IMG/VR virus record: IMGVR_UViG_3300031974_004351
Location: 1 to 34,523 of that record
Strand: one strand, 5' to 3'
DNA: 34,523 bases
DNA from: a virus
Shown here: one piece after another, positions 1-34,523 of the stretch
How positions within the stretch are numbered: position 1 is the first letter of the stretch
Layout of the letters: each line of letters starts with the position of its first letter
Program-made: the position numbers and the translations under genes
The notes under the pieces: model-generated
Seen by the model: the letters and a program-made list of their open reading frames with translations, nothing else
Told to the model about the DNA's origin: nothing
The model's database searches: none

Positions 1-2
1 GT

Positions 3-479
3 AATAATACATTGACTATGGCCCTCGCTGAGAACAACCAACCAGCTGTCAGAGTTTCACATAGAAACGAGTTTGACGCTGAAAAGGTGAAAGAACTATT
101 AGGTATTTCACATACTAGAATTACTCAGTTCAAGGAAGCTGCTGAATTCTTAGGTTCGAAGCGTTATACTGATTATGACTTTGAGAGATTCCTCGGTAAA
201 GTCTTTGGTACATCTACCAACGATAAGAGAGAACTCAGCAAGACTGGTGTTAATCTTTCTCCAACAGCTGCAAGGGCTTTGGAAATTGTTGACTCTCAAC
301 CAGGTGCGAACTTCGCTCCAGGTACATGGTGGAACGCTTATAATGCGGTCACTTACATGACAGACCATGAACTAGGAAGAAACGCAGACTACAGGGCTGC
401 CGCAGCTTGGTTCGGTCACAATGCGAAAAGAAAGCTTGACGCTCTCAATATCGCAGTAGAAATGGCGGAGGCAGCGTAA
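3..479 (+). CDS. DUF932 family phage protein, C-terminal part (5' end outside window)
   Basis: The frame is open to the left edge, so this is the 3' part of a longer gene (158 codons visible). A TTG at 12 and an ATG at 18 lie inside conserved sequence and are not likely starts. The visible protein matches the second half of DUF932 phage/plasmid-like proteins as I know them: an N-x-L-T-M-A block, a VRVSHRNEFD-type segment, then the C-terminal G-x-W-x-x-Y-N-A-V-T-Y, D-H and A-W-F-G signature around residues 105-145. Function is unknown in the family; members are common in phages and plasmids. It is followed by an intergenic stretch with an early promoter, so it ends its transcription unit or reads into it. 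Confidence 0.8.
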   Translation, partial: NNTLTMALAENNQPAVRVSHRNEFDAEKVKELLGISHTRITQFKEAAEFLGSKRYTDYDFERFLGKVFGTSTNDKRELSKTGVNLSPTAARALEIVDSQPGANFAPGTWWNAYNAVTYMTDHELGRNADYRAAAAWFGHNAKRKLDALNIAVEMAEAA

Positions 480-499
480 GTTGCCTTCTTCTCTCAAGC

Positions 500-518
500 A
501 AAAAAGTCGCACTTTTTT
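500..518 (+). other. A/T-rich hairpin downstream of DUF932 gene, possible weak terminator
   Basis: AAAAAAGT (500-507) and ACTTTTTT (511-518) form a perfect 8-bp stem with a 3-nt loop. The descending arm doubles as a short U-run, so it could end transcripts from the DUF932 gene just before the promoter at 530. The block TCGCACTTTTTTC recurs ahead of the promoter at 16728, so it may instead be part of the upstream promoter context. Confidence 0.35.
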
Positions 519-529
519 CAGTAAAAGTG

Positions 530-558
530 TTGACTTTTGCTTGTTAAAGTATTATAAT
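530..558 (+). promoter_or_regulatory. Sigma-70 early promoter
   Basis: TTGACT (530-535) and TATAAT (553-558) are separated by 17 bp. The -35 is preceded by GTG as in the other early promoters of this window. It drives the gene at 590. Confidence 0.85.
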
Positions 559-589
559 GGTTGTATAAATTATGAAAAAAGGAGAAAAA

Positions 590-952
590 ATGAAATTTGA
601 TAAAAATGGTCTTTTAATCGAGGACGGTGTTTCTGTAAAAAGAGATTCTAAAGGTAAAGAGAGGACTGATGCGTGGGTCGGTAGATTCCATGTTAACTGT
701 GCTGGCGATATGCTAGAACTTGAAAAGATTAAAGACACTGTCAAGTCTATGAATAAACTCCTTAAAGAAGGCGATGTCAAAGATAAATTTGGCAGAGACG
801 CGAGATATAGGGTTGAATTGAAAGGCAGAAAGCCAATTAAGAAAAGAATTAATCCTAGAACTGGTAATGAATATGGTTATAGTGCCTTCGGTTCAATCGT
901 TGGTGGTATCGCTAATGCGTCAGAGATTGACGCTTATATTTACAGAAGGTAA
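590..952 (+). CDS. Hypothetical early-type phage protein, 120 aa
   Basis: I do not recognise this family. The ATG at 590 is chosen because GGAG (581-584) sits 5 nt upstream; the earlier in-frame ATG at 572 lies about 14 nt after the -10 box and has no ribosome binding site. The protein is soluble and rich in Lys/Asp/Glu, with no signal peptide or membrane segment. It has a basic middle (about residues 75-100, including K-x-R-K-P-I-K-K-R) and a Gly/Ala-rich C-terminus ending in R-R. It is the first gene after the promoter at 530, so it is likely expressed early. The C-terminal part has an S-A-F-G-S-I-V-G-G-I-A-N-A-S stretch that looks like a conserved core. Confidence 0.75.
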   Translation: MKFDKNGLLIEDGVSVKRDSKGKERTDAWVGRFHVNCAGDMLELEKIKDTVKSMNKLLKEGDVKDKFGRDARYRVELKGRKPIKKRINPRTGNEYGYSAFGSIVGGIANASEIDAYIYRR

Positions 953-953
953 T

Positions 954-1016
954 ATGATTAATTGGTTATTTGGGTGGGTCAGTATTGACTACCTGCAAGA
1001 AAAAGGAATACTATGA
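954..1016 (+). CDS. Possible 20-aa micropeptide
   Basis: An ATG one base after the stop of the previous gene opens a 20-codon frame starting M-I-N-W-L-F-G and ending with a TGA that overlaps the next ATG (ATGA at 1013). AGAAGG within the end of the preceding gene could serve as ribosome binding site. Stop/start coupling on both sides is the only support, and it could be a chance frame. Confidence 0.35.
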   Translation: MINWLFGWVSIDYLQEKGIL

Positions 1017-1141
1017 AAATTAAATTTGAGGCTGAAATCGATACAAATGAAGATAGAGATATCGGCTATGAAATTCTACAGCTTCTTCAGGCTCTTAAGG
1101 ATAGAATTGAGCAAATAAATGAGGAAGAATACGACGAATAA
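1013..1141 (+). CDS. Small acidic hypothetical protein, 42 aa
   Basis: The ATG at 1013 is preceded by AAAAAGGA (1000-1007). The 42-aa product is acidic, with an N-terminal M-K-I-K-F-E-A-E-I-D and a predicted helix (L-Q-L-L-Q-A-L-K-D-R-I-E-Q-I-N). It has no membrane segment or known motif that I recognise. It overlaps the tiny frame at 954 by ATGA and is followed directly by the next promoter (1157). Confidence 0.6.
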   Translation: MKIKFEAEIDTNEDRDIGYEILQLLQALKDRIEQINEEEYDE

Positions 1142-1156
1142 TTTTCGTCTAGCGTG

Positions 1157-1185
1157 TTGACTTTAACAAGTAAATTTGTTATAAT
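1157..1185 (+). promoter_or_regulatory. Sigma-70 early promoter
   Basis: TTGACT (1157-1162), a 17-bp spacer and TATAAT (1180-1185), with CGTG immediately before the -35. The leader then reads CATAAATTAGGAAAGG, a leader type also seen after the promoter at 11784. Confidence 0.88.
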
Positions 1186-1223
1186 GGTCACATAAATTAG
1201 GAAAGGTTTTTAAAGGAGTTGTT

Positions 1224-1721
1224 ATGAAAATTGTTATCCAAACCCAATATCGTGAAAATTATGCCGCGCACAACGAGGACTATGTTCCTGGCGTTTCTGA
1301 GGACTACTGGAAGTTCAAGGGCGGTGATACCTACATCGTTAACGATGTGACGGCTGACCAAGCTCAGTCAAGCTCATTTTGGGACGAGCTAGAAGCTCTG
1401 GTGACTTATCGTAATGACGCTTCAGAGGAATACATTCTCGATATTCAAGTTATCGACGATATGGATTTCAAAGCTGAGGACCATTTCCAAGAATGGGAAA
1501 CTCCCACTTATATTACTCAGGCCGAATATGGTTTTATTGCCACTAAGAAAACTTTAAATGGAGAGTTTGGTTATATGCGACCTGAGATTGAGTCTAGGTT
1601 TGAAACCTGGACTATGCTTCCAAGGCAGGAGAGGAAGTTTTATTCTTCTTCTTTCACTATGAAAGATGGATTAATTCTATCTTCAGACGAATTGAAACAA
1701 TACTTTTGTGAGGCCGCGTAA
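1224..1721 (+). CDS. Hypothetical early-type phage protein, 165 aa
   Basis: Family not recognised with confidence. The start is well supported by AAGGAG (1213-1218) ahead of the ATG. The product is soluble and acidic, begins M-K-I-V-I-Q-T-Q-Y-R-E-N-Y-A-A-H-N-E and carries many Trp/Tyr residues (E-D-Y-W-K-F-K-G-G-D-T-Y and S-S-S-F-W-D-E-L). It has no signal peptide and no membrane helix. It is the first gene of a long coupled series: its TAA overlaps the ATG of the next gene (TAATG at 1719-1723). The series runs through small membrane and soluble proteins to the DsbA-like gene, so all are probably one early or middle operon. Confidence 0.75.
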   Translation: MKIVIQTQYRENYAAHNEDYVPGVSEDYWKFKGGDTYIVNDVTADQAQSSSFWDELEALVTYRNDASEEYILDIQVIDDMDFKAEDHFQEWETPTYITQAEYGFIATKKTLNGEFGYMRPEIESRFETWTMLPRQERKFYSSSFTMKDGLILSSDELKQYFCEAA

Positions 1722-1936
1722 TGACTAAAGCTACATTTGACACAATCACATCAATTGGCCTGCTGGCCATACTCTTCGGAACTCTGATTTATTTCTTTTT
1801 CTTCTCGGCTCCATTGCCAGAAGTACATGTCAGCTATTCTACAAAAGAGTGTGTGAAAGTAATTAATTATGATAGTCGTTTTGACTATACATGTAAAAAT
1901 TACCCAAAGAAATATCATCACGTTTGGGTGGAGTAA
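1721..1936 (+). CDS. Small single-span membrane protein, 71 aa
   Basis: The ATG overlaps the previous stop by one base. Residues about 10-30 form a hydrophobic helix rich in Leu, Ile and Phe. The C-terminal domain (residues 33-71) has the pattern V-S-Y-S-T-K-E-C-V, a second Cys in Y-T-C-K-N, and Y-H-H-V-W-V-E at the end. That pattern resembles a small conserved protein I recall from marine T4-like phages, with a T-x-E-C-V-x-V ... Y-x-C-x-N ... P-x-x-Y-x-x-V-W-V signature and no assigned function. The two cysteines may pair if this part faces the periplasm. Confidence 0.75.
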   Translation: MTKATFDTITSIGLLAILFGTLIYFFFFSAPLPEVHVSYSTKECVKVINYDSRFDYTCKNYPKKYHHVWVE

Positions 1937-1940
1937 TATT

Positions 1941-2126
1941 ATGTTAGATACAATAATTGGAATCATTCTTTTAATACCGATGGCATTATTTGCATATATC
2001 GGTTGTCACATGTCAGAAGAAAAAAGGGCTGGCAAATACCTCCCTTTATTCTGGGAAAAAGATGGTATGGGATATAAAATCTTCAATAAAAATGATGTAA
2101 AATATACTGATGGAGATAACACTTAA
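1941..2126 (+). CDS. Small membrane protein, 61 aa
   Basis: The ATG at 1941 is chosen with GGAG (1930-1933) upstream; an upstream in-frame ATG at 1869 lies within the preceding gene and lacks a ribosome binding site. Residues 3-22 form one membrane helix starting D-T-I-I-G-I-I-L-L-I-P. This is followed by a charged, probably cytoplasmic tail with F-W-E-K-D-G-M-G-Y-K-I. The stop overlaps the next ATG (TAATG). Function unknown. Confidence 0.65.
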   Translation: MLDTIIGIILLIPMALFAYIGCHMSEEKRAGKYLPLFWEKDGMGYKIFNKNDVKYTDGDNT

Positions 2127-2323
2127 TGAAGATTCAAATTCTTCAAGAGATTACTGATTGGGGAGATACGCCTGTGGCAAATGGGAAATATCACCTCAAT
2201 GAAAATGGTCACCTCGTCGCCTACGAGAGGACTGACGGAGTAATGAAAACGTTTCGTTCACCAATGAAACAATTTTCAAAGGCAAGGCGTAAATTCAAAA
2301 CGATTGGAGAATACACTCTATGA
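2126..2323 (+). CDS. Small basic hypothetical phage protein, 65 aa
   Basis: The start overlaps the previous stop by one base. The sequence M-K-I-Q-I-L-Q-E-I-T-D-W, then V-A-N-G-K-Y-H-L-N-E-N-G-H-L-V-A-Y, and a basic end with F-S-K-A-R-R-K-F-K, looks like a small family common in marine T4-like phages. No function is assigned as far as I know. No signal or membrane segment. The stop (TGA 2321-2323) overlaps the ATG of the next small gene (ATGA at 2320), so translation is likely coupled. Confidence 0.7.
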   Translation: MKIQILQEITDWGDTPVANGKYHLNENGHLVAYERTDGVMKTFRSPMKQFSKARRKFKTIGEYTL

Positions 2324-2484
2324 ATAATATTGATTGGAAACGCTGGGGGAAAGTTGCATTGGTTGCACTTCCAGTAGTAATATGGGTTGCTTGGTATGAA
2401 ATCATTAAGGTTCTTCATGCTGGCAGCGAATGGTTCAACGATTTCGGCGACGAATGGCTTGATGATTTTTTAAATAAGGATTGA
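2320..2484 (+). CDS. Small membrane protein, 54 aa
   Basis: The ATG at 2320 overlaps the previous stop (ATGA). The 54-aa product has a basic N-terminus (D-W-K-R-W-G-K), a membrane helix at about residues 11-28 (V-A-L-V-A-L-P-V-V-I-W-V-A-W) and an acidic tail with W-F-N-D-F-G-D-E-W-L-D-D-F. The tight coupling on both sides and the sensible membrane-protein composition support a real gene. No family recognised. Confidence 0.6.
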   Translation: MNNIDWKRWGKVALVALPVVIWVAWYEIIKVLHAGSEWFNDFGDEWLDDFLNKD

Positions 2485-2486
2485 TT

Positions 2487-2750
2487 ATGAGTAATATTAT
2501 TTTACCCACTAGTGATAGTGATAAAAAGCGAATTAAAGATTGTATGGTTGAAATTTCCAATTCATACACTCGTCAAGAAGCTGAAAGAAGCTTTATCAAA
2601 GAGGCGATTGTCTCTTTATCTGAAGATGTGAATATTCCTAAAAACATTTTGGCAAAAATGGCTAGGATTTATCACAAACAAAACATGGCAGATGTTGTAT
2701 CTGAAATTTCAGACATCGAAGCCCTACTAGAGACAGTCAATGTCAACTAA
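2487..2750 (+). CDS. dsbA: DsbA-like double-stranded DNA-binding protein of T4-type phages
   Basis: The ATG at 2487 follows AAGGA (2476-2480). The 88-aa protein aligns by eye with T4 DsbA (89 aa, a small dsDNA-binding protein linked to late transcription). Both have a helical N-terminus with I-K-D/E, a middle I-K-E-A-I-V-S-L-S-E-D, and the best-matching segment I-L-A-K-M-A-R-I-Y-H-K-Q-N, which corresponds to L-L-A-L-Y-H-K-D-N in T4. The acidic end E-A-L-L-E-T-V also fits. This is a phage protein unrelated to the periplasmic oxidoreductase of the same name. The next gene overlaps its 3' end, which in T4 is where gene 33 lies. Confidence 0.65.
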   Translation: MSNIILPTSDSDKKRIKDCMVEISNSYTRQEAERSFIKEAIVSLSEDVNIPKNILAKMARIYHKQNMADVVSEISDIEALLETVNVN

Positions 2751-2913
2751 AACAGAAGTTCATCAAGAGGGCACCGCAATGGAACTCTCGTTATCACGCA
2801 AGCTCATTCGAGACTTGGAAGACTCCGGTGAGGTCCTCTCACCGGCAGTCGCTTTATCTTTGGATAAAATCAAAAAATTCTACAAGAAACAAATCCGCAA
2901 CGGACTTTTGTGA
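2740..2913 (+). CDS. Small protein in the gene 33 position, 57 aa
   Basis: The ATG at 2740 overlaps the end of the DsbA-like gene by 11 nt. The product is charged, with L-S-R-K-L-I-R-D-L-E-D-S-G-E and a stretch L-S-P-A-V-A-L-S followed by a basic helix (K-I-K-K-F-Y-K-K). In T4 the gene after dsbA is 33, the late-transcription co-activator. The C-terminus here ends in two leucines, as T4 gp33 does as I recall it, but the protein is about half the T4 length and the similarity is weak. The position is suggestive; the function is not established. Confidence 0.5.
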   Translation: MSTKTEVHQEGTAMELSLSRKLIRDLEDSGEVLSPAVALSLDKIKKFYKKQIRNGLL

Positions 2914-2942
2914 CAACCTTGTAAAATATTGTAATTATTATT

Positions 2943-2968
2943 AATTTTTATAATGCATTATAAAAATT
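2943..2968. repeat. Perfect 26-bp palindrome
   Basis: AATTTTTATAATG (2943-2955) is followed directly by its exact reverse complement (2956-2968). It lies in the 115-bp gap between the small gene ending at 2913 and the micropeptide genes starting at 3029. It contains TATAAT on both strands. It may be an operator, a cruciform or an unusual A/U terminator stem; no clean -35 partner was found. Confidence 0.7.
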
Positions 2969-3028
2969 TTGTATATATACAATTGTATGGCAATTTACCA
3001 TGCGACTTCTTTTTAACATAAGGATATA

Positions 3029-3214
3029 ATGAGTCGAACGACTGATACTAAAATTTTAAAAGCAGTTAACCTATCGCCTCCGGTCGATGATACATTCTTT
3101 GATAAGCTCGAGAATGTACACCCGATGAAACAAATAACTATCGCTTCTATAATCCAGGTATCAGTATTTGGATTTATGCTACTAGCATTTTATTTAATAG
3201 GAAAAGTGATATGA
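3029..3214 (+). CDS. Small single-span membrane protein, 61 aa
   Basis: AAGGA lies just upstream of the ATG. The N-terminal half is soluble (T-D-T-K-I-L-K-A-V-N-L-S-P-P-V-D-D). Residues about 36-58 form a membrane helix with a basic end. The stop TGA overlaps the next ATG (ATGA at 3211). It is the first of five tiny genes packed between 3029 and 3637. No family recognised. Confidence 0.6.
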   Translation: MSRTTDTKILKAVNLSPPVDDTFFDKLENVHPMKQITIASIIQVSVFGFMLLAFYLIGKVI

Positions 3215-3312
3215 GAAAGCTTGATAAAGAGCGAATACAAGAGAATTTTGAAATCATATTATTATGTAGTATTTTTACAATTTCTCTTGTTGGAGTAAAT
3301 CCACCACTATGA
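3211..3312 (+). CDS. Membrane micropeptide, 33 aa
   Basis: The ATG overlaps the previous stop. The peptide has a charged start (M-R-K-L-D-K-E-R-I-Q-E) and a hydrophobic helix (I-I-L-L-C-S-I-F-T-I-S-L-V-G-V), ending N-P-P-L. Its stop overlaps the next ATG. Support comes from coupling and membrane-like composition only. Confidence 0.45.
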   Translation: MRKLDKERIQENFEIILLCSIFTISLVGVNPPL

Positions 3313-3392
3313 AAAAGTTAGGTTATTTTATCTGGAGATACTGGGTCCTTCCTTGGGGCGCAGGCTTTAATCCGCCACGGAGAGCGAAATAG
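3309..3392 (+). CDS. Aromatic micropeptide, 27 aa
   Basis: The ATG at 3309 overlaps the previous stop. The peptide is very rich in aromatics (G-Y-F-I-W-R-Y-W-V-L-P-W-G) with a basic end (P-P-R-R-A-K). It is followed one base later by the ATG of the next frame. A real membrane-associated peptide is plausible, but a chance frame cannot be excluded. Confidence 0.4.
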   Translation: MKKLGYFIWRYWVLPWGAGFNPPRRAK

Positions 3393-3393
3393 T

Positions 3394-3510
3394 ATGTTAG
3401 AATTTGTAGTCACATGTATAAGTTTGCTATGCGGAGCCCTATATTTGAAATATGCCCCAATGTACGAGATCAGAGATGCTCTCGAATTGGAAAAACTAAG
3501 AACAAAATAA
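3394..3510 (+). CDS. Membrane micropeptide, 38 aa
   Basis: The ATG lies one base after the previous TAG. A hydrophobic N-terminal helix (E-F-V-V-T-C-I-S-L-L-C-G-A-L-Y-L) is followed by a charged cytoplasmic-type tail (R-D-A-L-E-L-E-K-L-R-T-K). This arrangement is typical of genuine small phage membrane proteins. Function unknown. Confidence 0.5.
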   Translation: MLEFVVTCISLLCGALYLKYAPMYEIRDALELEKLRTK

Positions 3511-3523
3511 AAGGAAATCAGCA

Positions 3524-3637
3524 ATGAAAGCAATACGCAATGTATTGCATTCGGCGAATGTCGAAATTTGTATGGAGTGTCTATTAACAACAGTCTTTAT
3601 GGGAGTGATGTTTTATAGTGTTAGTACTATCTTATGA
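3524..3637 (+). CDS. Membrane micropeptide, 37 aa
   Basis: AAGGA (3511-3515) precedes the ATG at 3524. The peptide has two Cys in E-I-C-M-E-C-L and a hydrophobic C-terminal half (L-L-T-T-V-F-M-G-V-M-F-Y). It is the last frame before the terminator at 3671, so it closes the plus-strand unit. Confidence 0.5.
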   Translation: MKAIRNVLHSANVEICMECLLTTVFMGVMFYSVSTIL

Positions 3638-3670
3638 ATGCATAATCCGGATGCAATCAAAAACTAGAAA

Positions 3671-3692
3671 GGGAGCGAAAGCTCCCTTTTTT
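3671..3692 (+). terminator. Rho-independent terminator, probably bidirectional
   Basis: GGGAGC (3671-3676), loop GAAA, GCTCCC (3681-3686), then TTTTTT. On the minus strand the stem is followed by TTTCTAGTTTTT, so it can also end the riboswitch transcript that stops at 3700. Confidence 0.88.
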
Positions 3693-3699
3693 ATAAGCC

Positions 3700-3864
3700 T
3701 TAATACCAGGGATTATTAGTCACATAACTAGGCAAAAATCTTTCTTCGGTTTTTGGCCCAAAAGATTTTGCAATCTTATGATTTTTAGCCTGTGGACTCA
3801 ATAATTTGTTTCTAAGGTCGCGTTTGACAGCATGTTTAAAACATGCAATTTGATATTTAGTCAT
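3700..3864 (-). CDS. Small basic protein controlled by a tandem glutamine riboswitch, 54 aa
   Basis: The ATG at 3864 is chosen because AAGGAG lies 5 nt upstream. A longer in-frame start at 3903 would run through the riboswitch aptamer and has no ribosome binding site. The product is very basic (K-H-A-V-K-R-D-L-R-N-K near residue 10-20; A-K-N-H-K-I-A-K-S-F-G) and ends P-S-Y-V-T-N-N-P-W-Y. No known domain recognised. Small peptides directly behind glutamine aptamers are the hallmark of the 'downstream-peptide' class, so this may be a phage effector made according to glutamine supply. No target can be named. Confidence 0.7.
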   Translation of the reverse strand: MTKYQIACFKHAVKRDLRNKLLSPQAKNHKIAKSFGPKTEERFLPSYVTNNPWY

Positions 3865-3882
3865 AACATCTCCTTTTACAAA

Positions 3883-3935
3883 GATGCGTTCCTTCGGTAT
3901 CATTACCTACTTCCGTCTGTTTCCAGATGAACGAT
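3883..3935 (-). promoter_or_regulatory. Glutamine riboswitch aptamer (glnA/downstream-peptide type), gene-proximal copy
   Basis: Read on the minus strand: P1 is CGUUC/GAACG, P2 is UCUG-GAAA-CAGA, followed by the conserved CGGAAGUAGG, hairpin P3 GGUA-AUGA-UACC, then CGAAGGAACGCAUC. These are the conserved three-way junction segments of the glutamine riboswitch as I know it. It ends 8-10 nt before the ribosome binding site of the 54-aa gene. Confidence 0.88.
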
Positions 3936-3938
3936 GAT

Positions 3939-3989
3939 AATGCGTTCCTTCGTCTTATGACTACTTCCGTCCCCTAAGGGATGAACGAT
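3939..3989 (-). promoter_or_regulatory. Glutamine riboswitch aptamer, gene-distal copy
   Basis: Same architecture as the proximal copy: CGUUC/GAACG closing stem, P2 UCCC-UUAG-GGGA, ACGGAAGUAG, P3 GUC-AUAA-GAC, and CGAAGGAACGCAU. The loop-side stems differ in sequence but keep pairing, which supports conserved structure. Only 3 nt separate it from the proximal copy. Confidence 0.87.
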
Positions 3990-3995
3990 TAATAT

Positions 3996-4003
3996 TATTT
4001 ATT
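3996..4003 (-). promoter_or_regulatory. Candidate late promoter for riboswitch transcript (AATAAATA)
   Basis: On the minus strand AATAAATA differs by one base from the T4 late octamer TATAAATA. If used with T4 spacing, transcription would begin at about 3990, exactly where the first aptamer begins. It overlaps the stop of the upstream gene. Inference. Confidence 0.4.
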
Positions 4004-4214
4004 ACTTAGCGACAACAAACTCATTCAATTCTGCGGCAACATTAATAATGTCTTGAGCAGTAAAGTTTTGAGCTGGTAAAGGTTTCTTATCATCTGGATG
4101 ATTCTCATTGTGATGATATGTAGCGTTAATCTTTCTTTCAAGATTATCATATAATATGGACTGAGCCATACTGAGTAGGTCGGCACGGATTTCGTACCCT
4201 GATTTATTTGACAT
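4002..4214 (-). CDS. Small conserved phage protein, 70 aa
   Basis: A strong AGGAGG precedes the ATG. The sequence M-S-N-K-S-G-Y-E-I-R-A-D-L-L-S-M-A-Q-S-I-L and the later T-A-Q-D-I-I-N-V-A-A-E-L-N-E-F-V match a small family I recall from marine T4-like phages (pattern K-T-G-Y-E-I-R-A-D-L-L ... D-V-I-x-x-A-x-x-L-x-x-F-V). Its function is unknown to me. It is predicted to be helical and cytoplasmic. It lies upstream of the riboswitch gene on the same strand and may be partly co-transcribed with it. Confidence 0.75.
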   Translation of the reverse strand: MSNKSGYEIRADLLSMAQSILYDNLERKINATYHHNENHPDDKKPLPAQNFTAQDIINVAAELNEFVVAK

Positions 4215-4284
4215 AATTTCCTCCTGTGTGTATGTGTGTTTTATGTCTTGTATCTTTTATTAGATACATTATTATATATACGAG

Positions 4285-4959
4285 TTATCGTTTATCGCAT
4301 TGCCTCTCGGCTTTATTAAGTAATCTAAAATTATTTGCCACAACAACTCCAGTTGAAACACCTGCACCTAATTTCCAATCATACCAAAAATTTTCGTCGG
4401 CATCTAAAACAAATTTTAGTCCACCAATAATACCCAACTTTAAACCCACCATTTCATGCACTTTTGGAACTTCGGGTAATAAAGGATTTGCTTCATATAA
4501 ACAATCATACTTCATACCCCTATAAGTTGAATATACATCTAATGCCTGTATAGTCCAGAAGAATATATCAATATATCTTCTTTCTCTCTCGGTCCAATGA
4601 AAATCTGGAGAGGACATATCCACGTCAAGATTTACATCATTTATTGAGAATTGTGGAGCTAGTTCTTGGAATTTTGGATTGTGTTGTAAATCGCGAAATG
4701 TAGGAACAAATTTAGGACCATAAGGTAATTGGATAATTGCACCGTTAGGCATTATTCTCGCCTTGCCTACAATTGTTCGGCGAACATAATGTTCGTTATA
4801 TGGAGCAAAATGCCCTTGTTGAAATTGTGCTAAATGTCTTTGATTAACGCTGGGTATGTAATGTGTTTCTATTTTAGGCACATAAGCACTTGCCGGAATA
4901 CTCAGAAGTAAAAGTAATCCGATAATGAATTTATTTAGTAGTCGCGATAAAGACTCCAT
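4285..4959 (-). CDS. Secreted/membrane protein with DUF5658-like region, last gene of curli operon
   Basis: An AAAGGA precedes the ATG, which overlaps the cyclase gene by 29 nt. The N-terminus is a signal peptide (about residues 1-25: basic start, then L-L-L-L-L-S-I-P-A-S-A). The middle is Pro/Tyr/His-rich. The C-terminal region (about residues 125-215) has the pattern I-Q-A-L-D-V-Y-S-T-Y-R-G-M-K-Y-D, E-A-N-P-L-L-P, then two hydrophobic stretches with G-L-K-L-G-I-I-G-G-L-K. This resembles DUF5658-type membrane proteins (D-x-x-x-T-Y ... E-x-N-P-L). As terminal gene of the late operon it probably acts in the envelope with the pore genes; the precise role is unknown. Confidence 0.65.
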   Translation of the reverse strand: MESLSRLLNKFIIGLLLLLSIPASAYVPKIETHYIPSVNQRHLAQFQQGHFAPYNEHYVRRTIVGKARIMPNGAIIQLPYGPKFVPTFRDLQHNPKFQELAPQFSINDVNLDVDMSSPDFHWTERERRYIDIFFWTIQALDVYSTYRGMKYDCLYEANPLLPEVPKVHEMVGLKLGIIGGLKFVLDADENFWYDWKLGAGVSTGVVVANNFRLLNKAERQCDKR

Positions 4960-6970
4960 TCCAATCCTTTGGTAGCGTTTGTGTTTTCATATATTCACAA
5001 CGCTCTATCCACATCTTGTAATAACCAGCCATTTGGCCTTCAAAACATTCCATTAAGTCATTACAGATTTTAATGGCCTTATCAAAATTTTGTTTTCGAT
5101 AATTCAGATGCATTGCTTCATGCATCTCTGTGGGTTTAATATATTTATTCTTGGGCAAATCAAGAACTGTGTAAATTTCAATGCCTACTGTCTTTCCCTT
5201 TACAGCTAAATCATCTACTTTTAAAAAGAAAAAGTCATCACGACAATGTTTTACTGTATCTCCACCTACTAATAAAAGACAACCATATTCTTTACATTTA
5301 GATTCTATGCGGGCAGCTGTGCTAACAGCGTCTCCCAAAACGTCATAGGAGTGTCTCGATGTAGAACCCATTTCCCCAAGATAGCCCAAACCGCTATTAA
5401 TACCAGCCCCCATACCAATAGGTGGCCTTCCTTCAGCTGTGATTTTTTCATTAAATTTCTCCACTGCTTTTAACATGTTGAGCCCAGTTTGTACTGCGCT
5501 TTTAGGATGTTCCGGGTCATCAATAGGCGCATTATGGATATGCATTGAAGCATCGCCTATATATTTTATAATCATTCCATCAGCGTTAAGGACAGGCTCT
5601 GTGATTGAATCCATATATCCATTCATTAATTTTGTCAAGCCCTGTACATCGTCTCCAAAACTTTCACCTAAAGGTGTAAAGCCTCTTAAATCAGAAAAAC
5701 AAATACTGACTTCTTTTTTCATACCTTCTTTAATGAGGGCAGGATTTTCTTGTAAGAGACGAACAACTGTTGGAGAAGCATACCCAGAAAATTGCTTTTG
5801 TATTTGACGTTTCTCTAAGAACGTGATATAATACTTATTGAAACTTGATTGGGCAAACACTATTAAGGACGATAATGAACTCAACGTGGCATCGACAAAG
5901 ATTAATGAACCCTCCCAAAGATAATAGCTTACTCCGTAGGAGGAAACTACAAGTGGAAGCGCAACTAACACCGCAGGAGTTGTGGGCAAGATATAGACCG
6001 CTCCAAGAATACCTAGACCTAGTACAACCAGAAGAACAAGCTCGGCTATTGGCTGCCAGTCGGGAATCTGTATTTCAACTCCTGAAAGGACGGTCTGAAC
6101 CAGGTGTGCTTGAACTTCGTGGGGATACTTTGCACCCAATGGGGTTGCGACTGGATTAGAATATCCTTCAGCTGTTACGCCAAATAAAAGAACCTTTCCA
6201 GATGGTAATGGGTCCAATATACTGATTTGTTCAAATTCATTCCAGAACGCAATTGGCATTTCAGCAAAACTATTTGTTGTAATTGGGTCTTGGCGACCCA
6301 TTCGTATCCACTCGACTCCATTGGAGCCGACTTTCATCTGATAACTTGGTTCTCCGGTAAACACTCGTAATGTATCGAGGGCGAGAGATGGATAGGGATT
6401 CCCGGCTGCTTTAACAACGAGGGGCGCTCTTCGCACGACTCCGGTTGGTGCGTCAGGAATAGCAACAGTGGCGCCAACACCAAAAGCCCAAGAAGAAAGA
6501 GATTCCACAGGGTACAATAATCCTGGAAACGTGTATAGCCAATTTTCATTTTGTTCTCCAAAAGTTGCAACACCTACAAAGGTGCCAACTCCATCTGATG
6601 TTTGTTGAGTGGGAGCAGAAGATAATACAACAGCTTTATTTGCCATTGCTTCTGCCAATTGATTATCCTCTCCGAACCTATCAGATTCGGAATAAATCAT
6701 ATTTAATACATATAAAGAATCAGCAGGGCCAGAATTAATGTAATCAGCAACACTGCCCCTTGGCCAAGGATACTGACCATTTTTTGCAATTGATCTTTCG
6801 TCAATGTTGACGAGGACAATATCCTCCGACGCAATCTTTTCTTTTTTGGAATGGAGATAGTCATAATATGAATACTCTATACTTTGAATAAAATTTGGAT
6901 TCGATATACTTAAAGTAGCAAATCCAGTGATGGTTATTAATACCGTCCACCACTTTGTTAACCATTTCAT
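4931..6970 (-). CDS. CHASE2-domain class III adenylate cyclase
   Basis: A 679-aa membrane sensor-cyclase. Residues 8-23 form a membrane helix, about 30-300 a periplasmic CHASE2 sensor domain (D-I-V-L-V-N-I-D-E-R-S and P-W-P-R near 50-72), and about 308-375 three membrane helices, the usual CHASE2 layout. The cyclase domain spans about 415-605. Metal-binding Asp are present: D427 in F-S-D-L-R-G-F-T and D473 in Y-I-G-D-A. K469 before I-G-D and D543 in S-Y-D-V-L-G-D fit an ATP-specific enzyme, and the transition-state Arg is R554. The usual Asn four residues before it is Ser550 (AGC codon), so activity may be altered. The TAA of the curlin gene overlaps its ATG. It probably converts ATP to cAMP in response to an envelope signal. 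Confidence 0.9.
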   Translation of the reverse strand: MKWLTKWWTVLITITGFATLSISNPNFIQSIEYSYYDYLHSKKEKIASEDIVLVNIDERSIAKNGQYPWPRGSVADYINSGPADSLYVLNMIYSESDRFGEDNQLAEAMANKAVVLSSAPTQQTSDGVGTFVGVATFGEQNENWLYTFPGLLYPVESLSSWAFGVGATVAIPDAPTGVVRRAPLVVKAAGNPYPSLALDTLRVFTGEPSYQMKVGSNGVEWIRMGRQDPITTNSFAEMPIAFWNEFEQISILDPLPSGKVLLFGVTAEGYSNPVATPLGAKYPHEVQAHLVQTVLSGVEIQIPDWQPIAELVLLVVLGLGILGAVYILPTTPAVLVALPLVVSSYGVSYYLWEGSLIFVDATLSSLSSLIVFAQSSFNKYYITFLEKRQIQKQFSGYASPTVVRLLQENPALIKEGMKKEVSICFSDLRGFTPLGESFGDDVQGLTKLMNGYMDSITEPVLNADGMIIKYIGDASMHIHNAPIDDPEHPKSAVQTGLNMLKAVEKFNEKITAEGRPPIGMGAGINSGLGYLGEMGSTSRHSYDVLGDAVSTAARIESKCKEYGCLLLVGGDTVKHCRDDFFFLKVDDLAVKGKTVGIEIYTVLDLPKNKYIKPTEMHEAMHLNYRKQNFDKAIKICNDLMECFEGQMAGYYKMWIERCEYMKTQTLPKDWNGVFIATTK

Positions 6971-7710
6971 TATTGGCCTTGCGTTACCGCTGCACTACAT
7001 CCACCAGCCGTATAACAATCTACTGAAAGTGAATATGTTTGAGTTGTTGTTCCTTGCTGTAATAAATTTAATGTTGTTCCATATATGCCATCAAGTGTAA
7101 TTGTAGCAGAATGAGTAGCGTTATTTCCTTTTTGTCTTAGCGTCACGTCGTTGTATGAATTATAAATTGTTAAATCTATATCTTTACCACCATCGTGTTG
7201 TTGTCTAAACCAAATATCGTTATCACTGCCAGCAAGATGAAAGTTAAAATCGTGTCCGGTTGTTCCACCTTGATTTGTCTGATGTCCCTGGAGGTGATTA
7301 TTGTTTCCATATAAATCCATTTCAATATAATGGCCTCCGCCTTCAAGCCCATCATATGAATATGTAGAGCTCGTTGAGCTACTCCAAGCTGCGCCTTGAG
7401 CTAATCGAACTGTATTTCCACTACCACTCATTTCATCAATTACGATTTGATTTGAAGTATTAGTGTCGTTATATTGAACAAAAAATAAATTTAAACTTGC
7501 TGAATTGATGTATGAATAAACATCTTGCATTTTAATAATATTATTTGCACCAACTTGTTCTACTGTAAGATTTAGATTATCCCCAGTTTGTTCTATTGTG
7601 ATTTCATTATCTGCATAAGTCTTTCCGGCTGCTAATAAAAGGTAAACACCTAATATTGTCCATGCAAATCCTAATAATACTTTATCTAATTTTCTATCGA
7701 ATTCGTCCAT
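6970..7710 (-). CDS. Curlin-repeat (CsgA/CsgB-like) secreted protein 2
   Basis: A 246-aa protein with a charged start, a hydrophobic segment (about residues 12-29) and a likely cleavage after T-Y-A before D-N-E-I. The mature N-terminus D-N-E-I-T-I-E-Q-T-G-D-N-L-N-L-T-V-E-Q-V contains Q-x-G-x-x-N spacing typical of curlin repeats. Further degenerate repeats follow (F-H-L-A-G-S-D-N-D-I-W-F-R-Q-Q; L-R-Q-K-G-N-N-A; L-L-Q-Q-G-T-T-T). Two Cys near the C-terminus (D-C-Y-T-A-G-G-C) are unusual for curlins. Likely exported through the CsgG pore encoded upstream as an amyloid-like subunit or nucleator. It overlaps the cyclase start by one base. Confidence 0.8.
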   Translation of the reverse strand: MDEFDRKLDKVLLGFAWTILGVYLLLAAGKTYADNEITIEQTGDNLNLTVEQVGANNIIKMQDVYSYINSASLNLFFVQYNDTNTSNQIVIDEMSGSGNTVRLAQGAAWSSSTSSTYSYDGLEGGGHYIEMDLYGNNNHLQGHQTNQGGTTGHDFNFHLAGSDNDIWFRQQHDGGKDIDLTIYNSYNDVTLRQKGNNATHSATITLDGIYGTTLNLLQQGTTTQTYSLSVDCYTAGGCSAAVTQGQ

Positions 7711-7718
7711 AATTTTAT

Positions 7719-8864
7719 TTATCCACCTTGTTTTATAACTATAACTGAGTCGTCTCCACCATTTAAATTAATGATACCCGAATAACCTTCCACCTCTGTA
7801 TCAATTCTGGCAGAAGCATCTATGGCAAATACTAATTTAATTGTGTCTTGCACTTGTCTATAAAATACAATTTTTCCATCTTGTTCATAAATGTTATATT
7901 GAGAGTCAGCATTAAGTCCAAATGAAGCTCCTTTTAATTCTGCTCCCAATGAAGTTCCAGCAATTGCTCTATCATCAAGCGCAGCAGTAGTTTTTACAAG
8001 CTCTTCTACAATATCCAAAGCATCAGTTAGGAAATCAACATCAAGAAAATCAATGTCAAGCTCTGAAAATTCTAATGCATCATCTGCAAGATAATCTGTT
8101 TCTAATTCTGTAAACTCTAAAAAGTCAATATCAAGCAATCCTTGGTCTTGATTTGCATCATCAGCCATTTCCTCGTCAATTGCTTCTTTTACTTCAGGAG
8201 GAGGGGCAACGATAAACATATTATCAATCATTGCTGGTGTGATGTTCTGTATACTGATTTTAGGAGTAGGTGGAGAATCCAATGTGGAAACCATTGTCGC
8301 TGCATAAGCTTCCTCTAAAACGATAGTACCACCGAGATTTGATACCTCTATGGTACCTGATGGATTACCATATTGGTCTGGTAAAAGAATGACAAGCGAC
8401 CTTCCGAGCTCGTCAATAGTTGTTGTAAAGTCTGTCCCACGAACTGATATAGTAGCTGTAGGTGTTTGTATGTCTATATTGTTTTTGTTGACCATACCCA
8501 AACGACCAGATGCGAACCTTGCAGTCCCCATCGCCATTCTCATAGCCATTTTTGATTTGCTTGGGTCTGGGTCGTAGTATACTTTGTCAATGAATACTTT
8601 TGTATTTTCTGTAAGTGAAAGTTCTGCTTTATCTAAGAACTCAATTAACATTCGGCCGTTTTCTGTTTCAGCCGTGTCATTCATTACGATATCTGGAACT
8701 TGTGCATCTGAAACTGTCAGCGTTGCACCAGCTTCACGAGTGATAGAAGCACTTCCCTTGTGTTCAATGATATTCCCGATGGGCTCTGCATGAGAACCCA
8801 CCGAAAATAGTAGAATACTAGCTGTCGTTAGAGCTGTCTTTTTGATTAATCTGAATTGTTGCAT
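7719..8864 (-). CDS. Secreted FecR-domain protein
   Basis: Start ATG at 8864 is preferred because it gives a clean signal peptide (M-Q-Q-F-R-L-I-K-K then hydrophobic, S-H-A cleavage near residue 26). An in-frame ATG at 8879 adds five residues; neither has a clear ribosome binding site, and both overlap the preceding curlin gene, so coupling is likely. The FecR region (about 45-170) shows E-T-E-N-G-R-M-L-I-E-F, L-S-L-T-E-N-T-K-V-F-I-D, G-R-L-G-M and the diagnostic T-P-T-A-T-I-S-V-R-G-T-D-F. A strongly acidic repeat region follows (about 240-290), with L-D-I-D-F-L and L-D-V-D-F-L motifs. FecR proteins of this type often sit next to CHASE2 cyclases in bacteria. A periplasmic sensor or fibre-associated role is inferred. 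Confidence 0.8.
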   Translation of the reverse strand: MQQFRLIKKTALTTASILLFSVGSHAEPIGNIIEHKGSASITREAGATLTVSDAQVPDIVMNDTAETENGRMLIEFLDKAELSLTENTKVFIDKVYYDPDPSKSKMAMRMAMGTARFASGRLGMVNKNNIDIQTPTATISVRGTDFTTTIDELGRSLVILLPDQYGNPSGTIEVSNLGGTIVLEEAYAATMVSTLDSPPTPKISIQNITPAMIDNMFIVAPPPEVKEAIDEEMADDANQDQGLLDIDFLEFTELETDYLADDALEFSELDIDFLDVDFLTDALDIVEELVKTTAALDDRAIAGTSLGAELKGASFGLNADSQYNIYEQDGKIVFYRQVQDTIKLVFAIDASARIDTEVEGYSGIINLNGGDDSVIVIKQGG

Positions 8865-9546
8865 TTTCAGAATCAACATCTAGTGTTATGATACCATTAC
8901 AGGTTGTGACCCCTGTTGGGCATGTACCACTTAACTGATTAATGTCAATATCAGCTGATGAACCATCAAGTGTTAAATTGATTTCTTGTTCACCACCATC
9001 TTTTTGCATAGTGTTAATGTTATTTGAACCTCCAGTAATATCGAAGTTCCAAACAGCATCGTCTACGTCTATATCGACATCAAAGACATTACTATCTCCA
9101 ATTATAGTTAGATCGAAATCCAACCTTTCCGCGCTTGCGTTATAACCTTGGTCAAAATCCATTATGTTAGAATCACCAGTAATACTTACATCCATAGCAG
9201 TACTATCTGAAGAGCCAACATATCCGATATTCCAATCCCATTTGTTAGAATCACCTGTAAACAATAAGTTATAGGTGCTACTATCAGCTATTAATGGACC
9301 GAATAATAGATTCTGATTACCAATTTGGTCTATATTAAAATTCAAAGTTGTACCAGTTATAACCATGGCACTTGAAGATGAACTAAAATCATCAGCTCCA
9401 ATTTTGTTGCCATAACCATATTGGTCAATGTATAATGTTAAAGTGTCACCAACCTGTTCGATGTTAATTTCGTTATCATCGGTAGCTTGAGCAAATGCGA
9501 AACCAGAGATTAATACTAAACTTAGGCCTAATAGTTTTTTAATCAT
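8818..9546 (-). CDS. Curlin-repeat (CsgA/CsgB-like) secreted protein 1
   Basis: A 242-aa protein with a classical signal peptide (M-I-K-K-L-L-G-L-S-L-V-L-I-S-G-F-A-F-A, cleavage near residue 19). Mature sequence begins D-D-N-E-I-N-I-E-Q-V-G-D-T-L-T-L and has Q-Y-G-Y-G-N, a true curlin Q-x-G-x-G-N motif. It then shows a ladder of G-D-S-N units (F-T-G-D-S-N, I-T-G-D-S-N, I-I-G-D-S-N, I-T-G-G-S-N) about 22-30 residues apart, with alternating hydrophobic/polar strands and I-N-Q elements. This is what an amyloid beta-solenoid looks like. It directly follows csgG (overlap 8 nt). Very acidic overall, unlike E. coli CsgA. Confidence 0.85.
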   Translation of the reverse strand: MIKKLLGLSLVLISGFAFAQATDDNEINIEQVGDTLTLYIDQYGYGNKIGADDFSSSSSAMVITGTTLNFNIDQIGNQNLLFGPLIADSSTYNLLFTGDSNKWDWNIGYVGSSDSTAMDVSITGDSNIMDFDQGYNASAERLDFDLTIIGDSNVFDVDIDVDDAVWNFDITGGSNNINTMQKDGGEQEINLTLDGSSADIDINQLSGTCPTGVTTCNGIITLDVDSENATIQINQKDSSNDS

Positions 9547-10462
9547 CTTTCGTTTCCTCTATTTTATTATTGATTTTCCAGAAGCCACGTCTGTCTCCTT
9601 GATAAACCATTTCCAGCACGGCAGCCTCGATAGCTGTTCGTACTGCATACGTCACCGATTCATTATTTCCCACACCGTCTTCATATTCAATCAACTGTGT
9701 TCCTTGTTCGATGAATCTAAATACATCACCTCCGGAACCATAACTTAAAATTGTCTTTTTCGTTTGGACATTTAATAGTACTTCGCCTGTTAGAACACTT
9801 ACCGCTCTTAGCGATACCGTCACTTGGTCTTGTCTATATTGACGTGAAAATCCAATACCTAAAGTTCTGGCACCTCTACCGCCAGTTTTTAAATTACTAT
9901 CATATCCAATAATACCACCTTCAATTATCATTCCTGCAAATAAAAGTGGTCCTAAATTTTGTGGCTCTTCTCCAAGAGCTTTGGCAGCTTCGTCCCTGCC
10001 ACTTCTAATAATTTGTCTTTCTCGTACAAGGGCATCAATCCCTTGTCTTTCAACTACTCTAAACCAGGTTCCATTACCTGCAGTTTTAAGAGCGTCAATT
10101 AATAATTCTGTTCCACCTTGAGTCACAGCTGTAGAAAAACTTTGCCCTGTGACTGAGTCCTTACGTTGCCCTGTTTTATCCAAAAATTGATATACAGCAA
10201 CAACCGGTCTTGTTTCAGCTGGTGGTAAATTTAACAATTCAATATAGGATGGTAGCTCTACTACTTGTGGATTTTCAGCACATATTAATTGACTAGTGTA
10301 AAACTTACGAACGCCTGTGTAGACATCTTTACCCCAGCCTTCATCGTACTTACCTGTTTCGTATGCACAATTGGCAGGATTCTCAGACCACTGCGGAATA
10401 CTGGCACAGCCAGTCATAAATGCAAGTGCTATTATACTAGCCGTTCGGGTCAGAATTTCCAT
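9539..10462 (-). CDS. csgG: CsgG, curli secretion outer-membrane lipoprotein pore
   Basis: The ATG at 10462 is preferred over a TTG nine bases upstream. The product is 307 aa. Lipoprotein signal: A-L-A-F-M-T-G with lipidated C19. The body matches E. coli CsgG closely: V-V-A-V-Y-Q-F, F-S-T-A-V, E-R-Q-G-I-D-A-L-V-R-E-R-Q-I-I-R, E-G-G-I-I-G-Y-D-S-N, G-G-R-G-A-R, T-G-E-V, K-T-I-L-S-Y, V-F-R-F-I-E, A-I-E-A-A-V, and R-R-G-F-W. CsgG forms a nonameric export channel in the outer membrane. There are about 45 extra residues between the lipid Cys and the body. The eyelet loop reads S-V-T-G-Q-S-F: the phenylalanine is kept, while the Tyr and Asn of E. coli appear replaced. It overlaps csgF by 26 nt. Confidence 0.95.
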   Translation of the reverse strand: MEILTRTASIIALAFMTGCASIPQWSENPANCAYETGKYDEGWGKDVYTGVRKFYTSQLICAENPQVVELPSYIELLNLPPAETRPVVAVYQFLDKTGQRKDSVTGQSFSTAVTQGGTELLIDALKTAGNGTWFRVVERQGIDALVRERQIIRSGRDEAAKALGEEPQNLGPLLFAGMIIEGGIIGYDSNLKTGGRGARTLGIGFSRQYRQDQVTVSLRAVSVLTGEVLLNVQTKKTILSYGSGGDVFRFIEQGTQLIEYEDGVGNNESVTYAVRTAIEAAVLEMVYQGDRRGFWKINNKIEETKDD

Positions 10463-10931
10463 CGCTTCCAAATGTTCCTGTTCCTATAGGAATTTCAATT
10501 ACTGTTGTTGTTCCATTCTCATCAACGATGGTCATTTTAATATATTCTGTACCATCTTCGCTGGTGAGTACCTCATATGTCACGGTAGAACCTTCAAGGA
10601 CAAATGAGCCGAATCTTACAGGATTGTCATTTGAAAACATATTATCAACTAGTTGTTTTGCTAATTGAGCGTATATACGTGATTCTAAATTACGAATAAA
10701 TTTTGCGAGGGTTGTGTTATCTGCTTCTCGTTCTGCAGCTCTTTGCGCAGCCTCTAAAGCATCTTCGATTTGTTTCTTTCTGCTGTGTTCTTGGTTTTCA
10801 ATGGTCAGATAGTGAGCACCCGTACCCACACCACTGAAAGAAGGATTTTTAAACTTGTGTACAATAGGTTCTGCCTGAACAGTACCAATTGCAAATAATA
10901 AAATTAAACTACTTTTTAGTTGGTTTCTCAT
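10437..10931 (-). CDS. csgF: CsgF, curli assembly factor
   Basis: The ATG at 10931 gives a standard signal peptide (M-R-N-Q-L-K-S-S-L-I-L-L-F-A-I-G-T-V-Q-A, then E-P-I-V); an ATG at 10952 would add seven basic residues. The mature protein has the CsgF signature: F-K-N-P-S-F-S-G near the start (the segment that plugs into the CsgG channel), H-Y-L-T-I-E-N-Q-E, the helix D-N-T-T-L-A-K-F-I-R-N-L-E-S-R-I-Y-A-Q-L, and a C-terminal beta domain (T-V-T-Y-E-V, T-I-V-D-E-N-G-T-T-T-V-I-E-I-P-I-G). CsgF binds CsgG outside the cell and couples secretion to curlin nucleation. It overlaps both neighbours, consistent with one operon. Confidence 0.93.
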   Translation of the reverse strand: MRNQLKSSLILLFAIGTVQAEPIVHKFKNPSFSGVGTGAHYLTIENQEHSRKKQIEDALEAAQRAAEREADNTTLAKFIRNLESRIYAQLAKQLVDNMFSNDNPVRFGSFVLEGSTVTYEVLTSEDGTEYIKMTIVDENGTTTVIEIPIGTGTFGSDGNSDPNG

Positions 10932-11178
10932 TTTGATCTTTAAGCCTCTCATTCTCTTTATACTTTAATACCACATCTACCTTTTGCTGTAAACGAATAA
11001 GATCTTGGTCTAGCATTCTCATTCGGTCAATTACCTTTATCAATTGCATATGTTGTTTGTCTATTTCAGGCTGTAATTTTTCGTTTACAAATTGCCAGAC
11101 AAAATAGACGAAATACCCAAGCCCAACAACCATTACGACCGGAAAGCCATATTCTGATATTAGTTGTGCTATATCCAT
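10909..11178 (-). CDS. Small membrane protein with coiled coil, curli operon
   Basis: The ATG at 11178 follows the previous stop by one base; a TTG at 11190 is less likely. The 89-aa product begins M-D-I-A-Q-L-I-S-E-Y-G-F-P-V, has one membrane helix (about residues 13-33: V-V-M-V-V-G-L-G-Y-F-V-Y-F-V-W) and a long amphipathic helix with M-R-M-L-D-Q-D-L-I-R-L-Q-Q-K-V. I recall this protein type as conserved in marine T4-like phages with no firm function; its length and topology are holin-like. Its first 30 residues resemble those of the protein at 11398-11694. Confidence 0.75.
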   Translation of the reverse strand: MDIAQLISEYGFPVVMVVGLGYFVYFVWQFVNEKLQPEIDKQHMQLIKVIDRMRMLDQDLIRLQQKVDVVLKYKENERLKDQNEKPTKK

Positions 11179-11179
11179 A

Positions 11180-11398
11180 TTAAAAATCAAAATTTAGTTG
11201 TTCATTACTATCAAAATCAACACGTTTGTCTACTCTACGCAACATCGGTTGACCTATTTCAGTTTCACTTGCCACAAAATAATCTCCCACTTCCCAATTA
11301 AATTTGTCTAATGTTAGGTCTGCAGTTCGTGATTCTGCGTCAAAAATTAGAATATCGCCACAGGGAGTTAACTCCCATTTATAGCCACAAAACAACAT
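11180..11398 (-). CDS. Small conserved phage protein, 72 aa
   Basis: The ATG overlaps the stop of the upstream gene by one base. The sequence M-L-F-C-G-Y-K-W-E-L-T-P-C-G-D-I-L-I-F-D, then D-L-T-L-D-K-F-N-W-E-V-G-D-Y-F, looks like a short beta-rich soluble protein. I recall homologues next to the same small membrane proteins in marine T4-like phages. No catalytic motif. Its place between two membrane proteins suggests it acts with them. Confidence 0.75.
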   Translation of the reverse strand: MLFCGYKWELTPCGDILIFDAESRTADLTLDKFNWEVGDYFVASETEIGQPMLRRVDKRVDFDSNEQLNFDF

Positions 11399-11694
11399 TA
11401 ATCTCTCCTTACGTCGAGTTTTCCGTCCTCAATAAAATTCTCTGCCCGAGCTATTCTCTCAATATCGGGATTTAATCCCAGCGCGCTACTCACAAGCAGA
11501 TCGATTTTGACCATCTCATTTGACATAGTCCGAGCTCTGTTTTCGAGGCTTTCACAAAACATTGTTAATGTATTAATGCTATCAACGATTCCTTCAAAAA
11601 TTTGCTTAATAATAATGAATATGAAGAATCCCATTGTCAACGCCCCGGCAATGGGTAAACCCACATCCGAAATCAGCTGAAATATTTCTTCCAT
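11398..11694 (-). CDS. Small membrane protein with coiled coil, first gene of curli operon
   Basis: AGGAAA lies a few bases before the ATG. The 98-aa protein has a start M-E-E-I-F-Q-L-I-S-D-V-G-L-P-I, a membrane helix (about residues 13-33: A-G-A-L-T-M-G-F-F-I-F-I-I-I-K), then an amphipathic helix (S-L-E-N-R-A-R-T-M-S-N-E-M-V-K-I-D-L-L) and a charged end. The layout parallels the protein at 10909-11178 and the two may be distant paralogues. It is the first gene behind the TATAAATA promoter at 11732-11739, so it is probably late and co-expressed with csgF and csgG. Confidence 0.75.
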   Translation of the reverse strand: MEEIFQLISDVGLPIAGALTMGFFIFIIIKQIFEGIVDSINTLTMFCESLENRARTMSNEMVKIDLLVSSALGLNPDIERIARAENFIEDGKLDVRRD

Positions 11695-11731
11695 TATTTT
11701 TCCTATTTTAGGAGAGACGCGCCCTCAAGTC

Positions 11732-11739
11732 TATTTATA
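11732..11739 (-). promoter_or_regulatory. T4-type late promoter of the curli operon
   Basis: An exact TATAAATA on the minus strand, 38 bp before the ATG of the first operon gene. With T4 geometry, transcription would start near 11726. The same octamer precedes capsid and sheath genes in this window. Confidence 0.75.
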
Positions 11740-11783
11740 AGACTAATACAAGCAAAAAAGATTAAAAAATTTACAAAAAAGTG

Positions 11784-11812
11784 TTGACATTTGCTGCTTG
11801 TTATAGTATAAT
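11784..11812 (+). promoter_or_regulatory. Strong sigma-70 early promoter with A-tracts
   Basis: TTGACA (11784-11789), 17-bp spacer, TATAAT (11807-11812), with A-tracts upstream as in an UP element. The core is nearly identical to the promoter of the giant RNA at 15572. Confidence 0.92.
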
Positions 11813-11843
11813 GTACATATAAATTAGGAAATAGGAGTTGTTT

Positions 11844-12131
11844 ATGTTAACGTTAAAAAAATCAGATATTAACCAATTAGAGAAATATTTCTCTAAAATG
11901 TCTTCGCCAGAAGATTTTGCTCTTGTAGCTAAATTGTACAAGGCACAACAAAAATGGAACCAGGAAAAAGCTAAATCCTCGTTCTTTGTTGGTCAAGAAG
12001 TTCAGTTTACCAGTAGTAGAACTGGTGAGACTTTGACTGGAACCTTGGTTAAAAAGAATCCGACATATCAACATGTCAGAACTGAGAGTGGTACTTGGAA
12101 GGTCCCAGCTTCCATGCTTTCAGCTGCCTAA
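11844..12131 (+). CDS. Hypothetical early-type phage protein with small beta domain, 95 aa
   Basis: The ATG at 11844 follows AGGAG (11833-11837). The N-terminal half is helical (L-K-K-S-D-I-N-Q-L-E-K-Y-F). The C-terminal half has F-F-V-G-Q-E-V-Q-F-T-S-S-R-T-G-E-T-L-T-G and W-K-V-P-A-S-M-L, a G-x-x-V-x-F ... G-x-V ... W-x-V-P pattern like small SH3/KOW-type beta barrels found in phage proteins. A nucleic-acid-binding role is possible but not shown. It has the strongest type of early promoter in the window and appears monocistronic: the hairpin at 12148 follows its stop. Confidence 0.75.
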   Translation: MLTLKKSDINQLEKYFSKMSSPEDFALVAKLYKAQQKWNQEKAKSSFFVGQEVQFTSSRTGETLTGTLVKKNPTYQHVRTESGTWKVPASMLSAA

Positions 12132-12147
12132 TCTAGGCAAAATCTGG

Positions 12148-12170
12148 AATGTCGGGTTTCGCTCGACATT
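12148..12170 (+). terminator. Stable hairpin downstream of the 95-aa gene, possible terminator
   Basis: AATGTCGGG (12148-12156), loop TTTCG, CTCGACATT (12162-12170) form a 9-bp stem with one G-U pair. The U-run after it is poor (TCAGC), so it may be a weak terminator or an mRNA 3'-end stabiliser. Confidence 0.5.
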
Positions 12171-12184
12171 TCAGCACTAGCGTG

Positions 12185-12212
12185 TTGACTTTTGAGATGA
12201 GTATGATATAAT
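12185..12212 (+). promoter_or_regulatory. Sigma-70 early promoter, leaderless type
   Basis: TTGACT (12185-12190), 16-bp spacer, TATAAT (12207-12212), with the CGTG extension. The ATG of the next gene is only 10 nt after the -10 box. Confidence 0.82.
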
Positions 12213-12222
12213 ACCACACAAT

Positions 12223-12795
12223 ATGAATATTTTTGTCACAGACTACGACCCAGTAATTGCCGCGCAAAACTTGTGCGATAAACACATACCTAAAATGATT
12301 GTCGAATCAGCACAGATGTTATCGACCGTTCATCGTATGTTAGACGGTGTACCAGAACGTAGGCCATCAAAGTCTGGTAAGACAATGCAACAATATTATA
12401 CTTTTGGAGACGAAAGAGACGAATTATACTATGCAGCGGTGCACAAATACCACCCCTGTACTACATGGACAGCAGAAAGCAAGACAAATTACGAATGGCA
12501 TTATGAACATTTTGTCGCAATGGCAAAAGAGTATCAATTTAGGCGAGACAGAGTTCATGCCACATTTAACAAACTCGGTACATTGTTGGAGAAACCACCA
12601 ACAAATATACCAGATAAAGGACTTACTGAGTTTGCACAAGCGATGAATCACTATCCAACCTGTAAGGTGGAAGGTGATGCAGTGCAAGCTTATAGGAACT
12701 ATTACCATGCCGCAAAACCTTTTGCGAAATGGGAATGGGGTAGACCTGCTCCAGATTGGTGGCAGGGATATCAAGGTTTGCCGGGTTCGGCTTAA
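12223..12795 (+). CDS. Conserved marine phage protein, 190 aa, likely leaderless mRNA
   Basis: The start M-N-I-F-V-T-D-Y-D-P-V-I-A-A-Q-N-L-C-D-K-H matches the conserved N-terminus of a family I recall in many marine T4-like phages (D-Y-D-P-x-x-A-A-x-x-L-C-D-K-H, then I-x-E-S-A-Q-M-L-S-T). So the ATG at 12223 is right even though there is no ribosome binding site. Other conserved blocks are H-P-C-T-T-W, N-Y-E-W-H-Y-E-H-F, A-M-N-H-Y and A-Y-R-N-Y-Y. It is rich in His, Tyr and Trp. The conserved D, C, K-H and H-P-C residues look like an active or metal site, but no function is known to me. The predicted transcript start (about 12219) leaves a 3-5 nt leader. Confidence 0.8.
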   Translation: MNIFVTDYDPVIAAQNLCDKHIPKMIVESAQMLSTVHRMLDGVPERRPSKSGKTMQQYYTFGDERDELYYAAVHKYHPCTTWTAESKTNYEWHYEHFVAMAKEYQFRRDRVHATFNKLGTLLEKPPTNIPDKGLTEFAQAMNHYPTCKVEGDAVQAYRNYYHAAKPFAKWEWGRPAPDWWQGYQGLPGSA

Positions 12796-12832
12796 TAATA
12801 TATACATTATATAAATTAGGAGAAATTTGTCT

Positions 12833-13090
12833 ATGTCTACAGACTTTAACGCTGATAATATCGCCGTTTCGTTAATGGAGGATGTCAAAGCAGGTCGTTT
12901 ACGCCAAACTACTTTGCTTGAAGCATGCCTTGCTCACATGTCCGAGGACCAAATCTACACAATGGCTATCCAAGAAGGATTTATTTACCAAAGTGAAGAT
13001 GACCCCAAGGAAGATCGAATACATTATGATGACCTTACAGCACAAGATAAGATTATCGAAAAAATACTTGCGAGACACGGAGGTAGTTAG
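12833..13090 (+). CDS. Small acidic hypothetical protein, 85 aa
   Basis: Start ATG 12833, with AGGA (12818-12821) 11 nt upstream; a TTG at 12827 would have better spacing. The protein is helical and acidic: N-I-A-V-S-L-M-E-D-V-K-A-G-R-L-R, H-M-S-E-D-Q-I-Y-T-M-A-I-Q-E-G-F-I, and a final helix with D-K-I-I-E-K-I-L-A-R-H. No membrane segment. The stop overlaps a GTG start of the next gene. Family not recognised. Confidence 0.7.
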   Translation: MSTDFNADNIAVSLMEDVKAGRLRQTTLLEACLAHMSEDQIYTMAIQEGFIYQSEDDPKEDRIHYDDLTAQDKIIEKILARHGGS

Positions 13091-13272
13091 TGGAACTATA
13101 CGAATTCTTTACGGTGGCAATTATTTACACTGTAATGGGTCTGTACTGGGGATTGACTTATAATAAAAAAGCAATTACTGGTGCGACAATAGATGAATTA
13201 ATTAAAACTGGTTATCTCAAAACGCGAGGAACTGGTAAGAATTTGGAAATCCTAAAACATAATGAAAGTTAA
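13090..13272 (+). CDS. Small membrane protein with GTG start, 60 aa
   Basis: GTG at 13090 overlaps the preceding TAG by one base and has a strong GGAGG (13079-13083) upstream. Residues about 5-23 form a membrane helix (F-T-V-A-I-I-Y-T-V-M-G-L-Y-W-G-L). The tail has I-D-E-L-I-K-T-G-Y-L-K-T-R-G-T-G and N-L-E-I-L-K, which I recall from small marine phage proteins of unknown function. The stop overlaps the next ATG by 11 nt. Confidence 0.7.
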   Translation: MELYEFFTVAIIYTVMGLYWGLTYNKKAITGATIDELIKTGYLKTRGTGKNLEILKHNES

Positions 13273-13468
13273 CGACTTTACTCTCTTTAAAGTTCAAGAA
13301 GCACATCAACTCTCCGACGAAACCTTACTTGATAAAGGTGAGATGAGAGCAAAAGAACTCAAAAAACTCATGAAAAGAAACGATGCATTAGGTATTGCAA
13401 CAATTGTTCAATCAGTTGATAATGACCCAGAAATAATGCACGACTTTCTAGAACATTACATAAGATAA
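13262..13468 (+). CDS. Small helical hypothetical protein, 68 aa
   Basis: The ATG lies inside the 3' end of the preceding gene (11-nt overlap), so translation is likely coupled. The product is helical and charged (M-R-A-K-E-L-K-K-L-M-K-R-N-D-A-L-G-I-A and D-P-E-I-M-H-D-F-L-E-H-Y). It is the last gene before the promoter at 13487. No family recognised. Confidence 0.65.
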   Translation: MKVNDFTLFKVQEAHQLSDETLLDKGEMRAKELKKLMKRNDALGIATIVQSVDNDPEIMHDFLEHYIR

Positions 13469-13486
13469 AAAATTACTTTTAACGTG

Positions 13487-13515
13487 TTGACATTTCGTAG
13501 TCGGCGTGTTATAAT
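13487..13515 (+). promoter_or_regulatory. Sigma-70 early promoter
   Basis: TTGACA (13487-13492), 17-bp spacer, TATAAT (13510-13515), with the CGTG extension before the -35. It drives the GIY-YIG-like gene. Confidence 0.9.
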
Positions 13516-13541
13516 GGAATCAATTATTGGTAGGAATACTT

Positions 13542-14246
13542 ATGTTTGATAGTGACTTTGAATCCGCGCCTGGAGCCTTTTGGGAAACCTTAGGCCAGTA
13601 TGTGTACGGATATAAAGAAAATGATGAATGGGTTTATATTGGAAAGGGAAACTTTAACAGAGCGCTTTCTCATGTGGGCTCAAAAGATTATGACACAGAT
13701 AATCTCTATATCATTGCAAGGAACCTTGAAAAATTTAAGAATGAAAAGAAAGATGTTCAGTCTTTCATTTTAGAATCCTTCCTCATTTCTAAAAACGACC
13801 CTCGCGATAACTCAGTCGCGGGACATCATAAGGAGTGTTTTGTTATGGCTAAGTTCTCAGAACTTTTTGATGAGTTTAAAAAGGACCAACATGATAACTT
13901 TGAAACTATGCCAGATTGGTTTACTGAAAATTATGAAACCTTTGCTGGTAAGTTAAATGTTATTGTGGTTAAATCCTCACATCATTTATTGGAATTTGCT
14001 ACAAGGCAACAATTACAACCTTCGTTTGAGGTTTCGACCGAAGGCAATGTATCGTTGCGTGTAGGTATTTGGTCTAAACCAGAATTCCACTCACAAAAAC
14101 TTGGACAATTGGAAAAGTTTTGTAGTGAATTGGATATTGACCCATCAACTTTAAATAAAACTGGAAATCGTGAAATCTATGAGATCGACCCTGGTAATAT
14201 GACCATTGAAAAGGCAGTCGAGTTTATTAAAGATTTCTTTTCCTAA
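13542..14246 (+). CDS. GIY-YIG (LEM-3-like) endonuclease-like protein
   Basis: ATG 13542 with AGGA (13532-13535); the upstream in-frame codon at 13527 lacks support. The 234-aa protein has near its start G-Q-Y-V-Y-G-Y (residues 18-24), W-V-Y-I-G-K-G (30-36) and N-R-A-L-S-H-V (39-45). These are the two strands and catalytic Arg40 of the LEM-3-like branch of GIY-YIG nucleases. The C-terminal 150 residues are not recognised, and the downstream catalytic Glu could be E61 or E81. GIY-YIG proteins in phages cleave DNA as homing, repair or host-degrading enzymes; no homing context is visible here. The gene leads a unit with the glycosyltransferase. Confidence 0.7.
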   Translation: MFDSDFESAPGAFWETLGQYVYGYKENDEWVYIGKGNFNRALSHVGSKDYDTDNLYIIARNLEKFKNEKKDVQSFILESFLISKNDPRDNSVAGHHKECFVMAKFSELFDEFKKDQHDNFETMPDWFTENYETFAGKLNVIVVKSSHHLLEFATRQQLQPSFEVSTEGNVSLRVGIWSKPEFHSQKLGQLEKFCSELDIDPSTLNKTGNREIYEIDPGNMTIEKAVEFIKDFFS

Positions 14247-14264
14247 AAATATCTAAATAATATT

Positions 14265-14531
14265 ATGGCATTTAAACCTGTAGACACACTAGAAGAGCTA
14301 CAAAAGGAATGGCGTAATCCTTACATACAATGGTATGCAGCTGGAATGCCTTCATTTGTATCTCGTAATACTGAACCTTGGAAACAAGTCACATTAAAGT
14401 TTCGGTCAAAAGAAGACCGAGCATATTTTGGTGAAGCAATGGATTATAAATTGACTGACAAAACAAATGTGGTTTGGTACCCAAGAAAAGAATCAGAAAA
14501 AAATCAGATGAGTAGATATGTCGAAGAGTAA
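14265..14531 (+). CDS. Small phage protein linked to DNA-modification genes, 88 aa
   Basis: The start lies 18 nt after the previous stop, and the 3' end overlaps the glycosyltransferase by 14 nt. Sequence pattern: E-E-L-Q-K-E-W-R-N-P-Y, A-G-M-P-S-F-V, V-T-L-K-F-R-S-K-E-D-R-A-Y-F, and K-T-N-V-V-W-Y-P. The W-x-G-M-P-x-F-V ... F-x-x-x-E-D ... L-T-x-x-T-x-x-x-W-Y-P signature is common in phages near DNA methylases, ParB-like nucleases and base-modifying glycosyltransferases. Its biochemical role is unknown. Coupling suggests it works with the downstream enzyme. Confidence 0.7.
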   Translation: MAFKPVDTLEELQKEWRNPYIQWYAAGMPSFVSRNTEPWKQVTLKFRSKEDRAYFGEAMDYKLTDKTNVVWYPRKESEKNQMSRYVEE

Positions 14532-15465
14532 TCGTTATCCAATTTATATCATATCAAAAGGTCGCTGGGAAAGTCGATACACTCCTAAGGCTTTAGAGAA
14601 AATGGGCGTCCCATATTTCATCGCAGTAGAGCCACAAGAATATGATAACTATAAAGAGGTCATTGGACCACTCGGAACTGTATTAAAACTTCCATTCAGT
14701 AATCATGGAAAAGGTTCTGGTCCAGCTCGGAACTGGTGTTGGGAACATTCTCAGGCAAATGGTTTCAAACGTCATTGGTTAATGGACGATAATATATCTG
14801 AATTTTGGCGTGTCCATAATAATAAAAGATATCGTGTGGAAAAAGGTTCTGCTATTTTTAGAGCAACCGAGGATTTTGTAGATAGATACGAAAACGTAGC
14901 TTTGGCTGGTTTACAATATAAATTCTTTGTGGTTGATGATACTGATTATCCACCTTATGTACTAAATACCAGAATCATGTCATGCTTTTTAATTGACAAT
15001 GATTGCCCAGAAAAATGGAGAGGCAAATATAACGAAGATGTAGATCTGAGTATACGAGTTCTGAAACGAGGACTTTGTACAATGTTAATGTATTCTTTCC
15101 TATGTGGAAAACTGAGAACCGGTACTGTAAAAGGTGGAAATACATCTGAAATTTATAATGATTATAAGGAAGACGCTTCGCTTACCAAATCGCAGATGTT
15201 AAAAGAAATGCATCCGGATTGTGTCACAGTTGGAGAACGATATGGCCGAGTTCACCATTTTGTCGATTTAAATGCAATTAAAAGAGCTGATGGTTTACCA
15301 GCAAGACAAAATGCTCCAATATTAAGATCTGATGTAGATATTGTAAATAAATCAAATAATTATGGAATGAAACTTATGCGAGAGTTTGGTACCGAAAATC
15401 AATATGAAGATGTTGCATTTAGTGCTGATGTGTTTCCTCAAGGTCGCAAATCGGTACATTCATAG
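14518..15465 (+). CDS. TET-associated-type glycosyltransferase (DNA base hypermodification)
   Basis: The 315-aa protein starts with R-Y-P-I-Y-I-I-S-K-G-R-W-E-S-R-Y-T-P-K-A-L, then M-G-V-P-Y-F-I-A-V-E, L-P-F-S-N-H-G-K-G-S-G-P-A-R-N-W, R-H-W-L-M-D-D-N-I (D90/D91, the expected GT-A DxD-like site), F-V-D-R-Y-E-N-V-A-L-A-G, and Y-N-E-D-V-D-L-S-I-R-V-L (E173/D174). These blocks define the TET/JBP-associated glycosyltransferase family described in phages. Family members are proposed to add sugars to hydroxymethylated pyrimidines in DNA to resist host nucleases. No TET/JBP oxygenase is in this window, so the acceptor base is unknown. Confidence 0.85.
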   Translation: MSKSNRYPIYIISKGRWESRYTPKALEKMGVPYFIAVEPQEYDNYKEVIGPLGTVLKLPFSNHGKGSGPARNWCWEHSQANGFKRHWLMDDNISEFWRVHNNKRYRVEKGSAIFRATEDFVDRYENVALAGLQYKFFVVDDTDYPPYVLNTRIMSCFLIDNDCPEKWRGKYNEDVDLSIRVLKRGLCTMLMYSFLCGKLRTGTVKGGNTSEIYNDYKEDASLTKSQMLKEMHPDCVTVGERYGRVHHFVDLNAIKRADGLPARQNAPILRSDVDIVNKSNNYGMKLMREFGTENQYEDVAFSADVFPQGRKSVHS

Positions 15466-15605
15466 AGAATCGCTACCAGCGTCGTTTATGGCTACAAGGT
15501 ATGTTTATATACCATAAACTACCCTCGCTTAGACACAGATTAAAAAAAATTAAATTTTTTTACAAAAAGTGTTGACATTTGCTACTTGTTATAGTATAAT
15601 AGACA
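15466..15605 (+). promoter_or_regulatory. Intergenic region with long hairpin and promoter of giant RNA
   Basis: GTTTATGG (15484-15491) pairs with CCATAAAC (15512-15519) around a loop holding GGTAT, which can alternatively pair with ATACC (15509-15513). After it come A- and T-tracts and a perfect promoter: TTGACA (15572-15577), 17-bp spacer, TATAAT (15595-15600). About 50 bp including the A-tract is a near copy of the region before the promoter at 11784. Confidence 0.88.
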
Positions 15606-16360
15606 CATATTGAGGGAAACACCCCACCGACAGAGACAATCGGTGAATGGATAACCTGAGTCGAGTAGAAGATCTTATCAATCGGAAGGCTCAAAGATAT
15701 AGGTGGACAACCCGACCGGCAGCTTAAGCCGGGGATATCAACCGAAGTACAAAGTTGGTATTGCCCGAAGTAATGGGAAGGCCGATGCAGGAATGCATGT
15801 AATTATACGGGTCAGAACGAATCAATATAGTGGGTATTAAAGCGACTCCGTGTATGAAGAAACGCTCGATACAGAAGTCCCCAAACTAGTGCGGAAACAC
15901 AAGATGAAGTACAATAATCTAGGGAAGGGGCGCAATGGAAAAGGAAGAACCTCACCTTCCCCGCAAGGAAACCGAGGGACACAGGACGGCAGTCCAGGCT
16001 TTTTTCCCTTTAGGCAGAGATGGTACTTCGGTACCAACCGAGACTGGGATTAACGAGTACCATGTAAGTCCGAGAGACGTACCTACGATTTTTTAAGAGT
16101 TTCAATAATAGGGGCTCAAAGCTCGGGGTAGCGGCAGGAATTTAAGATTAACAATTCCACATTATTTAACGAATTGCGTTAACACAAATTCCACCGCCCC
16201 AAATTTTGATTTTAAGGTAGTTTGAAATCCCTGATTAGTCATCAGGTCCGGTAGACCGGCTCAAAGAACAAATGACGATTGTGAGTGAGAAGTTCAATAC
16301 CTAGGCGATCCTTGACATACCTTTGATGGGCGTATATGGAAGGGTCGCCGATTTTTATTT
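15606..16360 (+). ncRNA. Giant structured noncoding RNA, GOLLD-type candidate
   Basis: About 750 nt between a consensus promoter and a strong terminator, with no supported gene on either strand. It is GC-richer than its surroundings and full of hairpins: CACCGA/TCGGTG (15625-15645), CCGGC/GCCGG (near 15716), GGGAAGG/CCTTCCC (near 15922-15960), TGGTAC-TTCG-GTACCA (16021-16036), GGAATT/AATTCC (16138-16158), TTAACG/CGTTAA (near 16166-16182), CCTGAT/ATCAGG (16230-16246), CCGG/CCGG after it. A closing pairing of GGGGTAGCGG with CCGCCCC encloses two of them as a three-way junction. Size, phage location and placement just before a tRNA fit GOLLD (or ROOL) RNAs, which form large multimeric particles. 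No tmRNA ends or tag frame, RNase P core or intron core were found. The family name is an inference. Confidence 0.7.
16304..16356 (+). terminator. Rho-independent terminator of the giant RNA
   Basis: GGCGATCCTT (16304-16313) pairs over 10 bp with AAGGGTCGCC (16340-16349). Inside, CATAC can pair with GTATATG. ATTTTTATTTTT follows. It separates the large RNA from the tRNA 11 nt further on. Confidence 0.85.
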
Positions 16361-16366
16361 TTAGAT

Positions 16367-16441
16367 GGCCCGTTCGTCTAGTGGTTAGGACACAAGGTTT
16401 TCATCCTTGCAACAGGAGTTCGATTCTCCTACGGGCTACCA
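16367..16441 (+). tRNA. tRNA-Glu (anticodon UUC), CCA encoded
   Basis: 75 nt. Acceptor GGCCCGT/ACGGGCT (first pair G-U), D-arm GTCT...GGAC with AGTGGTTA loop, anticodon stem CAAGG/CCTTG with loop TTTTCAT (anticodon TTC), T-arm AGGAG-TTCGATT-CTCCT, discriminator A and encoded CCA at 16439-16441. It reads GAA/GAG codons. It has no promoter of its own and probably comes from read-through of the giant-RNA terminator followed by processing. Confidence 0.96.
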
Positions 16442-16464
16442 TTTTAATAATTTGGTAGTTTGTA

Positions 16465-16680
16465 TTGACTAAAAAATCTCGACAAAGACATAAGGAAACG
16501 GCGATGACGGTCGGTACTGGTCTCGTTATTAATTATCCTTTAAATCTTTTCTTTTTGTGGCTATTCATTTCTATAATGGAAATCACAGACCCTTTCAAGC
16601 TGAGTGTTCTTATCACAGCTGTAATGACTGTATTAGCATATATCCGTGTATATCTAGTACGCTCATACTACGACAAATAA
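16465..16680 (+). CDS. Small two-helix membrane protein (DUF7220-like), 71 aa
   Basis: A TTG at 16465 is taken as start because the basic segment K-K-S-R-Q-R-H-K-E-T before the first helix belongs to the family pattern (S-x-x-x-S-x-x-E-T-x-x-x-x-x-x-G-x-x-x-N). An ATG at 16504 is the alternative. Two membrane helices (about residues 18-38 and 44-62) are followed by R-V-Y-L-V-R-S-Y-Y, close to the R-S-Y-x-x-R-R end of DUF7220 proteins, widespread in phages and of unknown function. No good ribosome binding site is visible. It lies just after the tRNA. Confidence 0.65.
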   Translation: MTKKSRQRHKETAMTVGTGLVINYPLNLFFLWLFISIMEITDPFKLSVLITAVMTVLAYIRVYLVRSYYDK

Positions 16681-16727
16681 TCCTTTCTTTTTAAAGCAAA
16701 ATAATCGCACTTTTTTCGTTCTACGTG

Positions 16728-16755
16728 TTGACTTTAACGAGCAATTTGGTATAAT
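16728..16755 (+). promoter_or_regulatory. Sigma-70 early promoter
   Basis: TTGACT (16728-16733), 16-bp spacer, TATAAT (16750-16755), preceded by ACGTG and, further up, the block TCGCACTTTTTTC shared with the promoter at 530. Confidence 0.88.
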
Positions 16756-16785
16756 AGACATATAATATTTAAAAAGGAGTTGTTT

Positions 16786-17088
16786 ATGTTAAATGTTAGG
16801 ATATTAGGAAACCAACCGGAACCATCTTTGACTATGGACGGTTATGAAATTACTGACTTCGAGGTCAGAACTAGAGACGAAAAGCTTTTCGAAGAAGGAA
16901 AGAAAATCGTTAATGATTATATCAATCAAAACCCAACTTGGGAAAACTGTCAATTCTTTATCGACGACCCAATGACAGTGGGTATCTATCCTCAAAACAG
17001 CGAAGGTGCTGCATTTAACGAGATTGTTTTAAAACTAGAATCCTTAGGTTTCTATGGTAAAGGTGCTGGTTATAAGGAGATTGCATAA
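16786..17088 (+). CDS. Hypothetical early-type phage protein, 100 aa
   Basis: ATG 16786 with AAGGAG (16774-16779). Soluble, mixed alpha/beta. Blocks: V-R-I-L-G-N-Q-P-E-P-S-L, G-Y-E-I-T-D-F-E-V-R-T-R-D-E, a helix K-L-F-E-E-G-K-K-I-V-N-D-Y-I, then N-C-Q-F-F-I-D-D-P and a Gly-rich end (F-Y-G-K-G-A-G-Y-K). No family recognised. The stop overlaps the next ATG (TAATG), so the two genes form one unit that ends at the terminator at 17409. Confidence 0.7.
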   Translation: MLNVRILGNQPEPSLTMDGYEITDFEVRTRDEKLFEEGKKIVNDYINQNPTWENCQFFIDDPMTVGIYPQNSEGAAFNEIVLKLESLGFYGKGAGYKEIA

Positions 17089-17405
17089 TGAAATTATTTG
17101 AAAAGTGGACAAAACTTGGTCAAGAAACATTTGGTGATACTTTTGAACAGTGTCAGTTTTTCTTGAATGGTAAGAGATATGTTGGAATGATTAAAGAGTT
17201 TGGCGAAAATCATATCGACGTAAAGCCTATGTCTATTGATTATGAATCATGTATCTTTATGGAAAATGTCAATATGGTCAAACTCACAAAAGATATGTTT
17301 GACAAAATCAAGTTAGAGATTTGGGACGATGCAAGAGGTTGCGATAATTCAGCTATCGGTGTTGCTGGTTGTTATGAACCTTGGGAAAACTTTATCTGGG
17401 AATAA
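17088..17405 (+). CDS. Hypothetical early-type phage protein, 105 aa
   Basis: Starts with a one-base overlap of the preceding stop; GGAG lies 10 nt upstream. Soluble, with aromatic and acidic residues: C-Q-F-F-L-N-G-K-R-Y-V-G-M-I-K-E-F-G, V-K-P-M-S-I-D-Y-E-S-C, and a C-terminal stretch C-D-N-S-A-I-G-V-A-G-C-Y-E-P-W-E-N-F. Both this protein and its neighbour contain a C-Q-F-F motif after a helix, hinting at distant relationship. Function unknown. Confidence 0.7.
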   Translation: MKLFEKWTKLGQETFGDTFEQCQFFLNGKRYVGMIKEFGENHIDVKPMSIDYESCIFMENVNMVKLTKDMFDKIKLEIWDDARGCDNSAIGVAGCYEPWENFIWE

Positions 17406-17430
17406 AAAAAAGGAGGCCGAAGCCTCCTTT
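17403..17430. terminator. Bidirectional terminator between converging units
   Basis: AAAGGAGGC (17409-17417), loop CGAA, GCCTCCTTT (17422-17430). On the minus strand the loop reads TTCG and is followed by a long T-run (complement of the A-run from 17403), a strong end for the capsid transcript. On the plus strand it ends the genes finishing at 17405 with a shorter U-run. Confidence 0.9.
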
Positions 17431-17473
17431 AAAATGGTTTAGTGAACCTAAACTCTTTTTATTATACTTCAGA

Positions 17474-18799
17474 TTAGAATAAGTTTGTGACTCTAACTTT
17501 TCTGTAGTACTTGTTGACGTTATTTGCCAATGAGCCAAGTCCTTGCGAACCGACATCACCTTGAGCAAATGGGTTAGCAACCATTCCGTAACGAGTTTTG
17601 AACCCGATTTTTGGTTGGAAGCTGTTTTCACCAACGGCACGGACCATTTGTAATGGTACGTATGGGCAGTAGAATAAACCTGCATCAAATGCAGATGAAC
17701 CCTTATAACCAACTACTAAGTAGTTTCCGCCAGCAAATGGGTCAACATAAACTCTGAATCTTCCGTTAAGAACACCAGCAAAAGTATTGCCTGTGTCATC
17801 AACTTCTAGAGAGTTTGAGTTTAGAGCAGGTGTGTAGTCTAATACACCAGCCATTTGAAGAGCAGAAGCAACGTCTGAAGAACAGATTACGATGTTTCCT
17901 TTACCTCTTCTTGTTCCTTTAGCAATAGCGTTAGCTTCTTGCTCGATTTGGAACATAAGGCCTTTGAACTTCTCAACAGACCATCTACCATTTGCATCAA
18001 CGTCTAAGTCGAATACGCCTGGAGCAGCAGTGTTTGAAGCACCAACTTCAGATGTTGTATAAATTGTTCTAACAACTTCTCTATTGATTTCTGTTAAGAT
18101 TTCAGTTTGAAGGATGTTAGCCAATTCAGTTTCAGCATCTAAGCCGTGAACTGCTTTAAGGTCTTGAGCTAATTCAGTTGTGTATTCAGCCTTTAGGGCA
18201 CGAGTCTTAGCAGAAACAGTCACTTTCTCGATTGAGAATGCCATTTCAGCATAGTCAGCACCAACGCCATCACCTAAAGCCTCAGCAGCACCTGTATCCA
18301 TACCAGTACCAGTTGTAATTAACTGAGTATTAGCATTTGGTAAAGTGTTTGCATGAGTGCCAGTTCCAGCAAAGTCTGTATCAGCTTCATTAAATAAAGC
18401 TTCAGCACCACCTTGTGAACCATATCTTGCACGCATTGCGAAGATAAGGCCTGTAGGACCAGTCATAGGCTGAACACCACAGATATCGTATGCGATTAAG
18501 TTAGGTACGGCTCTACGCACTAAGCTAATTAGGATTGGGTCATAACCAGCAACTGGACCAGCAGCAGCGTTTGTTGATAAGCCTGAGAAGCCATCAGCAG
18601 ATGCAGCGTTTGTTGGTGCAGCTTCACTTAAAAGTGAAGTCATGTTGGCTGATAAATCGCCAGATTCCATCAAAGCTTTTTCAGTGTTTTCTAACACAGT
18701 AGCTGTGACAGCTTTTCTGTGAGAATCACTAATTGGTGAAAAAGATTCGTGCTCTAGTACAGGGCCCCACTTTTCCACTAGTCTTGAGTAATTATCCAT
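17474..18799 (-). CDS. 23: Major capsid protein, T4 gp23 family
   Basis: A 441-aa precursor with AAAGGAG ahead of the ATG. The N-terminus M-D-N-Y-S-R-L-V-E-K-W-G-P-V-L and the body F-S-G-L-S-T-N-A-A-A-G-P-V-A-G-Y-D-P-I-L-I-S-L-V-R-R-A-V-P and I-C-G-V-Q-P-M-T-G-P-T-G are the well-known gp23 signature. A prohead-protease site of the L-x-E type is present at L-L-S-E59, matching the T4 pattern of cutting off about 60 residues. The C-terminus includes F-Q-P-K-I-G-F-K-T-R-Y-G-M-V-A-N-P-F. It forms the hexamers of the head. It is last in the head gene order 20-21-22-23. Confidence 0.98.
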   Translation of the reverse strand: MDNYSRLVEKWGPVLEHESFSPISDSHRKAVTATVLENTEKALMESGDLSANMTSLLSEAAPTNAASADGFSGLSTNAAAGPVAGYDPILISLVRRAVPNLIAYDICGVQPMTGPTGLIFAMRARYGSQGGAEALFNEADTDFAGTGTHANTLPNANTQLITTGTGMDTGAAEALGDGVGADYAEMAFSIEKVTVSAKTRALKAEYTTELAQDLKAVHGLDAETELANILQTEILTEINREVVRTIYTTSEVGASNTAAPGVFDLDVDANGRWSVEKFKGLMFQIEQEANAIAKGTRRGKGNIVICSSDVASALQMAGVLDYTPALNSNSLEVDDTGNTFAGVLNGRFRVYVDPFAGGNYLVVGYKGSSAFDAGLFYCPYVPLQMVRAVGENSFQPKIGFKTRYGMVANPFAQGDVGSQGLGSLANNVNKYYRKVRVTNLF

Positions 18800-18855
18800 T
18801 TCGGATCTCCTTTAAAATAAAATTAATTTAATTTAATTAATAAACCAAGTTAAAA

Positions 18856-19842
18856 TTAATTATTCTTTCTAGTGTTAAATGCCTCTACGAGAGCATTAAT
18901 AGATGAGTAATCAGAAGCTGGTTTAACTACTTCCTGTTCATCTAGAATAATTTCGTCATTTTCTTCTTGTAAATCAGATTGTGTTTCCACAGCTGGTTTG
19001 TTTGAGAAGAATGACTCCTTAATTACTTGAAGATTTTCGGTATAAGACTCTAAATCTTCAATATCAAGCTTTTCAGACAATACTTTCAAACGCTCTACCT
19101 GATTTTCAGATAAGCCTTCTGAAAGCTCGTCAAATACTTTACTAGCCTTTGAAGATGAGATTTCTCTCTGTAGGTCAATGTTCTCATTTACGAGGTCATT
19201 GTGCTTTTCTTCTAGGTCAGAAACTTTTGCTTCGAGTTCTGAAACAACATCAACAGTGGTTTCATCAACAGCAATATTATGCTCTGTGAATAATCCTTTA
19301 AGACCTGACATTAATGATTCTGCCATTTCTACTTTGATTCCACTTTCGATAGCGATTTCGTTCTCTTTTGTCCATTCATTAACAACATAGTCAAGATACT
19401 TGTCTACGTTTTCAACAATTTCTTCCATTCTGGATTCAACTGCTTCACTTAATGATTCATCTAAAGAACTTGAAAGCTCTTCTTTGATGGACTCTGTTCT
19501 TTTGTTAACTTCTTCGTTTAAAGCTGCTTCAAAAACTAATGAGATTTTGTTTTTGAACTCTTCAGATAAGTCTTCGCCTTCGATGATTGATTCAATAGAA
19601 GATTCGATAACTACTTCCTCAATTGTTTCAACTTCTTCAGCTTCTGTTTCTTCAGCAGTAGGAACTGGTTCACCGGCTTTTTCTTGGCCTGGTACCACTT
19701 TCTTAGGGTCTACTGGATTTACTGGCTTATCTTCGGCGGTTTTCTTCAACTTGTCCTTTTTACCTTCTCCACCTTCTGGTGTTTCAGGATTAGGCACTTT
19801 TGAGATACCGTCATCAGCAACGAATTCTTTGCCGTCTGCCAT
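18856..19842 (-). CDS. 22: Prohead core scaffolding protein, T4 gp22 family
   Basis: A 328-aa acidic, Ser/Glu-rich protein with AAAGGAG before the ATG. A Lys/Pro-rich start (M-A-D-G-K-E-F-V and D-K-P-V-N-P-V-D-P-K-K) leads to long acidic helices and coiled coils (about residues 75-270), with V-S-E-L-E-A-K-V-S-D-L-E-E-K-H at about 205-220. Composition, length and position between 21 and 23 identify the major scaffold, which fills the prohead core and is later cut up by the gp21 protease. A perfect TATAAATA lies at 19912-19919 upstream. Confidence 0.9.
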   Translation of the reverse strand: MADGKEFVADDGISKVPNPETPEGGEGKKDKLKKTAEDKPVNPVDPKKVVPGQEKAGEPVPTAEETEAEEVETIEEVVIESSIESIIEGEDLSEEFKNKISLVFEAALNEEVNKRTESIKEELSSSLDESLSEAVESRMEEIVENVDKYLDYVVNEWTKENEIAIESGIKVEMAESLMSGLKGLFTEHNIAVDETTVDVVSELEAKVSDLEEKHNDLVNENIDLQREISSSKASKVFDELSEGLSENQVERLKVLSEKLDIEDLESYTENLQVIKESFFSNKPAVETQSDLQEENDEIILDEQEVVKPASDYSSINALVEAFNTRKNN

Positions 19843-19911
19843 AATTTTTCTCCTTTAATTAATTATGTTATATAACTATAATTTTTAACAAACAATTTAT
19901 TTGACTGTTTT

Positions 19912-19919
19912 TATTTATA
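19912..19919 (-). promoter_or_regulatory. T4-type late promoter before gene 22
   Basis: Exact TATAAATA on the minus strand, just after the gene 21 stop; expected start near 19906, giving a leader of about 64 nt to gene 22. It likely serves genes 22 and 23. Confidence 0.8.
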
Positions 19920-19924
19920 AAAAG

Positions 19925-20608
19925 TTAATTTCTTAAAGTACGGATAAATGTTTCAAACATTCTTGTAGCCGTATCTTCGTCAATTTTGCGCACCACACGA
20001 TTTACCTTCTTTTCTACTTCTTCACGGATGTCGTCAATAATATCAACTATTTCTTGAGCTCTCCATGAACCAGAAGCAATATCGTAATAATACTCTTTAT
20101 TCTCCATAATGCCATTTACAAAAGCATCTGGAGCAGAAGGGTCTGTCACAATGTCAACTGTAGATAAATGAAAGTCCTCTTGAACTTGCATTACACCATC
20201 TTTCAATTGTTTCACTGAGCCAAGGCCACGTGTAGAAACACCAATCTTGACACCTTCGTCTATAAAAGTTTTTACAATTTCCCCCATAGGAGTAGAAAGG
20301 ATTTTTGCCTTTCCATAAAAATTGTTTCCATCTCGTTTCATCTCTGTAATTAGATGTGAAACTCGATCCCCGTTAATAGTTGGACCTTCGGGATGTCCTA
20401 ATTCACCTAACGCTCTCTTTGTTTGAATGAAATCTTTTGAATAACGATCCATTTCCTTTTCAAGAGTTTCGCAAGGATAAATTCTTCCATTGCGATTTTT
20501 AATATCACCTTGCATAAAAATGCCTTCAATAAAGAAGGATTTCTTACCGTTATCGGCAGCCTCGGTGATAATTTCGCAATCTTCTGTATATTCTGATATA
20601 AGTTTCAT
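19925..20608 (-). CDS. 21: Prohead core protease, T4 gp21 family
   Basis: The 227-aa protein matches gp21-type serine proteases: F-F-I-E-G-I-F-M-Q-G-D, N-R-N-G-R-I-Y-P, L-G-E-L-G-H-P-E (catalytic H72), and I-G-V-S-T-R-G-L-G (nucleophile S125), followed by V-D-I-V-T-D-P-S-A-P-D-A-F-V-N-G. It processes the scaffold and capsid precursors during head maturation and then itself. The C-terminal charged helix (about 185-225) is likely the propeptide. A late promoter sits 21 nt upstream of its start. Confidence 0.96.
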   Translation of the reverse strand: MKLISEYTEDCEIITEAADNGKKSFFIEGIFMQGDIKNRNGRIYPCETLEKEMDRYSKDFIQTKRALGELGHPEGPTINGDRVSHLITEMKRDGNNFYGKAKILSTPMGEIVKTFIDEGVKIGVSTRGLGSVKQLKDGVMQVQEDFHLSTVDIVTDPSAPDAFVNGIMENKEYYYDIASGSWRAQEIVDIIDDIREEVEKKVNRVVRKIDEDTATRMFETFIRTLRN

Positions 20609-20628
20609 AATGGTACCTATTTAAGTAT

Positions 20629-20636
20629 TATTTATA
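20629..20636 (-). promoter_or_regulatory. T4-type late promoter before gene 21
   Basis: Exact TATAAATA on the minus strand in the gap between the 525-aa gene and gene 21; predicted transcript start near 20623, 15 nt before the ATG. Confidence 0.75.
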
Positions 20637-20651
20637 ACTTTTTCCTTAAAA

Positions 20652-22229
20652 TTAACCTATAGTAATTTCTGCAAACTGAAGAACTTCATTATATGATTCT
20701 TCGTCTGCCAATAATTTGCTAGACATTTCTTTTGCATCTTTAGGCTTTAATTGCTTAAAGAAATCATTTAAAAGTTGAGCTTGATTTTTATCAACCTTTA
20801 CTCTTTTACCATTATCTAATTTTGCTTGACCAGCTCTGGCGTTTACCTTATTGCCAGAAACTCTAATACTTGATTCCTCAAGTTCTATTGCTTCTGAAAA
20901 TCCTAACATGCCGGCCTTGTCAAATATAGCGGCCGCACTAATCTTTTTTACAGGATTTACCAGTTGGTCTCCTTTTGACCATGCATAGAGTGATTTAACA
21001 TTACTGAATACATCAGCAAGTTTATTTTGCCACCACTCTTCTGGGTCAACGCCACTCTTCAGATATTCACTAATCTCTTCTGAGGCGTAGCAAATGAAAT
21101 GTAATTGTTTCATCATCATAGGGATTTCTTCTTGGGGACTCTCCAAGAGTTCTTCCTCTGTGCTGATTTTATCTAACATTTCCTTAAATGTGACTTTGAT
21201 TTTTCTACCACCAGACACGCCGATTTCAACAGCTGAAGGTGATAATTTATCTGATTTTACTTTAGGGGCTTCATCTGGTTGAGCATCAAGAGTATCAGCT
21301 GAGTCTGTTTCAGTTTCTTCCTCAACTTTTTCCTCTTCGCCCATACAGTTTGAAGCATATAAACCTTCAAAAGTAGACTTTGAACAGCCATACTTTTCTT
21401 TGATTTTTTCATACATTTCGTGTTTGGAACAACCAGAGGCATGAAGTTTTACCATATCTTCGACACATGCTGATTCATCATAACCTTCTTCAGATTCAAC
21501 TGCATCTGGTGCATCATTAGGGTCTTCATCACCCATAATTTTATCGTATTCGTCGTCCCATTTTTCCTCAGGTTTCTTGTTTTTAAATCCGAGGATTTCA
21601 GTAATTGACATTTGCTCAATATCAACACTTTCAGATCTTGCAGCTTTCTGTTCGGCTTCTTTTGCTTTTTGAATCGCGTCTTTAGCCTTTTGTAATCTTT
21701 CCTGAGCTTTTTTCAAGCGTTCTTTAGCTTTCATTTTCCTTTCTAGCTTATCTGCTTGTCTTTCAGCCCGGCCTGCTTGACCAGAAGTTGTAAATCTGTC
21801 TATGGTTTGTCGTTTAATACCTCTACCAATTGCTTTTGCAGCTCGGCCTATAACCTCATCAAGTTCTTCTTCTGTAAGATCTTCTAGATCATATTTGGCT
21901 ACTTCTTCTGCAAGTGCATTAATTTCTTCTTCGGTCCAATCGACGTCATCAGTAAGATCTTCATCATCGACAACGATTGTATTACCTCTTTTAGGTAGAG
22001 TTTGAGAAACTTTCTTTCTGTAGGCTTGGTCGTAAGCTTTCGCATCGTCACCTTTGGCATTATCCGCAGGGCGTTTTTTAGGTGTTAAACCTTCAATATC
22101 ACCCGTGAATTGAGAATCCAAAGCAACAGGATGATCGATTTTCTCAATCTCGTGTTGATTTTTAAATCTCTTTTCTTCGGGCGCCTTTGGTTGGCCTACC
22201 TCGGAGAGAATATCTTTAAAATGTTTCAT
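20652..22229 (-). CDS. Probable prohead core/internal head protein, 525 aa
   Basis: It lies between genes 20 and 21, where T4 has small core proteins (67 and 68). It starts M-K-H-F-K-D-I-L-S-E and has an acidic stretch (about 90-125). A Lys/Ala/Glu coiled coil with repeated K-A-K-E-R-L-K-K-A-Q-E-type units follows (about 150-205). A compact domain Y-D-E-S-A-C-V-E-D-M-V-K-L-H-A-S-G-C-S-K-H-E with K-Y-G-C-S-K-S-T-F (about 250-300) looks helix-turn-helix-like, and a C-terminal domain ends near L-Q-F-A-E-I-T. Marine T4-like phages often have a large gene here. A scaffold or head-packaged role is inferred from position; no enzyme motif seen. AATAAATA lies upstream at 22257-22264. Confidence 0.7.
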   Translation of the reverse strand: MKHFKDILSEVGQPKAPEEKRFKNQHEIEKIDHPVALDSQFTGDIEGLTPKKRPADNAKGDDAKAYDQAYRKKVSQTLPKRGNTIVVDDEDLTDDVDWTEEEINALAEEVAKYDLEDLTEEELDEVIGRAAKAIGRGIKRQTIDRFTTSGQAGRAERQADKLERKMKAKERLKKAQERLQKAKDAIQKAKEAEQKAARSESVDIEQMSITEILGFKNKKPEEKWDDEYDKIMGDEDPNDAPDAVESEEGYDESACVEDMVKLHASGCSKHEMYEKIKEKYGCSKSTFEGLYASNCMGEEEKVEEETETDSADTLDAQPDEAPKVKSDKLSPSAVEIGVSGGRKIKVTFKEMLDKISTEEELLESPQEEIPMMMKQLHFICYASEEISEYLKSGVDPEEWWQNKLADVFSNVKSLYAWSKGDQLVNPVKKISAAAIFDKAGMLGFSEAIELEESSIRVSGNKVNARAGQAKLDNGKRVKVDKNQAQLLNDFFKQLKPKDAKEMSSKLLADEESYNEVLQFAEITIG

Positions 22230-22262
22230 ATTGAGTCCCTATTTAATTCTATTATCTATTTA

Positions 22263-23798
22263 TTAAAAACCTTGATCTTCATCATCGAACGCGCCTGCTC
22301 TTCTTTCTTGTTCTATCTCATCTTCCATTTCTTGTGCTTTTTCTTCAGACATTTGAAGAACATTTTTCACAATCCACTGATGAGAGAAATATTTCCCTGT
22401 ATAATCAGCCACGTCTCTTAATGTAGTTAATCTTTCTCTTAAAATCTCGGCTTCCTTTAGTTCCTCGAAATAATTGTCTTTTACAAAATCATAGCGAATT
22501 TGGTTTCTTATTTCATTAAACTCTTCTGGTGTCAAAATTCCTTTTAATACCAATTGTTTCTCAAGTACCATATTGAATAACCAAGAAAATCTTGTTCTTA
22601 CCCTACGAATAAACTTACCAAATTTAAGTTCATCACGAGTAATTTCAGATGCACGTCCAAAAGTAGCCTGTGTTTCTGGTTCCAACCTTGTCAAAGGTAC
22701 TTTCAGTGCTTTGTATAATTTACGCTGAAAATACTGAAGGTTCTCATCAGTACTTAAAGCTTGAGCAGCACCTCCGGCTAGTGTATCAACCTCGGTTGAC
22801 CTTTCACCACCTCTACGAGGAAACCAAAAATCTTCAGTCATTGTCAACATTTTACGTGAATCTGTAATTTCACCTGTTGACGAATTATACTGAAGTTTAT
22901 TTTTATGGCGGGCCATCATATCTCTAAGATATTGTTCCGCCTTATTCTTAGGCAAATTACCTACATCAATATAAAAAATTCTTCTCTCTGGCGCGCGAGT
23001 CAATGTATAAATGACTGTTGCGTCCTCAAGCATACGAAGCTGATTGAGTGCCTTAATTGCTGGATGTAAATGAGATAATACTAAACTATTATTCTCATTC
23101 ATCAATCCTGAAGTCACTCTACCAATAGAGTCCTTCGCAATTTTAAACCCGGTTGTACCACCAGGAACCGGCGACCCAACGCCTCCAGTACTTGAGTTCT
23201 GGAATCCCGAGTCTGAATACATGTAGTATTCATTTTTAACTCTTTTTGTTGGAATACCAGAGTGTTTATCTTTTTGTTTTTTGTCAACTTCCCTAATAAG
23301 TTTTAACTTACGAGGGTCTACATATCTTAATTCTACGATACCTTTTTTCAGATTATCATCATCAATAATAATATGATAATTTAATCTGCCGTCCACATAG
23401 AACTTATAAAACATATCATAGGCGTTATTTGTAAAATCAAATAGCGTCAATATGTTATCAAACTCATCAACAATTTTCTTCCTAACCTTTTCTGGTAAGT
23501 CCGTCTCTCCTAGAGCAATCTCTACCACTTGGTCGTTTGTGTCAATACTAATTGCTTCATTGACGATGTCGTCAACTGCCTGAGAAATCTCAGGTTGCAT
23601 CGCCATGTGACGATATCTAGTAATTAACTCAGACTCTGTTTTAGCAGAGCCTTCCATATCTAAAATTGTATTATAAAAACCACCTAGCGCATTACCAACG
23701 GTAATTGCACCATCATCATTTTGGGGCTCCGCAAATGAAACCGGAATGTTGTCGATTTCATCTTCGGCCCTCTTTATTTCAAAGCCAAAAATTTTCAA
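22263..23798 (-). CDS. 20: Portal vertex protein, T4 gp20 family
   Basis: A 511-aa protein starting at TTG (23798), preceded by AGGTGA and by an in-frame TAA, so no ATG start is possible upstream. Diagnostic segments: L-D-M-E-G-S-A-K-T-E-S-E-L-I-T-R-Y-R-H-M-A-M-Q-P-E (split here only for reading), Q-A-V-D-D-I-V-N-E-A-I, Y-R-Y-V-D-P-R-K-type segment at about 175, D-A-T-V-I-Y-T-L-T-R-A-P-E-R-R, F-W-F-P-R-R-G-G-E-R-S-T-E, and L-P-G-G-type L-A-G-G. The portal dodecamer is the DNA entry channel and docks terminase and neck proteins. Length is close to T4 gp20 (524). Confidence 0.97.
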   Translation of the reverse strand: MKIFGFEIKRAEDEIDNIPVSFAEPQNDDGAITVGNALGGFYNTILDMEGSAKTESELITRYRHMAMQPEISQAVDDIVNEAISIDTNDQVVEIALGETDLPEKVRKKIVDEFDNILTLFDFTNNAYDMFYKFYVDGRLNYHIIIDDDNLKKGIVELRYVDPRKLKLIREVDKKQKDKHSGIPTKRVKNEYYMYSDSGFQNSSTGGVGSPVPGGTTGFKIAKDSIGRVTSGLMNENNSLVLSHLHPAIKALNQLRMLEDATVIYTLTRAPERRIFYIDVGNLPKNKAEQYLRDMMARHKNKLQYNSSTGEITDSRKMLTMTEDFWFPRRGGERSTEVDTLAGGAAQALSTDENLQYFQRKLYKALKVPLTRLEPETQATFGRASEITRDELKFGKFIRRVRTRFSWLFNMVLEKQLVLKGILTPEEFNEIRNQIRYDFVKDNYFEELKEAEILRERLTTLRDVADYTGKYFSHQWIVKNVLQMSEEKAQEMEDEIEQERRAGAFDDEDQGF

Positions 23799-23815
23799 AA
23801 TATCACCTATTTAAA

Positions 23816-24349
23816 TTATGTAGTTGGAATTCCAGTGCTGCCTTCAACTCTCCAGAAGTCGTATGCAAATGTCACGCCGAATTCCTCTATAGCATCAACG
23901 TTTGACCAATCCATGTCGATCTGGTCAAGAGTCGTTGGATACATGCCTTCAAATACATAAGATCTGATAGCATCACCATCTTTGCCATATTGTGTAATAA
24001 CGGCATTGGACTTGTAGTCCTGAGGTAATGCACGAACATTGCTATCATGAGTATTGATAGCGTTCATCCAAGCCTCGAAGCCATTTCTTACGATGAAATC
24101 CTCATCATTAATTACTGTGACTGTCCAGTCATCAAATGTTCTGTCGCCAGCGTATTTGATATTTCTTCCGAAGTAAGGAACCTCAAATGAACCTATGTTT
24201 GAGGCTGGAATTCCACCAGCCCTAACCATAAACGGAACTTTGAAATCTGCTTCAGGAGCCACAGGATTGAGTATCTGCACTTGGAAAAGGGAAGACCGAG
24301 CACCACCACCTACTAGTTGTGATTTGAACTCGTTAATATTAAATGCCAT
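23816..24349 (-). CDS. 19: Tail tube protein, T4 gp19 family
   Basis: AGGAGA precedes the ATG. The 177-aa protein shows N-E-F-K-S-Q-L-V-G-G-G-A-R-S-S-L-F-Q-V, F-M-V-R-A-G-G-I-P-A-S-N-I-G-S-F-E-V, Y-F-G-R-N-I-K-Y-A-G-D-R-T-F, and W-T-V-T-V-I-N-D-E-D-F, all typical of gp19. It stacks as hexameric rings to form the inner tail tube. A GATAAATA, one base off the late octamer, lies at 24378-24385 upstream. Confidence 0.97.
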   Translation of the reverse strand: MAFNINEFKSQLVGGGARSSLFQVQILNPVAPEADFKVPFMVRAGGIPASNIGSFEVPYFGRNIKYAGDRTFDDWTVTVINDEDFIVRNGFEAWMNAINTHDSNVRALPQDYKSNAVITQYGKDGDAIRSYVFEGMYPTTLDQIDMDWSNVDAIEEFGVTFAYDFWRVEGSTGIPTT

Positions 24350-24388
24350 TCTCGTTTCTCCTATTATTTCTAAAAATTATTTATCCTA

Positions 24389-26302
24389 TTATAGAGAACC
24401 TACAATCTCTTCAAATTCAATTCCGCTTCGTGTAGCAACAAATGTAAGTTCAATTACATTAATACTTCTAGCAGGTTTGATGAAGATATTAGCTCTAAAC
24501 TTACCTTGGTCCACTATAGCTGGCGTATTTACAGTACTATCAGATATAACTCTGAAGTCTATGATTCCTCGTCTTCCTTGAATATCTCTTAAGAAAGGTT
24601 CCACTATATTTTTGAATTGAGTTTGTGAAAACTCATCATTCAATTCGAATAGGAATGTTTGAGCGGTATTAGCAATTACCTTCTCAACTGCAATGAACAA
24701 TCTACGAACATTGAGGCTAGAGAATGCAGTTGGTAAACCTAATCCTGTTTTATCCCCAAATAGAACAATACCTTGTCCTACCTGTGACATTACTGGGTTA
24801 ACATCAGAACTATAAAGTTGGTCCCTTTGTGCTTTACTTGGGTTAAATGCAAGTTTTACAACATTCTTAATTACACCTTTACGGAATCCAGCTGGAGACT
24901 CATAAGGTTCAACACGAGAAGCAAGACCAGCCATGTCACCGTTTAATGGTACATATCTGTATGTGTCATTATACTTGTCGTATCTATATTTGTATCCAGA
25001 GTCCATAAAGAAGTATGAACTATTCTGTAATCCATTTCTATATGCAATTACATTTGTAAGTTTTGCATTTGTTTTGTTTTCGTCTACAACAGCTTCTTTG
25101 GAAGGTGAAATAAATGCAATACAATCTTTTCTACTTTCAGCAATATTACTGATAATATAGTTTGCGATATTACGTGCATTATCACCCTTACCTTGAAGAA
25201 CAAATGAAACATCAATCTCGTTAGAGTTTGCAAAAAGGTCATAACCTCCTGCAAGAGCACCAAGAGTTGTTGCACTTTCTGAAGTACCATCGGTACCATT
25301 TGCAAGATCTTCATAAGCAAGTGTTTGAGCTTCGAAGTGTGTAGTATTTGCAACCTTAACCCAACCAGATTTTTGTTCAATTACATCTTTATAGTAATTT
25401 GTAGTACCATCTGATAGTTTTGCTGTTGATGTTGTCGATACATCTGTATATAATTCTATTGCAGAGCCAGATTCACCTGTAATGCTACCATCACCATCAA
25501 TAACTGCAATGTGATAGTTTCCTGATTGAGGTGCTGTACCAAATAAACCGGAATGTTTCCATTTTCTTTCTAATGAAAGTTTATTAAGGTCTGTTTCAGC
25601 AAGAAGATATGAATTACCAAAATTCACGGTATATTCATGAGATGTAATTAATGCGCTGTTTGCAGTTTCATCACCGGCTGAATCCAATGTTGTTTCAGTT
25701 ATGGAACTTACGGAAAGTTCTTGATAACCAACTGAATCATTACCGATTCTGATTAAGTCGCCTACATTCACATCAGTGACTGTAAATGACTCAGCAGGCG
25801 TAACTTCAAACGTTACAGTTGAGCTGTTAAATGAAATTGTTTGTTGAATTTGTGTATTACCAGTGATTTTTGAAGCAGTAATATCACCAACGCTAATTAA
25901 TGTATCTGAAAAATCTTCAGATTTCACATAAGAAACATCGATTGAATTACCTAGTTCACCAGGATATAGAGCATCGAAACCACCAAAGGTGTGCAGTTGA
26001 GTATTTGCATTTGAAGTATCGCTAGCAGAAGCTGCGACTGCACCGTTATCAACACGAGCTACATATAATGCATTAGCGTATGAAAGGTAATCTGCTGCAA
26101 CGAAAAATGTTTCATAGTTATTATTGGTTGGTTCACCAAAACGACTTACTAGTTCATTCTCCGAAGAAACAAGAATTGCTTCGCCTACAGGACCCCATCT
26201 AAACACTCCAGCTATTGCTGCAGGTGGTGTTGCGATGGCCGGTACCGCTGCTGATGCGTCCACTTCACGAACAATTACGGAAGGACTTACGGAAAAAGCC
26301 AT
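24389..26302 (-). CDS. 18: Contractile tail sheath protein, T4 gp18 family
   Basis: 637 aa (T4: 659) with AAAGGAG before the ATG. The N-terminus S-P-S-V-I-V-R-E-V-D-A-S and F-R-W-G-P-V-G-E-A, and the C-terminal block A-G-L-A-S-R-V, S-P-A-G-F-R-K-G, V-L-F-G-D-K-T, R-R-L-F-I-A-V-E-K and F-L-F-E-L-N-D-E are standard sheath signatures. The middle (about 170-340) is Thr/Ser-rich and variable, corresponding to the surface-exposed domains. A perfect late promoter precedes it. Confidence 0.97.
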   Translation of the reverse strand: MAFSVSPSVIVREVDASAAVPAIATPPAAIAGVFRWGPVGEAILVSSENELVSRFGEPTNNNYETFFVAADYLSYANALYVARVDNGAVAASASDTSNANTQLHTFGGFDALYPGELGNSIDVSYVKSEDFSDTLISVGDITASKITGNTQIQQTISFNSSTVTFEVTPAESFTVTDVNVGDLIRIGNDSVGYQELSVSSITETTLDSAGDETANSALITSHEYTVNFGNSYLLAETDLNKLSLERKWKHSGLFGTAPQSGNYHIAVIDGDGSITGESGSAIELYTDVSTTSTAKLSDGTTNYYKDVIEQKSGWVKVANTTHFEAQTLAYEDLANGTDGTSESATTLGALAGGYDLFANSNEIDVSFVLQGKGDNARNIANYIISNIAESRKDCIAFISPSKEAVVDENKTNAKLTNVIAYRNGLQNSSYFFMDSGYKYRYDKYNDTYRYVPLNGDMAGLASRVEPYESPAGFRKGVIKNVVKLAFNPSKAQRDQLYSSDVNPVMSQVGQGIVLFGDKTGLGLPTAFSSLNVRRLFIAVEKVIANTAQTFLFELNDEFSQTQFKNIVEPFLRDIQGRRGIIDFRVISDSTVNTPAIVDQGKFRANIFIKPARSINVIELTFVATRSGIEFEEIVGSL

Positions 26303-26371
26303 ATTATTTCTCCTTTAATATTATCTATATAGAATTTTAAACCTATTTGTTATTAATTAGTTATCACTCTT

Positions 26372-26379
26372 TATTTATA
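26372..26379 (-). promoter_or_regulatory. T4-type late promoter before gene 18
   Basis: Exact TATAAATA on the minus strand in the gap between genes 17 and 18; predicted start near 26366, leader about 64 nt, as for gene 22. Confidence 0.8.
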
Positions 26380-26390
26380 AAAAGTTGAGC

Positions 26391-28013
26391 CTATACCTCA
26401 AAAGCTCTTCCAGGTACAGACTGCCATCCACCTTCTTGGCCGATGTCTTCGCCTGTATCAATAAATCCAAAAGGTAATAAGTCCTCGTTGAGCTGTTCCT
26501 CGGTTTTTTCTCTTAATTGTGCCAAGGTATTTATGTCTGTTAATTCTCTGAAAAATCTATCATCAGTTAGCCATGCAAAGATGACTAAATTCATGACCAT
26601 ATCATCATGAAATCCAGGTTCAGCCTCGTAGGAAAATCCCTTTTTAGAAAATCGTGATAACTCCTGTATTGTGTTATAATCTACTAAAATCATCTGGTTT
26701 TGTTCAACCAGCATTTTTAGTATCGAACAACCCTTTTGTTTAACACTTTTTGTTGTTCGTATTCCATGATCAGCACCTCTTCCAAATCCACCTGATATTC
26801 TTTTTCCTGAACGCCCCGCATTCTCTGTGAATAGAAGATTTTCATAGCCGTAGTCCATTAAGAGTACATCTGAAACTTGTTCGCCAATATCGTTGACTTC
26901 AATCAGAATGGCACTCTCATTATACATCAGCCCTATTCTATATATAATTGAAGCGAAATCAACAGGACTTATCATATTATCTCTATAGCATACAACCTGT
27001 TTATAGGGCATTTCCGTCACATCAAACACAGTAAATGTTGAGTAATCAAGGCCTTTTCCTCTAGATACATCAACTGTCATTACATATGCATGACCTTCCT
27101 TTACTGGTTCATATTGGCACATATTTTCTTTTTCTACCAATGGTTTGGAATGTAGAAGCTGTTTCAATTTGGCACCACTAATCAGTGTGCCAGAGCTTCC
27201 AATAAATTCACAGCAGTATTCTTGGTTAAACTTTTCTTCATCATGATCAAGTGCCTCGATTGTTTCCTTACGCCATTTTTCATCACGGCCAGGAACATCA
27301 TGCCACATTACCTTTACAAATTCATAACCATTGGTCTTTTCTTCAGCACCCTTACAAGTTTTCCAAAAATGGTTTAACCCGTTTGGAGTAGAAGTCATTA
27401 AAAGCTTTGTGGTATCACCAGATGAGATTGTTGGATATACCGAAGCAAAAAACTCATCAAAGCCTTCAATAAACGCGACCTCATCAAGATAGAGGAAACT
27501 GATAGATTTACCACGAATGGCCGATGATGTGGTTGTACCAGCATATATTTTACAGCCATTTTCTAAGGTAATATTACCTTTGTTCCATTCCTCAATACCT
27601 TGTTGCATCCATTTAGGTAAAGCTTCATAAGCAAGTTGAACTCTTGAAAGAACTTCCCTTGCAGCATCACCCTTGTTTGCAAGAATAGCAACTGTTTTAA
27701 ATTCGTTAAATAAAATATAATGTAAAATTACTGCAACAGCTGTTGTAGTTTTTCCACTTTGTCTTGCTGTCAATACAGCAACACGTCTACTATTTGTAAT
27801 CTTTTCTGTAATTTCTTTTTGATAATCATACATCTCAAGGTTTACAAGACCTTTATCTACGTGTACAATTTTAATATAATTTTCAGCGAAATATATTGGG
27901 TCCTTAGAACACTTCACATATTCCTTGAGCATATCAGGCGTAAATTCAATTTCCTCACCAGATCTTTTGAGGTCAGAATTACCTAGATATCCTCTGATAT
28001 TATCAATCGGCAT
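26391..28013 (-). CDS. 17: Terminase large subunit, T4 gp17 family
   Basis: 540 aa. ATPase motifs: Walker A A-R-Q-S-G-K-T-T (83-90), Walker B F-L-Y-L-D-E (173-178, with catalytic E178), coupling motif T-S-T-P (207-210). Nuclease domain begins near V-M-T-V-D-V-S-R-G (D315) and has I-L-I-E-V-N-D-I-G and H-D-D-M-V-M near the C-terminus. It powers DNA packaging and cuts the concatemer. AAGGA lies upstream and the start overlaps gene 16 by 11 nt, the usual coupling of the two terminase subunits. Confidence 0.98.
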   Translation of the reverse strand: MPIDNIRGYLGNSDLKRSGEEIEFTPDMLKEYVKCSKDPIYFAENYIKIVHVDKGLVNLEMYDYQKEITEKITNSRRVAVLTARQSGKTTTAVAVILHYILFNEFKTVAILANKGDAAREVLSRVQLAYEALPKWMQQGIEEWNKGNITLENGCKIYAGTTTSSAIRGKSISFLYLDEVAFIEGFDEFFASVYPTISSGDTTKLLMTSTPNGLNHFWKTCKGAEEKTNGYEFVKVMWHDVPGRDEKWRKETIEALDHDEEKFNQEYCCEFIGSSGTLISGAKLKQLLHSKPLVEKENMCQYEPVKEGHAYVMTVDVSRGKGLDYSTFTVFDVTEMPYKQVVCYRDNMISPVDFASIIYRIGLMYNESAILIEVNDIGEQVSDVLLMDYGYENLLFTENAGRSGKRISGGFGRGADHGIRTTKSVKQKGCSILKMLVEQNQMILVDYNTIQELSRFSKKGFSYEAEPGFHDDMVMNLVIFAWLTDDRFFRELTDINTLAQLREKTEEQLNEDLLPFGFIDTGEDIGQEGGWQSVPGRAFEV

Positions 28014-28557
28014 TACCGTCGTCCTTAATCATTTTTAGAAGGTCTGCGGTGGATACAATAAGGTTATTATTTGTGACTTGTGTGGCGGGAGCCTGTTCTT
28101 CCTTTGCGTATCTTTTTTTGGTTGACATATCAACATAATCTTTGTTTGCGTCAAGTAGTGTTTTCATTAATTGAGATACAACTTCAAATGCTCTAGGCGA
28201 TTCAGATTGTTTTGCAATTTCAACCATTTCTTTTACTGCGTCGTCACCTAAACCAATAATATTTTCAATATTTCGTCGTGCGAGTTCAATATCTTTTAAA
28301 TTCTCATCAGCAAGAACATCTGCTGGAACTAATTCACCAGCTGGTTTCTCTATCGGTAAATTTGTGACCTCGTCATTTGTTGAAAATGCATTTGCTGGTA
28401 AATCGGGCAATTTATCTGGATTGAGTTCATCTAAAATTTCTTGTTTTTCTTCTTCCAGAGTTGCCTCAAATTCTGCTCTCAGATCCTCTTTAGGTTCTTC
28501 CTTAGCATCTTCCAAGGGCCTCATATTCAACGCCTGTGCAATTTTATCATCACTCAT
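28003..28557 (-). CDS. 16: Terminase small subunit, T4 gp16 family
   Basis: 184 aa (T4: 164). Acidic N-terminal 60 residues, then the conserved core A-R-R-N-I-E-N-I-I-G-L-G-D-D-A-V, I-A-K-Q-S-E-S-P-R-A-F-E-V, and L-L-D-A-N-K-D-Y-V-D-M, the coiled-coil region typical of gp16. It forms rings that recognise or regulate packaging of DNA and stimulate gp17. The position directly before gene 17 supports the call. The ribosome binding site is weak, so coupling to the preceding cytidylyltransferase gene (2-bp gap) is likely. Confidence 0.93.
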   Translation of the reverse strand: MSDDKIAQALNMRPLEDAKEEPKEDLRAEFEATLEEEKQEILDELNPDKLPDLPANAFSTNDEVTNLPIEKPAGELVPADVLADENLKDIELARRNIENIIGLGDDAVKEMVEIAKQSESPRAFEVVSQLMKTLLDANKDYVDMSTKKRYAKEEQAPATQVTNNNLIVSTADLLKMIKDDGNAD

Positions 28558-28559
28558 AA

Positions 28560-28985
28560 TTAGTACTCATAATCCTTTTCTTTATCACAAACTCTTTGTC
28601 TCAAACCACTGCTACTAAAGCGATGGTCTCTCTTATTAAAGTAAAGGTCTATATCTCGTTTACGGCATATATCCTTACCTGTGAAATCCTTATCGCGATA
28701 TTCCTCTCCTAGTATACGAACATGAATTGTATACATTTCAAGGATATCTTCTAGATCCCTTTCGGTTGAATAAGGTATAATTTCATCAACATAGCTTACT
28801 GCCTTAAGTTGAGTATATCTTTCAACCACAGTTTGAACAGGTGAATTTTTTTCTGGCCTATCAGAACTTGGGTCCATTTGTAAACCACAAATTAGATAGT
28901 CACACTGTTCCTTTGCCTCTCTTAACATTTGCACATGTCCAGCATGTAATAAATCAAATGTACTAGCTGTAAATCCTACTTTCAT
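28560..28985 (-). CDS. Cytidylyltransferase-family nucleotidyltransferase (TagD/GCT-like)
   Basis: ATG 28985 with GGAG 6 nt upstream is chosen; an upstream ORF start at 29006 lacks support. The 141-aa protein has the nucleotidyltransferase signature F-D-L-L-H-A-G-H-V-Q-M-L (H14-x-x-H17) and the C-terminal R-F-S-S-S-G-L-R-Q-R (equivalent of the S-S-T-x-I-x-x-R motif). These proteins transfer CMP (or AMP) to substrates such as glycerol-3-phosphate; the substrate here is unknown. It is an accessory gene inserted between structural genes 15 and 16. It could feed sugar or lipid activation, or nucleotide-cofactor salvage. Confidence 0.88.
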   Translation of the reverse strand: MKVGFTASTFDLLHAGHVQMLREAKEQCDYLICGLQMDPSSDRPEKNSPVQTVVERYTQLKAVSYVDEIIPYSTERDLEDILEMYTIHVRILGEEYRDKDFTGKDICRKRDIDLYFNKRDHRFSSSGLRQRVCDKEKDYEY

Positions 28986-29042
28986 AATTTCTCCATTATA
29001 TAACAATGCTATGTTCCATTATAACACATTTAATTACAAATG

Positions 29043-29861
29043 TCAAACGGAAGGAGCTGTATTTGCAAATTCCTCTGCGTAATCCCAATTATCATCAAAT
29101 TCAATTAAACTATAATCAATACTTAACGCTCTATCAGTCGTAGGTTCGTTGTTTGCAGTCATACCTGGTGACACTGAATAAAATTCTTCAAACGATGTGT
29201 TAGAAGGTGTATCCGTTGCATAACGAACATCTATAAACTTAATAACAGCCTTATCTCTTTCTGGCCCAAAGAACCAACCTTTCATTGTGAAATTTAATGT
29301 ATAAAGAACACTTCTTCTTTCCTCAAAATCACCTTCGTATAAATCTTCGAATGTTGTATCATTCAGGATTAAAGGTATATCCATTGGTTCCAAACCATCA
29401 ATTAATCGCACAGTGCTTGTAAACTCTGGATTAAAGAATGGTAAAATTTGTTCTAATATTTTTACTGCGTCTTCATTATATTTAGCCATAATGTATAATG
29501 AAAAATCTAAATTGTATGGCACTCCAGCATATACAAATCGTCTGCCACCACCTTCAGTATCAACTCCAGTTTTTCTTACCTTTCTTGTTGGAGCAACTTT
29601 ACGTTCTGGGTCGTATGACATATTGGTCATTTCAAACGACATTCTTGGCAGGTTAATTGCGACACCCTTTAAAAATTTAGGGTCCTGTGTGACACGAGCT
29701 AAAATCTTTTGGAAAGGAGCATATGAAATGGGCACAATCATATCCTGGATAACAGTCCCATTGTTATCTGCTCTTTGAATCTTCATTTGATTAAAGTATG
29801 TGCCAAATAAGGCAACATATTTTCTCAAAGTAGAATTATAAAAATAATTAGCAATTCCCAT
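29043..29861 (-). CDS. 15: Tail terminator / proximal sheath stabiliser, T4 gp15 family
   Basis: 272 aa, same length as T4 gp15. Blocks: Y-F-Y-N-S-T-L-R-K-Y-V-A-L-F-G-T-Y-F-N, V-P-I-S-Y-A-P-F-Q-K, L-P-R-M-S-F-E-M-T, Y-D-P-E-R-K, Y-V-G-type A-G-V-P-Y-N-L-D-F-S-L-Y-I-M, and L-E-Q-I-L-P-F-F-N-P-E-F-T. It caps the tail and joins it to the neck. The start lies 8 nt behind gene 14's stop with an AGGT upstream. Confidence 0.96.
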   Translation of the reverse strand: MGIANYFYNSTLRKYVALFGTYFNQMKIQRADNNGTVIQDMIVPISYAPFQKILARVTQDPKFLKGVAINLPRMSFEMTNMSYDPERKVAPTRKVRKTGVDTEGGGRRFVYAGVPYNLDFSLYIMAKYNEDAVKILEQILPFFNPEFTSTVRLIDGLEPMDIPLILNDTTFEDLYEGDFEERRSVLYTLNFTMKGWFFGPERDKAVIKFIDVRYATDTPSNTSFEEFYSVSPGMTANNEPTTDRALSIDYSLIEFDDNWDYAEEFANTAPSV

Positions 29862-29868
29862 ATATTAC

Positions 29869-30555
29869 CTATGTGTCGTTAATATTAATATTTTCACTGA
29901 ATGGGTCAATTTCACTAAAGTCAATAATTGCATCGCCTTCTTGTTCAAAGACTAAATTACGAGCAATTGGGTCAACCTGAGCAACAGCATTCAATGTAGC
30001 TGTATTCGATGTGAGTATTTCTCTATTAAACGCATCAAAATATGTGTCAATATTATCACGGCCAGTTTGTAATCTTTGACCTGTGTATTCAGCCAATTCA
30101 CAAGTCATATCAAATACTTGTAAAGCACCTGATTGATAGAATAGGCTTTCATCTTCAACAAATTTAATCTCAAAAATGTTTTCTGATAGAGGGAAATAAA
30201 TTAAATCGCCTTCTTTTGGACGAATGATTGTACCTTCTTCTCTTGTGACAAATCGTTCGAATGTTCTGTTTGCAACTGTAAGTGTCATTTGGTCTCGTAT
30301 CTGTAGACCAAACTTGGATAAGAAATCACCCTCGCCTTCGAAACCATCTACATTCTTAACATAAGCTTCAAATTCAAATGTTTCGTTATATAATGGAAGG
30401 TCGTCTTCGTTAAATACTTTATCTAATCCTCCATCAATACGAGTAATGTAGATAATATCCACACCATACATTTTGATGCTTTCAATAACTAAATCATCAA
30501 TCAGCTGTTGCTCATTGAAGTTTGTATAGTTATCAAAGAAGACATTGGTTGCCAT
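29869..30555 (-). CDS. 14: Neck protein, T4 gp14 family
   Basis: 228 aa. N-terminus N-V-F-F-D-N-Y-T-N-F-N-E-Q-Q-L-I-D-D-L-V-I-E, then M-Y-G-V-D-I-I-Y-I-T-R, D-L-P-L-Y-N-E, F-E-A-Y-V-K-N-V-D-G-F-E-G, and a conserved E-E-G-T-I-I-R-P-K-E-G-D-L-I-Y-F-P are typical. It forms the collar with gp13 and the connector to the tail. Three nt separate it from gene 13. Confidence 0.96.
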   Translation of the reverse strand: MATNVFFDNYTNFNEQQLIDDLVIESIKMYGVDIIYITRIDGGLDKVFNEDDLPLYNETFEFEAYVKNVDGFEGEGDFLSKFGLQIRDQMTLTVANRTFERFVTREEGTIIRPKEGDLIYFPLSENIFEIKFVEDESLFYQSGALQVFDMTCELAEYTGQRLQTGRDNIDTYFDAFNREILTSNTATLNAVAQVDPIARNLVFEQEGDAIIDFSEIDPFSENININDT

Positions 30556-30558
30556 ATT

Positions 30559-31518
30559 TTACCCAATATAGTTATAGTTGAGAGGTTGTAAAGTTGTTAT
30601 TGCTTCTTCCTCCATACGCTGTCGGTCTTCTCTCGCCTCTGCAAGAATATTTGCTCCATTAAATGTCACACCACCGACCAATTGCATACCATCAAACTTA
30701 GTTAAATTCAATCCCCATTGTTCTCTAACTAATGCTGAAGCGTAATTTTGTAGCCATCTATCGGACCATACATCTGAATATGTATCGCCATCAATGACAT
30801 CATAAGCTTCAATAATAATATAATTGCCAACACTTAAAGCACTAGTATCAGAATCAATATAAAGTTTATTTACATGCTTATTATAGCGAATCATTGGTTT
30901 ACCTACCAACATTTCTTGTAGGAATTCCAAATGGGACATTGCCATATAATAATTTGTAATATTATAACCAGTGATATCTTCTATATTATTGAGTACAAAT
31001 TGATATTGAACATTAAAAATGCCACCACCAGTACTGATACTTGTTTCCAAATTAAAGATACCAGAAATACCTAATAGGCCAGCTGGAAGTGTAATATATC
31101 CATTTTCCACATCACCTTTAGTAATTGTACCAAGTGTGGCCTGTTGGCCAGAACTTGCACCAGTTATAACTTCATTGGACTCAAACGGAATTCTATTAGT
31201 TAAATTATCGTATGTTAATGTGGTTCCAGATGAACCCGAAGTAATAACAGCTTTGGCACCAGATGTTCCACCTTCAATCGTTTCACCAATTTCAAAATCA
31301 GAAGCATTTGCATCTGTAAGTGTTAAACTACTACCAGTAAGTTGGTGCTTTAAATAAACCAGTTGGCTTCCGTTATAATGATAATCACGCCAAAAATCTA
31401 TAGCTTCATCAATACGGTCCTCAACCTGTTCGTCAGAAACGTTAATCTGAATTACTGGTGCTCCTATTTTTCGGAGGACCCAGTCTTTAAATTCAGTTCT
31501 TGTTGTTGGTTGTGCCAT
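30559..31518 (-). CDS. 13: Neck protein, T4 gp13 family, with inserted beta-rich segment
   Basis: 319 aa. N-terminus T-E-F-K-D-W-V-L-R-K-I-G-A-P-V-I-Q-I-N-V and D-E-A-I-D-F-W-R-D-Y-H-Y-N-G then Y-L-K-H are standard gp13. In other members the chain goes almost directly to the block seen here at about 138-155 (E-N-G-Y-I-T-L-P-A-G-L-L-G). Here about 70 residues are inserted (about 62-133), with two F-x-x-G/N-E-x-I-x-G-x-T/S-S-G units, a repeat type familiar from marine phage surface proteins. The rest (M-A-M-S-H-L-E-F-L, W-L-Q-N-Y-A-S-A-L-V-R) is canonical. Confidence 0.96.
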   Translation of the reverse strand: MAQPTTRTEFKDWVLRKIGAPVIQINVSDEQVEDRIDEAIDFWRDYHYNGSQLVYLKHQLTGSSLTLTDANASDFEIGETIEGGTSGAKAVITSGSSGTTLTYDNLTNRIPFESNEVITGASSGQQATLGTITKGDVENGYITLPAGLLGISGIFNLETSISTGGGIFNVQYQFVLNNIEDITGYNITNYYMAMSHLEFLQEMLVGKPMIRYNKHVNKLYIDSDTSALSVGNYIIIEAYDVIDGDTYSDVWSDRWLQNYASALVREQWGLNLTKFDGMQLVGGVTFNGANILAEAREDRQRMEEEAITTLQPLNYNYIG

Positions 31519-31553
31519 TTCTTTTTCTCTTTTATTATTTTACATTAATCGGC

Positions 31554-32222
31554 TTAAGGTTCAGCCTCCGCCTCACTATATTGGTCGACATTAAGTTTAA
31601 GTACCTCTGTATCATTATAACCTGAAGCGCGCACCCAAAATGATATTGTATTATCAAAACGCGAACTATTTAGAGCAACAGGCGCTGCACCTGCACCATT
31701 ATTTGGTTCAACTTTAATTTCATCATTTACATTTGGTACTGCAAGCCAGGTATCGAGCGTATAGGAATTATATGTTGTGAAGGACGCGGATCCTCCAGAA
31801 TTTATAGTACTATCATTAATTCGTGCTACCTTAAAATGTGTAGGTGTATATCCATCAAGTTGCCAAAGAAGTTGCAATGACGCAGAACTTAATGTTGAAA
31901 ATGAACCAGCATTGTTATAAAGTCTACAATAATGGGTTGTGAAATCACCATTAGCACCACCTGTATCTTGGCCATATATGCTAATTTGACTTGTTCCTGT
32001 TCTTCTGATTACGAGTATTACCCCTGTATCGGTGGTAGCACCTGCTGATTGTGAAAATGCAGTTGATTGAGTATCGATACTTACAGACGAATTTTCTGTA
32101 GAATCACGAACATTATCAACGGTTCCAGAGCTACCTGCAGGAAGAGAAGTTCCAGATACACCGCCAGTTCCACCAGTCACTTTTAAACCGAGTACGTTAT
32201 TAAATTGATGTGGTAAAGTCAT
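31554..32222 (-). CDS. Probable virion surface/fibre protein, 222 aa
   Basis: The ATG at 32222 overlaps the stop of the preceding gene by one base (TAATG); a longer frame to 32246 is less likely. The protein is Ser/Thr/Gly-rich, predicted all-beta, with G-G-T-G-G-V-S-G-T-S-L-P-A-G near the start, V-I-L-V-I-R-R-T-G, T-D-T-W-L-A-V-P-N-V-N-D-E and I-S-F-W-V-R-A-S-G-Y-N-D-T-E-V. No enzymatic motif. Its place at the end of a run of related structural-type genes before gene 13 suggests a fibre, whisker or head-decoration protein. Confidence 0.6.
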   Translation of the reverse strand: MTLPHQFNNVLGLKVTGGTGGVSGTSLPAGSSGTVDNVRDSTENSSVSIDTQSTAFSQSAGATTDTGVILVIRRTGTSQISIYGQDTGGANGDFTTHYCRLYNNAGSFSTLSSASLQLLWQLDGYTPTHFKVARINDSTINSGGSASFTTYNSYTLDTWLAVPNVNDEIKVEPNNGAGAAPVALNSSRFDNTISFWVRASGYNDTEVLKLNVDQYSEAEAEP

Positions 32223-33052
32223 TATGCTGTCCCCGACCATCGGCATTCGTAATAGCCAGTTGCTAAAATATTAGAACCACCTGAATCTGACGCAATTTCT
32301 ACTTTCATTGTTCCTTGTTCGTCAGCATATGAATTCAGTGTCCTTGAATCTCTATATCTAAATGTTCTTGTTGTTGTTAGTGCTAACCAAGTATTTAATG
32401 TAGCACTATCACTAACGCTTAAAGTGTTATCAGCAAAATTACTGACTCGAATATAATATGTGGTACTAGGTGTTATATTATCCCATGTTGTAGAGGAATG
32501 TAAATATGTTCCACTACCACCAACATTGTAAATACTTTCATACTTATATACATTTCCATCAGAATTAAAAGTCCAGCCCATTACCAAATCCTGGATTCCA
32601 CTACCCATATCAAAGAAACTTTCTGGTGTACTAGTTGTTCCTTCCAATGAAATTGTTTCTGTTGGAGGAGATGCCTGAGAAGTATAACCTACAGCCGAAG
32701 CTCTAATCTCATTACTAGGAGCACAATAAAAACGAATTAACCAATATCTATAAGTTGCCCATGTGGGCTCAGTATTTCCGTCCCAATTAATGTTGGCCGA
32801 CCATGTTGGAGTATAGGCATTTGTTGATGTGTCTAATATTAATATTGCAGATTTTCCTTCAGAATAACCAGATTCTGTAAATGTTGTTGCAGCAGTTAAA
32901 GAGCAAGTCATAAATGGTGTTGTAAAATTAATATTATCAGTTATTGTGGAAGGTGACGGTGCCCAATGGCCAACACCACCTGTTGCATCCGTTATATTTT
33001 CAAGTTTTCTTGTATCTGATATAACTGATGTGCCGTTAATTAAAATTGCCAT
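32222..33052 (-). CDS. Probable virion fibre protein with repeated 'DTS/W' domain, 276 aa
   Basis: Starts with one-base overlap of the preceding stop. N-terminus M-A-I-L-I-N-G-T-S-V-I-S-D-T-R (the I-N-G-T-x-V-I motif also opens the protein at 33225). A domain at about 28-122 has N-F-T-T-P-F-M, G-K-S-A-I-L-I-L-D-T-S-T, W-D-G-N-T-E-P-T-W and Y-R-Y-W-L-I-R-F, then I-R-A-S-A-V-G-Y. The same domain appears in the genes at 33225 and 33645. The C-terminal half is a beta-rich domain with S-T-T-Y-Y-I-R-V-S-N. Likely a tail or neck fibre component; receptor binding is possible. Confidence 0.65.
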   Translation of the reverse strand: MAILINGTSVISDTRKLENITDATGGVGHWAPSPSTITDNINFTTPFMTCSLTAATTFTESGYSEGKSAILILDTSTNAYTPTWSANINWDGNTEPTWATYRYWLIRFYCAPSNEIRASAVGYTSQASPPTETISLEGTTSTPESFFDMGSGIQDLVMGWTFNSDGNVYKYESIYNVGGSGTYLHSSTTWDNITPSTTYYIRVSNFADNTLSVSDSATLNTWLALTTTRTFRYRDSRTLNSYADEQGTMKVEIASDSGGSNILATGYYECRWSGTA

Positions 33053-33225
33053 TATGATTCACCTAATGTAAATTTGCCTGTATGTATTTTCCATATTCTC
33101 TTGTATTCTTCAAGTTGCTCTTCTCTATCGTCAAATTCTCGTACCAAAACATTGCTAGTTTCAATCTCGTTATTTGCGTTCTTTTTTGATATTTCCCAAT
33201 CTATAAAATTACCTGTCCAGCCCAT
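33052..33225 (-). CDS. Small charged protein in fibre cluster, 57 aa
   Basis: The ATG at 33225 overlaps the preceding stop (TAATG). Sequence: M-G-W-T-G-N-F-I-D-W-E-I-S-K-K-N-A, then E-F-D-D-R-E-E-Q-L-E-E-Y-K-R-I-W-K-I-H-T-G-K. A short acidic/basic helix; no known family. Tight coupling on both sides supports it. It could be a chaperone or adaptor for the neighbouring fibre proteins, but nothing in the sequence shows this. Confidence 0.6.
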   Translation of the reverse strand: MGWTGNFIDWEISKKNANNEIETSNVLVREFDDREEQLEEYKRIWKIHTGKFTLGES

Positions 33226-33635
33226 TATGACCCCCAAGATGTTGCTGTTGCGAATATTGTGCTTGCGTCATAACCAATTAAATGCACTTGCCAATATCTG
33301 GCACCAGTCCAAGTTGGTTCTGTATCATTGGGCCATTTTACAGTACTTGGCCAAGTGATATCATATCCTGTTGAGCTTGTATCAATAAGTAGTAAATATG
33401 TTCTGCCCAATCCTGAATTGGTAATTGTGACAGTGGTATTGCCTCCTAATACATATTCATTTAGTGGTTGAACCGTGGTACTACCTAAATTGACGGCAAT
33501 AGATGTGACACCAGTAGTTGTGCCGCAGAAAAGTTCCCAGTTTCCATAAGTACCCTCAGCATTTACTATATTATACAAATAAGGGTTTGATACTGGAGCA
33601 TCTATTACTTTTGTTCCTACTACATTAATTGCCAT
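33225..33635 (-). CDS. Probable virion protein with single repeated 'DTS/W' domain, 136 aa
   Basis: AGGATAAG precedes the ATG. N-terminus M-A-I-N-V-V-G-T-K-V-I-D-A-P matches the opening of the 276-aa protein. The domain follows: Y-V-L-G-G-N-T-T-V-T-I-T, G-R-T-Y-L-L-L-I-D-T-S-S-T, W-P-N-D-T-E-P-T-W, A-R-Y-W-Q-V-H-L, and A-T-A-T-S-W-G. It is a minimal version of the larger neighbours and may pack with them in the same fibre. Confidence 0.65.
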   Translation of the reverse strand: MAINVVGTKVIDAPVSNPYLYNIVNAEGTYGNWELFCGTTTGVTSIAVNLGSTTVQPLNEYVLGGNTTVTITNSGLGRTYLLLIDTSSTGYDITWPSTVKWPNDTEPTWTGARYWQVHLIGYDASTIFATATSWGS

Positions 33636-33644
33636 AATCTTATC

Positions 33645-34523
33645 CTATTTTATTGGTACCGTACCATATTGTGCATCTAAATAGATAGCCGATTGTTTTC
33701 CGACCATTTCTCCTGTACAGTAAAATGTTCCTTGGTCACATACCAATTTTACACGAAAATCTGGATTAGCTGAATTAAAAGCAGCTTGTGTGGTTGCTCG
33801 GTTCGTAGCAAAAGAATTTGGGTTTGCTTGAGCCATCCAGCCAAACGTGGTCGGTAAATTATCATAAGTACCAGAATTATAACCATCACTTACCGGAGTT
33901 GGGCCAAAGCCATAATTTGATGGTGTGCAATCGCCACTACAAGATTGTGATTGTACATTATATTGGACTTGTACTGATGTAATATTAGTTAACCCTGTAT
34001 AATTGATATAAACAGGTCCTCTAAAATTTGTAGGTTGGCTACTATCACCATCAGCAAAATCAACTTTAATTCTATTATTACCTGGTTCATGTGTAAAGCT
34101 TATATAACAATAACATTCTGGGAATCCAACGCTATTAACAAATGTGTTATAAACTACCCAATTAGTTGGAATTGTGAATGTAGAATCCATGGAAGAACTT
34201 GGTGTTCCTAAAGCGTCATAACCAACAGCTGTTGCTCTAATTACCGCCGGTGATACATCCCAACAGGTCATAGAAATAATCCAATATCTATGGTCGGTCC
34301 AAGTCACGGCGGTTGGAAATTTTATATCTGCAGGAAATGTTGGCGTATGAGGAGTTGCTGTCGTGTCTAATATTAATACTACACTTGAACCTTGTTTTAG
34401 ATTTGAGTAGGTAAATGTGACATTACCAGTCATATCCAACTTCATAAGTGGCTTATGCCAATCTAAATCTGTGGTAATTGTCTGTGCTACAGGCTGCCAA
34501 TCTTTATATGTACAATTCTCGGT
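33645..34523 (-). CDS. Probable virion fibre protein, 3' part (start outside window)
   Basis: The frame is open to the right edge (292 codons visible); the ATG at 34445 is internal, since upstream codons (D-W-Q-P-V-A-Q-T-I-T-T-D-L-D-W-H-K-P-L) match the corresponding region of the 276-aa protein. The domain G-S-S-V-V-L-I-L-D-T-T-A-T, F-P-T-A-V-T-W, H-R-Y-W-I-I-S-M and I-R-A-T-A-V-G-Y is the third copy of the repeated domain. The C-terminal part is beta-rich with four cysteines (S-C-S-G-D-C and C-D-Q-G-T-F-Y-C), perhaps disulphide or metal stabilised. Likely a fibre or adhesin subunit. Confidence 0.65.
   Translation of the reverse strand, partial: TENCTYKDWQPVAQTITTDLDWHKPLMKLDMTGNVTFTYSNLKQGSSVVLILDTTATPHTPTFPADIKFPTAVTWTDHRYWIISMTCWDVSPAVIRATAVGYDALGTPSSSMDSTFTIPTNWVVYNTFVNSVGFPECYCYISFTHEPGNNRIKVDFADGDSSQPTNFRGPVYINYTGLTNITSVQVQYNVQSQSCSGDCTPSNYGFGPTPVSDGYNSGTYDNLPTTFGWMAQANPNSFATNRATTQAAFNSANPDFRVKLVCDQGTFYCTGEMVGKQSAIYLDAQYGTVPIK

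Follow-up and report, generated by a model that had tools for sequence, protein, structure and literature searches.

A curli-type secretion operon behind a T4-type late promoter motif in a marine T4-like phage

Curli gene sets are already known in ocean phages, and the locus studied here raises the question of when a marine T4-like phage would make such a system, what it would export, and how its partner genes fit in. Modules of this type have been published in PMC7029224 and, for phage Melnitz, in PMC9004378. The initial annotation had mentioned curli-like genes in pelagimyophages, which was right and understated, as the portion of Wittmers et al. (PMC9599517) available to us describes the whole module, including the FecR and cyclase genes, in pelagiphages in 2022. 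In the window, by which we mean the whole 34,523-nucleotide stretch of viral DNA analyzed, a more precise reading of the control signal and of some partner genes is now possible. Judged by the open-licence literature without its supplements, three points are new: the late motif at the operon, the mislabeling of small membrane proteins as histidine kinases, and the occurrence of bacterial curli operons with FecR and cyclase genes.

Gene content of the operon

The ORF list and Pfam searches placed a curli-type secretion operon on the minus strand, running from 11694 to 4931 (Table 1). Its content and order, like the conservation, promoter motif, and purifying selection described below, were read directly from the sequence. 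The csgF, csgG, two curlin-repeat, FecR, CHASE2 cyclase, and small membrane protein genes named in the initial annotation were all recovered, with matches for CsgF, CsgG, FecR, CHASE2, and the cyclase that exceed the Pfam cut-offs. The genes had also been described as one overlapping series, which stands for eight of the nine junctions between 11694 and 4285 when the start codons of the ORF finder are used; the ninth is an 8-nt gap, and some of the overlaps become short gaps if later starts are chosen. The last gene of this series (4285 to 4959) belongs to the set only loosely.

Table 1. Features of the operon and its upstream region (positions in the window)
Feature	Position	Strand	Remark
T4-type late promoter TATAAATA (putative)	11732..11739	-	38 nt before first start codon
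First gene, 98-aa single-TM coiled-coil protein (phrog_18771)	11398..11694	-	lowest dN/dS in operon
72-aa ORF, without family	11180..11398	-	in 5/83 loci compared
93-aa single-TM coiled-coil paralogue (phrog_18771)	10909..11190	-	later ATG start at 11178 likely
CsgF	10437..10952	-	Pfam PF10614 E 9.7e-16; conserved pore-binding segment FxNPxF
CsgG, pore lipoprotein of the outer membrane, extended at the N-terminus	9539..10471	-	PF03783 E 3.9e-55
Curlin-like protein 1, predicted beta-solenoid	8818..9546	-	Curlin_rpt just under Pfam cut-off
FecR-domain protein, predicted to be secreted	7719..8879	-	Pfam FecR E 3.1e-9; signal-peptide-like start
Curlin-like protein 2, fast-evolving	6970..7710	-	Curlin_rpt just under Pfam cut-off
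Predicted CHASE2 transmembrane class III nucleotide cyclase	4931..6970	-	Pfam E 2.6e-29 (CHASE2); 5.8e-16 (cyclase)
224-aa protein, signal-like start, loosely conserved	4285..4959	-	operon membership uncertain

The operon has in common with E. coli curli the CsgG protein, the pore-binding segment of CsgF, and the curlin repeats. It differs in adding FecR and a CHASE2 cyclase and in having no CsgE, CsgC, or CsgD among its proteins, an absence pointed out from the start; Pfam matched none of the three among the 20 window proteins scanned, and PMC9599517, where available, likewise describes CsgE as missing from pelagiphage modules. The window CsgG matched the crystal-structure chain of E. coli CsgG at 173 bits, has a longer N-terminus and extra cysteines compared with it, and carries a lipobox cysteine (Cys22) that was invariant in 21 alignment rows. 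In CsgF, F34, P37, and F39 were invariant in 20 of 20 aligned sequences. Mutation of F5, F7, and F12 of E. coli CsgF abolished CsgG binding, according to the accessible part of PMC6957492, and two of these residues align with the invariant F34 and F39. Of the E. coli CsgG constriction residues given in the same source (Tyr51, Asn55, and Phe56), only the Phe could be aligned clearly. Taken together, the family matches and the conservation suggest that CsgG and CsgF form the outer-membrane pore that had been proposed.

The two curlin-repeat proteins scored 18.9 and 20.0 bits against Curlin_rpt, for which the Pfam cut-off is 20.7, and the family was detected at an E of ≤0.1 in 19 of 20 curlin-1 and 14 of 17 curlin-2 aligned family members. 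The predicted model of curlin-1 is a beta-solenoid with strands throughout (pLDDT mostly 70 to 95 after residue 21). Its best Foldseek match among solved structures had an E of only 0.5, and VIA-align paired it with SufB/SufD-type and other solenoids at Z scores of 12 to 17, which would assign the model to the solenoid class and to no specific relative. No PDB sequence match was found for curlin-1, and CsgA chains were absent among the matches listed. The sequences, their conservation, and the curlin-1 model are consistent with the amyloid-like subunits of the initial annotation.

The genes before csgF carry the published label "histidine kinase" in pelagiphage modules. We rejected this identity: HisKA and HATPase domains were not found, the full Pfam match lists of the two window proteins contain no kinase family, and neither do the 25 families listed for 26 small-protein members. 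These phrog_18771 proteins are ~82 to 115 aa long, with a single membrane helix and a weakly holin-like character, and "small membrane proteins," the term used at the outset, is the more accurate description. The two window proteins matched phrog_4898 ("holin") weakly, at E values of 0.0015 and 0.0024 and mainly through the membrane helix. At an E of ≤0.1, phrog_4898 was detected in seven of eight phage records, with all 12 places at curli operons by position; it found nothing in HTVC008M and also matched in Bacillus subtilis. Two of the 14 control genomes (Caulobacter vibrioides and Synechococcus elongatus) also gave phrog_18771 matches, and the search is therefore imperfectly specific. In one record (G310), phrog_18771 was matched a third time, partially and at another place (E = 0.005).

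The late promoter motif

An exact TATAAATA precedes the first gene. The motif occurs four times in the window, a number not above chance (3.98 ± 2.17 expected). However, all four copies lie on the minus strand, 21 to 70 nt before the csg operon and the scaffold, protease, and sheath genes; since ~6% of strand positions qualify, the probability of four such placements in four is ~1e-5, a post hoc estimate made with a hand-made gene list. Among relatives, exact copies were found wholly upstream of the first gene's start in 44 of 55 distinct regions, which are related sequences and not independent trials, while dinucleotide shuffles of the same 55 regions (n = 100) gave 0.92 on average and 3 at most. 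Of 294 regions preceding six other genes of the operon, only 1 contained the motif. These values supersede an earlier tally of 45/55 versus 146/7,900 random windows, in which the Melnitz copy overlapped the start codon and the windows were mostly coding. Thus, the motif draws its weight only from where it stands and from how it is conserved among relatives, the latter far beyond chance, and the late-type promoter proposed in the initial annotation is supported at this level.

The motif is not universal. The cultured carrier HTVC008M lacks an exact copy in the 130 nt next to the first gene, and the sole exact copy in Melnitz overlaps the start codon. The operon and the major capsid gene lie on the same strand in all 16 records in which both were found (18 examined, window included). 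A late promoter would come at the wrong time for a system that excludes superinfecting phages; T4 exclusion genes are early. As far as the sources are available, the authors of PMC7029224 were unable to predict late promoters for pelagimyophages, 15 were predicted in Melnitz by Buchholz et al. (PMC9004378), and pelagiphage curli genes are reported to be expressed in ocean metatranscriptomes (PMC9599517). Searches of the open-licence literature turned up no infection time course that covers the operon genes.

Conservation in phages and counterparts in bacteria

The initial annotation had called for a comparison across related phages, for which the best-matching 80 of the 332 relatives of the window CsgG found in viruses were used, a biased sample. 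Like the late motif, the gene block is kept: all 75 loci with sufficient upstream DNA and all 45 with sufficient downstream DNA contain it unbroken, and curlin-2 followed FecR in 44 of the 45 loci with enough flank. HTVC008M (KC465899) and Melnitz (MZ577097) have the order of the window, from the small proteins through CsgF, CsgG, curlin, FecR, and curlin to the cyclase. The window capsid is about equally far from those of phiM12-type Sinorhizobium phages (68% identity), Melnitz (65% and 70% in two comparisons), and HTVC008M (69%). A match in a Salmonella phage (L004) is probably host DNA: the unverified contig is 1.5 kb long, and its CsgG resembles those of enterobacteria.

For CsgF, CsgG, curlin-1, FecR, and the cyclase, dN/dS was 0.05 to 0.24, with a single exception (CsgF, 0.48) among the computable pairs, which at the level of sequence indicates purifying selection. 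The fastest-evolving named operon protein was curlin-2 (46 to 54% identity, versus 81 to 94% for the cyclase, in four pairs). Such divergence is expected of a surface under pressure and would suit fibres or an altered surface that exclude superinfecting phages, as suggested in the available text of PMC9599517; with the promoter speaking for the wrong time, we regard this role as doubtful. The joint retention of two curlins, CsgF, and FecR bears on a further suggestion (PMC7029224 and PMC9599517, as available), that nutrients or cofactors needed to replicate the phage are taken up through the CsgG pore. The lack of a CsgE gate among the scanned proteins would suit import, but neither this joint retention nor the late-type control would be explained, and we consider it highly improbable.

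A third alternative, as proposed for Melnitz, makes the pore a lysis-timing device, a gated secretin/pinholin analogue with fibre export secondary or lost. The late promoter motif and the two small holin-like proteins at the head of the operon speak for it. However, the holin matches are weak and HTVC008M has none; the curlins and FecR, which a bare pore would not need, are kept under purifying selection in every locus with enough flank; and CsgG is an outer-membrane pore, whereas pinholins depolarize the inner membrane. This alternative therefore seems improbable.

Contrary to a published statement, FecR and the cyclase occur in three bacterial curli operons. These Caulobacteraceae/Hyphomonas operons (L091, L092, and L093) have csgF, csgG, curlin, FecR, and CHASE2 cyclase genes and a CsgG of the same clade as the phages. 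They differ in that the curlin-like ORFs, a single 504-aa ORF in L093, precede FecR; these ORFs resemble phage curlins (tblastn E values of 1e-12 to 1e-15) and matched no Pfam family at an E of ≤0.01. In a CsgG tree of 49 rows, the bacterial trio falls between two phage groups at a fork (93/86) under the starred level, and all rows with a FecR gene seen fall in one 36-row group (100/98), which also includes rows too short to show FecR. Among 299 genomes drawn from the order of Hyphomonas TMED17, a strong FecR of the phage type was found in one, the query's own genome, with weak FecR-domain matches in 34 more (best, 3.8e-12), while CsgG was found at an E of <1e-48 in 34; the FecR-bearing form is thus rare in bacteria. 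Bacterial genome bins carrying phage-type modules (L085 to L090, L094, L095, and L135) were not classed as bacterial. A phage origin is supported for L085, whose CsgG is 99% identical to that of a viral contig, and for L095, which has virion-structural and ejection-protein matches; the six ORFs of L135 include no virion gene. No phrog_18771 protein was found in the genomes of the bacterial trio, but if L094 or L135 is truly bacterial, the family is not phage-only.

The FecR protein, the cyclase, and a proposed role at the cell surface

The FecR protein consists of a signal-peptide-like start (read by eye), a FecR fold, an acidic low-confidence linker, and a beta tail. The predicted fold superimposes on the PupR domain (Z = 15.0 over 135 residues; rmsd, 2.7). 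It is preceded, however, by no more than ~30 signal-peptide-like residues, and there is no cytoplasmic anti-sigma domain, so that we rejected an identity as an anti-sigma regulator. A Burkholderia biofilm operon (PMC5192318) likewise pairs a secreted FecR-domain protein (LysM-FecR) with a CHASE2 sensor; it differs in having a histidine kinase output instead of a cyclase, and the available portion of that source mentions no curli genes. In the cyclase, D427, D473, K469, and R554 were invariant in 16 rows, and the remaining catalytic position is Ser in the window and three relatives and Asn in 12 of the 16; we take these to be the two metal Asp residues, the adenine-pocket Lys, and the transition-state Arg and Asn.

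Residues 31 to 105 of FecR also matched 5ix9, entitled "Cell surface anchoring domain," with a Z of 6.8 and an rmsd of 2.0 over 73 of 76 residues. The tool itself warns that a Z below 8 may reflect a common arrangement, and we therefore weighed this match solely for the possibility that FecR is both gate and anchor. Adhesin retention domains plug secretion pores. By analogy, the FecR-fold domain would be held in the periplasm at the CsgG pore, the ~85-residue acidic linker would thread the pore, and a curlin-like C-terminal strand would seed the fibre outside; gating and seeding in one chain would mean that a single protein replaces CsgE and the nucleator CsgB. The cyclase would sense whether the pore is plugged, and the two holin-like proteins would time the pore state to lysis, with fibres staying tethered to the dying cell. 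A pattern [ILVT]x[ILV]xQ near the C-terminus, chosen after the tails had been viewed and counted in groups of related sequences, was present in 29 of 30 FecR proteins, 37 of 71 curlins, and 0 of 148 control proteins. Against a curlin-repeat profile derived from a crude pattern, the FecR tails scored no better than shuffles (best, 3.7 bits; median, 1.0; versus 8.9 and 0.6 for the far more numerous shuffled tails); none of 21 FecR proteins had Pfam Curlin_rpt among its listed families, and the tail is poorly modeled (pLDDT of 42 to 64 per block). The tail is thus not established as a true curlin repeat, and we hold the gate-and-anchor arrangement to be unlikely.

We favor, with a probability of about 0.6, a late-expressed type VIII secretion operon that exports curlin-like proteins outside the dying cell. 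The T4-type late promoter would drive the operon, and late in infection CsgG and CsgF would make a pore in the host outer membrane. The two curlin-like solenoid proteins would cross the inner membrane via Sec and then pass through this pore to the surface, where they would form or join fibres. FecR and the cyclase would serve the pore from the envelope side, as its partner and its sensor, rather than as iron regulators, and the small membrane proteins, an addition seen in the phage modules, may connect this machinery with the inner membrane or with lysis. Secretion, its timing, fibre formation, and a part in keeping cells or debris close to the progeny are all inferred. Counting against this reading are the missing CsgE-like gate among the scanned proteins, the curlin scores below the Pfam cut-off, the absence of CsgA among the listed PDB matches, the CsgG constriction residues of which only the Phe aligns clearly, the motif exceptions HTVC008M and Melnitz, and the Melnitz cultures, for which the available text of PMC9004378 gives no clumping in cytograms or TEM. 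Of the interpretation first put forward, in which pore and subunits may serve lysis or release, adhesion, or a changed host surface, the late-type promoter, the outer-membrane pore, the amyloid-like subunits, and the pelagimyophage link are the parts that are supported.

Two misleading annotations, histidine kinase and iron regulator, are corrected by these results. Phages of abundant marine bacteria encode a secretion system absent from their known hosts. The late-type control, the always-intact block, and the named bacterial operons make fibre export at lysis a testable question. So, too, is the idea that the FecR/CHASE2 pair may belong to a broader class of curli operon that has been overlooked.

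Operon content and conservation in related phages

The window comes from a T4-like phage (a 34.5-kb virus record) whose minus strand encodes the major head protein, scaffold, protease, portal, tail tube, sheath and large terminase. Because its capsid protein lies about equally far from those of phiM12-type Sinorhizobium phages (68%), the Methylophilales phage Melnitz (65 to 70% in two comparisons) and the Pelagibacter phage HTVC008M (69%), we name no host.

Features located in the window
Feature	Position	Strand	Basis or remark
Curli operon	11694 down to 4931	minus, as virion genes	ORFs and Pfam
Late promoter motif	11732-11739	minus	TATAAATA
Early-type promoter	11784-11812	plus	perfect TTGACA-17-TATAAT; divergent from the curli late promoter
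curlin-2 gene	6970-7710
TET-associated glycosyltransferase gene	14518-15465	plus	PF20691, E 1.8e-47
Heptose-phosphate kinase/adenylyltransferase-like gene	28560-29006	minus	adjoins small terminase
Two tandem glutamine riboswitch aptamers	3883-3989	minus	RF01739, 66.3 and 60.9 bits; few bases between
Small basic ORF	start 3864
Terminator-like hairpin	3689-3668

The operon runs in the order small membrane protein, 72-aa ORF, small membrane protein, CsgF, CsgG, curlin-1, FecR-domain protein, curlin-2 and CHASE2 cyclase; behind the cyclase comes a 224-aa protein that is loosely conserved. All the components listed in the initial annotation were present, with eight of nine gene junctions overlapping, given the ORF finder's starts. 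A search of IMG/VR gave 332 relatives of the window CsgG, the best 80 of which were retained for comparison together with HTVC008M and Melnitz, the cultured carriers of the module. This comparison across related phages, proposed at the outset, showed that the block is kept: both small proteins and CsgF occurred in all 75 loci whose sequence extended more than 2 kb upstream of CsgG, and curlin-1, FecR and the cyclase in all 45 that extended more than 7.5 kb downstream, where FecR was followed by curlin-2 in every case except one (L080). NG86 dN/dS values from 15 selected pairs, some non-computable through saturation or absent genes, were 0.05 to 0.24 for CsgF, CsgG, curlin-1, FecR and the cyclase (single exception, a CsgF pair at 0.48), 0 to 0.14 for the 98-aa small protein, 0.02 to 0.37 for the 93-aa small protein, 0.13 to 0.35 for curlin-2 and 0.29 to 0.69 for the 224-aa protein. 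Among the named parts curlin-2 was the least conserved, and it diverges far faster than its neighbours (46% identity between the window and locus L005, against 94% for the cyclase).

Elsewhere in the window, the glycosyltransferase gene hints that the phage DNA carries modified bases. The tandem aptamers precede the small basic ORF; a glutamine riboswitch was published for Melnitz together with tmRNA (excerpts of PMC9004378).

Probable late transcriptional control

The number of late motifs in the window is at chance level; all four copies lie on the late strand, 21 to 70 nt upstream of a gene. The window, HTVC008M, Melnitz and viral contigs supplied 55 distinct regions, of which 44 carried the exact motif 13 to 57 nt upstream of the first-gene start codon, compared with a mean of 0.92 (maximum 3) in dinucleotide shuffles of the same regions, which supports the late promoter proposed ahead of the operon. 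Upstream of six other operon genes it occurred in 1 of 294 regions. The motif began 13 nt 5' of the ATG in 20 regions, which under T4 geometry would presumably yield a leaderless message; the window copy starts 45 nt 5' of its ATG, which is preceded by AGGA. HTVC008M had no exact motif within 130 nt upstream of its first operon gene and the sole exact copy in Melnitz overlaps the start codon, so both cultured carriers are weak cases. Operon and capsid gene shared a strand in all 16 records in which both were located (18 chosen). In the passages available, late promoters in pelagimyophages are described as not predictable (Zaragoza-Solas et al., PMC7029224) and 15 are predicted in Melnitz (Buchholz et al., PMC9004378). 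Early-type and late-type control appear, from their motifs, to stand back to back ahead of the window operon.

Pore, substrates and small membrane proteins

CsgG residues 73 to 309 align with the E. coli crystal-structure sequence, and the lipobox cysteine is retained; an extra N-terminal stretch holds additional cysteines in many alignment rows. Among the residues described for the constriction (Tyr51, Asn55 and Phe56; PMC6957492, in part), only Phe56 has a clear counterpart. The CsgF alignment to the PDB chain scored low yet was plain within the FxNPxF segment, which is retained. According to the same excerpts, three phenylalanines of E. coli CsgF are required for CsgG binding; two of them have aligned counterparts that never vary across 20 rows. 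The kept segment and these two phenylalanines count against the idea, raised in part of PMC9004378, that phage CsgF and CsgG have lost mutual binding.

Each of the two curlin-like proteins starts with a signal-like stretch and contains imperfect repeats in which G, N and Q are conserved. Curlin_rpt was detected (E <= 0.1) in 19 of 20 curlin-1 and 14 of 17 curlin-2 family members, and the curlin-1 model, an unbroken run of strands (mean pLDDT 79.5), gave solenoid-class matches and no close relative among solved structures. Melnitz is described in the same portion of PMC9004378 as being without csgA and csgB; its GenBank record labels two operon genes as curlin-repeat proteins.

The two small proteins (~82 to 115 residues, one membrane helix plus coiled coil) occupied separate places in all 81 loci with both. 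Both belong to phrog_18771, which gave two strong matches in each of eight phage records; by position, all 16 fall at the curli operon. One record has a weak third match away from it, and the search also matched 2 of 14 control genomes. By position and number, we take these to be the genes preceding csgF that PMC9599517, in the part seen, named histidine kinases ("sometimes two"). Pfam gave no kinase family match for the two window proteins, and the 25 families listed across 26 members included no kinase. The sole functional hint was weak likeness to phrog_4898, annotated as holin.

FecR protein, cyclase and bacterial kin

PF04773 matched all 21 aligned phage FecR proteins. The FecR model (mean pLDDT 61.9; residues 31 to 200 at 63 to 90 per block) resembled the cell-surface signalling domain of PupR (Z 15.0 over 135 residues, rmsd 2.7) as well as a related anti-sigma domain; an acidic linker (241 to 326, modelled with low confidence) and a short beta tail follow. 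Since the N-terminus is signal-peptide-like and there is no cytoplasmic part, the protein cannot act as the iron-citrate FecR on which its role was based (PMC9599517, in part). A Burkholderia biofilm operon places a secreted FecR protein next to a CHASE2 sensor (excerpts of PMC5192318), and by analogy the phage FecR protein and cyclase may form a single sensing unit. Sinorhizobium CHASE2 cyclases are described, in the part of PMC13001267 seen, as raising cAMP on a signal via an outer-membrane barrel protein, a geometry that at least suits the phage operon.

The cyclase positions that we take to be the metal, Lys and Arg sites were invariant in 16 rows; the presumed Asn site was Asn in 12 and Ser in the window and three relatives. 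Judged from these residues, activity is likely but not certain. Cyclase alignment A7 held two kinds: those of the window, Melnitz, L015 and L025 share a catalytic half that sets them apart, together with a C-terminal extension, and the others have neither. The CHASE2 half of the L007 cyclase is window-like, a pattern that makes domain exchange possible.

PMC9599517 states in its abstract that these regulators are not within bacterial curli operons; its discussion words this as their absence from canonical curli operons. We found csgF, csgG, curlin-like ORF(s) (identified through likeness to phage curlins, not Pfam), FecR and CHASE2 cyclase genes consecutively in Hyphomonas sp. TMED17 and two Caulobacteraceae MAGs. 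These operons lack the small proteins, and phrog_18771 had no match in the three genomes. Flanks were examined for L091 and L093; the Hyphomonas operon lies on a 705-kb contig close to fumarylacetoacetate hydrolase and acetyl-CoA hydrolase genes. Because such bacterial operons are rare and their CsgG clusters with phage CsgG in the tree, phage-to-bacterium transfer may have occurred. Phage-type modules on contigs in Bacteroidota, Planctomycetota and Rhodobacteraceae bins (L085-L090, L094, L135) are probably misbinned phage DNA, and a 1.5-kb unverified "Salmonella phage" record (L004) with an enterobacterial-looking CsgG is probably host contamination.

Late in infection, the curlin-like proteins would likely be exported through CsgG/CsgF, and tethered fibres could possibly hold cells, debris and progeny together. 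Melnitz, the one culture examined, showed no clumping according to the portion of PMC9004378 seen, leaving the tethered-fibre idea unsupported there; lysis timing, exclusion and uptake are rival roles. The window operon belongs to an already described kind of phage module. What it adds is the corrections to published accounts and one testable idea, a FecR anchor in which the FecR domain would sit at the CsgG pore, its linker would pass through the pore and its tail would seed the fibre.
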